NCBI RefSeq assembly: GCF_023702225.1
Contig: NZ_JAMQCO010000010.1
Span: 1-61,978 of the forward strand
DNA length: 61,978 nucleotides
Source of the DNA: Aureimonas altamirensis
GTDB taxonomy: Bacteria > Pseudomonadota > Alphaproteobacteria > Rhizobiales > Rhizobiaceae
Direction of reading: 5' to 3'
Shown: one piece after another, positions 1 to 61,978 of the stretch
Layout of the letters: every line of letters starts with the position of its first letter
Numbering within the stretch: position 1 is the stretch's first letter
Position numbers and translations under genes: made by a program
Notes under the pieces: generated by a model
Seen by the model: the letters and a program-made list of their open reading frames with translations, nothing else
Database searches by the model: none
Told to the model about the DNA's origin: nothing

Positions 1-411
1 TGAGCCGTGGTCGTCTAAGCTACACCACTCCATGGGACACGATCCCTGCAACGGCCGCGCACCATGTTGGAAACTTTGGACGAGTTTTCGCAGCTCTGGC
101 GTGCGATCCATTTTTAGAGTCGAAAGGTGCTGGAATTCCGCTCGAGGCAATAACCTCCGCCATGATCCTCGTACCATCATTCTGCGATTGGTATCTAACG
201 TGGCGCGAGCGTCGGCGCGACTTCTACAGCACGAGCGAATTCGGCATGTTGATAGCCTTCAGCAGGCGGCTGCAGCCTAGGTCTGGTTGGATTGAGCTGC
301 TGCCGGATTTTCGGACACGCAAGTGCCTGAGTTCGGCCCATTCTGACTGCCCGCCTCTGTTGCGATATCGCATCGCGGATCCGAGAATCCGCCCGATCGA
401 CCGACCGCTTC
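1..411. other. No gene recognised at left edge
   Basis: I see no convincing coding region or RNA gene here. Short open frames exist on both strands, but none gives a recognisable protein. The stretch lies just before a broken sigma factor fragment, so it may be decayed or rearranged DNA. Confidence 0.4.
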
Positions 412-537
412 ATGACAGTGCGCGTATTGGAAATCGAACAGCTGTATGCGGCCGAGCAAGGCCGCCTTCGCTCGATCGTGCGCAGGATCGTCGGAAACGG
501 CGCAGGCTGCGAGATGGCGGCTTTCACCTTCGAATGA
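412..537 (+). pseudogene. ECF sigma factor fragment (region 2 N-terminus)
   Basis: A 41-codon frame starts MTVRVLEIEQLYAAEQ and continues GRLRSIVRRIVGNGAG. This has the pattern that opens ECF sigma-70 factors of the FecI type: a short helix with LY, then a basic LRxIVRRIVGN segment. In an intact factor this is followed at once by the acidic AEDLVQ helix of region 2. Here the frame instead runs into CEMAAFTFE and a stop, so regions 2.2 to 4 are missing. I see no FecR partner and no sigma continuation in any frame downstream. The family match is by eye over about 30 residues, so this is a probable remnant rather than a certain one. Confidence 0.5.
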
Positions 538-622
538 ACCGTGCCGTAGACCGGGACGATCATCTTGTGGTTTCCTACTGGACACGGAACAGGGATTAGA
601 GCGTTAACGGATGTACGCTGCC

Positions 623-1924
623 CTAAACGCCCGTCACCCGCCAGATGACGTCGCCGACGTCGTCCGCCATCAGGACCGCACCGTCAGCCGCCAGAGCCAC
701 CCCGACAGGGCGGCCGAAAGAGTACTTTTCGTCGGGCGACAGGAAACCCGTCAGGATGTCGCGAGGCATCCCGACAGGCTTGCCGTTCTCGAAGGCCACG
801 AAGGCCAGCTTGTATCCCGACAGTTTCGACCGGTTCCACGAGCCGTGCTGCCCGATGGCCATGCCGGCCGGAAAGCCGGGGAGAGTTCCTTCCGGAAGCC
901 AGCAGAGCCCCAGTGACGCAGTATGCCCGCCCAGCGCATAGTCGGGCTGCGTCGCCGAGGCGACTTTCGCCGTATCCTGCGGCACCCGATCGTCGACGAC
1001 GCGATCCCAGTAGCAGTAAGGCCACCCGTAGAAGGCCCCGTCGCGAACGGAGGTCAGGTAGTCGGGCGGTGTTTCGTCGCCCAGTCCGTCCCGCTCGTTG
1101 ACCACCGTCCACAGCAGCCCGCCTTCCGGCTCCCAGGCCATCCCGACGGGGTTGCGCAGGCCGCCCGCATAGATGCGGGACTGCCCCGTCACGAGATCGT
1201 ATTCGTGGATGCAGGCGCGGTTTTCCTCCACGGCCATGCCGTCGTCGCCGATATTGCTCAACGAGCCGACGGCGACGTAAAGCTTCGAGCCGTCCTTGCT
1301 GGCGATGAGATTGCGCGTCCAGTGCCCGCCCGGAACGAGGTCCATCAGCTTGGTGGCGGTCGCCGTCACCCTGGTCGCGCCCGGAACGTATGGGTAGGCC
1401 AGCAGAGCGTCGCTTGCGCCGATGTACAGCGTGCCATCGACCAGCGCGATACCGAACGGCTGCCGAACCCCCTCGATGTAGGCGTGGCTTTCCTCGGCTA
1501 TGCCGTCGCCGTCGGCATCGCGCAGCAGCGTGACCCGGTTGGGGCTGTCACCCGAAGCACGGGCGCGCTGCATGGTCGCCGACATGGCATGGTCGAACAG
1601 GGAGCGCGGCGTCTCCCGCTCGCCCATCGATTCGGCCACCAGAACGTCGCCGTTCGGCAAGACGTGCATGTTCCGCGGATGCACCAGCCCCCGCGCAAAT
1701 GCGTTCACCTTCAGCCCCGGCGCAGCTACGGGTTTGCGGTCGCCGTCCCAGCCTTTCGCCGTCGGCATCTTCAGCGTCGGCACCTTGCCCTGCGGCCGGG
1801 CGAGCGGGATGGCGGGGGAAGAACCGAAGACCGGTGCAGGCTGGCCCTGGCCCGAGTGCCGGATCGCGACGGCGCATTGCCCTACCAAGGCTACGAATCT
1901 GGCGAAGAGTGAGGCCTCGGTCAC
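623..1924 (-). CDS. PQQ-type sugar (sorbosone/glucose) dehydrogenase family protein
   Basis: A 433-residue protein of the soluble glucose/sorbosone dehydrogenase family, a six-bladed propeller that binds PQQ and oxidises sugars in the periplasm. Family segments visible are NMHVLPNGDVLVAES, the HWTRNL loop, GLRNPVGMAWEPEGG and NERDGLGDETPPDY, followed by the FYGWPYCYW stretch. The GTG start is chosen because AAGGA lies 9 bases upstream and the protein then opens with a hydrophobic export-like segment ending near LVGQC. An ATG further upstream at 2026 lacks a ribosome site. It is divergent from the glycine-zipper gene. The exact substrate cannot be told from sequence. Confidence 0.8.
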   Translation of the reverse strand: MTEASLFARFVALVGQCAVAIRHSGQGQPAPVFGSSPAIPLARPQGKVPTLKMPTAKGWDGDRKPVAAPGLKVNAFARGLVHPRNMHVLPNGDVLVAESMGERETPRSLFDHAMSATMQRARASGDSPNRVTLLRDADGDGIAEESHAYIEGVRQPFGIALVDGTLYIGASDALLAYPYVPGATRVTATATKLMDLVPGGHWTRNLIASKDGSKLYVAVGSLSNIGDDGMAVEENRACIHEYDLVTGQSRIYAGGLRNPVGMAWEPEGGLLWTVVNERDGLGDETPPDYLTSVRDGAFYGWPYCYWDRVVDDRVPQDTAKVASATQPDYALGGHTASLGLCWLPEGTLPGFPAGMAIGQHGSWNRSKLSGYKLAFVAFENGKPVGMPRDILTGFLSPDEKYSFGRPVGVALAADGAVLMADDVGDVIWRVTGV

Positions 1925-2083
1925 GAGCGGTATCCTTTTCTGGGCGTCGTACGAACAGACATAGACAACAGGATCGGCGCCGTCGCAATGCTGAGCACAC
2001 CTTGACGCCCGGTGCGTTTCGGACATTTCGAAACTGAACACGGTGCCCTGACGGGCGCGTGACCTGAGTAACGGGAGGCTGGA

Positions 2084-2410
2084 ATGGCCAGAACTTTTGG
2101 AATGGTACTTGGGCTGGGGCTTGCGGCGCTGACGATCACCGGCTGCACGACCAACGAGCGGACGCTGGCGGGCGCCGGCATCGGCGGCGCCGGCGGAGCG
2201 CTTGTCGGCAATGCCATCGGCGGCACCGATGGCGCCATCATCGGCGGCCTTGCCGGTGCCGGCGGCGGCGCGCTGATCGGTCGGAGCACCGCGCCGCGCG
2301 ATGATCGCCGCTACATCGACGATCGTCGCTATGACGATCGCCGCTATGACCGCCGCGACGATCGTTATTACCGCGACGACCGGTACTACCGGGATGGCCG
2401 TCGTTACTGA
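2084..2410 (+). CDS. Glycine-zipper outer-membrane lipoprotein
   Basis: A 108-residue small lipoprotein. It opens with a signal peptide ending in the lipobox ITGC (Cys at about residue 22), so it should be lipidated. Residues 30-68 are a glycine zipper, GAGIGGAGGALVGNAIGG and then a second similar run, of the kind found in SlyB/OsmB-like envelope proteins. The tail, from about residue 72, is a charged run built on DDRRY units. GGGAGG precedes the ATG. Proteins of this shape are usually stress-induced envelope components; the precise role is unknown. Confidence 0.8.
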   Translation: MARTFGMVLGLGLAALTITGCTTNERTLAGAGIGGAGGALVGNAIGGTDGAIIGGLAGAGGGALIGRSTAPRDDRRYIDDRRYDDRRYDRRDDRYYRDDRYYRDGRRY

Positions 2411-2718
2411 TCCGCAGGGCGCGCCCGCGGGTAGATGCTTGAACATGCGGTCGTAACGTAGGGCGCAGTCGCTGCGCCCTCCGGCGGCAGGTACCGCCGT
2501 CGTGCGTTCAATTATGCTTTTCCACAATTTCCAACAAACGCAGGCCGAACTTTTTAAGGTTCATGATCTTCAACGGGTTCATTGCATAGCCTCAACTCAG
2601 ACTCTCGTCAGCCTCTCTTTACTTGTTACCTCTGGTTTATTCTCACTGCGACTGTACGAGAAGCCCGATTGCCGTGCCTGCCCTGTGCCTCTATCGGCAT
2701 GGGATGGGGAGGCGTCGA
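2411..2718. other. Gene-free spacer, partly AT-rich
   Basis: This 308-base spacer holds the hairpin at 2460-2480 near its left end and a weaker GC hairpin just after it. From about 2500 it becomes clearly more AT-rich than the surrounding genes, with runs such as CTTTTTAAGG. I see no convincing gene. The base composition suggests that it came in with the DUF3841 gene. Confidence 0.5.
2460..2480 (+). terminator. Perfect 9-bp hairpin after lipoprotein gene
   Basis: AGGGCGCAG at 2460-2468 pairs exactly with CTGCGCCCT at 2472-2480 around a TCG loop. It sits 50 bases past the lipoprotein stop codon. There is no T-run after it, so it may be a weak or mRNA-protecting hairpin rather than a strong intrinsic terminator. 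Confidence 0.5.
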
Positions 2719-3294
2719 ATGCGCATACACGTCATCATGTGCGAAAACGGACGAGACTTCATGAAGCGTGAAGGACGCTTCATCGGCCGACCCGACCTGA
2801 TTGATTCCCCAGAGTTCAAGCCGGCCTACGAATGGCTTGCCGACCACATGGAGGAACGGATCGGGCCGCCACCCGATGGCGTGCCGCGGTGGCCCGTCTG
2901 GGCCTGGCGACGGTGGCGGAAACGCCCGAAGCCACGGATGGACGATAAGGACTTCCGCCACTTGCGCGATCATGTCCTCGTCTCGCTCGAAGTTCCCGAC
3001 GAAACGGTGGTGCTGAGCGATTTCAACTCATGGCACTCGCCTCTGAACGATTGGTATCTGGCGGATGAGCATGCGCGCGACCGAGGCATGGCGGAGGACG
3101 AAGCATTCGAAGCTGATCTGGCGGCTGCCGGAATAAGAATGTGCGATCGCCCCTATCCGGAACCATTCAGAAGCCAGGTTCGCGATAGCTGGCAACGAAT
3201 TTTTCATGTGGCGGGAAGCGATAGTATTCAGGCGACCGCCTGGTATTTCGACGAAAAGCACGTCGTTGACGAGAACTGGTTCGAGCATCGATGA
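2719..3294 (+). CDS. DUF3841 domain protein
   Basis: A 191-residue soluble protein. Its body (the IDSPEFKPAYEWLADHM segment, the DETVVLSDFNSWHSPLND segment and the C-terminal SDSIQATAWYF) is recognisable as the uncharacterised DUF3841 family. No signal peptide or membrane segment is visible. The ATG at 2719 is chosen because GGGGAGG lies about 6 bases upstream; in-frame Mets further up are in the AT-rich spacer. Function is unknown. The gene is isolated, with no operon partner, and its spacer and codon use look less GC-biased than neighbours, which hints at horizontal gain. Confidence 0.65.
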   Translation: MRIHVIMCENGRDFMKREGRFIGRPDLIDSPEFKPAYEWLADHMEERIGPPPDGVPRWPVWAWRRWRKRPKPRMDDKDFRHLRDHVLVSLEVPDETVVLSDFNSWHSPLNDWYLADEHARDRGMAEDEAFEADLAAAGIRMCDRPYPEPFRSQVRDSWQRIFHVAGSDSIQATAWYFDEKHVVDENWFEHR

Positions 3295-3386
3295 TCTGCC
3301 GGTGGCGGCGTATCGACTTGTCTTCATGGCGAACTTGTAATTAGCATCACCGTACCGACTGGTTTCATCGTTACGGGATTTGCGGC

Positions 3387-4202
3387 ATGTGCAATCATTG
3401 CGTGATGGAAGGCGTGAAGCGGTCGATGCTGTCGCGCCGGGCGCTTCTGGGCGGCGCCCTCGTCGCCGGTGCCGCCGCGGCGATGCCGGGCGCATTCCTC
3501 CGGCCTGCTCTTGCCCAGGCCCAGGCCGGCCGCGTCGTAGACCTGACGCACACATACGATTCCGACTTCCCGACCTTCGACGGCAAACCCGGCATCACCT
3601 ATGAATGGGCGGTCAAGTTCGAGGATAGCGGCTATCAGCTGCATAAGCTGACGATCTTCGAGCATACCGGCACCCATATCGATGCGCCGCTGCACTTCAG
3701 CGCCGATGGCACCAGCGTCGATGAAATCGAGCCGCGAAGCTTGGTGGCTCCGCTGGCTATCGTCGACATTACCGATCGCGCCCGGGAAGAGGCGAACGCG
3801 ATGGTAGAGGCGGCGGACATCGAAGCCTGGATGAGCGCAAATGGCGACCTGCCCTCGGGCGCCGTTGTTGCGCTGCGATCCGGCTGGGCGGCGAAGGTTA
3901 ATGAAACCGCGTTCCGCAGCGACGAATCCGGAGCATTTGCCTTTCCCGGTTTCGGCAAATCGGCCACCGATCTGCTACTGGAGCGCGACGTGGTGGCCAT
4001 CGGCGTCGATACGCTGTCACTCGATCCCGGCAACTCGGCGGATTTCGCCGTGCATAATTCCTGGTTGCCTGCCGGACGCTACGGCATCGAGGGGCTTGCC
4101 AAACTTGAGGAACTGCCCGTCACCGGTGCGACCATCGTAGTCGGCGCACCGAAACATCGGGGCGGGACCGGTGGCCCCGCCCGCATTCTGGCGCTCGTCT
4201 GA
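3387..4202 (+). CDS. Cyclase-family (kynurenine formamidase-like) metal hydrolase, Tat-exported
   Basis: A 271-residue protein of the cyclase family (PF04199), metal-dependent amidohydrolases that include bacterial kynurenine formamidase. The metal motif HTGTHIDAPLHF is at about residues 92-103. The N-terminus carries the MCNHC opening often seen in this subgroup, then MLSRRALLGG and a hydrophobic stretch ending in ALAQA, which looks like a Tat signal. That points to a periplasmic enzyme rather than a cytoplasmic tryptophan-degradation enzyme. It stands alone; no kynurenine-pathway gene is nearby, so its substrate is open. Confidence 0.8.
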   Translation: MCNHCVMEGVKRSMLSRRALLGGALVAGAAAAMPGAFLRPALAQAQAGRVVDLTHTYDSDFPTFDGKPGITYEWAVKFEDSGYQLHKLTIFEHTGTHIDAPLHFSADGTSVDEIEPRSLVAPLAIVDITDRAREEANAMVEAADIEAWMSANGDLPSGAVVALRSGWAAKVNETAFRSDESGAFAFPGFGKSATDLLLERDVVAIGVDTLSLDPGNSADFAVHNSWLPAGRYGIEGLAKLEELPVTGATIVVGAPKHRGGTGGPARILALV

Positions 4203-4253
4203 TGGCGGTCGTTCCGCTGCTCGGCGACAGCCAAGCCTGCCCCGACGCCGGAG

Positions 4254-4361
4254 ATGCATAGGGAGCTTTTGGCCGTCATCTCGCTCGCCAACCGGACGAA
4301 TGCATTGGTTAAAGCACTCGGGGTACCGGTCGACGAGCGGTTCGACGCTTCGATCCGTTGA
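4254..4361 (+). other. Short ORF, possible gene remnant
   Basis: An ATG opens a 35-residue frame, MHRELLAVISLANRTNALVK and so on, ending GVPVDERFDASIR. The helix with NRxNALVKALGVPVD loosely resembles the last helix of carboxymuconolactone decarboxylase/AhpD-like proteins. It is in the same frame as the upstream cyclase but separated by that gene's stop. It has no clear ribosome site. It could be the tail of a lost gene or chance. Confidence 0.25.
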
Positions 4362-4367
4362 GCGGCA

Positions 4368-5327
4368 TTACACCCGCAATGCACGCTGCCGACCGTAGAG
4401 GAGCAGCAGCGCAAGCAGCGTCGCCCCGAAGATGATCTGCCGTGCCCAGACGTCGAGGTTCAGGGTTATGAGCACGCTTTGAAGGAGCGTCAGCACGATG
4501 GCGCCCGCCACGGTGCCGAGATAGCCGCCCGTGCCGCCGGCCAGCGACGTGCCGCCGATGACGACGGCGATGATGGAAGGCAGCACATATTGGTTGCCCA
4601 CGCTGATGAAGCTCGTACCCGTATAGCCGATCACGAAAAGGCCGGTCAGGCCCGCGAAGAACCCCGACAGGCCGTAGAGAAGGATCCGCACGAGGGGTAC
4701 GGGAATACCGGTCAGCGCCGCTGCCCGCTCGTTGGAACCGATGGCATAGACGGAAAAGCCGAAACGCGTCCGGCGCAGCATGAACAGCATGAGGGCCGCG
4801 ATGGCTGCCCACACGAAGAGGATACCCGGAATGCCGAGGATAAGCGGCCTGTTGACGAAGGCCGAGAGGATGGGCGCGGCGCTACCGGAAGGCACGCCCT
4901 GCGAGTAGACGACCAGCGCGCCCTGTATGACGGCCGTCATGCCGAGTGTCATGACCAGCGGCGGAATGCGCAGCAGCGTTATGCCGCAGCCATTGACGAG
5001 ACCGATCAGGAACGGCACGCCGGCGGACGCGAGGATGGCGAGCGGCAGCGCGCCGTTGCTGCCATCCATGACGTTGCCGGCCAGCACCGCGCCGAGCGAG
5101 ATCATCGCTCCGACGGACAGGTCTATCCCTTCCCGCCCCCCAAGGATGACGAGGTTCTGGCCCGCCGCGACGATGCCCAGGATGGCAGCCACGGTCAGCA
5201 GGCTGACGATCTGCGATCCGCGCGCAAAGCCGGGTGACAGGATTTCGCCGATGGCCAGCAGGGCCACGGCTGCACACAGCGCCAGAAACAGCGGATCGGC
5301 CATGATGGTGCTGACGGGGCGGGTCAT
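4368..5327 (-). CDS. Sugar ABC transporter permease (RbsC-type), second
   Basis: A 319-residue inner-membrane permease of the ribose/xylose/galactose branch (BPD_transp_2). About ten hydrophobic segments are visible, with the family stretch GREGIDLSVGAMISLGAV near residues 64-81 and NGCGITLLRIPPLVMTLG after it. Its start overlaps the end of the first permease by four bases (ATGA), so the two are translationally coupled and should form a heterodimeric channel with the upstream ATPase. It is the last gene of the importer operon. Confidence 0.9.
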   Translation of the reverse strand: MTRPVSTIMADPLFLALCAAVALLAIGEILSPGFARGSQIVSLLTVAAILGIVAAGQNLVILGGREGIDLSVGAMISLGAVLAGNVMDGSNGALPLAILASAGVPFLIGLVNGCGITLLRIPPLVMTLGMTAVIQGALVVYSQGVPSGSAAPILSAFVNRPLILGIPGILFVWAAIAALMLFMLRRTRFGFSVYAIGSNERAAALTGIPVPLVRILLYGLSGFFAGLTGLFVIGYTGTSFISVGNQYVLPSIIAVVIGGTSLAGGTGGYLGTVAGAIVLTLLQSVLITLNLDVWARQIIFGATLLALLLLYGRQRALRV

Positions 5328-6268
5328 GCGGTGCGCCTCGTCACGACGACGCCGCCGGCCAGTGCCATAAGCACGATCAAGCCCTGCACGAGCGTCTGGT
5401 ACTCGAAGGGCAGCCCGGCGAAGAAGATGACGTTGCCGATCAGCCCCAATACGAGTGCGCCGAGGATGGAGCCGACCGCTCCGCCCTGCCCGCCCGACAG
5501 CGCAGTGCCGCCCAGAACCACCGCCGAGATCGCGGACAGGGCGAGCGCGCCGCCAAGAAGCGGATCGCCCGATGCCGTCTCGCCCGTCAGGCAGAGCGCC
5601 GCGATGGCCGAGAACAGGCCGGACAATCCATAGGCCAGGATCCGAAGACGCACCAGCGACAGCCCGGTCTGGAAGGCGCCGGTGCGATTGCCGCCCACGG
5701 CCAGAAGATGGGCCTGGAAGATGCTGCGCGACAGGATGGCGACGAACAGGCCGGCGGCGGCGAGAATCAGAAGCACGGTCGGCACGCCCAGGAATGTGCC
5801 GGAATACGCCATCCAGTAGGCGTCCGGCACCGGAAGGCCGGCCTGCGGCAGCACCCAGATGGCAGCCCCCGCCAGCACGATGCCGGTGGCGAAGGTGGTG
5901 ACGATCGGCTGCAGCCGCAGCACGGAAACGAGGACACCGTTGGCGAGCCCGACCAGGAGCCCTGTCGCAAGGCCCGCCGCCATGCCGTAGGGAATGGCGT
6001 CCGGTCCGTTGCCGAGCGCCGCGAAGACGGAAACCGTCACCACGTTGCTCAGCGCGACGATACTGCCGACGGACAGGTCGATATCGCCGGCCAGGATGAC
6101 GTATGTCTGGCCGATGGCCACGAGGATCAGCGGAAGAAAGGTCGTCAGGTTGGATTGCAGGACGGCCGGCTGGATGAAGGACGGCTGCAGGACCGTGTTG
6201 CCGGCAGCCAACAGGACAAGGACCGTCAGCGTTATCAGCCAGGGGCGTTGGTGGAGCAGCCGTTTCAT
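5324..6268 (-). CDS. Sugar ABC transporter permease (RbsC-type), first
   Basis: A 314-residue permease of the same family as its downstream neighbour. It shows the marker GDIDLSVGSIVALSNVV near residues 61-77, NGVLVSVLRLQPIVTTFATG, and a C-terminal GGTALSGGQGGAVGSILGAL loop. The start codon overlaps the ATPase stop by four bases (ATGA). Two non-identical permeases, one ATPase with two nucleotide sites and one binding protein make a complete CUT2-class importer. Confidence 0.9.
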   Translation of the reverse strand: MKRLLHQRPWLITLTVLVLLAAGNTVLQPSFIQPAVLQSNLTTFLPLILVAIGQTYVILAGDIDLSVGSIVALSNVVTVSVFAALGNGPDAIPYGMAAGLATGLLVGLANGVLVSVLRLQPIVTTFATGIVLAGAAIWVLPQAGLPVPDAYWMAYSGTFLGVPTVLLILAAAGLFVAILSRSIFQAHLLAVGGNRTGAFQTGLSLVRLRILAYGLSGLFSAIAALCLTGETASGDPLLGGALALSAISAVVLGGTALSGGQGGAVGSILGALVLGLIGNVIFFAGLPFEYQTLVQGLIVLMALAGGVVVTRRTA

Positions 6269-7761
6269 GCGGCCTCCCCGTAGGCGGCGCGCGTCAGGTC
6301 CAGCGCCGTCATGCGCGCGCCGGAAAGCTCCGTCACCACGCGGCCGCCGTTGAAGACGAGGCAGCGATCGGTCTGGTCGAGCACTTCGGAATCCTCCGAC
6401 GAATAGAACAGGATGGCCGCTCCTTCGTCGGCCAGCCGGCGCATCAGCGCGAAGAGGTCCGCCTTCGCGCCCAGGTCGATGCCCTTGGTCGGATCGTCCA
6501 GAAGCAGCAGCCGCGGCTTCGTGGCCAGCCAGCGAGCGATGAATATCTTCTGCTGGTTACCGCCCGACAGCGAGCCGATGGGAGCGTCCAGGCTGGCGTA
6601 GCGCGTCCCGAGATCGGCGGCGGCGGCCTCGGCGCGCCGGCGCAACGGCTTTACGCGAAGCACAAGCTGCGCTTCGCGCGCGAGAATGCCGGACACGGCG
6701 TTTTCGAAGATGGAGCGTCCATGCAGGGCGGCGTCGCGTCCGCGGTCCCCCGAAACATAGGCGATGCCCCGCCGCACGGCATCACCCGGCCTGCGGATGA
6801 CCAATTCGGCGCCGTCCAGCGCCATGGTTCCTTCTCCGGCGGGCTCTGCGCCGAACAGGCTGCGCAGCAGTGCCGATTGCCCCTGCCCCTGTAAGCCGGC
6901 AAGGCCGACCACCTCGCCCGGCCAAACCTTCAGCGAGACGTCGCGGAACCGGCCGCCGGACACGGTGTCGAGCGCCAGCAACGGCTGGCCGGAACGGACT
7001 GCGGCATGCGCCGGCCTCGGCGGCACGAGGACGTCCCCCACCATGTGATGCACCACGGCGGCGCGGTCGGTCGAGGCAACGTCGAGCGCCGCCACGCTCT
7101 CTCCGTTCCGCATGACGGTAATGCGGTCGCAGACGGCGAAGACTTCGTCCAGCCGGTGCGAGATCATGATGGTGGAGACACCCTCGCCGCGCTGCGCGCG
7201 CAATATGTCGAAGAGCCGCGCCGCCTGACGTCCGTCGAGGGCGGCGGTCGCCTCGTCCATGATCATCAGCTTCGGCCGCGTGGCGAAGACCTTCAGGATC
7301 TCCACGATCTGCCGCTCGTCGGGCGACAGGTCGGCCACCGTCGCTTGCGGGGTCAGGGAAGCACCGACGACACCGGAAAACAGGCCGATCAGGCGGTCCG
7401 CCTCGCGGCGCAGCGCCGCCCTGTCGACGAAGCCGAAGCGGCGGGGCTCGTGCCCGAGAAAGATGTTGTTCTCGACCGATAGCTGCGGAATCAGACTGAG
7501 CTCCTGATAGAACAACGATACGCCGGCGCGCTCGGCCTCGCGCGGCGAGGCGAAGCTGCGCGCCTGCCCGTCGATGCGCAGCGTTCCGCCATTCGGGGCC
7601 AGCGCCCCTGCGACGACCTTGCAAAGCGTGCTCTTTCCGCAGCCATTGGCGCCCAAAAGGGCGTGGATCTCGCCGCGCTGCACGATCAGATCGCCCTTGG
7701 CCAGCGCCTTGACCGCGCCGAAGGATTTGGCGACGCCCGTCGCCTCCAGTATGGCCGCCAT
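6265..7761 (-). CDS. Sugar ABC transporter ATPase (RbsA/MglA-type)
   Basis: A 498-residue cytoplasmic ATPase with two fused nucleotide-binding domains, typical of CUT2 sugar importers. The first half has Walker A GANGCGKST and Walker B LMIMDEATAALDG. The second half has a degenerate Walker A, the signature LSGGNQQK and LLLLDDPTKGID. The start used here has GGGAG five bases upstream; a Met six codons earlier does not. It lies 54 bases after the binding-protein gene and overlaps the first permease by four bases. Confidence 0.92.
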   Translation of the reverse strand: MAAILEATGVAKSFGAVKALAKGDLIVQRGEIHALLGANGCGKSTLCKVVAGALAPNGGTLRIDGQARSFASPREAERAGVSLFYQELSLIPQLSVENNIFLGHEPRRFGFVDRAALRREADRLIGLFSGVVGASLTPQATVADLSPDERQIVEILKVFATRPKLMIMDEATAALDGRQAARLFDILRAQRGEGVSTIMISHRLDEVFAVCDRITVMRNGESVAALDVASTDRAAVVHHMVGDVLVPPRPAHAAVRSGQPLLALDTVSGGRFRDVSLKVWPGEVVGLAGLQGQGQSALLRSLFGAEPAGEGTMALDGAELVIRRPGDAVRRGIAYVSGDRGRDAALHGRSIFENAVSGILAREAQLVLRVKPLRRRAEAAAADLGTRYASLDAPIGSLSGGNQQKIFIARWLATKPRLLLLDDPTKGIDLGAKADLFALMRRLADEGAAILFYSSEDSEVLDQTDRCLVFNGGRVVTELSGARMTALDLTRAAYGEAA

Positions 7762-7815
7762 GAAAGCTCCCTGCCGCAACGGGATCGGGCCGGGACGAAA
7801 CCCGGCCCGTTCGCC

Positions 7816-8832
7816 CTACTTGAAGAAGGCCTCTGCCTCTTCCGGAGTAACGGTCGCCGTCACCGACCAGTAACCGGGCTTGTCCTCCGCGGCCTCTAGG
7901 TTTTCGGCGAGGTTGTCGTTGTCGACGAAGGGAATGGGGATGTAGATGGCATTGGCGTTCGGACCGCCGAAGACGCCGTCCTTGAACTCCTTGCCCTGCA
8001 GAGCCAGCACCGCCACGTTGAGCGCGCTTGCCATGACGCCCGGAGGGTTGACGGACGCCGCAGAATTGAGTCCCTCGCTTTCCCAGCGGGTCATGAAATC
8101 CTTGCGGATCTCGCCGGTAGCCGCGATGGACTCCTTCTTGCCGGCCGCCTCGATGGCGCGCCATGCACCGTCTGCCATCCCGTCCTGCACCCACACGCCC
8201 TGGATGTCGGGATAGGTAGCAAGCAGGTTCTGCATCGTCTGCTGGCCCTGCGCCTGGTCCCAGTTGGCGTTCGCCTCGTTCAGGATCTCGATATCGGGAT
8301 GCTGCGCGAAGACTTCGCGATAGCCCGCGACCCGCGCCTCGTTGGCCGGGTTGCCGGCGATGCCGTTGATGGTGACGACCTTGCCCTTGCCGCCCAGCGT
8401 CTCGGCCAGCCATTCGGCCGACTGTGCCGCCCAGGCCTTCTGGTCGATGCCGACATAGATGGCATCCTTCGACGCAACCTCGGCATCCGTTGCGATCACC
8501 AGTATGTCGCGGGCCTTGGCTTGCGCGAAGACCGGGCTGAAGGCCGTGGGGCTGCCCGGATTGATGATGATGGCGTCGACGCCCTGGTTGATGAAGTTGC
8601 GGATGTGGCCGATCTGGCCCTGGACGTCGACATCGCCGCTCTGCACGACGACCTCCACATCCACGCCCTTGTCCTTCCAGGCAGCCGCGGCGGCCTGCGC
8701 CTCCTCGATCATCTGGGTTCGCCACTCCGAACCGACGAAGCTGTTCGACAGCCCGATGCGGAACGTCTCCGCATGGGCCGCACCTGCCATGAGCGCACCC
8801 AGAACGGCGGCGCCAACCAGTTTACCGAGCAT
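7816..8832 (-). CDS. Sugar-binding periplasmic protein (Peripla_BP_4)
   Basis: A 338-residue ribose/galactose-type binding protein. The signal peptide [20 protein letters not shown] ends at AHA-ET. The mature part carries [27 protein letters not shown] and [17 protein letters not shown], typical of the family's ligand cleft. GGGAGGAAATC immediately precedes the start. It is the first gene of the importer operon, and a LacI-type operator lies 36 bases upstream. The ligand is not deducible directly; the neighbouring enzymes point to a rare sugar or polyol. Confidence 0.9.
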
Positions 8833-8867
8833 GATTTCCTCCCGAGATCTCCCAACCCAGGGTGAAA

Positions 8868-8883
8868 ATGTAATCGATAACAT
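8868..8883. promoter_or_regulatory. LacI-family operator upstream of importer operon
   Basis: ATGTAATCGATAACAT is a CG-centred 16-bp palindrome with one mismatched pair, matching the general LacI-family operator form TGnAAnCGnTTnCA closely. It sits between the lacI stop codon and the binding-protein ribosome site, where bound repressor would block the importer operon. A near-copy of the site lies in the lacI/catabolic intergenic region. Confidence 0.75.
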
Positions 8884-8895
8884 CAGCCGATGCAA

Positions 8896-9930
8896 TCAAC
8901 TCCGCATGGCGGCGGTGGAGGCACGGGCCACCAGTTCCACGGATAGGATCGTTTCGGCCTTCGCATCCCGCCCGGCCAGAAGATCCAGCATCAGGCGCGC
9001 CGCGGCAGAGCCGATTTCCTCGCGCTGCTGGCGTATGGTGGTGAGACCGGGCGTCACATGGGCGGCAAACTCGATATCGTCGAAACCCACGACCGAAAGG
9101 TCGTGCGGCACGGAGAAGCCCAGCCGCTGAAATTCCGCGATGAAACCGCAGGCCATTTCGTCGTTGTCGCAGATCAAGGCGGTTGGGCGATCTGGCATCG
9201 CTGCGATCCGATGTGCCGCGGCCCGTCCGCTGTCCAGCGAGAAATCGCCGGCGAAGCTGCATCGCGGATCGAGCGCAAGGCCGTTCGCCGCCAGCCCTGC
9301 GAGCAAACCTTGCGTGCGCGCTTCCGTCAGCCGATTGTCGGGCGGCCCTTCGAGATGGCCGATATGGCGGTGCCCAAGCTGCGCCAGATGCCCTACCGCA
9401 AGGGACACACCGGCAAAATTGTCGGCCTTGACGCTGGGCGCGGACAACCCCTCGATCCACTCGCAAGCCTGCACCACCGGAGGCGCGGTTTCCGCAGCAA
9501 GGACCTCGGCGGGGATGGAACCGTCCAGGACGATCAGCCCGTCGGTCCTGGATCGGCTTGCCAGGCCGAACAGCCTTCCCCTTTCGTCGGGCATGACGCG
9601 CGTGTCGGCGATCAAAAGGTTCAACCCCTCCGCCCGCAGAACCGCACCGATGCCGGCAAGGATGCGGGAGAAGAACGGGTTGGCAATGCTGGGCACCAGC
9701 GCCAATACGCCGCCCGTCCGGTTTTGCCGAAGGTTGCGCGCTGCCAGATTGACCGTATAGCCGGAATCGCGGATCGCCCGCTCGACCATCAGGCGGGTCG
9801 CTTCCGACACCAGCGCGGGGTTCGACAGGGTACGGCTGACGGTTGCCGTGGAAACACCTGCAAGCCGGGCGACGTCCCGCACTCCCGGCGGCTTGGCCGC
9901 TTCGCCTGCCCTTGCCCTGCGCACCGTCAT
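8896..9930 (-). CDS. LacI-family transcriptional repressor
   Basis: A 344-residue repressor. The N-terminal helix-turn-helix and hinge read [20 protein letters not shown] at about residues 16-35, followed by [10 protein letters not shown]. The rest is a periplasmic-binding-protein-like effector domain with [19 protein letters not shown] and [20 protein letters not shown]. The first Met that keeps the full DNA-binding domain was taken as start; its ribosome site is weak. It lies between the importer operon and the divergent catabolic genes, with matching operators on both sides, so it should repress both and itself. Confidence 0.92.
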
Positions 9931-10009
9931 GACCGCTCGTCCCGCCAAAAGCGCCTTAATGCCGAATTTGCGCCGCTTGTAAAGCAAAACGCCCTGTGCG
10001 ATCTTTTCA

Positions 10010-10023
10010 TGCAATCGATTACA
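10010..10023. promoter_or_regulatory. LacI-family operator in lacI/catabolic intergenic region
   Basis: TGCAATCGATTACA is a classical LacI-family operator: TGnAATCGATTnCA with a CG centre. It lies 79 bases before the lacI start and 40 bases before the isomerase start, well placed to control both divergent promoters. It shares the AATCGAT core with the site at 8868-8883. Confidence 0.8.
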
Positions 10024-10063
10024 GAAGCCGCTGTCAATCCGGCTCGCTGCTGGGAGGTTGCAG

Positions 10064-11122
10064 ATGAAGACGTTGAAGGGGCCGGGCCTGTTCCTTGCCC
10101 AGTTCGTCGGGGACGACGCCCCCTTCGACACGCTGGACGGTCTTGCCGGGTGGGCGGCCGATTGCGGCTATGTCGGCCTGCAGGTGCCGACCGGGGACAA
10201 GCGGCTGATGGATGTCGGGCTGGCCGCCACCTCGCGCGACTACGCTGAAGAGCTTGCCGGCCGGCTGGCGGCGCACGGAACGGTCTTCACCGAGCTGTCG
10301 GCACATCTGCAGGGTCAGCTCGTCGCCGTTCATCCGGCCTATGATCTATTGTTCGACGGATTTGCTCCGGAGGCCGTGCGCGGCCGGCCGCAAGCGCGCC
10401 AGGACTGGGCGGTGGACCAGCTTCGAAAGACGCTGTCGGCTGCGGCAAACCTTGGGCTGCCGGCCATCGCGGCCTTTTCCGGGGCGCTGGCCTGGCCCTA
10501 CGTCTACCCTTGGCCGCAGCGTCCCGCCGGGTTGATCGAGGCGGCGTTCGACGAACTGGCAAAACGCTGGAAACCGATTCTCGACCATGCGGAGGATGTG
10601 GGAGTCGACGTTTGCTTCGAGATCCACCCCGGCGAAGACCTGCATGACGGCGTCTCCTACGAGATGTTCCTCGAGCGGGTCGGCGGTCACCGGCGGGCCC
10701 GCATGCTCTACGACCCTTCCCACTATATGCTGCAGGGGCTGGACTATCTGCAGAACATCGACATCTACCACGAGCGGATTTCGATGTTCCACGTCAAGGA
10801 TGCCGAGTTCAACCCGACCGGCCGCCAGGGCGTCTACGGCGGCTATCAGTCCTGGGTTGACCGCGCCGGACGGTTCCGCAGCCCGGGCGACGGACAGGTG
10901 GACTTCAACTCCGTCTTTTCCAAGCTCGCGCAGTACGATTTCGCGGGCTGGGCGGTGGTCGAGTGGGAATGCGCCCTGAAGCATCCCGACGACGGTGCAC
11001 GGGAGGGCGCGGCCTTCGTGCGCGATCATATCATCCGCGTCACCGACCGCGCCTTCGACGACTTCGCGGCGGCCGGCACGGACGATGCGCGCAACCGCCA
11101 GATCCTCGGCCTTGGGAGATGA
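10064..11122 (+). CDS. Sugar isomerase/epimerase, xylose-isomerase-like TIM barrel
   Basis: A 352-residue TIM-barrel protein of the AP endonuclease 2/xylose isomerase-like superfamily (PF01261). The usual metal ligands can be placed: Glu186 in CFEIHPGEDLHDG, Asp217 in MLYDPSHYMLQG, His243 in MFHVKDAEF and Glu300 in VVEWECALKHP. GGGAGG lies six bases before the ATG at 10064. Its stop overlaps the start of the Gfo/Idh/MocA gene, so the pair is co-translated. Such pairs (for example E. coli YcjR/YcjS) epimerise or cleave sugars through a 3-keto intermediate, a likely role here by analogy. Confidence 0.8.
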   Translation: MKTLKGPGLFLAQFVGDDAPFDTLDGLAGWAADCGYVGLQVPTGDKRLMDVGLAATSRDYAEELAGRLAAHGTVFTELSAHLQGQLVAVHPAYDLLFDGFAPEAVRGRPQARQDWAVDQLRKTLSAAANLGLPAIAAFSGALAWPYVYPWPQRPAGLIEAAFDELAKRWKPILDHAEDVGVDVCFEIHPGEDLHDGVSYEMFLERVGGHRRARMLYDPSHYMLQGLDYLQNIDIYHERISMFHVKDAEFNPTGRQGVYGGYQSWVDRAGRFRSPGDGQVDFNSVFSKLAQYDFAGWAVVEWECALKHPDDGAREGAAFVRDHIIRVTDRAFDDFAAAGTDDARNRQILGLGR

Positions 11123-12279
11123 CATTGAAGACAGACACGACCCCCATCCGCCTCGGCATGGTCGGCGGAGGCAGCGGAGCCTTCATCGGCGGCGTCCACC
11201 GCATGGCGGCCCGGCTGGACGGCCATTACGAACTGGTCGCCGGCGCGCTGTCCTCCACGCCCGAGAAGGCAAGGGAGAGCGGCCTGGCGCTGGGGCTTGC
11301 GCCCGACCGGACCTATGACGACTTCCGCAGGATGGCGCAGAGGGAAGCACGGTTGAAGGACGGTATAGAGGCCGTCGCCATCGTGACGCCCAACCACATG
11401 CACCTTCCGGCTGCGGCTGAATTTCTGAAACGCGGCATCCACGTGATCTGCGACAAGCCGCTGACGGGAACGCTTGCCGAGGCGCGCCGCATGCGCGCGG
11501 CTGTGGCGCGTGGAGCGGCCTTGTTCGTCCTGACGCATAACTACTCGGCCTATCCGCTGATCCGTCAGGCACGACAGATGGTCGCCGAGGGTGCGCTGGG
11601 CCGATTGCGCGTGGTGCAGGTCGAGTACGCGCAGGACTGGCTGACCGACAGCGTCGAGAAATCCGGCTCCAAGCAGGCCGAATGGCGCACGGACCCGGAA
11701 CGCGCCGGCCTCGGCGGAGCGCTGGGCGATATCGGCACGCATGCCTTTCATCTGGCTTCCTATGTTTCCGGGCTTGCCATCGAGGGGGTGGCGGCCGACC
11801 TCCAGTCGTTCGGGGACGGCCGCGCCCTGGACGACAATGCCCATGTCCTTCTGCGTTACGAGGGCGGCGCACGCGGCATGCTTTGGTGCAGCCAGGTGGC
11901 CCCGGGGCACGAGAACGGATTGCGCCTCCGCCTGTTCGGCGAAAAGGGCGGGCTCGACTGGCAGCAGGAGCAGCCGAACGTGCTGCGTCATACCCCGCAT
12001 GGAAAGGCGACGCGGCTGATTACGCGCAATGGCGCAGGGTCCGACGCCGCCGCTGCCGCGGCATCGCGCGTGCCGGCCGGGCACCCGGAGGGCTATATCG
12101 AGGCTTTCGCCAATATCTACTCCGACGCCGCGGCGCTGATCCGCGCCGCCCAGGGCAAGGGCGACAGGCCGGATGCCGTGCTGCCCGGCATCGAGGACGG
12201 GGTGGAAGGCGTCGCCTTCGTCGAGGCCTGCGTGCGTTCCTCCAGATCCAACGGAGCGTTCGTCGCCTTGCGCCGCTGA
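11119..12279 (+). CDS. Gfo/Idh/MocA family NAD(P)-dependent sugar dehydrogenase
   Basis: A 386-residue dehydrogenase. The N-terminal Rossmann fold shows GMVGGGSGAFIGG at residues 13-25; the catalytic lysine motif is CDKPLTG at 111-117, and the second motif DIGTHAFH at 204-211 supplies Asp and His. ATG at 11119 overlaps the previous stop (ATGA). Family members oxidise a sugar or inositol hydroxyl, often at C3, using bound or free NAD. Coupling to the TIM-barrel gene fits a keto-sugar pathway. Confidence 0.88.
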   Translation: MTLKTDTTPIRLGMVGGGSGAFIGGVHRMAARLDGHYELVAGALSSTPEKARESGLALGLAPDRTYDDFRRMAQREARLKDGIEAVAIVTPNHMHLPAAAEFLKRGIHVICDKPLTGTLAEARRMRAAVARGAALFVLTHNYSAYPLIRQARQMVAEGALGRLRVVQVEYAQDWLTDSVEKSGSKQAEWRTDPERAGLGGALGDIGTHAFHLASYVSGLAIEGVAADLQSFGDGRALDDNAHVLLRYEGGARGMLWCSQVAPGHENGLRLRLFGEKGGLDWQQEQPNVLRHTPHGKATRLITRNGAGSDAAAAAASRVPAGHPEGYIEAFANIYSDAAALIRAAQGKGDRPDAVLPGIEDGVEGVAFVEACVRSSRSNGAFVALRR

Positions 12280-12324
12280 ACGTTCGGACGAATGATGGCG
12301 TCGGTACAGGGAGGGGGAACTACG

Positions 12325-13056
12325 ATGGCTGAATCACTTGACGGCAAGGTCGCGGTCATAACGGGGGCGGCATCGGGCATCGGCCTGGCCACCACCGAGG
12401 CGCTTCTGGAGCATGGCGCGCACGTCGTGATGGTGGACCGCAACGCCGAAAGCCTGCACGAGCTGGCCGGCCGGCTCGGAGGCAATGCGATCCCGCAGGT
12501 GACGGATCTTCTGGACCCGGCCAGTTGCAACGCCATGGTGCCGCAGATCCTTGCCCGGGTGCCGCAGATCGACATCCTGTACTGCAACGCCGGCACCTAT
12601 ATCGGCGGCGACCTGACCGAGACGACCTCCGATGCGATCGACAGGATGCTGAACCTCAACATCAACGCCGTCATGAAGAACGTGCACGACGTAGCGCCGC
12701 ACATGATCGAACGCAGGACCGGCGACATCGTCGTGACGTCCTCGGTTGCAGGGCACTATCCGACATGGTGGGAACCGGTCTACGCCTCGTCCAAATGGGC
12801 GATGACATGCTTCGTGCAAACGATGCGCCGGCAGATGATCCCGCACGGCATTCGCGTCGGCCAGGTCTCGCCGGGGCCGGTCGTATCCGCCCTTCTGGCG
12901 GACTGGCCGGAGGAAAACCTGCGCAAGGCGAAGGAATCCGGCAGCCTCATCGACCCGTCCGAGGTTGCCGACGCGGTCGTCTACATGCTCACGCGCAAGC
13001 GCACCGTGACCATTCGCGATATACTGGTGCTGCCCACCAATTTCGACCGCGTCTAG
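12325..13056 (+). CDS. SDR oxidoreductase, ribitol 2-dehydrogenase-like
   Basis: A 243-residue short-chain dehydrogenase. The nucleotide motif TGAASGIG is at 13-20, CNAG at 87-90, and the active site has Ser139/Ser140, Tyr153 and Lys157 (YASSK). Several stretches follow bacterial ribitol dehydrogenase closely, such as DILYCNAGTYIGG, MLNLNINA, WWEPVYASSKWA, GPVVSALLADWP and VTIRDILVLPTN. It should oxidise a polyol to a ketose, or the reverse. GGGAGGGGG precedes the ATG. It lies 45 bases after the Gfo/Idh gene and completes the LacI-controlled catabolic operon. Confidence 0.82.
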   Translation: MAESLDGKVAVITGAASGIGLATTEALLEHGAHVVMVDRNAESLHELAGRLGGNAIPQVTDLLDPASCNAMVPQILARVPQIDILYCNAGTYIGGDLTETTSDAIDRMLNLNINAVMKNVHDVAPHMIERRTGDIVVTSSVAGHYPTWWEPVYASSKWAMTCFVQTMRRQMIPHGIRVGQVSPGPVVSALLADWPEENLRKAKESGSLIDPSEVADAVVYMLTRKRTVTIRDILVLPTNFDRV

Positions 13057-13911
13057 CTAGATCAGGCCGTATTGCCGCGCCTTGTTGCGCAGGAACGGCA
13101 GGCCCTTCCCCAGCACCTCCTCCCGGTCGGGCGCGACCGGGCGCCAGACCGACAAGGCGCTGGCGATCTGCGGCGGCACGCTGATGAAGCTTTCCATCGC
13201 CATGCCGCCCTTGAAGCCGATAGCGGCAAGTGCGGCGAATACCTCGTCCCACTGCACGGTGTCGCAACCGGGCGTGCCTCGGTCGCTCGCCGACAGGTGA
13301 ATGTATTTCAGGTGGTCGCGCGCCTTGAGGATTCCGTTGGCGATCCCCTTCTCCTCGATATTCATGTGGTAGGTATCGAGGTGGACGAAAACGTTGTCCG
13401 CGCCGACTTTCTCCACCATGGCGACGGCTTGCTCGGCTGTGTTCAGGATGTGGTTCTCGTAGCGGTTCACCGCCTCCAGCCCGTAGTCCATGCCGAGACT
13501 TGCAGCATAGGCGGCGGCATCGCGCACGACGCGTGCCGTCGCATCGATTTCGGCCTGGGTGGGTGGAAAGCCCGTGCGCTGGCCGATACCGCCATAGATC
13601 ACGCCGCTCATCGCCCTGGCCCCGATGGCATGGGAGCGATCCAGGGCAAGTTGCAGGAAAGCCAGCGCGCCTTCCGGATCGTTCGTCGGAAGGCGATCGA
13701 GCGGCATGCCGAGTGAGCAGACGCACTCCACATCGTGCTTTTCGAGAAGGCGCCTCGTATGGTCTGCATCGACGCCTTCCGGATCGAGCATGGTGATTTC
13801 CAGAAAGTCGATCCCATGGCGTACCGCCTCGGGTATGGCGTAGCTTGCCGCATCGCGGTTCCACTCCATCGCCCACATTGCGGTATGCACGCCGAACCCG
13901 CTTACGCCCAT
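13057..13911 (-). CDS. Ketose 3-epimerase (D-tagatose/D-psicose 3-epimerase family)
   Basis: A 284-residue TIM-barrel epimerase. The stretch EAVNRYENHILNTAEQAV and HLDTYHMNIEEKGI are hallmarks of the D-tagatose/D-allulose 3-epimerase group. Metal ligands are Glu146, Asp179, His205 and Glu240; His182 and Arg211 are in place for substrate. GGGAGGGG lies upstream of the ATG. The gene converges on the ribitol-dehydrogenase-like gene with no space between stops, and it lacks a visible LacI operator, so it may be transcribed separately. It would interconvert ketoses at C3, feeding or draining the SDR product. Confidence 0.85.
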   Translation of the reverse strand: MGVSGFGVHTAMWAMEWNRDAASYAIPEAVRHGIDFLEITMLDPEGVDADHTRRLLEKHDVECVCSLGMPLDRLPTNDPEGALAFLQLALDRSHAIGARAMSGVIYGGIGQRTGFPPTQAEIDATARVVRDAAAYAASLGMDYGLEAVNRYENHILNTAEQAVAMVEKVGADNVFVHLDTYHMNIEEKGIANGILKARDHLKYIHLSASDRGTPGCDTVQWDEVFAALAAIGFKGGMAMESFISVPPQIASALSVWRPVAPDREEVLGKGLPFLRNKARQYGLI

Positions 13912-13984
13912 CGCCCGGCCCCTCCCAAGGCTAGATCTCTGGATATTACATCAACTTGTCGAGGGTGATGGGCAAGTCTCTTAT

Positions 13985-14155
13985 GCGTTTTCCGGTTGGT
14001 ATGCAGGTCGGGAATGTCCGTCCGGATCGCGTCGATCTCCGGTGCGTCCATGGCGCTCGTCGAAGAGCGTTTCTCCCATGAGCGCGAGCCCCATCCCCAT
14101 GACGATACCGCCAAGGAACTGGTTGGTAACCGCCTTGCCGCGCTTTCGCGCAGGA
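13985..14155 (-). pseudogene. Remnant of xanthine dehydrogenase family Mo-subunit
   Basis: Reading on the minus strand from 14155, one frame gives AVTNQFLGGIVMGMGLALMG then ETLFDERHGR, which matches the C-terminal region of XdhA/YagR-type molybdopterin-binding subunits. A different frame continues MDAPEIDAIRTDIPDLHTNR, which matches the segment that follows about 15-20 residues later in intact proteins. The piece between is deleted and the frame shifts at the junction near 14048-14053. No start, and no FAD or 2Fe-2S subunit, is nearby. This is a dead fragment between two intact genes. Confidence 0.65.
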
Positions 14156-15232
14156 CTACTGCTTGAAAATGAAGATTACGCCAACGGCGATGTAGGCCCC
14201 CACATAGATCCAGACTGCTGCGGCAAGACGATGTGCCCCTGCGCGATCAACGCGCGCCCGCAGCTTTCTGTAGATGCGGATATCCAACATGCCGAGCGGC
14301 ACGGATACCGCCAGCGCAGCACCGACACACACTGCCCAAAGAATTGCTGGCGATGCATCAAGGTTGCTCAACACGAGATGCGTTACCGGTACATGGACGA
14401 GATATAAGGCATAGCTGTAATCCCCGAGCCGTTCGGCGGCCCAGCCGAAGCCACCACGCTTGGGAGGTTCCGTCGAGATGCCGTACAACAACGCCACAAG
14501 GATGACGGCCGCCAGCGAACCGAGAATGCGCCCCCAGGCGAGGTCGACCGACATGGTCACCGCGCCCAATCCGAGGGCGATCACCGCCCAGATTGGTTGG
14601 ATGCGACCCCGGCGCAGTATCGTCGGGATGATCAGCCCGCCGGCAAAAGCCGCGTTTCCAGGCAGAAAAAAAGCCTGCAACAGCGTAGGCGACAAGGTGC
14701 TGCCCATCTGCTGGGGATCGATGAAGGCAGCGAAACCGATTGCGGCCAGCCAGACGATCGCAAATGGAACCACGAACCGCGAACCCGATGCAAAAGCCAG
14801 CAGGAACAAAAGGACGTAGAAGAACACCTCGAGAACGAGCGTCCATTCGACATTGAGCTCGAACACGACCCGCGTACCGACGAGAGCCAACGACATCGCC
14901 CGAATATCGGCATTGAGCTCTCCCGTCCGCAGGAAAGCCACGATGACGAAAATCAGGATGAACAACGGGTAGATGCGGACAAGGCGGTGAGCCAGGAAGA
15001 GCGTCGGAGGTGTACGGTGCAACAGATCCGCCATCAACGCACCTGAGATCGCGAAGAAGATCGCAACCCCGACAAGTCCGAATTTTCCGTCGAAGATGTT
15101 TGCAAACCGGACATCGTCGAACCGAAATGCGATGTAATGGGATATATGATAGATAGCTACGGACAGCGCTGCCAGGGCGCGCATCCATTGGATATTGACG
15201 TTTCTATGCTTTCCGCGGCCGATGGTTTGCAC
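14156..15232 (-). CDS. Acyltransferase 3 family membrane protein (polysaccharide O-acylation)
   Basis: A 358-residue polytopic protein of the OafA/ExoZ type (Acyl_transf_3). It opens with the family signature WMRALAALSVAIYHISHY near residues 16-33, with the conserved Arg and His, and continues with about ten membrane segments. These enzymes acetylate or otherwise acylate extracellular or lipid-linked polysaccharide. The start is GTG, with GGGGGAGA five bases upstream. It lies 51 bases after the phosphohexomutase gene in the GDP-mannose operon, so it probably decorates a mannose-containing surface glycan. Confidence 0.85.
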   Translation of the reverse strand: MQTIGRGKHRNVNIQWMRALAALSVAIYHISHYIAFRFDDVRFANIFDGKFGLVGVAIFFAISGALMADLLHRTPPTLFLAHRLVRIYPLFILIFVIVAFLRTGELNADIRAMSLALVGTRVVFELNVEWTLVLEVFFYVLLFLLAFASGSRFVVPFAIVWLAAIGFAAFIDPQQMGSTLSPTLLQAFFLPGNAAFAGGLIIPTILRRGRIQPIWAVIALGLGAVTMSVDLAWGRILGSLAAVILVALLYGISTEPPKRGGFGWAAERLGDYSYALYLVHVPVTHLVLSNLDASPAILWAVCVGAALAVSVPLGMLDIRIYRKLRARVDRAGAHRLAAAVWIYVGAYIAVGVIFIFKQ

Positions 15233-15283
15233 TTCGTCTCCCCCTGGTTGGCGGGAAGATAGAGCAAACTTATCATCAGCGGT

Positions 15284-16696
15284 TTAAGATACGTTGCGTT
15301 CAGCCGTGGAGAGTCCCCACGCCAAAAGGGCAGAAGCGCGGGCCGAATCCTTGGCTTCCACATAGCAGCGCAACTCGGGCGCGTTGCCGGATGCACGGAA
15401 ATGCACCACCGAACCATCGGTCAAAACGAAGCGGACGCCGTCGATCGCATCGCGGCTGACGGCTCCACCCTGTTCGGCAAACAGCGCCGTAGCGAAGGCT
15501 GTGTCCGTGCCGAGAAGGGCCAGGAACGCCGCGCTCTTGTCCGGCGCCACGTTTTCCAGCCTGTCTGCCAAGGCATGGCCAGGCGAAATAGCCTCCAAGG
15601 CGTCCTTGAGCGAACCCTTATGCCGCGCATGAACCAGCGCGGCGATGATCGGCAGAATGGCATCCCGCGTTGGAAGCGCCGACAAGGTCCGCCCGGCGCG
15701 GGTCAGATCGCCGCCCAGCAGCACGCCGCCATTCGCCTCGAAACCGAGTACGCTCGAGGGGTGTCCGTCGATCAGCCGTTCCATGCCTTCAATCACGTAA
15801 GGTGAACCGACGCGCGTGCGATGTATGCACCTGGCCACGCCGGACCGCTCTACGGCAGTGCTGGAGGTGACAGGCGTGACGATACGATCGATATCGAGAT
15901 GCATGGCGGTCATCAGGCCGAGAAGATCGCCACGAACGAAGTTCCCTTCGCTGTCGGCCACAAGCGGCCGATCGCCGTCGCCATCGGTTGATACGATCGC
16001 ATCGAACGGGCTCGCTTCCGCCCACCCTTTGACAAGCTTGATATGCCGTGGATGGTGGGCTTCCGTATCGATCGGAATAAAGCGCTCCGACCGCCCCAGC
16101 GGAACGGCCGTGGCTCCGAGCGCCCCGATCAGCTCTACGAGAATGTCGCGCCCGACGGCGCTGTGCTGGTAAACGCCGATACGCATCCCTGCCAGGGCAT
16201 CAGTTCCGAAGAAAGCGCGATATCGGTCCAGATAGGCTTCCACGACACCGATGGCCGCAAATTCGCACCGTACCGGGTCACCGACCGGCTCGGCGGCCGC
16301 GTATGCAGCGCGTATGGACGCCTCGTCGGCCTTGGTTATCTCTCCCGACGAAAGATAGAATTTCAGTCCGTTGCGGTCTTCGGGGATGTGGCTTCCCGTA
16401 ACCATGATCGCCGGGCAGCTGCGCGACATGGCAGCCATGGCAAGCGCAGGCGTCGGAAGGGCGCCGGCATCCAACGGACGCCAGCCCGACGCACAAGCCG
16501 CGTCCGCGCAGTCCCTGGCAATCGCCGGGCTGCTATCGCGGAGATCGCGACCGATCAGCACCTCTCCGGACGACCTGTCGCCGATGATGCTCAGAAAGGC
16601 GGATGTCCATTGGCGCGCAGCGGGACCCTGAAGATCGACGACCAATCCACGCAGGCCGCTTGTTCCGAACTTGAGATCGCTTGCAGCCATGTCCAT
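15284..16696 (-). CDS. Phosphomannomutase/phosphoglucomutase family protein
   Basis: A 470-residue alpha-D-phosphohexomutase. It starts with FGTSGLRG at 10-17. The phosphoserine loop reads MVTGSHIPEDRNGLKF, with the Ser in TGSHIP instead of the usual TASHNP; this variant occurs in some alphaproteobacterial ManB proteins. The metal loop is STDGDGDRP, and the C-terminal phosphate-binding loop is HFRASGNAPELR. It converts mannose-6-phosphate to mannose-1-phosphate for the ManC next to it. The ATG shares one base with the manC stop (TGATG), so the two are coupled. Confidence 0.88.
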   Translation of the reverse strand: MDMAASDLKFGTSGLRGLVVDLQGPAARQWTSAFLSIIGDRSSGEVLIGRDLRDSSPAIARDCADAACASGWRPLDAGALPTPALAMAAMSRSCPAIMVTGSHIPEDRNGLKFYLSSGEITKADEASIRAAYAAAEPVGDPVRCEFAAIGVVEAYLDRYRAFFGTDALAGMRIGVYQHSAVGRDILVELIGALGATAVPLGRSERFIPIDTEAHHPRHIKLVKGWAEASPFDAIVSTDGDGDRPLVADSEGNFVRGDLLGLMTAMHLDIDRIVTPVTSSTAVERSGVARCIHRTRVGSPYVIEGMERLIDGHPSSVLGFEANGGVLLGGDLTRAGRTLSALPTRDAILPIIAALVHARHKGSLKDALEAISPGHALADRLENVAPDKSAAFLALLGTDTAFATALFAEQGGAVSRDAIDGVRFVLTDGSVVHFRASGNAPELRCYVEAKDSARASALLAWGLSTAERNVS

Positions 16697-18129
16697 CAGG
16701 TCCGTGCATACACATCGTCGAGCCGTACGATATCGTCCTCGCCGGTATAGCTGCCCACCTGCACTTCGATGATCTTGAGGTCGATCTTGCCCGGGTTGCG
16801 CATACGATGAACGCAGCCGATAGGCAGGTAGGCCGCCTCGTTCTCGTGATAGTGCTTCACCTCATCGTCGATCGTAACTTCGGCGGTGCCCTTGACGACC
16901 ACCCAATGTTCGGCCCGATGATAGTGGCGTTGCAGTGAAAGCGTACCGCCCGGCTTGACGCAGATGTGCTTGACCTGGAATCGATCGCCGATATCGATGC
17001 GCTGGTACCAGCCCCAGGGACGATGGATCCTCAGATGATCCGTCGCCTCGCCGAAACCCTCGGTGCGAAGTTGGGTGACGAGATCCTTGACCTTGGATGC
17101 CTGGTCCTTGGACGCGACGAGCACCGCATCGGGCGTCGTCACGACGACGATCCCATCCAGTCCGACGACAGTCGTCAGATGACCGTCCGACATCACGAGG
17201 CTGTTCGTCACCCCGATCGTCGAAACGGGGCCCTCGATGACGTTGCCCGCATCATCGTGCTTCTTGACGTCATAGACCGAATCCCACGCGCCGATATCGG
17301 ACCAGCCGAAGCTGGCCCTGACCACCCCGGCGCGATCGGTCTTCTCCATGATCGCATAATCGATGGAGATTTTCGGCGACCGTGAGAAGCTTTCGGCGTC
17401 GAGACGAAGAAAGTCGAGATCGCGCTTGCCACCGTCGACGGCGGCAGAAGCGGCCTCGATAATGTCCGGGCAACGCCGCTCCATCTCCTCGATCATCACG
17501 TCCGATCGGAAGAGGAAGTTTCCGCTGTTCCAGAGGAGGCCTTCCGAAACGTAGCGCGCCGCCGTATCGACATCGGGTTTCTCGACGAACCGATCGACGA
17601 CGAACGTATCGTGCGTCGCCAATGCGTTGCCGGCCGCGATATACCCATAACCTGAAGCAGGGAATGTCGGCACGATGCCGATCGTCATGATCCTGCCGGC
17701 GGCAGCCTGCGAAGCGGCGACCTTGCAATCGTGCACGAAAGCTTGATCGTCGTCCACGACATGGTCGCCTGCCAGGACGAGGCAGAGGGAGCCCGTCTGC
17801 CGCGCCTCCACCATCAGGGCCGCGACGGCCACGGCGGCGGCGGAGTCGCGCCTCTCCGGCTCAAGAACGATCTCGCCCTCCACACCTATGGCGCGCATCT
17901 GCTCGGCCACGACAAACCTGAAGTCGTTGGACGTTATGATGATCGGCTGGGTGAAATCCGGCCCGGTGACGCGCGTCAGGGTGCCCTGGAAGGTGGACAA
18001 GCCGTCGTCCATGATCGCGATGAACTGCTTGGGCATCGTTTCGCGGGAGATCGGCCATAAACGCGTTCCGGCGCCCCCCACCATGATGACGGGCGTGATC
18101 TTCGTTTCCAGGCCGTCGTCGAGGCTCAT
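16696..18129 (-). CDS. manC: Mannose-1-phosphate guanylyltransferase/mannose-6-phosphate isomerase
   Basis: A 477-residue bifunctional enzyme making GDP-mannose. The nucleotidyltransferase domain opens PVIMVGGAGTRLWPISRETM with PKQF after it, and has FVEKPDVDTAARYV and WSDIGAWDSVYDV. The C-terminal cupin, RPWGWYQRIDIGDRFQVKHI onwards with LQRHYHRAEHWVVVKG, is the type II phosphomannose isomerase domain. The ATG at 18129 is preferred because GGAG lies seven bases upstream; an in-frame TTG 33 bases earlier is less likely. It is the first gene of a three-gene polysaccharide operon. Confidence 0.93.
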   Translation of the reverse strand: MSLDDGLETKITPVIMVGGAGTRLWPISRETMPKQFIAIMDDGLSTFQGTLTRVTGPDFTQPIIITSNDFRFVVAEQMRAIGVEGEIVLEPERRDSAAAVAVAALMVEARQTGSLCLVLAGDHVVDDDQAFVHDCKVAASQAAAGRIMTIGIVPTFPASGYGYIAAGNALATHDTFVVDRFVEKPDVDTAARYVSEGLLWNSGNFLFRSDVMIEEMERRCPDIIEAASAAVDGGKRDLDFLRLDAESFSRSPKISIDYAIMEKTDRAGVVRASFGWSDIGAWDSVYDVKKHDDAGNVIEGPVSTIGVTNSLVMSDGHLTTVVGLDGIVVVTTPDAVLVASKDQASKVKDLVTQLRTEGFGEATDHLRIHRPWGWYQRIDIGDRFQVKHICVKPGGTLSLQRHYHRAEHWVVVKGTAEVTIDDEVKHYHENEAAYLPIGCVHRMRNPGKIDLKIIEVQVGSYTGEDDIVRLDDVYART

Positions 18130-18212
18130 CTCATGCTCCAATTGCCTGTCGCGCGCAGACAAGCGATATCAAGGCTCGGGAACCGGGTGATTATGTGCTT
18201 TCCGTTCGCAGA

Positions 18213-19583
18213 TCAACTCGCAGTCGATGAATGGTGGGGCGGCAAAAGCTTGCCCGGGTTCATGATGCCGTTCGGGTCCAGCGCGGACTTGATTGCGTGC
18301 ATTGTTCGGATTTCAGCGGGACTGCGCGAGAAACCGAGCCATTCGCGCTTCAGTGTTCCGATGCCATGCTCTGCCGAGACGGAGCCACCTTCCCTGCGTA
18401 CGCGCTCGTAAACCAACCTTTCCAGCGCATGGGCCGTCCGCTCATCCATCCGGTCGCGATGCAGGATCAGGTGAAGGTTGCCATCGCCCATATGGCCGAA
18501 GAAGAGGCTGCGTGTGCCGGGGAAAGCGGCCGCGATGGCGGCGCTCGTACCGTCCACGAAGGCCGGCATCGCGAGCAGCTCGACGCTGACGTCGAAGTTC
18601 AGGAGGCCCGGCAACGCGTCGTCGAGCCCGGCCGCCTCCCGAACCGCCCAGAATGCCTGCGCATCGGCATGCGAGCGCGCCAGCAGCGCATCCTCGACAA
18701 GGCCGTCCTCGAATGCGGCTTCCAGAAACGCTTCCAGCGGCTGCTCTGACTCGATGAGCACGCACATGGCCGGCGTGGCATCGAATGGGCGCGTCTTTGC
18801 CAGCCGGCAGCCGATGTCGTAATAGGCCGGCCACATCGCCTCGAACGCGGACAATTCCACAGCGGAGCGTGCCGCGGCCAAGAGGGCAGTTGCCGCGGCG
18901 GCGTCCGGCAGCGCACAGAACGCCGTGACGATGTCCGCAGGTTTCGGCCACAGACGGAACACCGCGCGCGTCACGACGCCGAGTGTCCCCTCCGAACCGA
19001 CGAACAGGCTCTTCAAGTCGTAGCCCGTATTGTCCTTCATAAGGCCGCCGAGATGCGACAGCACCGTCCCGTCGGCAAGCACGACCTCCAGCCCCAGCAC
19101 GTTCGTCCGCGTGGTTCCGTAGCGGATGACCCGCGGCCCGCCCGCATTGGTGGCCACGAGGCCGCCGATCTGGCACGAGCCGCGCGCTCCGTAATCGATG
19201 GGAAACACCAGGCCGGCCTCCTCGGCCGCCTGCTGTGCGACGGCCAGCAGGGTGCCTGCGCGGACGCACATCGTTCCGGCCTGCCGGTCCACCTCTTCCA
19301 CGCCGTGGAAACGGACCAGCGACAATGCCACCTCGCCCGGCGAGGCGTTGGCGCCGCCGGCGAGGCCCGTCATGCCGCCCTGCGGAACGATGCGAAGCCT
19401 ATGCCGATGGCAGATCGCCATCGCCCTCGATGTTTCTTCCACATTCGCCGGCCGCAAAAGCGCTGCGGGCAGATGGCCGCCGGTGCGGCTCTCGTCCGTG
19501 CGCGATGCCTCCGGGACATCCGGCCCGACAAGACAGCCGGAGGGTCCCAGGCAGGCCAGCAGTTCGTCGAGCGCCGCCTGCAT
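18213..19583 (-). CDS. FAD-linked 2-hydroxyacid dehydrogenase (GlcD/D-2-hydroxyglutarate type)
   Basis: A 456-residue FAD_binding_4 plus FAD-oxidase_C protein. The FAD loop is VPQGGMTGLAGGANAS near residues 67-82, with QIGGLVATNAGGPRVIRYGT following. The C-terminal domain has GHMGDGNLHL and SAEHGIGTLKREWL, the metal and substrate-binding motifs of D-2-hydroxyglutarate and D-lactate dehydrogenases, and ends with NPGKLLP. It would pass electrons to an electron-transfer flavoprotein or quinone. It begins five bases after the putA stop, so it is co-transcribed. The link to proline breakdown suggests a 2-hydroxyacid derived from glutamate or hydroxyproline metabolism, unproven. Confidence 0.82.
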   Translation of the reverse strand: MQAALDELLACLGPSGCLVGPDVPEASRTDESRTGGHLPAALLRPANVEETSRAMAICHRHRLRIVPQGGMTGLAGGANASPGEVALSLVRFHGVEEVDRQAGTMCVRAGTLLAVAQQAAEEAGLVFPIDYGARGSCQIGGLVATNAGGPRVIRYGTTRTNVLGLEVVLADGTVLSHLGGLMKDNTGYDLKSLFVGSEGTLGVVTRAVFRLWPKPADIVTAFCALPDAAAATALLAAARSAVELSAFEAMWPAYYDIGCRLAKTRPFDATPAMCVLIESEQPLEAFLEAAFEDGLVEDALLARSHADAQAFWAVREAAGLDDALPGLLNFDVSVELLAMPAFVDGTSAAIAAAFPGTRSLFFGHMGDGNLHLILHRDRMDERTAHALERLVYERVRREGGSVSAEHGIGTLKREWLGFSRSPAEIRTMHAIKSALDPNGIMNPGKLLPPHHSSTAS

Positions 19584-19587
19584 GCTG

Positions 19588-22500
19588 TCAGGCGATCGCC
19601 ATCAGGCTGGCATTGCCGCCGGCGGCCGCCGTGTTGATGCTGGTCGAGCGCTCTTCCACCAGCCATTCCAGACGATAGCGGCCACCATCGGCGATCTCGG
19701 CCGAGGTCAGCGCCTGCACGAGGGCGATGCCTCCGTCCTTTTCCGTCAGGCGCCGCTGCACGTTGGCGACGCGCTGCGCGTCGCCCTCGACCAGAACGGC
19801 GGCAATGTCGGCCGGGATCGCACCGTCCCTCAGCAGAACGGGCTGCAGGTCCACCGGCAGGCGGTCGAGCGCGAAGCGGTCGAAGTCGCGCGCCGGGATC
19901 GCAGCAGAGTTTCCCGTTGCGATCGCCGCGCCCATTTGCACGGCGAGCCCTTCTTCCGTCTCCGCCAGAAGCAGCACCCGCCCACGCGGATGGATATCGT
20001 AGACGTTCCTTTCCCCCACCGGCCCCGGCAGCTCGGTCGAATAGCCGAGAAGCGATCCTTCGGCCTGTGCACGAACCTTGTCGGCGGCGGCGGCCTGCCC
20101 GATCTGGACCAGCCAGTTGGCATAGTCGCTCAGGCGCGCCGGTGCCTCGCCGCGGAAGGCCGGCTCCGGCTGCACGGCCAGAAGCCGCCGCAGATAGAGC
20201 GGCCCGCCGGCCTTGGGCCCGGTACCGGACAAGCCCCGTCCGCCGAAGGGCTGTACGCCGACGACCGCACCGATGACGTTGCGGTTGACATAGACATTGC
20301 CCACCGCAATTCGGCCGAGAACGGTTTCGATGGTCTCGTCGATGCGGGTATGCAAGCCGAAGGTGAGGCCGTATCCCGTCGCGTTGATCGCCTCGATCAA
20401 CGGCGCCAGGTCGGCGCGGCGGTAGCGCAGCACGTGCAGAACGGGCCCGAAGACCTCGCGCTTCAGGGCCGCGATATCGTCGATCTCGACGATGGTGGGC
20501 GCCACGAAGGTTCCGTGCTCCGTCTCGGCCGGCATGGCCAGGCGGCTGACCGCATGGCCCCTTTCGCGCATGGCCTGCACATGCGCCTCGATGGTGCTCC
20601 TCGCCTCGTGCGTGATGACGGGGCCGATGTCGGCCGAAAGGCGGTCGGTGCGTCCGATCGTCAATTCTTCCAGGGCGCCGCGCAGCATGGCGAGGGTACG
20701 GTCGGCGGCCTCTTCCTGCACGCAGAGAATGCGAAGTGCCGAACAGCGCTGGCCCGCACTGTCGAAGGCCGACGCGACGACATCCGCCACGACCTGCTCG
20801 GTCAGCGCCGAAGAGTCGACGATCATCGCGTTCTGGCCGCCCGTCTCGGCGATCAGGGGCGCGATGCGCCCATCCGGCGTGCGGCGGCCGGCAAGGCTGG
20901 CCTCGATCAGCCGGGCGACTTCGGTGGACCCGGTAAACAGAACGCCGCATACGTCCGGGGCGGCGGTCAGCGCCGCGCCGACATCGCCGGCGCCGGGCGT
21001 GAAGATCAGCACATCGTCCGGGACGCCCGCCGCGTGCATCAGGCGCACGGCCTCGGCCGCAACGAGAGGCGTTTCCTCGGCCGGCTTGGCCAGCACGGCA
21101 TTGCCGGCCGCCAACGCGGCCGCCACCTGCCCCGTGAAGATGGCCAGCGGAAAGTTCCATGGGCTGATGCAGGCGATGACGCCCAGCGGCCGGCACTCTG
21201 CCTGCGATCCGAGTTCGCGGATTTCGGCGGCGTAGTAGCGAAGGAAATCCACCGCCTCGCGCAGTTCCGCCACCGCGTTGGGCAGGCTCTTGCCGGCCTC
21301 CCGGACGGTGATGCCGAGAAGGCGTGCTGTATTGTCCTCGAACAATTCTGCCGCGCGCTCGAGTATCGCGGCGCGCTCGTCGGTCGAGCGGGCAGCCCAT
21401 GCGCACAAGCCGCCGGAGGCATGCCGGACGAGATCGGCGATCCTGCCGGGATCGACCGTCTCGACGGTGCCGACCGCCTCACGCCGATCGGCCGGATTGG
21501 TAACCGTCTGCGGATTGCCGGTGCCGCTGCCATGTGGCGCGCGCGCCGTCCAGCCTTCCGTCGCCGTGCCCCTCAGCCGGTCGCCCAGCGACGCCAGGAC
21601 CGTTTCGTCGGCAAGGTCCACGCCGCAGGAATTTCTCCGACGTTCGCCGTAGAGCCGCCCCGGCAGCAGAATGGCCGGGTTGGTGCTGCCGAGCGGTTCG
21701 AAGGCCGATGCGACGTCGACAGGGTCGGCCGCCAGTTCCTCCACCGGGACCGCCTCATCGGCGATCCGGTTGACGAAGGACGAGTTGGCGCCGTTCTCCA
21801 GGAGGCGGCGCACCAGATAGGCCAGCAGGGTCTCGTGCGTGCCGACCGGAGCGTAGATCCGGCAGGGCCTGTCCAGCCGCTCCGGCCCGACGACTTCCTC
21901 GTAGAGCGGCTCCCCCATCCCGTGCAGGCACTGGAATTCGTACTGGCCGCGCCCATAGCGTGCCGGTTCGGCCATCACGTAGATGCTGGCCAACGTCTGC
22001 GCATTGTGGGTTGCGAACTGCGGGAAGACCGCGTCCGGCGCAGCCAGAAGGCGCCGGGCGCATGCGAGATAGGCGACATCGGTATGCACCTTGCGCGTAT
22101 AGACCGGGAAGTCCGAATAGCCGTCCACCTGCGCGCGCTTGATCTCCGCATCCCAGTAGGCGCCCTTCACCAGCCGCACCATGAGGCGATGGCCGCTGCG
22201 CCGCCCCAGGTCCACCAGCCAGTCGATGACGAGAGGACAGCGCTTGCCATAGGCCTGCACGACGAAGCCGATGCCGTCCCAGCCCTTCAACTCTGGCTCG
22301 AAGGCCAGCCTTTCGAGAAGGTCGAGCGAAAGCTCCAGCCGGTCGGCCTCCTCCGCGTCGATGTTGAGGCCGATGTCGTAGCGCCGGCACAGAAGCGCCA
22401 ATGCCGCCAGGCGCGGATAGAGTTCCGCCATCACGCGGCCGGCCTTGGCCCGCGCATAGCGCGGGTGCAGGGCCGACAATTTGATGGAGATGCCCGGCCC

Positions 22501-23271
22501 CTCCTGCACGCCCTTGCCGCCCGAAGCCGCGCCGATGGCGTGAATGGCTTTTTCGTATTCGTCGTAGTAGCGCGCGGCATCGGCCGCCGTCATGGCGGCC
22601 TCGCCCAGCATGTCGTAGGAGTAGCGGAAGCCCTTGCGCTCCATCGCGCGGCTGCGCTTGAGCGCCTCTTCGATGGTCTCGCCGCGCACGAACTGCTCGC
22701 CCATCAACCGCATGGCGATGTCCAGCCCCTGCCGGATCACAGGTTCTCCGAAACGGCCGACAAGCCGCGTCAGCGCCCGCGAAAGGCCGGCCTCGCTGAC
22801 GGTCGCCGTCAGCCTGCCCGTCACCAGGAGGCCCCATGTCGCCGCATTGACGAAAAGCGAGTTGTCGTCGTCGATATGGGCGCGCCAATCCCCCTTGGAG
22901 ATCTTGTCGCGAATGAGCGCGTCCCGCGTGGCCCTGTCCGGGATGCGCAGCAACGCCTCCGCCAGGCACATCAGGGCAATGCCTTCCTGGCTCGACAACG
23001 AGTATTCGTGGATCAGGCCCGGTACGCCACTGTTGCCGGCCTTGGCGCGCAAGCCGCGCACCAGTTGCCCGGCCAGGGTGCGGATACGGTCGGCGGCGGC
23101 AGGCGCCTGACGCGCGGCATCCAGCAGCGGCGGCAGGCACTCCGGTTCCGGCCGGCGCGTTGCCTGCGTGATGGCGCGCCGCAAGGGCGTTTCCGCCGTC
23201 ACCCGCGCATCGAACGCGCCGAACGGCTGAGGTTGTTCCGCATGATCCGCGATCCGGTTGGCTGCGCTCAT
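19588..23271 (-). CDS. putA: Bifunctional proline dehydrogenase/P5C dehydrogenase
   Basis: A protein of about 1227 residues that oxidises proline to glutamate. The FAD-dependent PRODH barrel occupies roughly residues 150-430, including RLVKGAYWDAEIKRAQ and the YEFQCLHGMG segment. The NAD-dependent P5C dehydrogenase domain follows; its catalytic Glu809 is in ETGGQNA and Cys843 in SAGQRCSAL. The N-terminus has no ribbon-helix-helix DNA-binding domain, so unlike E. coli PutA it should not repress its own gene. The ATG at 23271 is chosen for the GGAG six bases upstream; ATG 23283 and GTG 23316 are alternatives. No putR-like regulator is adjacent. Confidence 0.93.
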   Translation of the reverse strand: MSAANRIADHAEQPQPFGAFDARVTAETPLRRAITQATRRPEPECLPPLLDAARQAPAAADRIRTLAGQLVRGLRAKAGNSGVPGLIHEYSLSSQEGIALMCLAEALLRIPDRATRDALIRDKISKGDWRAHIDDDNSLFVNAATWGLLVTGRLTATVSEAGLSRALTRLVGRFGEPVIRQGLDIAMRLMGEQFVRGETIEEALKRSRAMERKGFRYSYDMLGEAAMTAADAARYYDEYEKAIHAIGAASGGKGVQEGPGISIKLSALHPRYARAKAGRVMAELYPRLAALALLCRRYDIGLNIDAEEADRLELSLDLLERLAFEPELKGWDGIGFVVQAYGKRCPLVIDWLVDLGRRSGHRLMVRLVKGAYWDAEIKRAQVDGYSDFPVYTRKVHTDVAYLACARRLLAAPDAVFPQFATHNAQTLASIYVMAEPARYGRGQYEFQCLHGMGEPLYEEVVGPERLDRPCRIYAPVGTHETLLAYLVRRLLENGANSSFVNRIADEAVPVEELAADPVDVASAFEPLGSTNPAILLPGRLYGERRRNSCGVDLADETVLASLGDRLRGTATEGWTARAPHGSGTGNPQTVTNPADRREAVGTVETVDPGRIADLVRHASGGLCAWAARSTDERAAILERAAELFEDNTARLLGITVREAGKSLPNAVAELREAVDFLRYYAAEIRELGSQAECRPLGVIACISPWNFPLAIFTGQVAAALAAGNAVLAKPAEETPLVAAEAVRLMHAAGVPDDVLIFTPGAGDVGAALTAAPDVCGVLFTGSTEVARLIEASLAGRRTPDGRIAPLIAETGGQNAMIVDSSALTEQVVADVVASAFDSAGQRCSALRILCVQEEAADRTLAMLRGALEELTIGRTDRLSADIGPVITHEARSTIEAHVQAMRERGHAVSRLAMPAETEHGTFVAPTIVEIDDIAALKREVFGPVLHVLRYRRADLAPLIEAINATGYGLTFGLHTRIDETIETVLGRIAVGNVYVNRNVIGAVVGVQPFGGRGLSGTGPKAGGPLYLRRLLAVQPEPAFRGEAPARLSDYANWLVQIGQAAAADKVRAQAEGSLLGYSTELPGPVGERNVYDIHPRGRVLLLAETEEGLAVQMGAAIATGNSAAIPARDFDRFALDRLPVDLQPVLLRDGAIPADIAAVLVEGDAQRVANVQRRLTEKDGGIALVQALTSAEIADGGRYRLEWLVEERSTSINTAAAGGNASLMAIA

Positions 23272-23408
23272 CTCTGTCTCCATGGAGCGCACGCCGCGCC
23301 CACTGCCGGTATTCACTTAATCGGCCGGCGCGCGGACTTAAATGCCGATCTTTGAACAGGTCTCCGAATTATGTTCGGCGTAAGCGCCTTTCGGCCGAAT
23401 GAGTACAC

Positions 23409-24965
23409 CTACAATTGCGATTCCAGCGGCAACCAGCCAACGATCCTTGCCAGAATCCGTCGACCGAGGCCTGCCTCCGGCTCCTGCGTCAACCGGACAG
23501 GCACGCCCGATTCCGTCGCGCTCCACATCATGGCTCCGTCGGCATCCAGGGTGACCCGATAGCTCATCGCCGGCGATATCTCCTCCGCGAAGATGCGATC
23601 CATTTCTTCGACGAGCGCCGGAACGGCGAACAATACGCCCATCTCCGTGTTCAGGGAAACGGAGCGCGGATCGAAATTGAGCGAGCCGACGAAGCCTGCC
23701 GTTCCGTCGCTGGTAAAGGCCTTCGTATGCAGGCTCGCCTGGCTGGAGCCGCGCAGGCTGATCCCGCCGGAGGCGGCCGTCGGCTTCAACTCGTACAAGG
23801 TCACGCCGCCTTTCAGCAGCGGCTCCCTGTAGGGCGCGTAGCCGCCATGGACGGCGGCCACATCGGTGGCGGCAAGGGAATTGGTGAGCACCGTGACGTC
23901 GACGCCCTTTTCCACCAGCCGCGAGAAGAATTGCGTGCCCTCGTCGCCCGGTATGAAGTAGGGGGACGAGATGTTGAGCTGCCGCTCGCTGGATGCCAGC
24001 AGCGGCACCAGCTCCTCCAGCAGCGAATTGCGGCCGCTCTTGCCGGCGGCCTTCTCGGCGGGGTCGGAGACCAGCCGTGCCTCCTGCGTCCAGTGCACGT
24101 CGGCATCGTCGAACAGGGAGGCGACCGTCAGACGTTCGCGCAGACGCGCGATATATGGGTTGGCGGCAGCTGTATCCGCCAGCCGGCCGAACGCCTGCCG
24201 CAGCTCGTCCAGCGGCGGCGTCTCGCGCTCGGCCAGGGCCTGCACCGGAAGTGCGAGGCCGCTGTTCCAGTACTCGTCGAAGATCACCTCCGCCTGGCCG
24301 GCCATCTCGCCGATGGCGATGATGTCCAGGTCGCGGAAATTGGACGCTTCCGCGGCGTCGAAATATTCGTCGCCGATATTTCTGCCACCGACGATTGCGA
24401 TCTGACCGTCGGCGATCCAGGCCTTGTTGTGCATGCGCCGGTTCACGCTCACCATGCGCAGCGCCATCTCGATTCCGCGGCGGATCGGATTCTCGCGGGC
24501 ATGGGTGGGGTTGAACAGCCGAACCTCGATCAGCGGGTGGCTGTCGACCGCAAGGAACGTCCTGTCGGACAGGGATACGCCGATATCGTCCAGAAGCAGA
24601 CGGACGCGCACGCCCCTGTCCGCTGCTGCCAGGGCCTCGCGCAGGATGAGACGGCCGGTCAGATCGTCGTTCCAGATATAGTACATGAGATCAAGGCTGC
24701 GGCCGGCTATCCGTGCGGAAAGGGCGCGGGCAGCGAACGCGTCGAGGTTGGACGATACGAGCACAAGCCCGCTCTCCGCGTCGTGGCCCTTGCGCAGCCC
24801 ATCCACATAGGCGTCCAGCACGGTCGGCGCCCCGTCGCGCGACAAGGCGTGGCTGGGTGCGCCCCGCGCGCCCTCCGCGAAGCGACCGAAGGCGTAGGCG
24901 GCGACCATGGAAGCCGCGGCGAACACCAGAACGACGACGAGCACGATCGCCAGAAACCGCATCAT
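23409..24965 (-). CDS. Phospholipase D family protein (cardiolipin synthase-like)
   Basis: A 518-residue protein with two PLD catalytic motifs: HNKAWIADGQIAIVGGRN at about residues 180-197 and HTKAFTSDGTAGFVGSLN at about 416-433, both of the HxKxxxxD form. An N-terminal hydrophobic segment (FLAIVLVVVLVFAAASMVAA) anchors it in the membrane, with the enzyme outside. Such proteins make cardiolipin or act as phospholipases or transphosphatidylases. It is a single gene downstream of nothing obvious; the ribosome site is weak. Which activity it has cannot be told from sequence. Confidence 0.82.
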   Translation of the reverse strand: MMRFLAIVLVVVLVFAAASMVAAYAFGRFAEGARGAPSHALSRDGAPTVLDAYVDGLRKGHDAESGLVLVSSNLDAFAARALSARIAGRSLDLMYYIWNDDLTGRLILREALAAADRGVRVRLLLDDIGVSLSDRTFLAVDSHPLIEVRLFNPTHARENPIRRGIEMALRMVSVNRRMHNKAWIADGQIAIVGGRNIGDEYFDAAEASNFRDLDIIAIGEMAGQAEVIFDEYWNSGLALPVQALAERETPPLDELRQAFGRLADTAAANPYIARLRERLTVASLFDDADVHWTQEARLVSDPAEKAAGKSGRNSLLEELVPLLASSERQLNISSPYFIPGDEGTQFFSRLVEKGVDVTVLTNSLAATDVAAVHGGYAPYREPLLKGGVTLYELKPTAASGGISLRGSSQASLHTKAFTSDGTAGFVGSLNFDPRSVSLNTEMGVLFAVPALVEEMDRIFAEEISPAMSYRVTLDADGAMMWSATESGVPVRLTQEPEAGLGRRILARIVGWLPLESQL

Positions 24966-25249
24966 GAACCGATGATATCCGATTATCGCACCATGAGGCG
25001 GAATGCCGCATGGGACGGAAGTCTTGTTAGGGCCGTTTCAACGATGTCGGGCGCAAAGTATGGCTACGCCTACGCCTTTGTCATGATTGCCAGCCTTTCA
25101 TGCCTCAGTTATCGCATTAGGGATAAAAGGCAACGGCGTTCCGTCCCTCGTGAAGGCTTGAACCGAACCGCGATTCTCGACTACAGTCCGCTATAAAATT
25201 GCGTTCAAAGTATTAATATTAACGTTTATACCGATCTGGAGTTTCGACG

Positions 25250-25873
25250 GTGCATTTGTCCGGCCCCCCGAAGGATGCCGAACCGGTCGGTCCCGCGCTG
25301 CACGCGGAGCCGATGTCACCTGATCTGCGATCTCATATTCTCCAGCTTGTCGCCACTGCGCGCATGCTCGGCAAGGCCGAGATGATCTGCGAAATCGATG
25401 CCGATGCGGACCCTTCCGTACGGACCGAGTTCGAGCGTCGGATGCAGCAGGCGCGCCACGATCTGGAAGCCGCGATCATGGACAGGGGCGTCGGCGGCCC
25501 GTTCGCATTGCCGGCGCCGATCATCCCCGCGATGAGCCCGCCGCCCCGGCAGCCGGAAGCGCCGTCCAGGGCAGAGAAGAGCCCGACCTACAGCGATTGG
25601 GATGCCGACCGGCCGCGTTTCGGATCCATCCCCGCCGTAATGGCGCTTCTGGTCGCCCTGGGGCTTTTCGCGCACTGGGCCTATGGCGGCTCCTTCGGCG
25701 CATCCGACACGTTCCAGTATTACGTCGCGCGCGAACGTTGTCTTGCCGTATCGGACGCCCTCCTGGACCTGCGCAACGGCCGCCCGCAGAGACTGGCGGG
25801 CGACCTGACGGCGCTCCAGCGCGAGGAAGCCGACTGCACGTCGCGCAACATGTATGCGCCGACGTGGAAGTAG
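25250..25873 (+). CDS. Hypothetical single-span membrane protein
   Basis: A 207-residue protein I do not recognise. It starts at GTG with GGAG eight bases upstream. Residues 20-80 are soluble and helical with several charged residues; a proline-rich linker follows (about 84-105), then a membrane segment at about 125-145 (AVMALLVALGLFAHWAYGG), then a C-terminal domain with two cysteines (ARERCLAV and EADCTSR). The long cytoplasmic N-terminus, one span and short outer domain suggest a signalling or envelope role. The 5-prime region holds a palindromic TTAATATTAA at 25213-25222. Confidence 0.6.
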   Translation: MHLSGPPKDAEPVGPALHAEPMSPDLRSHILQLVATARMLGKAEMICEIDADADPSVRTEFERRMQQARHDLEAAIMDRGVGGPFALPAPIIPAMSPPPRQPEAPSRAEKSPTYSDWDADRPRFGSIPAVMALLVALGLFAHWAYGGSFGASDTFQYYVARERCLAVSDALLDLRNGRPQRLAGDLTALQREEADCTSRNMYAPTWK

Positions 25874-25888
25874 GCTCCCGTCGCGGGG

Positions 25889-26737
25889 TCAGTGCGCCAG
25901 CAGAAGCGGTATCGGGCTGTCGTTCAGAAGATCGCTCGTGACGCCACCCAGAACCGCCTGCTGCATGCGGGAATGCGCATAGGCGCCCATCACCAGCAGC
26001 CCCGCCCCCTGATCCAGCGCATGATTGCGCAGCGCATCGGCGACGTTGCGGCGCGCCGCGGTCAACACCGTTTCCGACGCTGAAATGCCATGGGCCGAAA
26101 GATAGCGGACCAGCTTTTCGGCGGGCTGGATGTTGGAGACGTCCTTCTCTCCGCGCACCGTAACGACCTGAACCTCTCCGGCCTGGTGCAGCATGGGCAG
26201 CGCCTCGCGCACGGCGCGCACGGCCGGCACGCTGCCATCCCAGGCGACGAGGACCTTCGCAGGCAGGCCGCCGGGGCTTCCGGCGGGAACGCGGATCACC
26301 GGCCGGCCGCTGCGGAACAGCAGCGCCTCCACGATTTCGCGCTCGTCGCGCAGGCTGCTGCCACCGGCATCCACCACCACGACGTCCTGCAACTGCGCAC
26401 GCAGGGCCGCGCGGCCCACAAGGGCGAGGAAATCGAGCGAGATCAGTTGCGTTTCCGGCTCGATGCCCGCCTGACGCGCCGCCTCGGCCGCGAGTTCCAT
26501 GCTGGCGTGCGCCTGCCCTTCCAGCTTGCGCGCCTGCTCCGCCAGCATCTGGCCCGGCATGTCGGTGATCAGGCTGTACGGAATCCAGGCCGGCTGCGGC
26601 GACAGGAAATCGATGGTCAGACGTCCCCCGAACTGCCTGGTGATGGCGATGGCCAGCGCCGTTGCCGGGCTGGCGGCGCTGCGCGCCTCCGCTTCTGGCA
26701 GGAGCGTGAGCATTACGGTCTTGTAGGCAGGCGACAT
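25889..26737 (-). CDS. Universal stress protein, tandem-domain
   Basis: A 282-residue protein with two UspA-like halves. The second half is clearest: VLVAWDGSVPAVRAVREALP at about residue 160, then GLLVMGAYAHSRMQQAVLGG, the Gx2Gx9G(S/T) nucleotide-binding region, ending LLNDSPIPLLLAH. It should bind ATP in the cytoplasm and act in stress or low-oxygen survival. The ATG at 26737 has AGGAAA upstream; an ATG at 26770 overlaps the P-type ATPase stop by ATGA and is an alternative start. Either way it is co-transcribed with the ATPase from the promoter carrying the FNR/FixK box. Confidence 0.85.
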   Translation of the reverse strand: MSPAYKTVMLTLLPEAEARSAASPATALAIAITRQFGGRLTIDFLSPQPAWIPYSLITDMPGQMLAEQARKLEGQAHASMELAAEAARQAGIEPETQLISLDFLALVGRAALRAQLQDVVVVDAGGSSLRDEREIVEALLFRSGRPVIRVPAGSPGGLPAKVLVAWDGSVPAVRAVREALPMLHQAGEVQVVTVRGEKDVSNIQPAEKLVRYLSAHGISASETVLTAARRNVADALRNHALDQGAGLLVMGAYAHSRMQQAVLGGVTSDLLNDSPIPLLLAH

Positions 26738-26766
26738 GAACTGGTTTCCTGTTGTTGCGGACAGGG

Positions 26767-29460
26767 TCATTCCCGTCCGAGTCCGGTTTTGCCGATCAGC
26801 ATCTTTTCAACTTCCAGTATCAGCAGCAACACGATGCCGACGAAAAGGATCAGCGCCCCGTCCGCAAAGGGCACCGGCGCGCTGGCGAACAGCGTGTGCA
26901 TGACCGGAAGGTAGGTGAATGCGAACTGCGCGAGCGTGACCGCCGCCAGCGCCAGCAGAAGGACGGGTGTGCCGAGAATGCCGCGCAGGCTGATCGAGCC
27001 CTGGTGCAGGTAGCGCACGTTGAAGAGATAGAAGATTTCCATCACCACGAGCTGGTTGACCACCATGGTCCGGGCGGTATCGACGCCGAGGCCGCGCCAG
27101 ATCGCCCAGTTGAAGATGAAGAAGACGCCCACCGTGAAAAGCAGCGAGACGAAGCAGACCCTCCAGAGCAGAAATGGCGACAGGAGGGGCGCGCCGGCGG
27201 GCCGCGGCGGACGTTCCATCACGCGGGGCTCCGGCGGCTCGAAGGCCAGCACGAGGCCGAGTGTGATGGTGAGGATCATGTTGATCCACAGGATCTGCGC
27301 CGGCGTCATCGGCAACGTCGTACCGATGAACAGGGCAACGACCACGGCAAGGACCTCGCCGCCATTGGTGGGCAACGTCCAGGCGATCACCTTGCGGATA
27401 TTGTCATAGACGGTGCGCCCTTCCCGCACGGCGGCCACGATGGAGGCGAAATCGTCGTTCGCCAGAACCATCTCCGCCGCTTCCTTGGCGGCCTCCGTAC
27501 CCTTTCGGCCCATGGCCACGCCGACATCGGCCTGCTTGAGCGATGGGGCGTCATTGACGCCGTCGCCCGTCATGGCGACGACCTGCCCATTGGATTGCAG
27601 GGCGCGGACTATGCGCAGCTTGTGCTCCGGGTTGGTCCGCGCAAAAACGCTGACCGACCGCGCCACGGCCGGAAGATCGGCTTCGGCCACGGCATCGAGC
27701 TCCGCCCCCGTCATCGCCTTCGGATCGTCGGCCAGCCGCAGTTGCCGCGCGATCGCCGCCGCCGTGTCCTTGTGGTCGCCGGTGATCATCTTGACGGTGA
27801 TGCCGGCCGTGCGGCAGTCGGCGATGGCGGTGACGGCTTCGTCCCGCGGCGGGTCGATCAGGCCGACGATGCCCACGAATGTCAGCTCCTCGCCCAGCCG
27901 CTCCATGGAAAGTGTCGTCTCCCCCGCGGCGGCGGGCCTTGCGGCAAAGCCGAGGACGCGCTCGCCGCGCGAGGCTGCATCGGCGATTTCGCCCTCCCAG
28001 CGCGCCGCGTCCGCGCCGGCGGCCATCGCCAGCAGCCGCTCCGGCGCGCCTTTCACGAACACCCAGCGCTCCGCGTCCGGTCCGGCATGGAGTGTCGCCA
28101 TGAAGCGGTGTTCCGCATCGAACGGGATCGTGTCCAGCCGTTTCCATGCGGCCAGGCCGTCGGGCGTCAGGCCCGCCTTGCGCGCCAGCGCCAGAAGCGC
28201 GCCCTCCATCGGATCGCCCAGAACGCGCCAGTCGCCGTCCTCGTGGACCAGTTCGGCATCGTTGCAGAGCGCCGCACAATAGAGAAGAAGGTCGGTCTCG
28301 CCCTCGGGAAGCGGCGCTCCGGCAACGTAACCTTCTCCTACACGGCCTTCGGGCCGATACCCCGCGCCTTCCACGGCCGCTGCGAGACCGGGGGTGACCA
28401 GGTGGCGCGCGGTCATCTCGTTGCGGGTGAGCGTACCCGTCTTGTCCGAACAGATGACGGATGTCGCGCCAAGCGTTTCCACCGCCGGCAGGCGGCGCAC
28501 GATGGCGTGGCGGGTCGCCATGCGCTGAACGCCGATGGCCAGGGTGATGGTGATGACGGCGGGAAGCCCTTCCGGCACGACGCCCACCGCCAGCGAAACC
28601 ACGACCATCAGCGCATCCACCATGCTGTAGCCGCGCACCAGTGTGGCGAAGGCGAACAGCAGCGCCGAGAGCGCCAGCGCGAAATAGGTGAACAGCGTGC
28701 CGAAATGGTTGATCTGTCGCAGCAACGGGGTCTGCAGCGTTTCGACCGCCCCCATCAGCGCGCTGATCCGGCCGATTTCCGTGCGGCCACCGGTACCCAC
28801 CACGACGGCGCGCGCCTGCCCCGTGGCCATCAGCGTCCCGGAGTAGAGCATGGAGGCCCGGTCGCCCAGTGCGGCGGCATCCAACACGGGCTCGGCGGAT
28901 TTCTGCGCCGGTACGGATTCGCCGGTCAGCACCGCTTCATCGACCAGCGCGGCGCGCGCCTCGACGATGCGCAGGTCGGCCGGCACCTTGTCGCCGGCTT
29001 CCAGCAGCACGATGTCACCCGGCACGAGGTCGGCGACCGCCAGTTCGGTCCGCTTTCCGTCTCGCAGGGCAAAGGCGTGCGGAGCGATCATGTCGCGGAT
29101 CGCATCCAGCGCCCGCTCCGCCTTGCCTTCCTGAACGAAGCCGATGACGGCGTTGATGACGACGACCGCCACGATCACGGCGCCGTCTATGACGTGATTG
29201 AGCGCGAAGGCCGCAATCGACGCAGCAAGCAGAAAATAGATCAGCACGTTGTTGAACTGCGCCAGGAAGCGCATGGCCGGGTGCTTGCGGCGCCTTTCGG
29301 GCAGACGGTTCGGGCCATGGACGGCCAGGCGCTCGCGCGCCTCGTCGCCCGTCAGGCCGTCGGTTCGGGTGGCGAGGGCGCGCATGACTTCGGGGACGGG
29401 GAGCGAATAGGCGTGGTCGAGCGCCGTGTCCCCGGCTTCGGCATCCGGCGCTTTCGTCAT
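26767..29460 (-). CDS. P-type cation-transporting ATPase (Ca2+-ATPase-like subfamily)
   Basis: An 897-residue P2-type ATPase. Visible motifs are TGES at 179-182 (actuator), PEGLP at 296-300 (M4), the phosphorylation site SDKTGTLT with Asp339, and TGDGVNDAPS in the P domain. M5 retains Asn and Glu (TNGGEVLAV) as in calcium pumps. M6 reads NMILTITLGLVLAFEPPEP, where calcium pumps have NLVTD: the Thr/Asp pair of calcium site is absent. So the ion may not be calcium, or one site is lost. The start has GGGAG upstream. It heads an operon with a universal stress protein under an anaerobox. Confidence 0.88.
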   Translation of the reverse strand: MTKAPDAEAGDTALDHAYSLPVPEVMRALATRTDGLTGDEARERLAVHGPNRLPERRRKHPAMRFLAQFNNVLIYFLLAASIAAFALNHVIDGAVIVAVVVINAVIGFVQEGKAERALDAIRDMIAPHAFALRDGKRTELAVADLVPGDIVLLEAGDKVPADLRIVEARAALVDEAVLTGESVPAQKSAEPVLDAAALGDRASMLYSGTLMATGQARAVVVGTGGRTEIGRISALMGAVETLQTPLLRQINHFGTLFTYFALALSALLFAFATLVRGYSMVDALMVVVSLAVGVVPEGLPAVITITLAIGVQRMATRHAIVRRLPAVETLGATSVICSDKTGTLTRNEMTARHLVTPGLAAAVEGAGYRPEGRVGEGYVAGAPLPEGETDLLLYCAALCNDAELVHEDGDWRVLGDPMEGALLALARKAGLTPDGLAAWKRLDTIPFDAEHRFMATLHAGPDAERWVFVKGAPERLLAMAAGADAARWEGEIADAASRGERVLGFAARPAAAGETTLSMERLGEELTFVGIVGLIDPPRDEAVTAIADCRTAGITVKMITGDHKDTAAAIARQLRLADDPKAMTGAELDAVAEADLPAVARSVSVFARTNPEHKLRIVRALQSNGQVVAMTGDGVNDAPSLKQADVGVAMGRKGTEAAKEAAEMVLANDDFASIVAAVREGRTVYDNIRKVIAWTLPTNGGEVLAVVVALFIGTTLPMTPAQILWINMILTITLGLVLAFEPPEPRVMERPPRPAGAPLLSPFLLWRVCFVSLLFTVGVFFIFNWAIWRGLGVDTARTMVVNQLVVMEIFYLFNVRYLHQGSISLRGILGTPVLLLALAAVTLAQFAFTYLPVMHTLFASAPVPFADGALILFVGIVLLLILEVEKMLIGKTGLGRE

Positions 29461-29529
29461 GCCCGCGCTCCCGTTTTCCGTATCTGTGAACCTACGGTTG
29501 CTTGATGAATGATTCGGGGCAAGCAGGAA

Positions 29530-29543
29530 TTGATCGAAATCAA
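29530..29543. promoter_or_regulatory. Perfect FNR/FixK anaerobox
   Basis: TTGATCGAAATCAA is an exact match to the FNR/FixK consensus TTGAT-N4-ATCAA. Its centre lies 77 bases before the ATPase start on the minus strand, which allows activation from the usual -41.5 position with a leader of about 35 bases. It could also act on the divergent ilvD promoter, but from further away. Confidence 0.75.
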
Positions 29544-29576
29544 AAAAGCATGGGCTGGCCATCGTTTGCCGGAAGG

Positions 29577-29592
29577 CGTAACATGCGTTACG
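29577..29592. promoter_or_regulatory. Inverted repeat upstream of ilvD
   Basis: CGTAAC at 29577-29582 and GTTACG at 29587-29592 form a perfect 6-bp inverted repeat with an ATGC spacer. It lies 108 bases before the ilvD start and 34 bases from the anaerobox. It is a candidate binding site for an unknown dimeric regulator. Confidence 0.35.
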
Positions 29593-29699
29593 GATAACTT
29601 GTACTCGTTCCAATCCATGTCATATGTGTGGAACGGCCCGGCACGATCGAGCGGCGCAGGCCAGCCGAGCCGGAGATACGAAACCAGAGGAAGCGGGAA

Positions 29700-31529
29700 A
29701 TGCCCCCATATCGCTCACGCACGACCACGCACGGCCGCAACATGGCCGGTGCCCGTGGCCTGTGGCGCGCCACAGGCATGAAGGACAGCGACTTCGGCAA
29801 GCCGATCATCGCGGTGGTCAACTCGTTCACGCAGTTCGTGCCGGGGCACGTGCACCTGAAGGATCTCGGCCAGCTCGTCGCGCGGGAGATCGAGCTTGCC
29901 GGCGGCGTCGCCAAGGAATTCAATACCATCGCGGTGGATGACGGCATCGCGATGGGGCACGACGGAATGCTGTATTCGCTGCCCTCGCGCGAGTTGATCG
30001 CCGACAGCGTGGAATACATGGTCAACGCTCATTGTGCGGACGCCATGGTCTGCATCTCCAACTGCGACAAGATCACACCCGGCATGCTGATGGCCGCCAT
30101 GCGGCTGAACATCCCCGTCGTCTTCGTGTCCGGCGGCCCGATGGAGGCCGGCAAGGTGACCTGGGAAGGCACCGAGAAGAAGCTCGACCTCGTCGACGCC
30201 ATGGTGGCGGCAGCCGACGACCGCATCTCCGACGAGGAGGTTCAGGTGATCGAGCGGTCGGCCTGCCCCACCTGCGGTTCCTGCTCGGGCATGTTCACGG
30301 CCAATTCCATGAACTGTCTGACCGAGGCTCTCGGGCTCTCGCTGCCCGGCAACGGTTCCACGCTGGCCACCCATGCCGACCGTCGCCGCCTCTTCGTCGA
30401 GGCCGGCCATTTGGTAGTGGATCTGGCGCGGCGTTATTACGAACAGGACGATGCGTCCGTCCTGCCGCGCTCCATCGCCACCTTCGCCGCCTTCGAGAAT
30501 GCGATGACGCTGGACATCGCCATGGGCGGCTCGACCAATACGGTCCTGCACCTCCTAGCAGCGGCGCACGAGGCCGAGGTCGACTTCACCATGGAGGATA
30601 TCGACCGCCTGTCCCGCCGCGTGCCCGTCCTGTGCAAGGTGGCTCCCGCCGTCGCCAACGTCCACATGGAGGATGTGCACCATGCCGGCGGTATCATGGG
30701 GATCCTCGGCGAGCTGGATCGAGGCGGACTGCTGGATACCAGCGTCGGCTGTGTCCATGCCGAAAGCATGGCCGACGCGCTCGACCGCTGGGATGTCGTG
30801 CGGACCGACAGCCGTTCCGTGGGCGAATTCTTCCGCGCCGCGCCGGGCGGCGTCCCGACGCAGGTCGCGTTCAGCCAGGACCGTCGCTTCGCCGATCTGG
30901 ATATCGACCGGGAAAAGGGCGTTATCCGCAATGTCGAGCATGCCTATTCGAAGGATGGCGGCCTCGCGGTGCTGTACGGCAACCTTGCCGAGTACGGCTG
31001 CATCGTCAAAACCGCGGGTGTGGATGATAGCATCCTGAAGTTCCACGGCACGGCGCGCATCTTCGAGAGCCAGGACGCCGCCGTCTACGGCATCCTCAAC
31101 AACAAGGTGCAGGCCGGCGATGTGGTGCTGATCCGCTACGAGGGTCCGCGCGGCGGCCCCGGCATGCAGGAAATGCTCTATCCGACGAGCTACCTTAAGT
31201 CGAAGGGCCTCGGAAAGGCTTGCGCACTCGTTACGGACGGGCGCTTCTCGGGCGGTTCTTCCGGCCTGTCGATCGGCCACGTCTCGCCGGAAGCGGCGGA
31301 AGGCGGCACGATCGGCCTGGTGCGGGACGGAGACCGGATCGAGATCGACATCCCCAACCGCAGCATCCATCTGGCGGTGGCCGACGACGAACTGGCCCAT
31401 CGCCGCGCCGAGCAGGAAAAGCATGGCTGGCAGCCCGCAGAGCCACGCAAGCGCCGCGTCACGGCGGCGTTGCGGGCCTACGCATCCATGACGACCAGCG
31501 CTGCCAAGGGCGCCGTCCGCAACATCTGA
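29700..31529 (+). CDS. ilvD: Dihydroxy-acid dehydratase
   Basis: A 609-residue enzyme of branched-chain amino acid and pantothenate synthesis: it dehydrates 2,3-dihydroxy-isovalerate and -methylvalerate to the 2-keto acids, in the cytoplasm. Iron-sulphur ligands are Cys122 in [12 protein letters not shown] and Cys195 in [11 protein letters not shown]; Asp80/81 sits in [13 protein letters not shown]. Length and motifs match the long IlvD type. The ATG at 29700 is preceded by GGAAGCGGGAA; the frame is open for 24 codons more, but these are not conserved-looking. It is monocistronic and converges on the Crp/Fnr gene. Confidence 0.95.
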
Positions 31530-31536
31530 TCGGGGC

Positions 31537-31559
31537 GCGGCGGTGCCCTGCATCGCCGC
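31537..31559. terminator. Hairpin between convergent ilvD and Crp/Fnr genes
   Basis: Bases 31537-31545 (GCGGCGGTG) pair with 31551-31559 (CATCGCCGC) over nine positions with one G-T wobble and a five-base loop. It lies directly after the ilvD stop, between two converging genes. No long T-run follows, so termination may be weak or partly Rho-dependent. Confidence 0.45.
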
Positions 31560-31566
31560 CCGCCAT

Positions 31567-32331
31567 CTAGATTTTGAAATGCCGCAACTGCCGTCCGCCA
31601 TCCTTCAGATGCAGATAGGCGCCGTCGAATTGCGCCATGGCCCGCAGCTTGGGCCAGTCGGCAATGACGGCCTCCTTGTTGTGGAACAGCACGATGTTCT
31701 GCGACTTCAGGTCCTGGAGCACACGGTTCACGTGCACGACCGACAGGCCCACGGCATCGCTGAGGTCCGATTGCGTCAGCGGAAAGGGGATGCGCCCCGC
31801 CTCAGCCAGGCCGACATTCTCTAGCCTGACCGCAAGCTCGCACAGGAGATGGCATATGCGGCGCGGGCCCGGCCTGCGGCCGACATTGACGATCCATTCC
31901 CGGAACATCGACCCGTCGATCAGCGTGTCGCGCCACAACAGGTTGGCCAAATGCGGATGCCGTCGCACCCACTGCCGGAACGTCGAATGCGGCACGAGGC
32001 CGAGCTGGCAGGGTGTCGCCGCCGCGAGGCTGTGGTCCATCACGTCTACATGGAGGCTGTAGAAATCGGGAAAGTCGCCCGGCGTGTGGAAGGACATGAT
32101 CTGCCGCTTGCCATCGACGAGGATCTTGTAACGACAGGCGAGGCCGCCGATGATCACGCAGCAGTGGCGCGGGCTGGACCCCTCTTCCGCGATGAGATGA
32201 CCGGCCCCGACATTCATGACGGTCATTTCCAGCGAGGCGATCGCCGCCTCGTCCTCCGGCAGGAGATTGCCGATCCCGGACAGCTTGCGCGCCAGCATCT
32301 GGGCACCCGTCGGTTGGTAGAGCATATGCAT
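31567..32331 (-). CDS. Crp/Fnr family transcriptional regulator
   Basis: A 254-residue regulator. The N-terminal cyclic-nucleotide-like beta barrel includes LIAEEGSSPRHCCVIIGGLA and the SFHTPGDFPDF segment. The C-terminal winged helix has PLTQSDLSDAVGLSVVHVNR with VLQDL after it. The recognition helix uses VHVNR, a form common in rhizobia, not the ExxSR of FNR/FixK. The N-terminal cysteine cluster of FNR is absent. So it is probably not the protein that reads the anaerobox at 29530. The ATG at 32331 has GAGG upstream. Confidence 0.85.
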   Translation of the reverse strand: MHMLYQPTGAQMLARKLSGIGNLLPEDEAAIASLEMTVMNVGAGHLIAEEGSSPRHCCVIIGGLACRYKILVDGKRQIMSFHTPGDFPDFYSLHVDVMDHSLAAATPCQLGLVPHSTFRQWVRRHPHLANLLWRDTLIDGSMFREWIVNVGRRPGPRRICHLLCELAVRLENVGLAEAGRIPFPLTQSDLSDAVGLSVVHVNRVLQDLKSQNIVLFHNKEAVIADWPKLRAMAQFDGAYLHLKDGGRQLRHFKI

Positions 32332-32519
32332 CCAGTCCTCTCCGCATGCATGACGAAGCCCCGGAAAGCACATACCGTTACCGTGGCGGCCTCGTCATGT
32401 GGCTCCCCGCAGGAATATTACACCCCTTGAAGACTGGGACCAAAAGCATAAGGCCGCCGCCAATATACCCCTTTTTGCTTAAGGCCACGATACGTCTTTC
32501 GAAAGGACATTCCGAAATC

Positions 32520-32777
32520 CTAGCGGATATAGACGGGCCTGTAGATCACGATCGGCTCATCCAGGTCACGCAGCATCTCGCGCCGGTCGGCCCGCCTCGA
32601 CAGGTCTATCCGCTGCAGGCAGGCCGCGAAGGCATCGGTGCCTCGGCGGAAGCCGTAATCCGTGCACTGCGCCTCGTCCGAGGCGCGGAGCTCTTCCGGG
32701 GTCAGCGTCCGACAGGCTGCCAGGCTGGCCGACAACGCCAGAAGCGGCACGAGGATGATCTTGATGGGAATCGGCAT
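32520..32777 (-). CDS. Small lipoprotein, unknown function
   Basis: An 85-residue protein with a signal peptide (IKIILVPLLALSAS) and lipobox LAAC, lipid Cys at about residue 22. The mature part is short and charged, with two further cysteines (QCTDYGF and AACLQ) that could form a disulphide, a pattern seen in small rhizobial exported proteins. GGAGGAG lies about ten bases upstream. It follows fdsD by 74 bases on the same strand and may be read through from the formate dehydrogenase operon, without an obvious functional link. Confidence 0.65.
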   Translation of the reverse strand: MPIPIKIILVPLLALSASLAACRTLTPEELRASDEAQCTDYGFRRGTDAFAACLQRIDLSRRADRREMLRDLDEPIVIYRPVYIR

Positions 32778-32851
32778 GGCGGTCGGTCTCCTCCACGAGA
32801 CGGGACGACACTGCACCCGCTCATGGCCTGCCGCAAGTCCGCAGCGACGTA

Positions 32852-33157
32852 TCAGCCGGCGTCGCTGCCGCGCTCCGTGGCGACGGAAACACCGCCGGCA
32901 TCTTCCAGCGCGCGGGCGACATCCGGCGCGGCCCGTTTCCGCAGGATGATCAGGGCGGCCGAGGCCAGCGGGGTCAGCCCCGCCCCGCCTGCATCGGCGT
33001 GGCGCTGGATGTCGTCCCGCATGCGCGGCGTCCAGAACGTGGCCAGATGGTCGGCCATGCCGAGCGCGCCCGGCTCGTGGCCCTGGCTTTCGAAGAAACG
33101 CGCGATCTGGTTGGCCATCCGCACCAGCGTATCCAGCGTATCGGCGCGCCCGCTCAT
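32852..33157 (-). CDS. fdsD: Formate dehydrogenase delta subunit
   Basis: A 101-residue FdsD/FdhD-delta family protein. The opening TLDTLVRMANQIARFFESQG and the later HLATFWTPRMRDDI are typical of this small subunit, which helps cofactor insertion or stability of NAD-dependent formate dehydrogenases. Its ATG overlaps the fdsA stop by four bases (ATGA), fixing the start. In Rhodobacter-type operons an fdsC gene lies between fdsA and fdsD; here there is none. Confidence 0.88.
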   Translation of the reverse strand: MSGRADTLDTLVRMANQIARFFESQGHEPGALGMADHLATFWTPRMRDDIQRHADAGGAGLTPLASAALIILRKRAAPDVARALEDAGGVSVATERGSDAG

Positions 33158-36030
33158 TCCGCCGGCTCCGCCGGCGCGATCCTGCGGCTGCGGCTGGCAA
33201 GGGCCTCATAACGCTCCTGCCAGTCGCTGGGGCCGTTGGACAACGACACCTGTACTGCCGTCACCTTGTATTCGGGGCAGTTGGTGGCCCAGTCCGAATA
33301 GTCGGTCGTCACCACGTTGGCCTGGGTGAGCGGGTGGTGAAACGTCGTGTAGACGACACCGGGCGCGACCCTGTCGGTAATGCGGGCGCGCAGGGCCGTC
33401 TCCCCGGCCCGGCTGGCGACGCGCACGAAATCGCGCTCCTTGATGCCGCGCTCTTCCGCGTCGTGGGGGTGGATCTCGAGCAGGTCTTCCTCGTGCCAGA
33501 GGACGTTTTCCGTGCGCCGCGTCTGTGCCCCGACATTGTATTGGCTGAGTGTGCGGCCCGTGGTCAGCAACAGCGGATAGCGGGGGCCCGTCCGCTCGTC
33601 GGTCGGCACGTATTCCGTCAGGACGAAGAGGCCCTTGCCGCGTACGAAGCCATCCATGTGCATGGTCGGGGTGCCGTTGGGCGCCGCCTCGTTGACCGGC
33701 CATTGCAGCGAGCCGGCCTGTTCCAGCCGTTCGTAGGTCACACCGCGGAACGTCGGCGTCAGGGCCGCGATCTCGTCCATGATCCGGGACGGATGGTCGT
33801 AGGACATGTGATAGCCCAGCGCATTGGACAGCATCTGGGTTATCTCCCAGTCGGCATAGCCGTTGCGCGGGGCCATCACCCGGCGGACACGTTGTATGCG
33901 CCGCTCCGCATTCGTGAACGTGCCGTCCTTTTCCAGAAAGGTCGACCCCGGCAGGAAGACATGGGCGTGGACGGCCGTCTCGTTCAGGAACAGGTCCTGC
34001 ACGACGACGCATTCCATCGCATCGAGCCCGGCAGCGACGTGGCGGGTATTGGGATCAGACTGGAGGATGTCCTCGCCCTGGATGTATATTCCCTTGAAGC
34101 GGCCGGCCACGGCCTCGTCCAGCATGTTGGGGATGCGCAGCCCCGGCTCGGCGTCGAGGGATGCGCCCCACGCCTCCTCGAAGAGGGCCCTCGCCCCGGC
34201 GTCAGAGACGTGCCGGTAGCCCGAGAGTTCGTGCGGGAAGGAGCCCATGTCGCAGGCCCCCTGCACATTGTTCTGGCCCCGCAGCGGGTTGACGCCGCTG
34301 CCTGGCTTGCCGACGTTTCCGGTGGCCATCGCCAGGTTGGCGATCGCCATGACGGTGGTGGAGCCCTGGCTATGCTCCGTTACCCCGAGCCCGTAATAGA
34401 TGGCGGCATTGCCGCCCGTGGCGTACAGGCGCGCCGCCTGCCGCACATCGGCCGCAGGGACGCCGGTACGGCCCTCCGCGGCTTCGGGAGAATGGCGCTC
34501 CTGCGCAACGAAGGACGCCCACTCCGCAAAGGCATCGAGGTCGCATCGGGTGCGGACATAATCCTCGTCGACGAGATTTTCGGTCACGATCACATGGGCC
34601 ATAGCCGTCAGCATCGCGACATTGGTGCCGGGGCGCAGCGGCAGGTGGAAGGCCGCCTCCACATGCGGCGTGCGCACCAGATCGATCCGGCGCGGATCCA
34701 CCACGATCAATTTCGCGCCCTGACGCAGCCGCCGCTTCATGCGGGAGCCGAACACGGGGTGGCCGTCGGTCGGGTTGGCGCCGATCACCATGATGACGTC
34801 GGCGTGGTCCACGGAATCGAAATCCTGGGTGCCGGCCGACGTACCGAAGGTGGTCTTCAGGCCGTAACCGGTCGGAGAGTGGCAGACGCGCGCGCAGGTA
34901 TCGACGTTGTTGTTGCCGAAACCGGCGCGCACCAGCTTCTGCACCAGGAAGGTTTCCTCGTTGGTGCAGCGCGACGATGTGATGCCGCCGACGCTTCCCA
35001 CGCCGTGCGCGGCCTGAATGCGCCTGAATTCGGAAGCGGCATGGGCGATCGCCTCCTCCCAGCTGACCTCCCGCCACGGATCGGACGTCGAGGCGCGGAT
35101 CATCGGCGTCGTGATACGTTCCCGATGGTTGGCATAGCCCCAGGCGAAGCGCCCCTTGACGCAGGAATGGCCGTGATTGGCCTTGCCGTCCTTCCACGGC
35201 ACCATCCGCACGAGCTCTTCGCCCCGCATCTCGGCCTTGAACGTGCAGCCGACCCCGCAATAGGCGCAGGTCGTGACGGCGGAATGCTCCGGCTGGCCGA
35301 TCTCGATCACCTTGCGCTCCGTCAGCGTGGCGGTCGGGCAAGCCTGGACGCAGGCGCCGCACGAAACGCATTCCGACGAAAAGAAATCCTGCGACTGGCC
35401 AGGCGAAACGCGGCTGTCGAAACCGCGCCCAGATATGGTGAGGGCGAATGTACCCTGCACTTCCTCGCAGGCGCGCACGCAGCGGGAACAGACGATGCAC
35501 TTGGACGGATCGTAGGTGAAATACGGGTTGGACTCGTCTTTCGGGCTATAGGCGAAATTGTCCACACCGCCCTGTCGCGCCTTGACGTGGTTGGCGCCCT
35601 CATAACCGTAACGGACCTCGCGCAGGCCCACGGCGCCGGCCATGTCCTGCAGCTCGCAATCGCCGTTGGCGGCGCATGTCAGGCAGTCCAGCGGGTGGTC
35701 CGAAATGTAGAGTTCCATCACCCCCTTGCGCAGCGTCTTCAGGCGCTCTGTCTGGGTGCGCACGACCATGCCTTCGGTAACCGGCGTCGTGCAGGAGGCC
35801 GGCGTGCCCATCCGCCCCTCCACCTCGACGAGGCAGAGCCGGCACGAGCCGAACGGCTCGAGACTGTCGGTCGCGCAAAGCTTCGGGATGGCGGTTCCCA
35901 TCTCCGAGGCCGCCCGCATGATCGACGTGCCTGCGGGGGCGGTCACGCGTACGCCGTCGATCGTCAGCGATACCGTCTGGCCCGACGTGCTGGGCGGAGT
36001 GCCGAAATCCTGTTCGCGGATCAGGGACAT
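33154..36030 (-). CDS. fdsA: Formate dehydrogenase alpha subunit, molybdenum-containing
   Basis: A 958-residue catalytic subunit that oxidises formate to CO2. In order: an N-terminal 2Fe-2S domain (CRLCLVEVEGRMGTP near residue 58), a ferredoxin domain with CIVCSRCVRACEEVQG and CVSCGACVQACPTATL, a 4Fe-4S site beginning CAYCGVGC, then the molybdopterin domains. The active-site cysteine that binds Mo is Cys383, in CARVCHSPTGYG. GAGGAGG precedes the chosen ATG. The length equals typical FdsA. Electrons pass to FdsB and NAD. Confidence 0.95.
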   Translation of the reverse strand: MSLIREQDFGTPPSTSGQTVSLTIDGVRVTAPAGTSIMRAASEMGTAIPKLCATDSLEPFGSCRLCLVEVEGRMGTPASCTTPVTEGMVVRTQTERLKTLRKGVMELYISDHPLDCLTCAANGDCELQDMAGAVGLREVRYGYEGANHVKARQGGVDNFAYSPKDESNPYFTYDPSKCIVCSRCVRACEEVQGTFALTISGRGFDSRVSPGQSQDFFSSECVSCGACVQACPTATLTERKVIEIGQPEHSAVTTCAYCGVGCTFKAEMRGEELVRMVPWKDGKANHGHSCVKGRFAWGYANHRERITTPMIRASTSDPWREVSWEEAIAHAASEFRRIQAAHGVGSVGGITSSRCTNEETFLVQKLVRAGFGNNNVDTCARVCHSPTGYGLKTTFGTSAGTQDFDSVDHADVIMVIGANPTDGHPVFGSRMKRRLRQGAKLIVVDPRRIDLVRTPHVEAAFHLPLRPGTNVAMLTAMAHVIVTENLVDEDYVRTRCDLDAFAEWASFVAQERHSPEAAEGRTGVPAADVRQAARLYATGGNAAIYYGLGVTEHSQGSTTVMAIANLAMATGNVGKPGSGVNPLRGQNNVQGACDMGSFPHELSGYRHVSDAGARALFEEAWGASLDAEPGLRIPNMLDEAVAGRFKGIYIQGEDILQSDPNTRHVAAGLDAMECVVVQDLFLNETAVHAHVFLPGSTFLEKDGTFTNAERRIQRVRRVMAPRNGYADWEITQMLSNALGYHMSYDHPSRIMDEIAALTPTFRGVTYERLEQAGSLQWPVNEAAPNGTPTMHMDGFVRGKGLFVLTEYVPTDERTGPRYPLLLTTGRTLSQYNVGAQTRRTENVLWHEEDLLEIHPHDAEERGIKERDFVRVASRAGETALRARITDRVAPGVVYTTFHHPLTQANVVTTDYSDWATNCPEYKVTAVQVSLSNGPSDWQERYEALASRSRRIAPAEPAE

Positions 36031-36050
36031 GGGGGTCGCCTCCTCTGCCT

Positions 36051-37643
36051 TCAGCCGGCCGATTCCAGCGACGCCGGCAAGGCGCGCAGGGTCAGGTCGA
36101 AATCTTCGGGAAAATGCGTCATCGCGCTGGACACCGGATAAGGCGTGAAACCGCCCAGCGCGCAGAGCGAGCCGAACTTCATGGTCTGGCACAGATCCGC
36201 CAGGAGGCCGAGGTCGGCGCCGACGGGCGCCTGCGTCTGCCGCGCGGCGAGGATGCGGTCCAGCACCTCCTGGCCGCGCACCGCGCCGATGCGGCAGGGC
36301 GTACATTTGCCGCAACTTTCCACCGCGCAGAATTCCAGCGCGAAGCGTGCCATTTCGGCCATGTCGACGGTATCGTCGAAGACGGTGATGCCGCCGTGGC
36401 CGATCAGCCCGTCCTTCGCCGCGAAGGCCTCGTAATCGAAGGGCGTGTCGAACAGATGCGGCGGAAAGTACGCGCCCAGCGGCCCGCCCACCTGCACCGC
36501 GCGGACCGGCCGTCCGCTGGCGGTGCCGCCGCCCACCCCGAGCACCAGCTCGCCGAGCGTGATGCCGAAAGGCACCTCGTAGAGCCCGCCATACCGGATA
36601 TTGCCGGCCAGTTGCACCGGCATCGTCCCGCGTGAGCGTCCGATACCCATGGCGTTGTAGCTCTCCGGGCCGTCGGCGAAGAGCGCCGGCACGGTGGCGA
36701 GGCTCAGCACGTTGTTGATGACGGTCGGCTTGCCGAACAGGCCTTGCAATGCGGGCAGCGGCGGCTTGGCCCGCACCAGCCCGCGCTTGCCTTCTATCGA
36801 GTTCAGCAGCGCCGTTTCCTCGCCGCAGACATAGGCACCGGCCCCGACCCTGACTTCCATGTCGAAGGCTACTCCGGACGCGCCGATATCCGGGCCGAGC
36901 CAGCCGGCGCGGCGGCTCTGCACGATGGCGCGTTCCATCGCGGCGATCGCATGGGGATATTCGGAGCGGATGTAGATATAGCCGTATCGCGCACCCACGG
37001 TGGCCCCGCAGATCGCCATGCCCTCCACCATGCGGAAGGGGTCGCCCTCCATCAGCATCCTGTCGGCAAAGGTGCCGCTGTCGCCCTCGTCGGCGTTGCA
37101 GACGACGAATTTTTCATCGCCGCCGGCCCTGAAGACGGTTTCCCATTTGATGCCGGTGGGGAAGCCGGCTCCGCCACGACCGCGCAGGCCCGAGGCCTTG
37201 ACCGTGTCGATGCGCTCCTGCGGTTGCATCGCCAGCGCCGCCTTCAGCCCGCTCCAGCCGCCATGCGCCGCGTAGTCGGCCTCCGAGCGCGGATCAACGA
37301 TACCGCACAGGGCGAAGGTGCTGCGCACCTGCCCCATCAGGAATGGATGATCCTCCGGCCGGCCGATGCGCAAGGGGTGCTCCGCGCCTTCGAAAAGCCC
37401 CGCATCCACGAGCCCGGCAACGTCTTCGGGTGCGGTCGGCCCATAGCCTATGCGGCCGCTGGGGGTTTCCACCTCGACCAGCGGCTCCAGAAAATGCGCC
37501 CCGCGCGATCCGTTGCGGATCAGGACGATGTCGATACCCAGCCTGTCGGCGGCCTCTGCGATGCGGTGGGCGACCTCGTCTGCGCCGACGCTGACGGCCG
37601 CGGCGTCCCCCGGAACGAAAACCCTAGAGCGTTTCCTGCTCAT
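36051..37643 (-). CDS. fdsB: Formate dehydrogenase beta subunit (NADH-binding, FMN)
   Basis: A 530-residue NuoF-like diaphorase subunit. GLRGRGGAGFPTGIKWE and DEGDSGTFADRMLMEGDPF mark the FMN and NAD sites, and ESCGKCTPCRIGAVRGQEVL gives the 4Fe-4S cluster near the C-terminus. An N-terminal thioredoxin-like extension precedes the NuoF part. The ATG overlaps the fdsG stop by four bases, so the frame upstream of 37643 is not used. It takes electrons from FdsA and reduces NAD. Confidence 0.94.
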   Translation of the reverse strand: MSRKRSRVFVPGDAAAVSVGADEVAHRIAEAADRLGIDIVLIRNGSRGAHFLEPLVEVETPSGRIGYGPTAPEDVAGLVDAGLFEGAEHPLRIGRPEDHPFLMGQVRSTFALCGIVDPRSEADYAAHGGWSGLKAALAMQPQERIDTVKASGLRGRGGAGFPTGIKWETVFRAGGDEKFVVCNADEGDSGTFADRMLMEGDPFRMVEGMAICGATVGARYGYIYIRSEYPHAIAAMERAIVQSRRAGWLGPDIGASGVAFDMEVRVGAGAYVCGEETALLNSIEGKRGLVRAKPPLPALQGLFGKPTVINNVLSLATVPALFADGPESYNAMGIGRSRGTMPVQLAGNIRYGGLYEVPFGITLGELVLGVGGGTASGRPVRAVQVGGPLGAYFPPHLFDTPFDYEAFAAKDGLIGHGGITVFDDTVDMAEMARFALEFCAVESCGKCTPCRIGAVRGQEVLDRILAARQTQAPVGADLGLLADLCQTMKFGSLCALGGFTPYPVSSAMTHFPEDFDLTLRALPASLESAG

Positions 37644-38125
37644 AGGCCTGCCTCCGCCAGCAAGGCGGCCAGCCGCTGCGGCGTCAGGCGCGCATGCACC
37701 CGTCCGTCCACCATGGCGGCCGGGGAAAGAGAGCACAGGCCGAGGCAATAGACCGGCTCCAACGTCACGGCGCCATCGGCGCCGGTTGCGTGCATGGGTA
37801 TGCCCAGTTGCCGCTCCGCAGCCTTGGCCAGCGCGTCGGCCCCGCGGGACTTGCAGGCTTCCGCGACGCACAGCCTGACGACGTGGCGGCCGGCAGGCCG
37901 GCGGCGGAAATCGTGATAGAATGTGACGACGCCGTGCACCTCGGCGCGCGACAGGTTGAGCGCTTCGGCGATGGCCGGAACCATGGCGTCGTCCACGAAA
38001 CCGAACGCGCCGACCACATCGTGCAGTATGGGCAGCAGCGCACCCTTGCGGCCGTCATGCGCGGCCAGTATCTCGGCCAGCCGCCCGGCATCGTACCCGT
38101 GGTTGCCGCCTACCCTTTCCAGCAT
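37640..38125 (-). CDS. fdsG: Formate dehydrogenase gamma subunit (2Fe-2S)
   Basis: A 161-residue NuoE-like protein. The thioredoxin-like fold carries one 2Fe-2S cluster with ligands in CVAEACKSRG and YCLGLCSLSPAAMVDG. The helical start, with YHDFRRRPAGRHVVRLC before the cluster, is typical. AGGAGGAGT precedes the ATG. It is the first gene of the fdsGBAD operon, 87 bases after the LysR gene on the same strand. Confidence 0.94.
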   Translation of the reverse strand: MLERVGGNHGYDAGRLAEILAAHDGRKGALLPILHDVVGAFGFVDDAMVPAIAEALNLSRAEVHGVVTFYHDFRRRPAGRHVVRLCVAEACKSRGADALAKAAERQLGIPMHATGADGAVTLEPVYCLGLCSLSPAAMVDGRVHARLTPQRLAALLAEAGL

Positions 38126-38196
38126 TGCGCACTCCTCCTGTAATGCGGAAGAGTCGGTCCAAATTTAGAACCAGTCAAATAGCCGGCATCACTGAT

Positions 38197-38215
38197 TGAT
38201 AGACGATATCTATCA
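38197..38215. promoter_or_regulatory. 7-bp inverted repeat before fds operon
   Basis: TGATAGA at 38197-38203 and TCTATCA at 38209-38215 form a perfect inverted repeat with a five-base spacer; it includes ATAG-N7-CTAT, the T-N11-A type form favoured by LysR regulators. It overlaps the end of the LysR gene and lies about 70-90 bases before the fdsG start. It is a plausible operator; without a T-run it is a poor terminator. Confidence 0.5.
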
Positions 38216-39133
38216 GGATGGGCCGAGCATGTCGGCAAGAGCCTGCCGCAGTTGGGCGGACCGCCCGCAGGACAGGGCAACCCGCGCCATGACCGAACTG
38301 GGATGGCGATTGGGTACGACGAGGCCCACGGGTTGCGGCCGCGCCGGCGGATCGAGCGGCATCGTGGAGATGGCCGGATCGCAGGCGACCGTCTGCGCAT
38401 AGGTCTGCGGCATGATGCAGGAAAACTCCCCCACCCGCACCATGGACAGGAGTGCGGCATAGGAGTTGGCCATGGCCGCCGGCCGGACATCGAGGCCGAT
38501 GCCCGCCAGATGGGCATCGAGGATGCGGCGGTTCTGCATGTCGGGCGCCAGGAGGCACAGGGGCGTCGCGACCGCCTCCGCCCAGCCGATCGAGGCGCGG
38601 CCGGCCAACGGCCCGCCGGCCGGCGTGGCGAAAATGTAGGTTTCGCGGTACAGCGTCGCCGAAATGACGTCGGGCAGCGGCTCGTTGTCGAGATAGGTCA
38701 TGCCGACGTCGATTTCGTATCCGGCAAGCGCGCGATCGATTTCGCGCGAGGTCAGGGCATGGATCTGCACGGCAACCGCCGGATGAAGGCCGCGCAGCGC
38801 CGCGACGAACGCCCCGCATACAGGCATCGCCGCCGGGATGATGCCCAGCCGCATCGACCCTGTCACATCGCCGCCGGGCGGCGTTTCCGTTGCATCGCGC
38901 AGGCCCGAAACATCGGCCAGGAGCTGCTGTGCCCAAGGCAGCGCGGCCTCGCCCTCCGCGGTCAGGCCGGCGAACCGCCGATCCCTCAGAACCAGCCGTA
39001 CGCCAAGCTCGTCTTCGAGCGCGCCGATACCGGCGGACAGGGTCGGCTGCGTGACGCCGCAGGCAGACGCTGCGCGGCCGAAATGCCGCTCACGCGCCAG
39101 CGCGACGAAATACTCGATGGTGCGGATCTGCAT
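38213..39133 (-). CDS. LysR-family regulator, probable formate dehydrogenase activator
   Basis: A 306-residue LysR protein. The helix-turn-helix is [20 protein letters not shown] then [16 protein letters not shown] at residues 9-45; the rest is a substrate-binding-like effector domain with [13 protein letters not shown] and [20 protein letters not shown] precedes the ATG at 39133. It lies directly upstream of fdsGBAD, in the same direction, with a LysR-type inverted repeat in between. A LysR regulator is known to control fds in Cupriavidus, so the same role is likely here, possibly sensing formate. Confidence 0.88.
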
Positions 39134-39253
39134 GCGCCCTCCTTGCCGAGCGCATATGGCCCGACGCGTGGAAGCACCGTCAACAGGGATCGGCATGGTA
39201 CAAGCGCCGCGCGGCATTACGTTTGGGCGGACGAGACACGTCGGAGGACGAAG

Positions 39254-39874
39254 ATGATGACACAGACAGGACCGGGCAGCTTCATCCACCGCTACAATCC
39301 GGGGCGGGACGCAAGCCGCCGCCCGCTTCTGCTGCTGCATGGCACGGGCGGCAACGAGGACGACCTCCTCGATCTCGGCCAGACGGTATCGCCCGGCTCC
39401 GCCCTGTTGTCGCCGCGTGGCAAGGTCAGCGAAAACGGCATGCCACGCTTCTTTCGCCGGCTCGCGGAGGGCGTCTTCGACGAGGAGGACGTAAAGTTCC
39501 GGGCCTACGAGCTGGCCGACTTCGTTGCGGAGTCGCGCCTGGCCTACGGGCTGGATACGCCGATGGCTTTCGGTTTCTCCAACGGCGCCAACATCGCGGC
39601 GGCGCTGCTGCTTCTGCGTCCGGAAGCTCTTGCCGGTGCGGTGCTGCTGCGGGCCATGGTGCCCTTGCGGCAGATGCCCTCGCCCGATCTCTCGGGGAAG
39701 CGGATCCTGATGCTGTCGGGCGCCATGGATCCGATCATCCCGGCGGCCAACGCGGCTATGCTGGCGGAGCACCTCAAGGCTTGCGGCGCAGATGTCACCT
39801 ATCGCAACCTGCCGGCCTCGCACGGGCTGACGCAGGCGGACCTTCGCCATTCGGCGGAATTCCTCGCCCTTTGA
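39254..39874 (+). CDS. Alpha/beta hydrolase (carboxylesterase/phospholipase type)
   Basis: A 206-residue serine hydrolase of the YpfH/carboxylesterase group. The oxyanion region is [15 protein letters not shown] near residue 24; the nucleophile is in GFSNGAN, the acid in GAMDPIIP and the base in ASHGLT. GGAGG lies six bases upstream of the ATG at 39254; a second Met follows directly. Divergent from the LysR gene with a 120-base spacer. Members often belong to hydroquinone or phenolic degradation clusters, but none is nearby, so the substrate is open. Confidence 0.85.
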
Positions 39875-39933
39875 CTTGAAGGCGCGATGGCTTACGAAAG
39901 AGACCGCGCAGATTCGAGCCGGGGGCAGGTCTC

Positions 39934-40695
39934 ATTCCAAGCTTCGCATTCCTTGCATCCGATACGCCGGAAGCGCAGTCGGCCCTGTCGCGGCTGACCG
40001 CGCTTTACGAGGGCGTGCCTGCCGAAGAAGCCGACGTGATCGTGGCGCTGGGCGGCGACGGCTTCATGCTGCAGGTGCTGCACCGCTTCATGAACAGCGG
40101 CAAGGCCATCTACGGCATGAACCGGGGCACGGTCGGCTTCCTGATGAACGCCTACCGCGAGGAAGGGCTGGAGGCGCGCCTCGGCGTCGCGCTTCGCAGC
40201 ACCATCCACCCGCTCCGCATGGTCGCGAGCGACAAGAACGGGCGTGATTACGAAGCACTGGCCATCAACGAGGTCGCGCTGTTCCGCCAATCCTTCCAGA
40301 TCGCGCGGCTGCGCATCTCCATCGACGGCAAGGTCAGGCTGGACGAACTTGCCTGCGACGGCGTCATGGTGGCGACGGCCACCGGATCCACGGCCTACAA
40401 CCTTTCGGCCGGCGGCCCCATCATTCCCATCGATGCGCCCCTGCTGGCCCTGACGCCGGTCAGCCCGTTCCGCCCCCGCCGCTGGCGCGGCGCAGTGCTG
40501 CACAACCGCCAGGCGGTGGAAATCGAGGTGCTGGAACCGGAGAAGCGGCCCGTCAACGCGGTGGCCGACCATTTCGAGGTCAAGTCCATCCTGCGCATCC
40601 GCATAAACGAGGAGCGCGGCTCGAGCTGCGCGATCCTGTTCGACCGGGATCACAGCTGGGACGAGCGCATCCTGGCGGAACAGTTCCGCTATTAG
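39934..40695 (+). CDS. nadK: NAD kinase, start codon probably ATT
   Basis: A protein of about 253 residues that phosphorylates NAD to NADP. GGDG is at 40-43, in VALGGDGFMLQVLH; NRGTVGFLMN and ATGSTAYNLSAGGPIIPIDA follow, and the rhizobial C-terminus ends DHSWDERILAEQFRY. The conserved N-terminal strand SFAFLASDTPEAQSALSRL lies before the first ATG, GTG or TTG of this frame (GTG 40015 begins only at VPAEEAD). The only plausible start is ATT at 39934, just after GGGGGCAGGTCTC, unless a frameshift removed the usual ATG. Starting at 40015 would delete the first beta-strand. Confidence 0.85.
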   Translation: MPSFAFLASDTPEAQSALSRLTALYEGVPAEEADVIVALGGDGFMLQVLHRFMNSGKAIYGMNRGTVGFLMNAYREEGLEARLGVALRSTIHPLRMVASDKNGRDYEALAINEVALFRQSFQIARLRISIDGKVRLDELACDGVMVATATGSTAYNLSAGGPIIPIDAPLLALTPVSPFRPRRWRGAVLHNRQAVEIEVLEPEKRPVNAVADHFEVKSILRIRINEERGSSCAILFDRDHSWDERILAEQFRY

Positions 40696-40736
40696 AACGG
40701 CATGCCGGTTCCGTTTCCGAGCCGGTTTTCGACAGG

Positions 40737-41156
40737 CTACAGGCCGCCGCCTGCAGCCTGTCGCGGCCGCCCGCCCTTGCGGCCGTTCTCCCGAGCTGCC
40801 GCCGTCTTGGCGCGCGATCGAGCCTGACCGCCTGCCGCACCAAGCTGCGCGGCCATCCAGCGCTTGGAGCCGAAGACTCCTTGCAGGAGCGCCGGCACAT
40901 ACACATCGGCGTCGAGCTTCGGCCAGTGCAGGCCAAGGCCGGCCGGGCTGACTTCAATGTCAGCAAGGTCGTCCGGTGAGGCGTCGGCAAGACCTTCCAC
41001 CATGCGCGACGGGAAAGCGATCTGCACGCCGGTATTCAGGTTGACGGCAACGCGACCCGAGCGGCGATCGTAGCGCGCGGAAACGGCAAAGCCGTTTTCC
41101 CGCAGCGTCGCCATCCGCTTTTCGGCTTGTTGAACGTCCTTTTCAGTAACGGTCAT
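40737..41156 (-). CDS. DUF2442 domain protein
   Basis: A 139-residue protein. The body, with VNLNTGVQIAFPSRMVEGLA and DLADIEVSPAGLGLHWPKLD, is the DUF2442 family; the Arg/Lys-rich tail (RAKTAAARENGRKGGRPR) could bind nucleic acid. It starts inside the upstream DUF4160 gene, overlapping it by 14 bases, with GGAG before the ATG. DUF4160-DUF2442 pairs recur as small bicistrons in bacteria and have the look of toxin-antitoxin modules, but the function is not established. Confidence 0.75.
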   Translation of the reverse strand: MTVTEKDVQQAEKRMATLRENGFAVSARYDRRSGRVAVNLNTGVQIAFPSRMVEGLADASPDDLADIEVSPAGLGLHWPKLDADVYVPALLQGVFGSKRWMAAQLGAAGGQARSRAKTAAARENGRKGGRPRQAAGGGL

Positions 41157-41391
41157 GAAAGGCTCTCCATTCCGCACATAGGGTCACCAGCGCGCCGGCA
41201 AGCTCGATTTCGATCCGGCTCAGCTCGCGCGTGTTGAAGCCGAAACTCTCGCGCAGCGCCGGCGGGCCGTCCGGGCAATGCAGGATGAACACCGCTTCGC
41301 TGGCTGCTCCCCTGACATGAACGTGCGCGGGGCGATGATCATTGGGGTAGATGACCACGCGCAGGCCATCGAGGCGCAAGACAGTCGGCAT
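41143..41391 (-). CDS. DUF4160 domain protein
   Basis: An 82-residue protein of the DUF4160 family: MPTVLRLDGLRVVIYPNDH then RPAHVHVRG, followed by GFNTRELSRIEIELA. It is the first gene of a two-gene unit with DUF2442. It is small, soluble and without a membrane segment. An additive module role is inferred only from organisation. Confidence 0.75.
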   Translation of the reverse strand: MPTVLRLDGLRVVIYPNDHRPAHVHVRGAASEAVFILHCPDGPPALRESFGFNTRELSRIEIELAGALVTLCAEWRAFHDRY

Positions 41392-41540
41392 GAGCGAATT
41401 ATACCAAAACCCAAGCGCTTAGGAAAGGTAGTTCCGGCAGGGACGAATCTGTCGCACAACTCGAAATTTCCACGACGACCGAACGCTATGCAATTTCTTG
41501 CCCGGTCCGAGTACCGGATTCCGAGTTTCGGTCCGATACT

Positions 41541-42161
41541 CTAGATGTCGCTGGCGTCGGGCGCCTTGGGCCGGAACATCTCGAACACGTCGCGCGTCAC
41601 GGCATAGTCCGTGTAGCCGAGGCGCGACAGCGGCGCGGCCAGCGCCATGTCGATCCGGCCATCGCGGACGAGCGTGTCGTCGATATGGATGCCGACCACC
41701 TGCCCGATCACCACCACATTGCCGGAATGCCCGCCATCGATATCCTTCGGGTGAAACCATTCCGTCACCCGGCATTCCAGTGCGGCGGGGCTTTCCGCAA
41801 CACGCGGCGCCGAAACGAGACGGCACGGCGCTTCGGTAAGCCCGGAAAAGGGAAACTCGCTGGTGCCGCGGGGTGCCGGCGCGGAACTGCGGTTCAGCGC
41901 CCCGGCCAGCTCTGCCGTCGCGAAATTGCAGACGAATTCGCCGCTTTCGATCGCGAAGGCGGCGGAATCCTTCATGCCTCCGGACGAGAACATGACCAGT
42001 TTCGGCTCGTCAGAGATGGCGTTGAAGAAGCTGTAGGGCGACAGGTTCACCGCGCCGCCGCGTGATCTCGTGGAGATCCAGCCGATGGGCCGCGGCGACA
42101 CGATGGCCTTGAAGGGGTCGTGCGCGAGGCCGTGGCGATTGTCGGACGTTTCGTAGAACAT
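41541..42161 (-). CDS. Flavin reductase-like FMN-binding protein
   Basis: A 206-residue split-barrel flavoprotein (flavin reductase-like domain). AIVSPRPIGWISTRS near residue 20 and NLSPYSFFNAISDEPKLVMF contain the FMN contacts; HPKDIDGGHSGNVVVIGQVVG is the second half. Likely reduces free flavin or acts as an FMN oxidoreductase. The next gene on the same strand, a nitroreductase, ends six bases upstream, so they form a two-gene flavin operon. Confidence 0.82.
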   Translation of the reverse strand: MFYETSDNRHGLAHDPFKAIVSPRPIGWISTRSRGGAVNLSPYSFFNAISDEPKLVMFSSGGMKDSAAFAIESGEFVCNFATAELAGALNRSSAPAPRGTSEFPFSGLTEAPCRLVSAPRVAESPAALECRVTEWFHPKDIDGGHSGNVVVIGQVVGIHIDDTLVRDGRIDMALAAPLSRLGYTDYAVTRDVFEMFRPKAPDASDI

Positions 42162-42166
42162 GAGCC

Positions 42167-42736
42167 TCAGGCCTTTGCCAGCGTCACGATATCGGACAGT
42201 TCGGGGCGCGGACGCTCCGACCGCTCGTCGGCCGGGGTCCCCACATAAAGGAATCCGGCAACCTTCTCGTCCTCGGAAATCCCGAGCGCCGCCTTGCCCT
42301 CGTCGTCATAGGCGGGCCACTCCGTCAGCCACGTCGCGGCATAGCCGTGGGCGCCCATCGCGTGGATCAGGTTCATGGTCAGCGCGCCGGCGGACAGAAC
42401 CTGTTCCCACTCCGGTATCTTGAAGTGCGGGCCCGCGCGGGACACAACGGCGATGACGAGCGGCGCCCGGGTAAACCGATCCAGCTCGAAGGCGCGGCGC
42501 GCCTCCGAGAGCGGCCCTTCCTTGTTTTCGGCGATGTCGGCCATTGTCTCCCCAAGCTTTGCGGCGGCATCGCCACGAATGAGAATCATGCGCCATGGAG
42601 CAAGCTTGCCGTGATCGGGCACACGCACCGCAAGCCGCAGGATCGAGTCCAGCTCCTCACCCTCGGGCGCCGGCGCCTTGATATCGGGGATCGAAATCGA
42701 GCGCCGCGTAGCCAGATGGTGCTTCAGTTCGGTCAT
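42167..42736 (-). CDS. Nitroreductase family protein
   Basis: A 189-residue NfsB/YdjA-like nitroreductase. RRSISIPDIKAPAPE near residue 11, the VPDHGKLAPWRMILIRGDAA segment (FMN and dimer contacts) and HGYAATWLTEWPAYDDEGKA are typical of the small YdjA subgroup. It should bind FMN and reduce nitro compounds or quinones with NAD(P)H. AGGAAG lies about 10 bases before the ATG. Probably co-transcribed with the flavin reductase-like gene after it. Confidence 0.87.
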   Translation of the reverse strand: MTELKHHLATRRSISIPDIKAPAPEGEELDSILRLAVRVPDHGKLAPWRMILIRGDAAAKLGETMADIAENKEGPLSEARRAFELDRFTRAPLVIAVVSRAGPHFKIPEWEQVLSAGALTMNLIHAMGAHGYAATWLTEWPAYDDEGKAALGISEDEKVAGFLYVGTPADERSERPRPELSDIVTLAKA

Positions 42737-42867
42737 CTTCGTCGATCTTCCTCTGACTTCATCACTTTTCGGCCCGATTTGGCGGCGCACCTTGCGCCGC
42801 GACCGGATCGTCAGCCATATCGGGGCGACGAAACTTTGCCAATGCGGAATGGGATGAAGGGCTGCGC

Positions 42868-44064
42868 GTGAGAAAGTCGAGTGCCATGTTGCTTCTTGTA
42901 CTCGCAGCCGCCGCGTCGAATGCGTTTGCGCAAGGCGGCCCACCTCCGGGCGACGACGATGGCGGCGGCGCCTATGCCTCTCCCTCCGGCATTCCCGACG
43001 CGATGCAGAACGAGCGGCTCGGCATCCCATTCGGCAACGGACGCGGACCGCAGGACCGGATCGAGTTGCCGACGCCGGCCGACGGCCTGTCCTCCTATGC
43101 GGTGCCGAACCTGCCTGCCATTCCGGGCGATATCCTGCCACAGCTTGACGAGACGGCGCGCGGCGGCGAGCTGACCTTCAACGCGCGCATGGGCGAGGAC
43201 GGCGAGGCCATCCCGGACGGGTTGGTCTGGCGGCTGTTCTCCAACCGACTCAACCGGGAAGGCAAGCTGCAGCTCATCGGCATCCAGCGGGGCGGCAGCG
43301 TCCGGTTCAACGTCCCGGCCGGCTCCTACCTCCTTCATGTCGGCTATGGCCGCGCCGGCGTCACCAAGCGCATCGATTTCGACGGAAAGCGCCTGACGGA
43401 CACGGTCGTACTCGAGGCAGGCGGGCTGCGGCTCAGCGCCACCACCGGCAACGGGGAGCCGATCACCTCAAAGCTCCTGACCTTCGACATCTATACGCAG
43501 GGGCCCACCGCGCCGGACCGGCGCCTGGTGGCCGAGGATGTCCATCCCGGAACGGTGGTGCGGTTGAACGCCGGCGATTATCACGTCGTTTCCAACTATG
43601 GCGCGGTCAACGCGGTGGCGCGCGCCGACATCAAAGTCGAAACCGCGCGCGTCACCGACGCACGTCTGACGCAACGCGCGGCCGAGGTGACGTTGAAGCT
43701 GGTGCGGGAGGCCGGAGGCGAAGCGCTGGCCGACACGGCCTGGTCCATCTCCTCGTCGCAGGGCGACCTCATCCGCGAGAATGTCGGCGCCTTCTCGTCC
43801 ATGGTGCTGGCCGAGGGCGAATACCTCATCGTCGCCAAGAACAAAGATCGCATCTACCAGCGCGTCTACAATGTCGCCGCCGGCCAGAACGAGGAGGTCG
43901 AGCTGGTGGCCAACGGCAATGTTGCGCCTCAGGCGCCGGCCGACGGCAGCGGCGACGAGATCTCGTCCGGTCCGGTGCCGAGCTTCGAGGAGTTGGAAGG
44001 CGAAGCGGCGGAGCCTGGCGCCGGCGACGCTTCGGGCGATGCCGAGATGGGCTCCGGCGATTGA
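42868..44064 (+). CDS. Exported protein with three tandem beta-domain repeats
   Basis: A 398-residue protein I do not recognise. It starts at GTG, with a signal peptide MRKSSAMLLLVLAAAASNAF ending AFA-QGG. Residues about 101-189, 188-274 and 274-349 look like three copies of one beta-rich unit, each ending with a segment of the form xGxY-(L/H)-(L/V)-x, as in PAGSYLLHVGYG, NAGDYHVVSNYG and AEGEYLIVAKNK. This is like carboxypeptidase-regulatory/prealbumin-type domains. The last 50 residues are acidic and Pro/Gly-rich. It is periplasmic by its signal. The next gene begins ten bases after its stop, so they may be co-expressed. Confidence 0.7.
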   Translation: MRKSSAMLLLVLAAAASNAFAQGGPPPGDDDGGGAYASPSGIPDAMQNERLGIPFGNGRGPQDRIELPTPADGLSSYAVPNLPAIPGDILPQLDETARGGELTFNARMGEDGEAIPDGLVWRLFSNRLNREGKLQLIGIQRGGSVRFNVPAGSYLLHVGYGRAGVTKRIDFDGKRLTDTVVLEAGGLRLSATTGNGEPITSKLLTFDIYTQGPTAPDRRLVAEDVHPGTVVRLNAGDYHVVSNYGAVNAVARADIKVETARVTDARLTQRAAEVTLKLVREAGGEALADTAWSISSSQGDLIRENVGAFSSMVLAEGEYLIVAKNKDRIYQRVYNVAAGQNEEVELVANGNVAPQAPADGSGDEISSGPVPSFEELEGEAAEPGAGDASGDAEMGSGD

Positions 44065-44074
44065 GCGGACACGG

Positions 44075-45247
44075 ATGACGGCACAGCGCATCGGCCTGCC
44101 GCTCGCGCGGCGCATGGCGCTGGCCGCACAAGGCTTTGGATCGGCGCGCCCGGACACCGTCCATCAGGGGCATTTGCGGCGCTTGCTGGACAGGCTGGCG
44201 TTGCACCAGATCGACAGCGTCAACGTGCTGGCGCGCGCCCATTACCTGCCCGCCTTCTCGCGCCTCGGCGCCTATGACCGCACCCTCTTCGACCGCGCCG
44301 CCTGGGGCCCCCGCCGCGAGCGCCGCGTCTTCGAATACTGGGCGCATGAAGCCTCGCTGCTGCCCATGGATCTCTTCCCCCTACTGCGCTGGAGGATGGA
44401 GCGGGCCGATCGCGGCATGGCCGGCTACAAGGGCCTGCGCTCCTTCGCCGGAGAGCGGCGATCCGAAGCCATGGCGCTTCTGGATCGCATCCGGGCCGAA
44501 GGCCCGATGGCCGCGTCGGACTTCGAGTCCAGCCGCACCGGCTGGTGGGAATGGAGTGAGTCCAAGCGTATCCTGGAATGGCTGTTCCATGCCGGCCATA
44601 TCACCACCGCCACGCGGCGCCGCAGCTTCGAGCGCGTCTACGACCTGACTGAAAGGGTTATTCCGGCAGCGGTCATGGCGCTGCCGCCCGTGCCGGAAGC
44701 AGAAGCCCACCGCACGCTGGTCCTGCGGTCGGCGAAGGCACTGGGGATCGCCACCGCAGGCGAGTTGCGGGACTATTTCCGGCTCGGGCCCGAAGAAACG
44801 CGTAACGCCATCGCCGAACTGGTCGAGGATGACGCCCTGCTGCCCGTTGCGGTTGATGGCTGGCCGGTCGCCTACGTCCATCCGGAGGCCCGCAAGCCGC
44901 GGCGCGTCGACGCGGCGGCCCTGCTGGCGCCCTTCGACCCGATCGTCTGGGAGCGGGCGCGGGCGGAGCGGCTGTTCGGCTTCCGCTATCGGATCGAAAT
45001 CTACGTTCCGGCCGAAAGGCGGCAGCACGGCTATTACGTACTGCCCTTCCTGTTCGGCGAAAGGCTGGTGGCGCGCGTGGACCTCAAGGCCGACAGGCAG
45101 GCTCGTGTTCTGCGCGTCCATGCCATCCATCACGAGCGCGGCGCGCCGGCGGGCGCCGTCGAAGCGCTGGAGACCGAACTTTCGGCCCTTGCAGCATGGC
45201 TCGAACTCGACGACGTGACGCGGCCCGACATCGTGGATCACGAATGA
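44075..45247 (+). CDS. Winged-helix YcaQ-like DNA glycosylase family protein (HTH_42)
   Basis: A 390-residue protein of the YcaQ/AlkZ superfamily. HQIDSVNVLARAHYLPAFSR near residues 44-63 contains the QID motif of the YcaQ-like group (Gln45, Asp47), and the C-terminal half has AALLAPFDPIVWERARAERL and FRYRIEIYVPAERRQHGYYV. Characterised members unhook interstrand crosslinks or remove bulky alkylated bases. It begins ten bases after the previous gene and converges on thrS. Confidence 0.82.
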   Translation: MTAQRIGLPLARRMALAAQGFGSARPDTVHQGHLRRLLDRLALHQIDSVNVLARAHYLPAFSRLGAYDRTLFDRAAWGPRRERRVFEYWAHEASLLPMDLFPLLRWRMERADRGMAGYKGLRSFAGERRSEAMALLDRIRAEGPMAASDFESSRTGWWEWSESKRILEWLFHAGHITTATRRRSFERVYDLTERVIPAAVMALPPVPEAEAHRTLVLRSAKALGIATAGELRDYFRLGPEETRNAIAELVEDDALLPVAVDGWPVAYVHPEARKPRRVDAAALLAPFDPIVWERARAERLFGFRYRIEIYVPAERRQHGYYVLPFLFGERLVARVDLKADRQARVLRVHAIHHERGAPAGAVEALETELSALAAWLELDDVTRPDIVDHE

Positions 45248-45265
45248 CGGGCCGCGCCTGCCGCC

Positions 45266-47230
45266 TCAGGCCGCGCGCTCGCGCTTGAGGTCAGGCGGGA
45301 CGGCCTCTTCCGCCAATTGCGAAAGCGCCTCTTCCAGCGGCAGGGATTGCTGGTCGCGGGAGCCCAGACGCCGCAGGTTGACGGTGTTCTCCTCCGCCTC
45401 GCGGCGTCCGCAGACGAGGATCACCGGTACCTTGGCCAGCGAATGCTCGCGGACCTTGTAGTTGATCTTCTCGTTCCGCAGGTCGGTCTCCACATGGAGG
45501 CCGGCCCGGCGGAACCGCTGCGCCACCTCGCGGGCGTAGTCGTCTGCCTCGTCCGTGATGGTCGCGACGACCACCTGTACCGGGGCGAGCCACAGCGGGA
45601 AATGCCCGGCGAAGTTTTCGATAAGGATGCCGAGGAACCGCTCCATCGAGCCGCAGACGGCGCGATGGATCATGACCGGCTGCCGCTTCTCGGACGACTG
45701 GTCGATGTAGAATGCCCCGAACCGCTCCGGCAGATTGAAATCCACCTGCGTCGTCCCGCACTGCCACTCACGCCCGATGGCATCCTTCAAGGTATACTCG
45801 AACTTCGGGCCGTAAAACGCGCCCTCGCCCTCCAGAATACCCGTCTTGATGCGGCCGCCGGACTGCATCCGGATGGTTTCCAGAACCTCGCCCATCACGC
45901 CTTCGGCCCGATCCCAGAGCGCGTCGGAACCGACACGCTTGTCCGGCCGCGTCGACAATTTGACGACGACTTCCTCGAAGCCGAAATCGCGGTAGACCGA
46001 CAGGATCAGATCGTTGATCCGCAGGCATTCCGCAGCAAGCTGCTCGTCGGTGCAGAACACATGCGCGTCGTCCTGCGTGAAGCCGCGCACCCGCATGAGC
46101 CCATGCAGGGCGCCGGACGGCTCGTAGCGATGAACCGAACCGAATTCGGCAAGCCGGATAGGCAGTTCCCGGTAAGACTTTAGACCATGCTTGAAGATCA
46201 TCACATGGCCCGGGCAATTCATCGGCTTGAGCGCGAAGACCCTGTCGTCGTCCGATTCCTCGTCAGCCACGGTGACCGCAAACATGTTGTTGCGATACCA
46301 GCCCCAGTGGCCCGACGTCTCCCACAGCGAGTGGTCCAGCACCTGCGGCGCGTTCACCTCTTCATAGGTGCCCGCCAGGCGCCGGCGCATGTAGGCGACC
46401 AGGGTCTGGAAGATGCGCCAGCCCTTGCCGTGCCAGAAGACGACGCCCGGCCCCTCTTCCTGGAAATGGAACAGGTCCATCTCGCGGCCAAGGCGGCGAT
46501 GGTCGCGCTTCTCGGCCTCCTCCAACATGTGGAGGTAGGCTTTCAGCTCTTCCGGCGTAGCCCAGGCCGTGCCGTAGATGCGCGTCAGCATCGGGTTGTT
46601 GGAATCGCCGCGCCAATAGGCCCCGGCGACCTTCATCAGCTTGAAGTTCTCGCCGATCTGGCCGGTCGACGCCATGTGCGGCCCGCGGCACAGGTCGAAC
46701 CAGTTGCCCTGGCTGTAGATCTTCAGATCCTGCCCCTCGGGAATGGCATCGACGAGCTCGACCTTGAATGCCTCGCCCTTGTCGGCAAACACCTGCCGCG
46801 CCTTGTCGCGTGTCCATACCTCTTTGGAGAAGCGCGCGTTGCGGCGGATGATCTCCACCATCTTCTTCTCGATGACCGGCAGGTCGTCGGGCGTGAAGGG
46901 CGTGTCGCGCGCGAAATCGTAATAGAAGCCGTTCTCGATGACCGGACCGATCGTCACCTGCGTGCCGGGCCATAATTCCTGAACCGCTTCCGCCATGACA
47001 TGCGCCGCGTCGTGCCGGATCAGTTCCAGGGCGCGCGGGTCCTCGCGGGTGACGATCTCCAGCTTGCCGCCACGCCCCACGGGATCGGCAAGATCGCGCA
47101 GTTCGCCGTCGAGCGCATAGGCGACGGCCTTTTTGGCGAGCGACTTTGAGATACCCGCGGCAATGTCCGCCCCGGTCGTCTCCGGGGCATATTGGCGTAT
47201 GGAACCATCGGGGAATTGAAGGTCGATCAT
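45266..47230 (-). CDS. thrS: Threonyl-tRNA synthetase
   Basis: A 654-residue class II synthetase charging tRNA-Thr. It has an N-terminal TGS domain, the editing domain with [10 protein letters not shown] and the CRGPHM motif, then the catalytic core with [25 protein letters not shown] and a C-terminal anticodon-binding domain ([19 protein letters not shown]). The ATG at 47230 has AAGGA six bases upstream. It is the downstream gene of the conserved yidD-iscU region, monocistronic by its spacing. Confidence 0.96.
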
Positions 47231-47347
47231 GTCATGTCCTTTCCGCTCACCCCCGCCTACCATGCGGGAAAGCTTATCGATCGAACGCCGGGCACCAAGG
47301 GCTCGGACCGCAGCCTTCTAGCCCATCGCGGCACGAACGGGAATGGA

Positions 47348-47638
47348 TTAGTGAGGATGGCGGTGCGTATGGGGATCGTCGGGCACCGGATCGTGGCCCG
47401 CCCTGCCGAAGGGGCCGCAACGGGACACGCGCCGGGCCGACAGCCAGCCGCCGCGCCACAGGCCATGGCGCGCAATGGCCTCGTAAGCGTATTCGGAGCA
47501 TGTCGGCACATGCCGGCAGTTGCCGCCCACCAGCGGCGAGAAGGTCAACTGGTAAAGGCGCACGAACCCCATGCCGAACAGGCGGCCGGGCGTCTTGCGG
47601 TAGGGCCCGTCGTAGTTGCGCCCCGGCGCGCCAGCCAT
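47348..47638 (-). CDS. yidD: Membrane protein insertion efficiency factor YidD
   Basis: A 96-residue member of the YidD family, a small inner-membrane-associated protein that supports YidC-dependent insertion. The hallmark GNCRHVPTCSEYAYEAIARH is at about residues 38-57, preceded by the amphipathic GFVRLYQLTFSPLVG. The His-rich tail (HTHRHPH) is unlike the core family and could bind metal. It starts three bases after the iscU-like stop, so it is co-translated. Confidence 0.9.
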   Translation of the reverse strand: MAGAPGRNYDGPYRKTPGRLFGMGFVRLYQLTFSPLVGGNCRHVPTCSEYAYEAIARHGLWRGGWLSARRVSRCGPFGRAGHDPVPDDPHTHRHPH

Positions 47639-47641
47639 CGC

Positions 47642-48082
47642 TCAGGCAGCCCGTTCGCGCGCGTCGATCTCATCCAGCGCGGTCACGACCGCATCGAAAG
47701 TCAGCATGGTCGATGCATGGCGCGCCTTGTAGTCCTTGACCGGCTCGAGGAAGCGCAACTCCGCGAACCGGCCTTCCGGAGGCGGCGCGCCGTCCTTCAG
47801 CATGGCCTGCATGGCCTTCCGAACGGAACGGAGCTCTTCCGGTGTCGCGCCGACGATGGCCTTTGCCATGATGGCCGAGGATGCCTGGCCGAGCGCGCAG
47901 GCACGGACCTCATGGGCGAAATCGGACACGACGCCGCCGGCAACGCAGACGTCCACCGTGACGGTGGAACCGCACAGGCGCGAATGGGCGGTCGCGCTGG
48001 CATCGGGAGCCGGCAGCCGGCCGATGCGTCCGATATTGCCTGCCAGTTCCAGGATACGGGTGTTGTAGACGTCGTCGATCAT
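47642..48082 (-). CDS. IscU/NifU-like iron-sulphur assembly scaffold protein
   Basis: A 146-residue IscU-related protein. The scaffold Cys37 (SRLCGSTV) and Cys62 (VRACALGQASS) are in the usual places. The third scaffold Cys of IscU (around 106) is replaced: the segment there reads DYKARHASTMLTFDA. The family is common next to yidD and folE in Rhizobiales. With only two scaffold cysteines it may act as an auxiliary or transfer protein. Its start is the ATG at 48082; upstream frame codons look non-coding. Confidence 0.78.
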   Translation of the reverse strand: MIDDVYNTRILELAGNIGRIGRLPAPDASATAHSRLCGSTVTVDVCVAGGVVSDFAHEVRACALGQASSAIMAKAIVGATPEELRSVRKAMQAMLKDGAPPPEGRFAELRFLEPVKDYKARHASTMLTFDAVVTALDEIDARERAA

Positions 48083-48212
48083 CGGGCACCATCTTCGCGC
48101 GGATTCATCCGCGCGGGAGCATCTACCCATCTGCGGATCGAATCCGTATATAGGAGTGAAGCCGCGCCTCCGACAGCCGAAGACGACAAGACGCGGCGGC
48201 AAGGGTTGAGGA

Positions 48213-48833
48213 ATGGACGCCACCGTCAGAAAGTTTTCCGGGCCGACCGGCCAGGGCAGCCCTCCGCGCCCGACGCGCGAGGAGGCGGAAGCCGCCGTTA
48301 AGACCCTTATCCTCTGGGCTGGAGACGATCCGCGCCGCGAGGGCCTGGTGGATACGCCGCAACGCGTCGTCCGGGCCTATGAGGAAGTCTTCGGCGGTTA
48401 TTGCATAAACCCCGCCGACGTCCTGTCACGCACCTTCGAGGAGGTGTCGGGCTACGACGACATGGTGCTCGTGCGCGATATCGACTTCATCTCGCATTGC
48501 GAGCATCACATGGTGCCGATCATCGGCAAGGCGCATGTGGCCTACTTCCCGGACGGACGCGTTCTCGGGCTATCGAAGATCGCCCGCGTCGTCGACCTTT
48601 ATGCGCGCCGCCTGCAGACGCAGGAAACCATGACCGAGGAAATCGCGGCCATCATCGACGGCGCCCTCGCTCCGCGCGGCGTCGCCGTTCTGATCGAGGC
48701 GGAGCACATGTGCATGTCCATGCGCGGCATCCGCAGCAAGGGCTCCATAACCACCACGAGTTCCTTCTACGGGGTGTTCAAGGACGACAAGTCCGAACGC
48801 GACCGCTTCCTGTCCATGATCCTGAACCGGTGA
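48213..48833 (+). CDS. folE: GTP cyclohydrolase I
   Basis: A 206-residue zinc enzyme that turns GTP into dihydroneopterin triphosphate, the first step of folate and pterin synthesis. Zinc ligands are Cys96 and His99 ([18 protein letters not shown]) and Cys167 in [30 protein letters not shown] and [11 protein letters not shown] complete the active site. Divergent from the iscU-like gene; its stop overlaps the hisI start (GTGA), so the two are translationally coupled. Confidence 0.95.
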
Positions 48834-49228
48834 CCGACGTGACCCTCGAGCGGGAAGAAGGCGCGCGGCTGATGCCGCACTTCGACGAAGCGGGCCTGAT
48901 CACGGCCGTGGTTACGGATGGCGCCAGCGGCGACGTGCTCATGCTCGCGCACATGAACCGCGAGGCGCTGGACCTGTCCATCGCCACCGGCATCGCGCAT
49001 TACTGGAGCCGCTCGCGGCAGACATTGTGGAAAAAGGGCGAGACGTCCGGCGCACTGCAGACCATCCAGGAGATGCGGATAGACTGCGACCAGGATGCCG
49101 TCTGGCTGAAAGTGCATGTCGCCCGGCCGCAGGAAACATGCCACACCGGCCGCACCTCCTGCTTCTATCGGCGCGTGGAACTGGGCAAACCGGCCGGCGA
49201 GTTGACGCAAGTCATCGCTAAGGCATAG
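48830..49228 (+). CDS. hisI: Phosphoribosyl-AMP cyclohydrolase
   Basis: A 132-residue histidine-synthesis enzyme (third step, opens the ring of PR-AMP). Zn ligands lie in [14 protein letters not shown] and [13 protein letters not shown], and [17 protein letters not shown] is the signature. The GTG at 48830 overlaps the folE stop; a second GTG nine bases later is an alternative. Stand-alone HisI without HisE fusion is typical of alphaproteobacteria. Confidence 0.93.
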
Positions 49229-49249
49229 CGCCGCCCCTCGCCCACCACC

Positions 49250-49912
49250 TCATATGGCGTCGCACAGCACGCCATAGGCTCCGTCGATATCGGCCACAAG
49301 CGCGGCCGTCGCCGCTTCCGCGTCCCCGCGCCCGAGCGCATCGTGCATCGCCTGGTGCCAGGTGTTTGAAATCCGGAAGTTTCCCGATTCCCTCAAGAGG
49401 TGGAAATAGGGGCTGATCTGCAGCCAGAGCTTCTCGATCATGCCCAGCAGGATCGGCGACCCGGCCTGCCGATAGATCCGGAAATGGAAATCGTAATTGG
49501 CCGCGACATAGAGCTTCGGATCGCTGGTCCGCTCCGCCTGCCTCAGTCTGTCCAGCGGCAAGCCCAGATCCGACAGGAACGCGCCATCGGCCCGGGCCGC
49601 AGCCCAGCGCACGGCGGTCGACTCCACGTCCAGCCGCACATTGCGAAGATCGTCCAGCCGCTCGCGCGTCAATTGCGGAATGCCGATCGTCCGTCCGGAG
49701 ATCACCGTCAGCGCACCCGCTTCCGTCAACCGCGTCAGGGCCTCCCGCACCGGCATGGGGCTGACTTCGAACGCGCTGGCAAGGCTGGCAACGGTTATCG
49801 ACTGCGCCGGAGCAATGCCCCCTTCCAGGATCAATTCGCAGAGGCGCCGGAACACACCGTCCTGCAGGGTTTCCTTGCGCAAAGGCAGGACGCGGTCGCG
49901 AATGGCGGACAT
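49250..49912 (-). CDS. GntR-family regulator, FCD subfamily
   Basis: A 220-residue regulator. The winged helix LQDGVFRRLCELILEGGIAP then SLASAFEVSPMPVREALTRL is at residues about 16-60, and the helical FCD effector domain with YDFHFRIYRQAGSPILLGM and WHQAMHDALGRGD (metal-binding His) follows. It is divergent from the importer operon and should repress it until a sugar-acid-like ligand binds. GGAG is seven bases before the ATG at 49912. A palindrome in the divergent spacer is the likely operator. Confidence 0.9.
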   Translation of the reverse strand: MSAIRDRVLPLRKETLQDGVFRRLCELILEGGIAPAQSITVASLASAFEVSPMPVREALTRLTEAGALTVISGRTIGIPQLTRERLDDLRNVRLDVESTAVRWAAARADGAFLSDLGLPLDRLRQAERTSDPKLYVAANYDFHFRIYRQAGSPILLGMIEKLWLQISPYFHLLRESGNFRISNTWHQAMHDALGRGDAEAATAALVADIDGAYGVLCDAI

Positions 49913-49984
49913 AAACAACTCCACATGGGATCTTCAGTCAAAAGAATAGCGCCTGAAGAGACACACTTGAAGTCTTTTCGATTT

Positions 49985-49999
49985 TTGATCTAATATCAA
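49985..49999. promoter_or_regulatory. Palindromic GntR operator candidate
   Basis: TTGAT and ATCAA arms flank a CTAAT spacer: a perfect 5-bp inverted repeat. It lies in the AT-rich divergent spacer between the GntR gene (start 49912) and the importer (start 50060). The five-base spacer differs from an FNR box, which needs four. Confidence 0.55.
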
Positions 50000-50059
50000 T
50001 TCATGGCGCTTCGAATGGTCACGGGGAGATGTGATCCACGCGCCCCCAGGGAGGAAATC

Positions 50060-51184
50060 ATGACGTTCGCGACCCGATGCGGGACGCTGGCGATGGCGCT
50101 CGGCCTTTCGGCCGTGATGACGCCACTCGCGGCCGCCCAGGAGAAGCACAAGGTCTTCCTGTCGATGAGCTACATCGGCAACGACTGGCAGGCCGAGGCT
50201 TCCAACATGGTCAAGGCGATGGCGGCGTCGGCCGGCTTGAAGGACAAGGTGGACCTGGAGGTCCAGGTTGCCGGACCGAACGCCCAGCGGCAGATTCAGC
50301 AGATAAACGCCATGGTGCAAGCGGGTGCCGACGCGATCGTCGTCTATCCGATCTCGCCGACGGCCCTGAACCAGGTGGTCAAGAATGCCTGCGCCAAGGG
50401 CGTCAAGATCGTTGCCTACGACGCCGAGATCACCGAGCCCTGCGCCTACAACGTCACCATCGACCAGGCCGAAGCCGGCCGCCGGACGGCGGAATGGCTG
50501 GCCGACAAGCTGGGCGGCAAGGGCAACATCGTGCTTGTGACGGGCGTTCCCGGCACTTCGGTCGATACGGCCCGCACCAGCGCGGCAAGGGAAGTCTTTG
50601 CGAAGTTCCCCGACATCAAGGTCGTGGGCGAGGCCGTCGGCATGTGGAGCCAGGCCGTTGCGCGCACCGAATTGTCCAAGCTCCTGGCCACGCGCAACTG
50701 GGACGGCATCGACGGCCTGTGGATGCAGGTGGGCTGCTATACGGCCAATGCGATGCAGTTGGAAGCCGGGCACACGGCGGAGCAGTTGAAGCCGTGCGCC
50801 GGCGAAGGCTCGAACGGCGGTCGCATCCAGATGCTGCCCGCCGGCACCGAGGTAGAGGGTGCGGACGGCCCCTATGCGCCGATGGGCGCGCCGCGCATCT
50901 CCTATGCCTCGCCCCCCTACTCCGGCGCCTATGCGCTGAAGCTGGCGGTCGAGATGCTCGACGGCAAGACCGACGTTCCGCAACACACGACCCTTCCGCT
51001 GCCGATCGTGACCAACGAGACGGTCAAGCTTTGCGAAACCGGCAGCTGGGAAGAAATGAAAAACGGCTGCAACGCCTTCAAGCCCGCCATCGTCGCCAAT
51101 CCGGGGTGGTTCGCTTCCATCTTCTCGGAAGAAACCCCGGAAGTCGGCCTCAACGCCGCCCTCGTGGGCCAGCCGGAGCAATGA
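50060..51184 (+). CDS. Sugar-binding periplasmic protein (Peripla_BP_4)
   Basis: A 374-residue ribose-type binding protein. The signal peptide MTFATRCGTLAMALGLSAVM runs to AAAQEK. Mature motifs are VFLSMSYIGNDWQAEASNM, AGADAIVVYPISPTALNQV and YDAEITEPCAYNVTIDQAEA. GGGAGGAAATC precedes the ATG. It is longer than the 4-13 kb locus protein and carries extra cysteines in the C-terminal lobe (VGCYTAN, KPCAGEG, KLCETGS, NGCNAF) that could form disulphides. It is the first gene of the GntR-controlled operon. Confidence 0.9.
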   Translation: MTFATRCGTLAMALGLSAVMTPLAAAQEKHKVFLSMSYIGNDWQAEASNMVKAMAASAGLKDKVDLEVQVAGPNAQRQIQQINAMVQAGADAIVVYPISPTALNQVVKNACAKGVKIVAYDAEITEPCAYNVTIDQAEAGRRTAEWLADKLGGKGNIVLVTGVPGTSVDTARTSAAREVFAKFPDIKVVGEAVGMWSQAVARTELSKLLATRNWDGIDGLWMQVGCYTANAMQLEAGHTAEQLKPCAGEGSNGGRIQMLPAGTEVEGADGPYAPMGAPRISYASPPYSGAYALKLAVEMLDGKTDVPQHTTLPLPIVTNETVKLCETGSWEEMKNGCNAFKPAIVANPGWFASIFSEETPEVGLNAALVGQPEQ

Positions 51185-52731
51185 GCGCGGAGGGCACGGC
51201 CGCCGTCGCCTTCGATTCGATTTCCAAGGCGTTCGGGGCGACGAAAGCCGTCAGCGACGTGAGCTTCCGGGTCGAGCGGGGCGCAGTCCACGCTCTTCTC
51301 GGAGAGAACGGCGCCGGCAAATCCACCACCATGAAGCTTCTGTCCGGCCTGATCGCGCCGGACAGCGGCACCATCGCGATCGACGGTCGCAAGGTGAAGC
51401 TGTCCAGCCCGCGCGATGCGCACCGGGCCGGCATCCGCACGGCGTTCCAGGAACTGACGCTGGTGCGCGACCTGTCGGTCCTCGACAACATGCTGTTGCC
51501 GAGTGCGCCGACCAGCCTTCTCGGCACCCTGCGTCGACGTGCTGTGGCCGACCGCGTGGAAGCCCATTTCGAACGCCTCGGCATGCGGCTCGACCTGCAT
51601 GCCGAGGCAGGCAGCCTCGACCTCGCCATGCGCCAGAAGATCGAGATCGCCCGCGCGCTGTTCCGCGAGCCGACGCTGCTGCTGCTCGACGAACCAACTT
51701 CGGCCCTGACGGGAAGCGATGTCGAATGGCTGGGCCGCATCATCGCCGATGCCCGTGCGCGCGGCGTCACGGTGCTGTTCATCTCGCACCGCATGCCCGA
51801 GGTGCGCGCCTTCTGCGACACGATGACCATCCTGCGCAACGGCCGACATATCGCCAGCGGCACCGTTGCCGGATTTACCGACGGGCAGGTAATCGAGATG
51901 ATCATCGGGCGCTCGCTGGATCAGACCTTCCCGCCACGGCGCGAAAATGCCGAAAAGCGTCCACCGGAGCCGGTTCTCGAAACGCGTGGCCTGTGCGCTG
52001 GCGGCAAGCTGAAGGATATCGACCTGCAGTTGCGGCCCGGCGAGATTCTCGGCGTCGCGGCCTTGCAGGGCATGGGCCAGCTCGACCTTTTCTCGGCCTG
52101 CTTCGGCGCGACCGCCGTGCGCGGGGGAGAGCTTCTGGTCGACGGTCAGCCGGTTCACCTTTCGGCTCCGGCGGATGCGCTGCACCCGTCGCTGCGGATC
52201 GGCTTCCTGCCCGAGGATCGCAAGACGCAAGGCCTGTTTCTGAAGCTCGACGGCACCACCAATGCCAGCCTGCCAGTCATCGACCGCTTCACGCGCGGCG
52301 GGCTGATAGACCGTGGTGCGGAGCGCGCCGCGGCCGAAACGGTCTTCAACATCGTCGACGTCTCGCCCGTTGCCTCCTACACCGAGGCGGGCGCATTCTC
52401 GGGTGGCAATCAGCAAAAGATCGCCATAGCCAAGTGGCTGGTTGCGGAAAGCCGCATCCTGCTCCTGTTCGATCCGACGCGCGGCATCGACGTCGGCACG
52501 AAGCACCAGCTTTACGAGCTCATGCGCGCCTTCGCGGATGCCGGCGGCGCGGTGCTGTTCCATTCCACCGAGATTCCGGAACTCGTCCATCTCTGCGACC
52601 GGATGGTCGTCCTTTACGAAGGCCGCGTCGCGGCCCGGCTGGAGGCTCGCGAGATCGACGAGCGCGCCATCATGCATGCCGCGCTGGGCGGCGCGCAGCA
52701 CCCGGCCGATCGCCCGGGAGCGGCAGCATGA
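51181..52731 (+). CDS. Sugar ABC transporter ATPase (RbsA/MglA-type)
   Basis: A 516-residue ATPase with two nucleotide-binding halves. Walker A GENGAGKSTTMKLLSGL is in the first; the signature region reads LDLAMRQKIEIARALFREPT with DEPTSALTG after it. The second half has FSGGNQQKIAIAKWLVAESR and LLLFDPTRGIDVGTK. ATG overlaps the binding-protein stop by four bases. Complete for a CUT2 importer, and partnered with a fused permease. Confidence 0.92.
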   Translation: MSAEGTAAVAFDSISKAFGATKAVSDVSFRVERGAVHALLGENGAGKSTTMKLLSGLIAPDSGTIAIDGRKVKLSSPRDAHRAGIRTAFQELTLVRDLSVLDNMLLPSAPTSLLGTLRRRAVADRVEAHFERLGMRLDLHAEAGSLDLAMRQKIEIARALFREPTLLLLDEPTSALTGSDVEWLGRIIADARARGVTVLFISHRMPEVRAFCDTMTILRNGRHIASGTVAGFTDGQVIEMIIGRSLDQTFPPRRENAEKRPPEPVLETRGLCAGGKLKDIDLQLRPGEILGVAALQGMGQLDLFSACFGATAVRGGELLVDGQPVHLSAPADALHPSLRIGFLPEDRKTQGLFLKLDGTTNASLPVIDRFTRGGLIDRGAERAAAETVFNIVDVSPVASYTEAGAFSGGNQQKIAIAKWLVAESRILLLFDPTRGIDVGTKHQLYELMRAFADAGGAVLFHSTEIPELVHLCDRMVVLYEGRVAARLEAREIDERAIMHAALGGAQHPADRPGAAA

Positions 52732-54821
52732 GCCAGGCCACGACATTGCCGGCATCACCCCGCGCGCCGGCGCGCCCCGCCCCACTGCGCTGGCTTGCGC
52801 GCAACCGCGCAGCGCTGACGGCGCTTGCCGTCTTCGCGCTTCTTTTCGCCTTCGTGGACTGGATCAGCCCAGGCCCGATGACCTATTTCGACATCTCGTT
52901 CCAGGCCAGCGGCGGCACCGCGCTGGCGCTCGCCGCCATGGGACAGACGCTGGTCGTCGTGTCCGGCGGATTCGACCTTTCGGCCGGTGCGGTCATCTCG
53001 TTGGTCAACGCGGTGCTGGCGGCCAGCATGGACCCAGCGCAGATGGAAGCCTCCGTGCTTCTCTGGACTCTCGTCGGCATCGCCGTCGGCATGGGCGTCG
53101 GCGCCGTCAACGGGCTGTTCGTCGCCTTCCTTCGACTCCAACCCATCGTCGTCACCCTGTCCACCATGTTCATCGTGCAAGGGCTCACGCTGCTGGTGCT
53201 GAACCAGCCGGGCGGCTTCGTGTCTCCATCGCTCGGCAACCTCTACATGGGCGACGCCATTCCCGAACTGGTTCCCGCCTCGCTGGTCCTCCTGGGCGCG
53301 GCGGCACTGTTCTGGCTCTGGTTGAAGAAGACGCGCTTCGGCGTCAGCCTCTATGCGGCGGGGAGCGACCCGGCCGCCGCGGAAGCGACCGGCGTGCGCG
53401 TGCCGTGGGTGCGCTTCGGCGCCTATGTGCTGGCCGGCGGATTCTACGGGCTCGCCGGCGTCTTCGTCAGCGCGCAGACCGGCTCGGGCGATCCGCTCGT
53501 CGGCAACTCGCTGCTCTTGTCCATGTTTGCGGCCGTCGTGATCGGAGGAACGCGCCTCGGTGGCGGCAAAGGTGGCCTCATCGGCACTATCTTCGGCGCC
53601 TTCGTGCTGATGATCGTCGTGAACATCCTTCTGGCGCTGAACGTCTCGGCCTATTACTCCACCATCGCCGAAGGCGGGGTGCTGCTGGCCGCCGTTCTCG
53701 TCGGCTCCTTCGCGCGGGACCAGGTCCTGATGGAGCAACTGCGGCGCCTGGCCGGCATCGCCTCGGCCCGGCGTGCGGGCACCCATGTGTCGCAGCGCGG
53801 CGGCGGCGACCGCAAGCTGCCTTTTGCCTCAGCCAGCGCGCGGCCACGCGCGCCATCCGACCGGCTTGCGGAACCCGGGTTCCTGCAACGGCACGGCGCG
53901 GTCCTGCGCTACGCGCTGCCCGCCTATGTGTGCCTGGCCCTGGTGCTGATCGCCACGCAGGTCCTGCTGGGCAACACATTGACGAGCTGGGGCTTCTGGA
54001 ACTCGCTGCTTGTCCTGTCCACCTTCCTCGTGATCCTGGCGCTCGGGCAGGGTTCCGTCATCCTGACAGGCGGCCTCGACCTTTCGGTTCCCTGGACGAT
54101 CGGACTGTCCGGAATACTTCTCGCCGGCATCGTCCAGGGCTCGGACGTCGCCCTTCTCTACGCCGTTCCCCTTGTGCTGCTGACCGCCGCCTGTATCGGC
54201 CTTCTCAACGGGCTCGGCGTCGTCGCGCTCGGCCTGTCGCCCATCGTGGTCACGCTGGCGGCCAACGGCATATTGCAGGGTATCGCCCTGATCTACTCCA
54301 ACGGGACGCCCTCGGGGTTCGCTTCGCCATGGTTGCGCTGGCTGATGACAGGCCGCCTTGGCCCCATCACCCCTGTTCTCATCCTCCTGGCGGTCTTTCT
54401 CTTCGCAGGGACATTGCTGCTGGGGCGTACCGCCTTTGGCCGGCGGGTCTATGCGGTGGGCAACAGCATTGAAGCGGCACGCCTGTCCGGCGTGCGGACC
54501 GGGCGGGTCGTCGTCGGCGTCTATATCCTGTCGGCACTTTGCGCCGCGCTCGTGGGCATTCTCCTGACCGGCTTTTCCGGCCAGGCGAGCCTTGGCATGG
54601 GCGACGACTATCTTCTGCCCTCCATCGCCATCGTGGTCGTAGGCGGTGCGCTCATCACGGGCGGACGCGGGCACTTCCTCGGCATGGTGGGCGGCGCGCT
54701 GCTGCTGACGGCCCTGCAGACGCTCCTGGCCGGCACGACCCTTCCCTACGCCTTCCGGGCCATCTTCTTCGGCTGCGTCGTGCTGGCCGCCGTGATCGCC
54801 CTTCGAGAGAAACGGAGCTGA
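52728..54821 (+). CDS. Fused double sugar ABC permease
   Basis: A 697-residue protein made of two RbsC-type permease domains in tandem. Domain one is roughly residues 25-340, with GGFDLSAGAVISLVNAV near 84-100; domain two is roughly 385-695, with TGGLDLSVPWTIGLSGILLA. A charged, Arg-rich linker of about 45 residues joins them. The usual importer has two separate permeases; here the heterodimer is one chain. ATG overlaps the ATPase stop by four bases. The two halves are not identical, so this is a gene fusion of different subunits, not a recent duplication. Confidence 0.9.
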   Translation: MSQATTLPASPRAPARPAPLRWLARNRAALTALAVFALLFAFVDWISPGPMTYFDISFQASGGTALALAAMGQTLVVVSGGFDLSAGAVISLVNAVLAASMDPAQMEASVLLWTLVGIAVGMGVGAVNGLFVAFLRLQPIVVTLSTMFIVQGLTLLVLNQPGGFVSPSLGNLYMGDAIPELVPASLVLLGAAALFWLWLKKTRFGVSLYAAGSDPAAAEATGVRVPWVRFGAYVLAGGFYGLAGVFVSAQTGSGDPLVGNSLLLSMFAAVVIGGTRLGGGKGGLIGTIFGAFVLMIVVNILLALNVSAYYSTIAEGGVLLAAVLVGSFARDQVLMEQLRRLAGIASARRAGTHVSQRGGGDRKLPFASASARPRAPSDRLAEPGFLQRHGAVLRYALPAYVCLALVLIATQVLLGNTLTSWGFWNSLLVLSTFLVILALGQGSVILTGGLDLSVPWTIGLSGILLAGIVQGSDVALLYAVPLVLLTAACIGLLNGLGVVALGLSPIVVTLAANGILQGIALIYSNGTPSGFASPWLRWLMTGRLGPITPVLILLAVFLFAGTLLLGRTAFGRRVYAVGNSIEAARLSGVRTGRVVVGVYILSALCAALVGILLTGFSGQASLGMGDDYLLPSIAIVVVGGALITGGRGHFLGMVGGALLLTALQTLLAGTTLPYAFRAIFFGCVVLAAVIALREKRS

Positions 54822-54825
54822 ACGC

Positions 54826-55611
54826 ATGTCGCAGAACATCATGAGCGGTCTGGAAGGCCAGCGGGTCATCGTGACGGCGGGCGCCGGCGGGATCGGCGAA
54901 GCGACCGTAAGGCTGCTGCATGCACAGGGCTGCCGCATCGCCCTGTGCGATGTCTCGGCGGAATCGCTGGAACGGCTCTCGGCGGAACTGCCCGGCGTCA
55001 CCGCGTTGCGCGCGGACGTATCCGACGAAAGCGACGTCGCCGGCTTCTTCGACGCCGCGCTGTCGTCGCTCGGCGGGCTGGACGCCCTCGTCAACAATGC
55101 CGGCATCGCTGGGCCCACCGGCGGCGTGGAGGACATCTCCATCGCCGACTGGCGGCGCTGCCTGGATATCGGACTGACCGGTCAGTTCCTGTGCGCGCGT
55201 CTTGCCGTGCCGCAGATCAAGGCCGCCGGCGGCGGATCGATCGTCAACATGTCGTCTTCCGCCGGACGCCACGGCTATGCCTACCGCACCCCTTATGCGG
55301 CGGCGAAGTGGGGCGTCATCGGCTTTACCCAATCGCTCGCCAAGGAGCTCGGCCCGGCCAATATCCGCGTCAACGCCGTGCTGCCCGGCATCGTCGAGGG
55401 GCCACGCATGGACGGCGTCATCCGCGACCGCGCCGGACGGCTGAACCTGTCCTTCGAGGACATGAAGGCCCAGTACCTGCAAACAGTCTCGCTGAGGCGC
55501 ATGGTGACGCCGCAGGATGTGGCGGCATCCATCGCGTTTCTGATGTCGGATGCCGGCCGCAACCTGTCGGCAATGTCGTTCAACGTCGACGGCAATGTGG
55601 AGACCCTGTGA
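54826..55611 (+). CDS. SDR oxidoreductase, probable aldose/sugar dehydrogenase
   Basis: A 261-residue short-chain dehydrogenase. The coenzyme motif TAGAGGIGEATVRLL is at 17-31, VNNAG at 89-93, and the active site has Ser144-145, Tyr157 and Lys161 in PYAAAKWGVIG. It ends SFNVDGNVETL. It begins four bases after the permease stop with GGAG upstream, and its stop shares a base with the next start. In context it is likely to oxidise the imported sugar at C1, or a sugar acid; the substrate is not settled by sequence. Confidence 0.82.
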   Translation: MSQNIMSGLEGQRVIVTAGAGGIGEATVRLLHAQGCRIALCDVSAESLERLSAELPGVTALRADVSDESDVAGFFDAALSSLGGLDALVNNAGIAGPTGGVEDISIADWRRCLDIGLTGQFLCARLAVPQIKAAGGGSIVNMSSSAGRHGYAYRTPYAAAKWGVIGFTQSLAKELGPANIRVNAVLPGIVEGPRMDGVIRDRAGRLNLSFEDMKAQYLQTVSLRRMVTPQDVAASIAFLMSDAGRNLSAMSFNVDGNVETL

Positions 55612-56558
55612 TGGACTCCGTCTCCGTTATCGGCGCGGGTCTGATCGGCCGCGCCTGGGCCATCACCTTCGCGCGGGCGGGGTGCCGCGTGCGCCTGTGG
55701 GATCCGGTGCCGAGCGCCATCCCGGAAGCGATGGACTACATCGCATCCGTGGCAGACGACCTCGTGCGCAACGATCTTGCCGGGGGGCGCGACCGCGATA
55801 CCCTGCTGAAGGCCATCGAGGGGCGCGACACGCTCACCGCCGCGCTGGAGGGTGCGTCCTGGGTGCAGGAATGCGGCCCGGAGCGCATCGAAACCAAGCG
55901 GGAGACGTTCGCCCGGCTGGACGCGTCGGCGGACCCGGACGCCATACTGGCGTCCTCTTCCTCCGCGCTGCTGCCATCAGCGATTTCGGAGGGGCTCGCA
56001 GGTCGTCGCCGGTGCGTCGTGGCCCACCCGATCAATCCTCCCTACCTTGTGCCTGCCGTCGAGCTAGTGCCTGCGCCATGGACCGATGCCGGCATCATGG
56101 ACCGTGCGGCGGCTTTCCTGAGGGGTATCGGACAGGTGCCGTTGGTCATGGAGCGTGAGATCGACGGCTTCATCATGAACCGGCTGCAGGGCGCACTGCT
56201 GGACGAGGCGTTCCGGCTGGTCGAGGGCGGCTATGCCAGCGCCGCCGATGTGGACCGTGGCATCGCCGACGGCATCGCCTTGCGCTGGAGCTTCATCGGA
56301 CCGTTCGAGACGATCGACCTGAACGCTCCGGCCGGCATCGCCGACTATGTCGCCCGCTACGGGCCGATGTACGCGCGGCTTGCGGACAGCATGCGCCGCC
56401 AGCCGGACTGGGCCGCGATCACGGCGGGTGGCATCGAGGCGGAGCGCCGCGCCGCCCTGCCCGCCGAACGCCTTTCGGACCGGCAGCGCTGGCGCGATGC
56501 GCGCCTGATGGCCTTGCGGGCCCGCAAGCGTAACGCCGACGCGCAATTCGGCAACTGA
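55611..56558 (+). CDS. 3-hydroxyacyl-CoA/L-gulonate 3-dehydrogenase-like protein
   Basis: A 315-residue short form of the 3-hydroxyacyl-CoA dehydrogenase superfamily, the size of L-gulonate 3-dehydrogenase (lambda-crystallin) and carnitine dehydrogenase. The NAD site is VIGAGLIGRAWAITFARAG at 6-24. The catalytic pair is His139 in VAHPINPPYLVP with Glu151 in AVELVP. LHYEY-type CoA anchors are not obvious. The ATG overlaps the SDR stop (TGATG). It would oxidise the C3 hydroxyl of a hydroxy acid, giving the beta-keto acid that BKACE needs. Confidence 0.82.
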   Translation: MDSVSVIGAGLIGRAWAITFARAGCRVRLWDPVPSAIPEAMDYIASVADDLVRNDLAGGRDRDTLLKAIEGRDTLTAALEGASWVQECGPERIETKRETFARLDASADPDAILASSSSALLPSAISEGLAGRRRCVVAHPINPPYLVPAVELVPAPWTDAGIMDRAAAFLRGIGQVPLVMEREIDGFIMNRLQGALLDEAFRLVEGGYASAADVDRGIADGIALRWSFIGPFETIDLNAPAGIADYVARYGPMYARLADSMRRQPDWAAITAGGIEAERRAALPAERLSDRQRWRDARLMALRARKRNADAQFGN

Positions 56559-56583
56559 CTTGTCTTTTTCCAAGGAAACGAAG

Positions 56584-57537
56584 ATGTCCATCAACGCCTC
56601 CGCCGCCACGCCAGCCGGCAAAGTCATCATCACCTGCGCCGTCACCGGCGCCATCCATACGCCGACCATGTCGCCCTATCTGCCGATCACGCCGGAGGAG
56701 ATCGCAGCGGATGCCATCGGCGCAGCCGAGGCGGGAGCAGCCATTCTGCACCTGCATGCCCGCAACCCGGAGAACGGAAAGCCCGACCAGACGCCGGAAG
56801 CCTTCGCAAGGTTCCTGCCCCGCGTGAAACAGGCCACCGACGCCGCCATCAACATCACCACAGGCGGCAGCCCGTACATGAAGGTCGAGGAGCGCGTGCT
56901 GCCGGCGGCCACCTTCAAGCCGGAGGTCGCCTCACTCAACATGGGGTCGATCAATTTCGGCTTGTACCACCTCGCCCCGCGCTACGAGACCTTCAGGTTC
57001 GAATGGGAAAAGCCGCACCTCGAGGCAACGCGCGACCTGGTGTTCCGAAACTCGTTCAAGGACATCGAGTACATTCTGGAAACCTGCTACGACAACGGTA
57101 CGCGCTTCGAGTTCGAGTGCTACGACATCGCGCATCTCTACAACCTCGCGCATTTCGCCGACCGCGGTCTCGTCAAGGCGCCGTTCTTCGTCCAATCGGT
57201 ATTCGGGCTTCTCGGCGGCATCGGCACCCATCCGGAAGACGTGATGCACATGAAGCGCACGGCGGACCGCCTGTTCGGCGCGGATTATCGCTGGTCGGTG
57301 CTGGGGGCGGGCTCCAGCCAGTTGCGCATTGCCACGCAGGCCGCGGCCATGGGCGGCAATGTCCGCGTCGGGTTGGAGGATTCGCTCTGGGCTGGCAGGG
57401 GCAGGCTCGCCACGTCCAGCGCCGACCAGGTGCGGATGGTGCGGCAGGTCATCGAGGGGCTGGGCCTCGCCGTGGCGACGCCGGACGAAGCCCGGCAGAT
57501 CCTGCAACTCAAGGGCGGCGACAAGGTCGGGTTCTGA
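56584..57537 (+). CDS. BKACE (DUF849) beta-keto acid cleavage enzyme
   Basis: A 317-residue member of the BKACE family (DUF849, 3-keto-5-aminohexanoate cleavage enzyme type). Zinc ligands are His56 and His58 in ILHLHARNPENG and Glu265 in VRVGLEDSLWAGRG; ITTGGSPYMKVEERV and SLNMGSINF are family signatures. BKACE enzymes split a beta-keto acid with acetyl-CoA into a CoA thioester plus acetoacetate or a relative. AAGGAAACGAAG precedes the ATG. The adjacent 3-dehydrogenase would supply the substrate. In carnitine users a similar pair exists, but the sugar importer and lactonase argue for an aldonate. Confidence 0.9.
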   Translation: MSINASAATPAGKVIITCAVTGAIHTPTMSPYLPITPEEIAADAIGAAEAGAAILHLHARNPENGKPDQTPEAFARFLPRVKQATDAAINITTGGSPYMKVEERVLPAATFKPEVASLNMGSINFGLYHLAPRYETFRFEWEKPHLEATRDLVFRNSFKDIEYILETCYDNGTRFEFECYDIAHLYNLAHFADRGLVKAPFFVQSVFGLLGGIGTHPEDVMHMKRTADRLFGADYRWSVLGAGSSQLRIATQAAAMGGNVRVGLEDSLWAGRGRLATSSADQVRMVRQVIEGLGLAVATPDEARQILQLKGGDKVGF

Positions 57538-57571
57538 CGAAGCGGCCCGGCAAAAGGAAGGGGAGGTCTAC

Positions 57572-58450
57572 ATGCGTATCGAGGTTCTTCTGGACGTCAA
57601 GACGACGCTGGGCGAAGGCCCGCTCTGGGACGCGGAGCAGGAGCGGCTCTATTTCATCGACAGTTTCGACGGGCGCGTGTTCCGCACGACGGTCGACGGA
57701 CGGGAGCTTCGTGCCTGGGACGTTCCGGGCAAGATCGGCTCCATGGCGCTGCGCAAGGATGGCCAAGGCGCGATCGTCTCTCTCCAGAACGGATTCCACG
57801 CGCTGGACTTCCGGACCGGAGATTGCGACCTCGTCCATGATCCGGAGCCGGACCGGCCGGCCAACCGCATCAACGACGGCAAGGTGGATCGGCGCGGCCG
57901 GTTCTTCGCCGGTTCCATGGACACGATGGAGGAAGGCCCTTCCGGCGCGCTGTACCGGCTCGATCCGGATTTCAGCGTCCATACGGTCGACACCGGCATC
58001 ATCTGTTCCAACGGGCCCTGCTTCGCCCCGGACGACCGCACCTTCTACTTCGCGGATACCTGGACGGGTGAGATCTGGGCCTACGATTACGACATCGAAA
58101 CCGGCTCGGCCACCAACCGCCGCACGTTCGTTTCCGTGGACACGTCGCGAGGCGGAGCCGCCGACGGCTCGACCGTCGACGCGGAAGGGTGCCTGTGGAA
58201 CGCGCTCGTCTATGACGGACGGCTGGTTCGCTATGCGCCCGACGGCAGCGTCGAGCGCATCATCGACATGCCGGTCAAGAAGGTGACGAGCGTCATGTTC
58301 GGCGGGCCGAACCTGGACATCCTGTTCGTGACCTCGATGGCGAAGCCGCCCTTGCCGCGCTTCCCGGATGACGGCGTCCAGCGCGGCAGCCTGTTCGCCG
58401 TCCACGACCTCGGCGTACGCGGCCTTCCGGAGCCGCGTTTCGGCGCCTGA
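57572..58450 (+). CDS. SMP-30/gluconolactonase family lactonase
   Basis: A 292-residue six-bladed propeller lactonase. Metal ligands fit the family: Glu15 in TTLGEGPLWD, Asn147 in CSNGPCFAPD and Asp198 in GGAADGSTVD; NRINDGKVDRRGRFFAGSMD is the signature. It opens sugar lactones to aldonic acids. GGGGAGG precedes the ATG, 34 bases after the BKACE stop. As the last gene of the operon it fits between a C1 dehydrogenase and the C3 dehydrogenase in a sugar oxidation route. Confidence 0.9.
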   Translation: MRIEVLLDVKTTLGEGPLWDAEQERLYFIDSFDGRVFRTTVDGRELRAWDVPGKIGSMALRKDGQGAIVSLQNGFHALDFRTGDCDLVHDPEPDRPANRINDGKVDRRGRFFAGSMDTMEEGPSGALYRLDPDFSVHTVDTGIICSNGPCFAPDDRTFYFADTWTGEIWAYDYDIETGSATNRRTFVSVDTSRGGAADGSTVDAEGCLWNALVYDGRLVRYAPDGSVERIIDMPVKKVTSVMFGGPNLDILFVTSMAKPPLPRFPDDGVQRGSLFAVHDLGVRGLPEPRFGA

Positions 58451-58536
58451 CCGGATAAGGATTACGTTCGGCGGCGCGATGATCTAGTGTTTCCGCAAAG
58501 GCGGCCGGCGGGCCGGCGGAATCAGATGGTCTCGGC

Positions 58537-59475
58537 ATGTTCCAACGGGTCTTCAAGCGTAACGAACCCTTCCGGGGCGGCCACGAAACCATTGCCGTGC
58601 AGGAACGAACCCGCAGCGGCGTCGCACTGGCCCTCGGCGGGGGTGCGGCGCGCGGCTGGGCCCATATCGGCGTGCTCCGCGCGCTGGACGAGGCCGGCAT
58701 CCCGATCGCCATGATCGCCGGAACCTCGATCGGCGCGCTCGTCGGCGGCTGCTATCTGGCCGGCAAACTGGATGCGCTGGAAGATTTCGCCTGCTCCCTC
58801 ACCCGGCGCGGCATCATCCGCTTCCTGGATTTCAGCATCAGCGGCGCCGGGCTGATCGGCGGCATGCGCCTCAACCGCCGGCTGGTGGAAGCCCTTTCCG
58901 ACACGCAGATAGAAGCCCTTCCGAAACGCCTGGTCTGCGTGGCGACGGAAGCGCGCACCGGGCACGAGGTGTGGATCGATTCCGGCTCGCTGGTCACCGG
59001 CATGCGTGCGTCCTACGCGCTACCCGGCGTTTTCCTGCCCGTGGAATGCGGCGGGCGGATGCTGATGGACGGAGCCCTCGTCAACCCTGTCCCCGTTGCG
59101 GTGTGCCGCGCCTATGAAGAACCGCTGGTGGTGGCCGTGAACCTGAACTACGACCTGTTCGGGCGCGCGGCCGTGCTGCGCCTGCGCGCCGGCGCCGATG
59201 GGAGCGGCGAGGAGTCCGCGCGCGACGAGGATGCCAGGCGCGACAAGGTGGGCATCGCCCGCTCCATGGTGGATGCATTCGGCATCATACAGGATCGCAT
59301 ATCGCGCGCCCGGCTGGCCGGCGACCCGCCGGACCTGTCGCTGCATCCCCGCGTCCGCGACATCGGCATGTCGGAGTTCTTTCGCGCAAGAGAGGCGATA
59401 GACCTCGGCTATGCCGAGGCCCAACGCCAATTGCCGGAAATCGCCCGGCTGGCGGAAAGCCTGCCCCGGCGCTGA
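58537..59475 (+). CDS. Patatin-like phospholipase family protein (RssA-like)
   Basis: A 312-residue patatin domain protein. The oxyanion hole is GGGAARGWAHIGVL from residue 34; the nucleophile Ser64 is in AGTSIGALVG and the Asp178 of the dyad is in LMDGALVNP. No signal peptide or membrane segment is visible, so it is a cytoplasmic or peripheral lipid hydrolase. It is a single gene whose promoter region holds a GCCGGC-rich hairpin. Proteins like this often sit next to folE-hisI in Rhizobiales. Confidence 0.88.
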   Translation: MFQRVFKRNEPFRGGHETIAVQERTRSGVALALGGGAARGWAHIGVLRALDEAGIPIAMIAGTSIGALVGGCYLAGKLDALEDFACSLTRRGIIRFLDFSISGAGLIGGMRLNRRLVEALSDTQIEALPKRLVCVATEARTGHEVWIDSGSLVTGMRASYALPGVFLPVECGGRMLMDGALVNPVPVAVCRAYEEPLVVAVNLNYDLFGRAAVLRLRAGADGSGEESARDEDARRDKVGIARSMVDAFGIIQDRISRARLAGDPPDLSLHPRVRDIGMSEFFRAREAIDLGYAEAQRQLPEIARLAESLPRR

Positions 59476-59481
59476 AACACT

Positions 59482-59919
59482 CTAACCGGCAGCCGTGTGG
59501 ATATAAGCGCGCATGTCCTCGGCCTCGCGCTCGACATCCTCGATCCGGCGCTTGACCACGTCGCCGATGGAGATGACGCCCACCAGCACACCATCCTCGC
59601 ACACAGGCAGGTGGCGGAAGCGTCCGCGGGTCATGAGATCCATCACCTCGTCCACGGTCATGTCTTCGCGTGCGGTCACCACCTTCGTCGTCATCACGTC
59701 GGCCACCTTGCGCGCCAAGGCCTCCGGACCATCTCCCCCGATGACGCGGACGATATCGCGCTCCGAAAGGATGCCGGCCACCCGTCCGCCCTCGGACAAG
59801 GCCACCAGCGCGCCGATCCGCCGCTCCGACAAAATCGCCACGGCGTCCGACACCGTGACGTCCGGGCTGATCGTTTCGACCGCCCGGCCCTTCGTTTCCA
59901 GTATCTGCCTGACCGTCAT
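59482..59919 (-). CDS. CBS-domain pair protein
   Basis: A 145-residue protein of two CBS domains. The first begins VETISPDVTVSDAVAILSER and the second DVMTTKVVTAREDMTVDEVM; RGRFRHLPVCEDGVLVGVIS closes it. CBS pairs bind adenine nucleotides and regulate partner proteins. The start has GGAGGAAACG upstream. It ends seven bases from the patatin stop, in convergent orientation, and follows the rhomboid gene by about 70 bases on the same strand. Confidence 0.88.
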   Translation of the reverse strand: MTVRQILETKGRAVETISPDVTVSDAVAILSERRIGALVALSEGGRVAGILSERDIVRVIGGDGPEALARKVADVMTTKVVTAREDMTVDEVMDLMTRGRFRHLPVCEDGVLVGVISIGDVVKRRIEDVEREAEDMRAYIHTAAG

Positions 59920-59990
59920 CGTTTCCTCCACAATGATCGTGCCCGCCGGATGGTGCGCCAGACGCAGCCGTTCGGCAAGACTGGGCGCGA

Positions 59991-60779
59991 TCAATGACGG
60001 GTGTTGCGCCAGGGAACGGGGTCGAAGAAGCCGAAGGTCAGGAAGCCGAGGGCAAAGCCGCCGAGATGCGCCTCCCAGGCCACGGACGCGCCGTCACCGC
60101 CGAAACCGATGGACCCTATGGCGATATTGGTGGCGAAGAAGATGAGCGTGAAGATGAGGACGGTGCGGTTGGCCAGCGCCTGCCCCACCGTCATGCGCGG
60201 TGCGAGCGCGATGGCCCCCGAGGTCAGTTGGCCGGGCGCCCCCAGGGCGAAGCGACAGGCCCCGCCCATCAGCGCCGAAACGACGCCCGAGGCGCCGATC
60301 ATCGGCTGCAGCAGATCCGGGTTGGTGATGTAGAACAGCGCCGCGCCGCCCAGCGCGCCGGCCAGCGCGAACAGAATGAAGCGGCCATTGCCCAGACGCC
60401 GCGCGACGGGCGTGCCGAATGCGACGAGCCATAGCGTGTTGGCGCCGAGATGGCCCCAGCTTCCGTGCAGGAAGGCATGCGTGAACGGCGCCCACAGGTC
60501 CGCGCCGGCGGGCCGCGACAGGCATTCGGGTATGGGGAGCGAATAACAGGCCGGAATCAGGGCGAAGTCCAGCAGCACCCTGAAATCCGCATCCTCGCTC
60601 AGGATGTTCATCCTGATGAGGTGGATGGCGACCAGAAGCGCGATCGCGGCCAGCACGATGCCTGGTATGTTGAAGGCTGGCGGATTGGATGGCCGTACGG
60701 GCCGATACTCTGGCGTCACGCGGGAGGTGTCCTCGAAGGGAGCGGATAAACCTTTGATAAAGCCTGTTTTCACCGCCAA
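59991..60779 (-). CDS. Rhomboid family intramembrane serine protease
   Basis: A 262-residue rhomboid with about six to seven membrane segments. The catalytic Ser164 is in IGASGVVSALMGG and His238 in WEAHLGGFALGF; the HGSWGHLGANTLWL segment carries the HxxxN motif. It would cut transmembrane substrates. The start is uncertain: TTG at 60779 or GTG six bases later; neither has a strong ribosome site. The long cytosolic N-terminus (about 35 residues, Pro-rich) precedes the first span. Confidence 0.88.
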   Translation of the reverse strand: MAVKTGFIKGLSAPFEDTSRVTPEYRPVRPSNPPAFNIPGIVLAAIALLVAIHLIRMNILSEDADFRVLLDFALIPACYSLPIPECLSRPAGADLWAPFTHAFLHGSWGHLGANTLWLVAFGTPVARRLGNGRFILFALAGALGGAALFYITNPDLLQPMIGASGVVSALMGGACRFALGAPGQLTSGAIALAPRMTVGQALANRTVLIFTLIFFATNIAIGSIGFGGDGASVAWEAHLGGFALGFLTFGFFDPVPWRNTRH

Positions 60780-61182
60780 CCAGATTATTTCATGGCAGGA
60801 GCCGCCCTTTTCGGGGTGTTATCCCCCGCCTGTGTTAACCCGGCCCTCACGCGCCGTTAAGCGACCTTGCAGCGGGATTTACGATTGCCGACTTCGCGCG
60901 CCGCCGGACAGGTTAACGCAATGGCCGCGTCGGTCCATGCCCGCATTAACCTTTGGCCCGGCAACTGCAGGCGCCACGGCGGCTGCCGGAAACCTCTTTG
61001 AATTCGCATTCCCTTAAGCTTGCGAGGACGTTACCGACCCCCCTGAAATGCGCCGAAAAGGCTTCAGGCCGCCGCAAGCAAGAGGTCTGAACGTCCTGCC
61101 ACAGATTTGAGACAGATTGTCGTCCGCGTCTTGGAATGCCGGTAAAAAGGCGCTGCCATTGTCATTCCCGAAGACGGGAGAC
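60780..61182. other. 403-base intergenic region with repeated TTAA sites
   Basis: No gene is convincing in this divergent spacer. It holds promoters for the rhomboid gene and the exported cysteine peptidase. At least four TTAA sites occur (GTGTTAACC, CGTTAAGC, GGTTAACGC, CATTAACC), a motif seen as CtrA half-sites in alphaproteobacteria, but none is at the TTAA-N7-TTAA spacing. A hairpin-rich segment follows near 61045-61075. Confidence 0.4.
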
Positions 61183-61782
61183 ATGGCCGTGAACAAGTTT
61201 CTGACCATCAGCACTGTGGCAATCGGGTTCGTACTGGGGGCCCTGACCGCCCCTGCCAAGGCGGACATGCCGGTAACGGGACCGACCAGCCAGCCAGTCG
61301 GCCACTACGTGTTCTGCCAGTCCTACCCCGAACAATGCCAGCCGAACCGGCAGGTGCGGCTGAACCGACTGGACGACGCCACATGGCGCCTGATGGTCGA
61401 GGTGAACAACATCGTCAACACGGCGATCACGCCGAAGACCGATCTGGAAATGCATGGCGTGCCGGAGCTCTGGTCCTATCCGACCACCGAGGGCGACTGC
61501 GAGGACTTCGCGCTGCTCAAGCAGTACATGCTGGAAAAGGCCGGCCTGCCGCGCTCGTCCCTGCTGATTACCGTCGTCCAGCAGCCGAACGGCGAAGGCC
61601 ATGCCGTGCTGACCGTCCGCACCGACGCCGGCGATTACATCCTCGACAACCTGGACGAGCGGGTGCTGCGCTGGACCGACACGCCCTACCGCTTCCTGAA
61701 GCGCCAGGCGGAGGCCAATTCGGGCAAATGGGCCGGCATCGCCGACGACCGCGACATGATGCTGGTCGGCAGCGTCCGCTGA
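61183..61782 (+). CDS. Bacterial transglutaminase-like cysteine peptidase
   Basis: A 199-residue BTLCP family protein (PF06035), common in Rhizobiales. The signal peptide ends near PAKA-DMP. Catalytic residues are Cys106 (EGDCEDFALLK), His140 (GEGHAVLTV) and Asp155 (ILDNLDERVL). It is periplasmic; related LapG proteases control biofilm adhesins, but no LapD or adhesin is seen here. GGGAG precedes the ATG. An intrinsic terminator follows its stop. Confidence 0.9.
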   Translation: MAVNKFLTISTVAIGFVLGALTAPAKADMPVTGPTSQPVGHYVFCQSYPEQCQPNRQVRLNRLDDATWRLMVEVNNIVNTAITPKTDLEMHGVPELWSYPTTEGDCEDFALLKQYMLEKAGLPRSSLLITVVQQPNGEGHAVLTVRTDAGDYILDNLDERVLRWTDTPYRFLKRQAEANSGKWAGIADDRDMMLVGSVR

Positions 61783-61800
61783 CCGGGGACCAGACACGAG

Positions 61801-61830
61801 AAGGCCGCCGCGTCGCCGCGGCGGCCTTTT
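61801..61830 (+). terminator. Intrinsic terminator after cysteine peptidase
   Basis: AAGGCCGCCGCG at 61801-61812 pairs with CGCGGCGGCCTT at 61817-61828 (12 bp, four-base loop) and ends in TTTT. This is a strong GC hairpin with a T-run. It lies between convergent genes and may also serve the DUF3126 gene. Confidence 0.9.
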
Positions 61831-61857
61831 CCGGTTTCGGGCGACCGCATTGGGCGA

Positions 61858-61978
61858 TCAATCTTCCAGGTCGATATCCAGGATCGTCATGGTGAAATGG
61901 TACGAAAGTTCGCCCTCGTCCGTATCCTTGGCGATCAGGCCGGCGAATTCGTCGTTGACATAGACTTCCGCGGTATCG
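61858..61978 (-). CDS. DUF3126 family protein, partial at window edge
   Basis: The last 40 codons of a gene that runs off the right edge; the start is outside the window. The tail DTAEVYVNDEFAGLIAKDTD then GELSYHFTMTILDIDLED matches the C-terminus of the DUF3126 family, a small soluble protein typical of Hyphomicrobiales. Function is unknown. Confidence 0.75.
   Translation of the reverse strand, partial: DTAEVYVNDEFAGLIAKDTDEGELSYHFTMTILDIDLED

Follow-up and report, generated by a model that had tools for sequence, protein, structure and literature searches.

A conserved Aureimonas altamirensis operon with a CUT2 importer and a beta-keto acid cleavage enzyme, most likely for degradation of oxidised deoxyribose

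Here, we report a gene cluster of Aureimonas altamirensis at positions 49250 to 58450 of the window, that is, of the whole 61,978-nucleotide stretch of DNA analysed (contig NZ_JAMQCO010000010.1). Open reading frames and Pfam profiles placed a GntR gene divergent from seven co-directional genes on the plus strand (Table 1). Neighbours among the seven overlap by 4, 4 and 1 bases or are separated by 4, 25 and 34 bases; the coordinates bear out the original prediction of one GntR gene and a run in which no overlap or gap exceeds 34 bases. All eight proteins passed the Pfam cut-off (Pfam profile search), and a kinase, an aldolase and a sugar-acid dehydratase were absent among the eight genes, as first described. 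The inverted repeat TTGAT-N5-ATCAA is found once in the window, where chance alone would give 0.03 matches, and occurs in perfect form in 37 of 45 GntR/SBP intergenic regions, the window included; a divergent GntR gene lies ahead of the CUT2 genes in many relatives.

Table 1. Genes and candidate operator of the cluster, with positions in the window.
Feature	Position	Strand	Evidence
GntR/FCD-family regulator	49250-49924	-	Pfam FCD 83.5 bits, GntR 52.1 bits; divergent from operon
Inverted repeat TTGAT-N5-ATCAA, candidate operator	49985-49999	.	Between regulator and operon
CUT2-type periplasmic binding protein	50060-51184	+	Peripla_BP_4 175 bits
ABC transporter ATPase	51181-52731	+	Two ABC_tran stretches
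Fused double permease, 697 aa	52728-54821	+	Two BPD_transp_2 stretches, 202 bits
SDR, most likely sugar-acid (2-deoxyaldonate) 3-dehydrogenase	54826-55611	+	adh_short_C2 190 bits
Lambda-crystallin-like 3HCDH enzyme (HCDH), probably second C3 dehydrogenase	55611-56558	+	3HCDH_N 151 bits
BKACE, beta-keto acid cleavage enzyme	56584-57537	+	PF05853 358 bits
SMP-30 lactonase, most likely for 2-deoxyaldonolactone	57572-58450	+	SGL 266 bits

A CUT2 system was found in 43 of 80 GTDB loci (the top 80 among 554 relatives of the BKACE that were confirmed), with SDR, HCDH and SMP-30 in 40 of the 43 and the window's order in 39, a recurrence by which the grouping is not chance. The set also occurs in other alphaproteobacteria, Bordetella and Caballeronia, and the sugar-type importer, lactonase, 3-hydroxy-acid-type dehydrogenase and BKACE first proposed thus hold as families and as a set conserved elsewhere. 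In a sample of 398 Pseudomonadota genomes, our own included, a BKACE match lay at most 12 kb away for 15 of 22 HCDH and 18 of 37 SDR matches. Within the genus the system is patchy (binding protein at E <= 1e-60 in 5 of 20 other same-genus genomes). No description of an operon combining CUT2, SDR, HCDH, BKACE and SMP-30 was found in the literature searched, which covered few subscription journals, and in the relatives' records that were opened, annotation goes no further than "3-keto-5-aminohexanoate cleavage protein", "3-hydroxyacyl-CoA dehydrogenase" and "sugar ABC transporter".

For a tally of transporters, 134 BKACE rows (the 80 GTDB loci and 50 places outside our own genome, four fetched twice) were reduced to 129 by removal of identical BKACE genes, and 70 core loci were counted. 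Set aside were 51 rows that lacked a related SDR or HCDH in the vicinity and 8 core rows close to the end of a contig; the window itself and plasmid loci lie outside the count. Classes were assigned by BLAST to reference genes at identities that we set (SDR, 42%; HCDH, 44%; SMP-30, 42%; CUT2, 45%; LIV and MFS, 25%), with "none" meaning no transporter recognised within about 9.5 kb; the loci come from related genomes and are not independent events.

The original prediction knew of no described route with these enzymes; one does exist, since Price et al. 2019 (PMC6365646) describe an SDR, a BKACE and a lactonase for deoxyribose and deoxyribonate. In the portions of that paper available, deoxyribonate is oxidised by the SDR, BKACE cleavage to glyceryl-CoA and acetoacetate is proposed, and genetics are given for SDR, BKACE and lactonase together with ketodeoxyribonate formation in vitro; neither the position that is oxidised nor the cleavage step is directly demonstrated there, which counts against a deoxyribonate reading of our operon. 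The published clusters were followed through stand-in loci, some of them of other species, and orthology to Pseudomonas simiae, Paraburkholderia bryophila, Burkholderia phytofirmans and Klebsiella michiganensis rests on these loci and gene order. Locus L125 (GntR, SDR, BKACE, SMP-30, MFS, MFS; the orders of L125 and L127 were read from open reading frame lists) matches the P. simiae order, L243 (Klebsiella pneumoniae) has the eight genes and order of K. michiganensis, and L128/L129 (BKACE, MFS, second SDR, SDR) correspond to P. bryophila locus tags 00641-00644. Between L125 and L243, lactonases are 67% and MFS proteins 54% and 66% identical; the corresponding values in the same available text are 70% and more than 50% between P. 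simiae and K. michiganensis.

As far as that text goes, P. simiae WCS417 likewise has GntR, SDR, BKACE and lactonase in one cluster, with the same predicted chemistry, but its importers are MFS proteins whereas the window has a CUT2 ABC importer; no HCDH-type dehydrogenase is reported there, and deoxyribose dehydrogenase is a separate, molybdenum-dependent enzyme. The clusters of P. bryophila and B. phytofirmans share the SDR and BKACE families (through the L128/L129 gene order) and differ, in the same portions, by another transporter and by having no close lactonase homologue; P. bryophila has an AraC-family regulator, unlike the window, and the "beta-hydroxyacyl-CoA dehydrogenase" of both matches by position a FabG-like SDR of L128/L129, not a member of the HCDH family. 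K. michiganensis, as described there, shares the lactonase family and a glycerate end product, but its proposed route runs through CoA thioesters and a thiolase, with no BKACE.

Three of our enzymes lie close to those of the published-order loci. The SMP-30 protein shares 70% identity with its L125 counterpart and 65% with the one in L243 (row L005a omitted from the comparison). The BKACE forms a clade with that of L125 (100/100), L128/L129 falling outside it; it passes NCBIfam model NF053538 (546 bits; cut-off, 430), whose name, "3,5-dioxohexanoate:acetyl-CoA acetone transferase", was rejected as not diagnostic, as BKACEs from CUT2, MFS, TRAP and aminotransferase/HDAC loci (L127, L128, L130 and L140) all pass as well. 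The SDR is 48 to 52% identical to those of L125, L127, L128 and L129 and clades with the SDRs of L125 and L128/L129 (support, 100/99), apart from six other SDRs of our choosing. The SDRs of L125 and L128/L129 are 45 to 46% identical, which counts against a deoxyribonate reading; the corresponding published figure for P. simiae and Burkholderia SDRs is 50 to 60% (PMC6365646, portions available).

The SDR and the lactonase also distribute differently over the 70 loci. An SDR is present in 11 of 11 loci with LIV or TRAP importers, which are of acid type, and in 21 of 23 with LIV, TRAP or no recognised transporter, while SMP-30 tracks the CUT2 importer (43/43 CUT2 loci, 0/11 LIV/TRAP and 0/12 without a recognised transporter). 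Retention with acid-type importers makes the SDR, judged by sequence, more likely an acid 3-dehydrogenase than the aldose 1-dehydrogenase first proposed, a role that its deoxyribonate-type clade also disfavours. SMP-30 is found with MFS (1/3) and CUT1 (1/1) loci too and so is no proof of lactone import.

CUT2 importers take up aldoses. The AlphaFold model of our binding protein (mean pLDDT, 89.3) matched 4pe6 best, along with ribose-, fructose-, arabinose- and galactofuranose-binding proteins, at 16 to 24% identity among the 50 matches listed; the fold search returned general CUT2 sugar-binding folds and no ligand call. The nearest NCBIfam models of the ATPase are for xylose, arabinose and ribose, all below cut-off. 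A single long permease gene is also present in four annotated plasmid relatives.

The operon most likely imports and degrades oxidised deoxyribose, as a variant of the BKACE-type oxidative deoxyribonate pathway in which a CUT2 importer replaces MFS and an HCDH is added. The importer would take up a neutral 2-deoxyaldonolactone, most likely 2-deoxy-D-ribonolactone; SMP-30 would open the lactone to give the acid; oxidation at C3 would fall to the SDR, with HCDH assisting or acting in parallel; and BKACE, with acetyl-CoA, would convert 2-deoxy-3-ketoribonate to glyceryl-CoA and acetoacetate, leaving the final steps to a CoA-transferase or hydrolase, a thiolase and a glycerate kinase encoded elsewhere. 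The protein families, their conservation, the clades or high identity that SDR, BKACE and SMP-30 share with published-order loci, and the linkage are observed; from them we infer the substrate, uptake as a lactone such as 2-deoxyribonolactone, the direction and every activity.

Genes linked to relatives bear on the products. Of the 70 loci, 2 have a linked 3-oxoacid CoA-transferase (L052 and L063) and 3 have a glycerate kinase nearby (L054, L063 and L130), the kinase lying near 0 of the 43 CUT2 loci; such low numbers count against the proposed pathway. In L240 and L244 a glycerate kinase stands downstream of a window-type operon. Thin as they are, these linkages fit acetoacetate and glycerate, that is, a 2-deoxy acid, and leave the hydroxylated acetoacetate first proposed as product unsupported. 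Our own genome has a MOFRL-family protein (contig C23) and a CoA-transferase pair (contig C3), both of putative specificity and neither adjacent to the operon. An HIBCH-like ECH_2 gene, a lead for a glyceryl-CoA hydrolase, follows the glycerate kinase in L244, and another lies near L064; the gene in that place in L240 is enoyl-CoA hydratase-family by annotation alone. Across 337 genomes of the order, ECH_2 was found in 134 (one match listed per genome) and BKACE in 108, and the closest same-contig pair among the matches listed was 33 kb apart.

The HCDH step is the weakest part of the proposed pathway. The protein passes NF004783 (444 bits; cut-off, 347), stays far under the cut-offs of the carnitine models and belongs by sequence to the lambda-crystallin/L-gulonate 3-dehydrogenase family (3ado, 245 bits; 3f3s, 227 bits), lambda-crystallin being a gulonate 3-dehydrogenase. 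For four HCDH relatives (L229 to L232), the surrounding sequence analysed showed no BKACE match; L229 and L231 gave context, that of L231 being a sugar-acid-type cluster (DUF1537 kinase, class II aldolase and KdgT genes), and L230 and L232 had none that was readable. Enzymes of this family act on L-configured hydroxyls (L-gulonate, L-carnitine), and ours may be a second dehydrogenase for C3 with the opposite stereochemistry, oxidising an L-configured hydroxyl there. The published BKACE clusters need no HCDH, yet 42 of 43 CUT2 loci carry one, against 0 of 3 MFS loci, which match published deoxyribonate orders; a further CUT2 locus, L080, limited by a contig edge, also lacks HCDH. The association of HCDH with CUT2 loci counts against deoxyribonate and favours the same scheme with another 2-deoxy or 3-hydroxy acid or lactone (for instance a C3-epimer, the lactone of 2-deoxytetronate or a 2-deoxyhexonate), for which HCDH would be the main 3-dehydrogenase, acting on the L-configured hydroxyl; we consider such a substrate rather unlikely, given lactonase identity of 65 to 70% to deoxyribonate-type enzymes and the glycerate kinase linkage, which suggests a three-carbon (C3) product in a small number of relatives.

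The route originally predicted, in which an imported aldose passes through a lactone (SDR), an aldonate (SMP-30) and a 3-keto-aldonate (HCDH) to an acyl-CoA and 2-hydroxyacetoacetate (BKACE), is quite unlikely. The aldose uptake typical of CUT2 importers, the lambda-crystallin resemblance of HCDH, its L231 relative in a non-deoxy sugar-acid context and the nearest solved relative of SMP-30 (7plb, a xylonolactonase) speak for it; the SDR's clade and its retention without a CUT2 importer speak against it, as does the CoA-transferase, which fits acetoacetate, and we know of no enzyme for 2-hydroxyacetoacetate. A role in degrading carnitine or another quaternary amine is highly improbable and was rejected, in line with the original prediction of a sugar route: carnitine modules do pair a BKACE with a dehydrogenase of HCDH type and follow the same logic, but our HCDH scores 173 bits against NF005716, far below the cut-off of 592, and the genome's own carnitine 3-dehydrogenase (817 bits) adjoins a separate BKACE on contig C40 that is only 31% identical to ours, the enzymes of the two pairs being of different subfamilies.

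Within the deoxyribonate reading, a fuller account is tentative, with the balance against it: the operon could be a dedicated importer and lactonase system to salvage 2-deoxyribonolactone, a product of oxidative DNA damage, with SDR (D) and HCDH (L) both feeding BKACE, and in relatives such as L063 a CoA-transferase could hand CoA straight from glyceryl-CoA to acetoacetate. If true, a single reaction of that enzyme would account for both steps of the pathway that lack an assigned gene. GapMind, in the portion of its description available, lists glyceryl-CoA hydrolase as unknown (PMC9007349); the linked CoA-transferase and the HIBCH-like hydrolase are candidates for this step. The deoxyribonate reading would extend the oxidative pathway to an operon of many alpha- and some betaproteobacteria and suggests a specific lactone importer.

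The eight genes lie where the original prediction placed them; the GntR/FCD gene is divergent, and the genes behind it are arranged like a single transcription unit. Four plasmid relatives, like the window, carry a single long permease gene; in two further loci (L027 and L038), the permease was predicted as two pieces. The inverted repeat TTGAT-N5-ATCAA occurs once in the window (chance expectation, 0.03). Of 45 homologous intergenic regions (window counted), 37 keep its pattern, which makes it a conserved candidate operator for the operon.

Features in the window and in loci from other genomes or plasmids (L-numbers; L003 is from the window's own genome)
Location	Feature	Remark
Window, 49250-58450	Operon with divergent regulator	
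Window, 49985-49999	TTGAT-N5-ATCAA, between GntR regulator and binding-protein gene	Candidate operator
Window, 52728-54821	Permease, single 697-residue chain, two BPD_transp_2 stretches	Two CUT2 permease domains fused
L063:4200-14640	TRAP importer, SDR, BKACE, both CoA-transferase subunits, HCDH, glycerate-kinase-like gene	All in one locus
L064, near 12631-13668	HIBCH-like ECH_2 gene, close to window-type operon	NF004127 above cut-off
L229:5566-12566	Related binding protein (39%), LacI-type regulator, metallo-beta-lactamase-fold protein, HCDH relative, histidinol-dehydrogenase-like protein, SDR	One run; regulator by eye
L231:6883-11774	HCDH relative flanked by DUF1537 kinase, class II aldolase, and KdgT, joined by DeoR-type regulator	Regulator by eye
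L240:13431-17468	Nickel-dependent lactate racemase homologue (larA), LarB, LarC	Between window-type operon and glycerate kinase
L240:18805 on	Enoyl-CoA hydratase-family gene, after glycerate kinase behind window-type operon	By annotation alone
L244:14708-15790	HIBCH-like ECH_2 gene, after glycerate kinase behind window-type operon	NF004127 above cut-off
L003 (G000:C4:68516-69307 and upstream)	Third BKACE of the genome, beside HCDH-type gene; tricarboxylate-type binding-protein fragment nearby	Fragment named by eye

GTDB species genomes were scanned with the window beta-keto acid cleavage enzyme (BKACE), which confirmed 554 relatives; the best 80 loci were retained. Among these 80, 43 held a CUT2 system, 40 of them together with SDR, lambda-crystallin-like dehydrogenase (HCDH), and SMP-30 lactonase, and 39 in the window's gene order. 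All 50 BKACE places outside the window's own genome were added from a 398-genome Pseudomonadota sample, loci were classed by neighboring genes (BLAST identity to reference genes), and 129 were left once identical BKACE genes were removed. The tally set comprised the 70 of these with a related SDR or HCDH within ~9.5 kb and sufficient flank, representing related genomes, not independent events (importers: CUT2, 43; LIV type, 8; TRAP, 3; MFS, 3; CUT1, 1; none recognized, 12). Plasmid examples outside the tally were found in Rhizobium ruizarguesonis (pRlX3), Agrobacterium (pQ15_94_2), Phyllobacterium zundukense, and Caballeronia grimmiae. Caballeronia and L127 carry the same set reordered (SDR-BKACE-metallo-beta-lactamase-fold protein-ABC-HCDH-SMP30), which argues that the parts function jointly. 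In Thalassospira marina, SDR, BKACE, and HCDH genes accompany a LIV-type importer, and no lactonase is annotated there; an Azospirillum BKACE had no such genes beside it.

LIV and TRAP importers often serve acids, and CUT2 importers often serve neutral sugars. In the tally, SMP-30 accompanied CUT2 (43/43), MFS (1/3), and CUT1 (1/1) importers and was found in 0/11 LIV/TRAP loci and 0/12 loci without a recognized importer nearby, while SDR was present in 11/11 and 10/12 of these last two groups. An SDR acting as an aldose 1-dehydrogenase, as originally predicted, should be lost along with the lactonase at acid-type importers; since it is kept, that role was probably misassigned. Importer and lactonase thus go hand in hand, and the acid form seems to be the substrate of the SDR-HCDH-BKACE core. 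Uptake of a lactone by the CUT2 importer would be the simplest reading of this pairing.

HCDH was present in 42/43 CUT2, 10/11 LIV/TRAP, and 0/3 MFS loci of the tally; L030, with no HCDH nearby, has a KduD-like SDR (207 bits, below the cut-off of 339). The window HCDH belongs to the lambda-crystallin family and scored far under carnitine dehydrogenase cut-offs. Because this family oxidizes L-configured 3-hydroxyls and FabG-like SDRs oxidize D-configured ones, the SDR-HCDH pair may cover both C3 epimers. The L231 neighborhood looks like a tetronate-type pathway that includes a dehydrogenase of the HCDH type and is consistent with C3 oxidation of a sugar acid by this HCDH relative; the L229 run resembles a further sugar-acid-type cluster. 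A separate BKACE branch (L140, L142, L143, L205, L209, L213, and others) adjoins genes for a class III aminotransferase and for an HDAC-like protein of the acetylpolyamine amidohydrolase type, each identified by eye; one or both of these neighbors occurred in 18 non-core rows, in which one locus was counted twice. In a profile search, neither the BKACE nor the HCDH-type enzyme of L003 scored above any curated family cut-off.

According to Price et al. 2019 (PMC6365646), P. simiae uses SDR, BKACE, and lactonase for deoxyribose and mostly for deoxyribonate too, its cluster also holds two MFS genes and one resembling gntR, and its SDR yields ketodeoxyribonate in vitro (oxidized position not determined). 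Cleavage to glyceryl-CoA and acetoacetate is a proposal without direct evidence there, and deoxyribonolactone arising through oxidative DNA damage is mentioned as a possible source. The gene order of L125 matches that P. simiae cluster, and L243 (Klebsiella pneumoniae; CoA-synthetase-type enzyme, CoA-transferase, FabG, thiolase, MFS, SMP-30, MFS, and glycerate kinase) matches the published K. michiganensis content (PMC6365646). Lactonases of L125 and L243 are 67% identical and their MFS pairs 54% and 66%, compared with 70% and >50% reported between P. simiae and K. michiganensis (PMC6365646); the window SMP-30 shares 70% identity with that of L125 and 65% with that of L243. The window SDR falls in a 100/99 clade with those of L125 and L128/L129, apart from an outgroup of six other, hand-chosen SDRs. 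The order in L128/L129 (BKACE, transporter, second dehydrogenase, SDR) follows the P. bryophila locus tags (PMC6365646). The window BKACE lies in a 100/100 clade that includes L125 and excludes L128/L129.

Glycerate kinase was linked in 3/70 tally loci and 3-oxoacid CoA-transferase in 2/70, with neither in any of the 43 CUT2 loci. The kinases are those of L130 (Gly_kinase, 468 bits), L054 (MOFRL and DUF4147 above Pfam cut-off, NCBIfam glycerate 2-kinase below), and L063 (glycerate-kinase-like, 45% identical to that of L054, below NCBIfam cut-off); CoA-transferase subunits in L052 and L063 scored above family cut-off. In L240 and L244, a glycerate kinase (MOFRL and DUF4147 above cut-off) follows, in the same orientation, an operon of the window type. 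One MOFRL protein is encoded on contig C23 of the window's own genome and one pair of CoA-transferase subunits on C3, not adjacent. These linkages, in a minority of loci, are consistent with acetoacetate and glycerate as products, which would imply a 2-deoxypentonate as substrate; the hydroxylated acetoacetate first proposed is probably a misassignment. The L063 CoA-transferase could use glyceryl-CoA as CoA donor for acetoacetate, the HIBCH-like ECH_2 protein is a candidate for the unassigned glyceryl-CoA hydrolase, and the L240 larA homologue could be a glycerate racemase.

The genes and general chemistry first predicted stand, the SDR step and the product probably apart, and the route is a variant of the published deoxyribonate pathway. 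On balance, we think it somewhat more likely than not that the compound handled by the operon is a 2-deoxyaldonate, or a lactone thereof, of the deoxyribonate kind.
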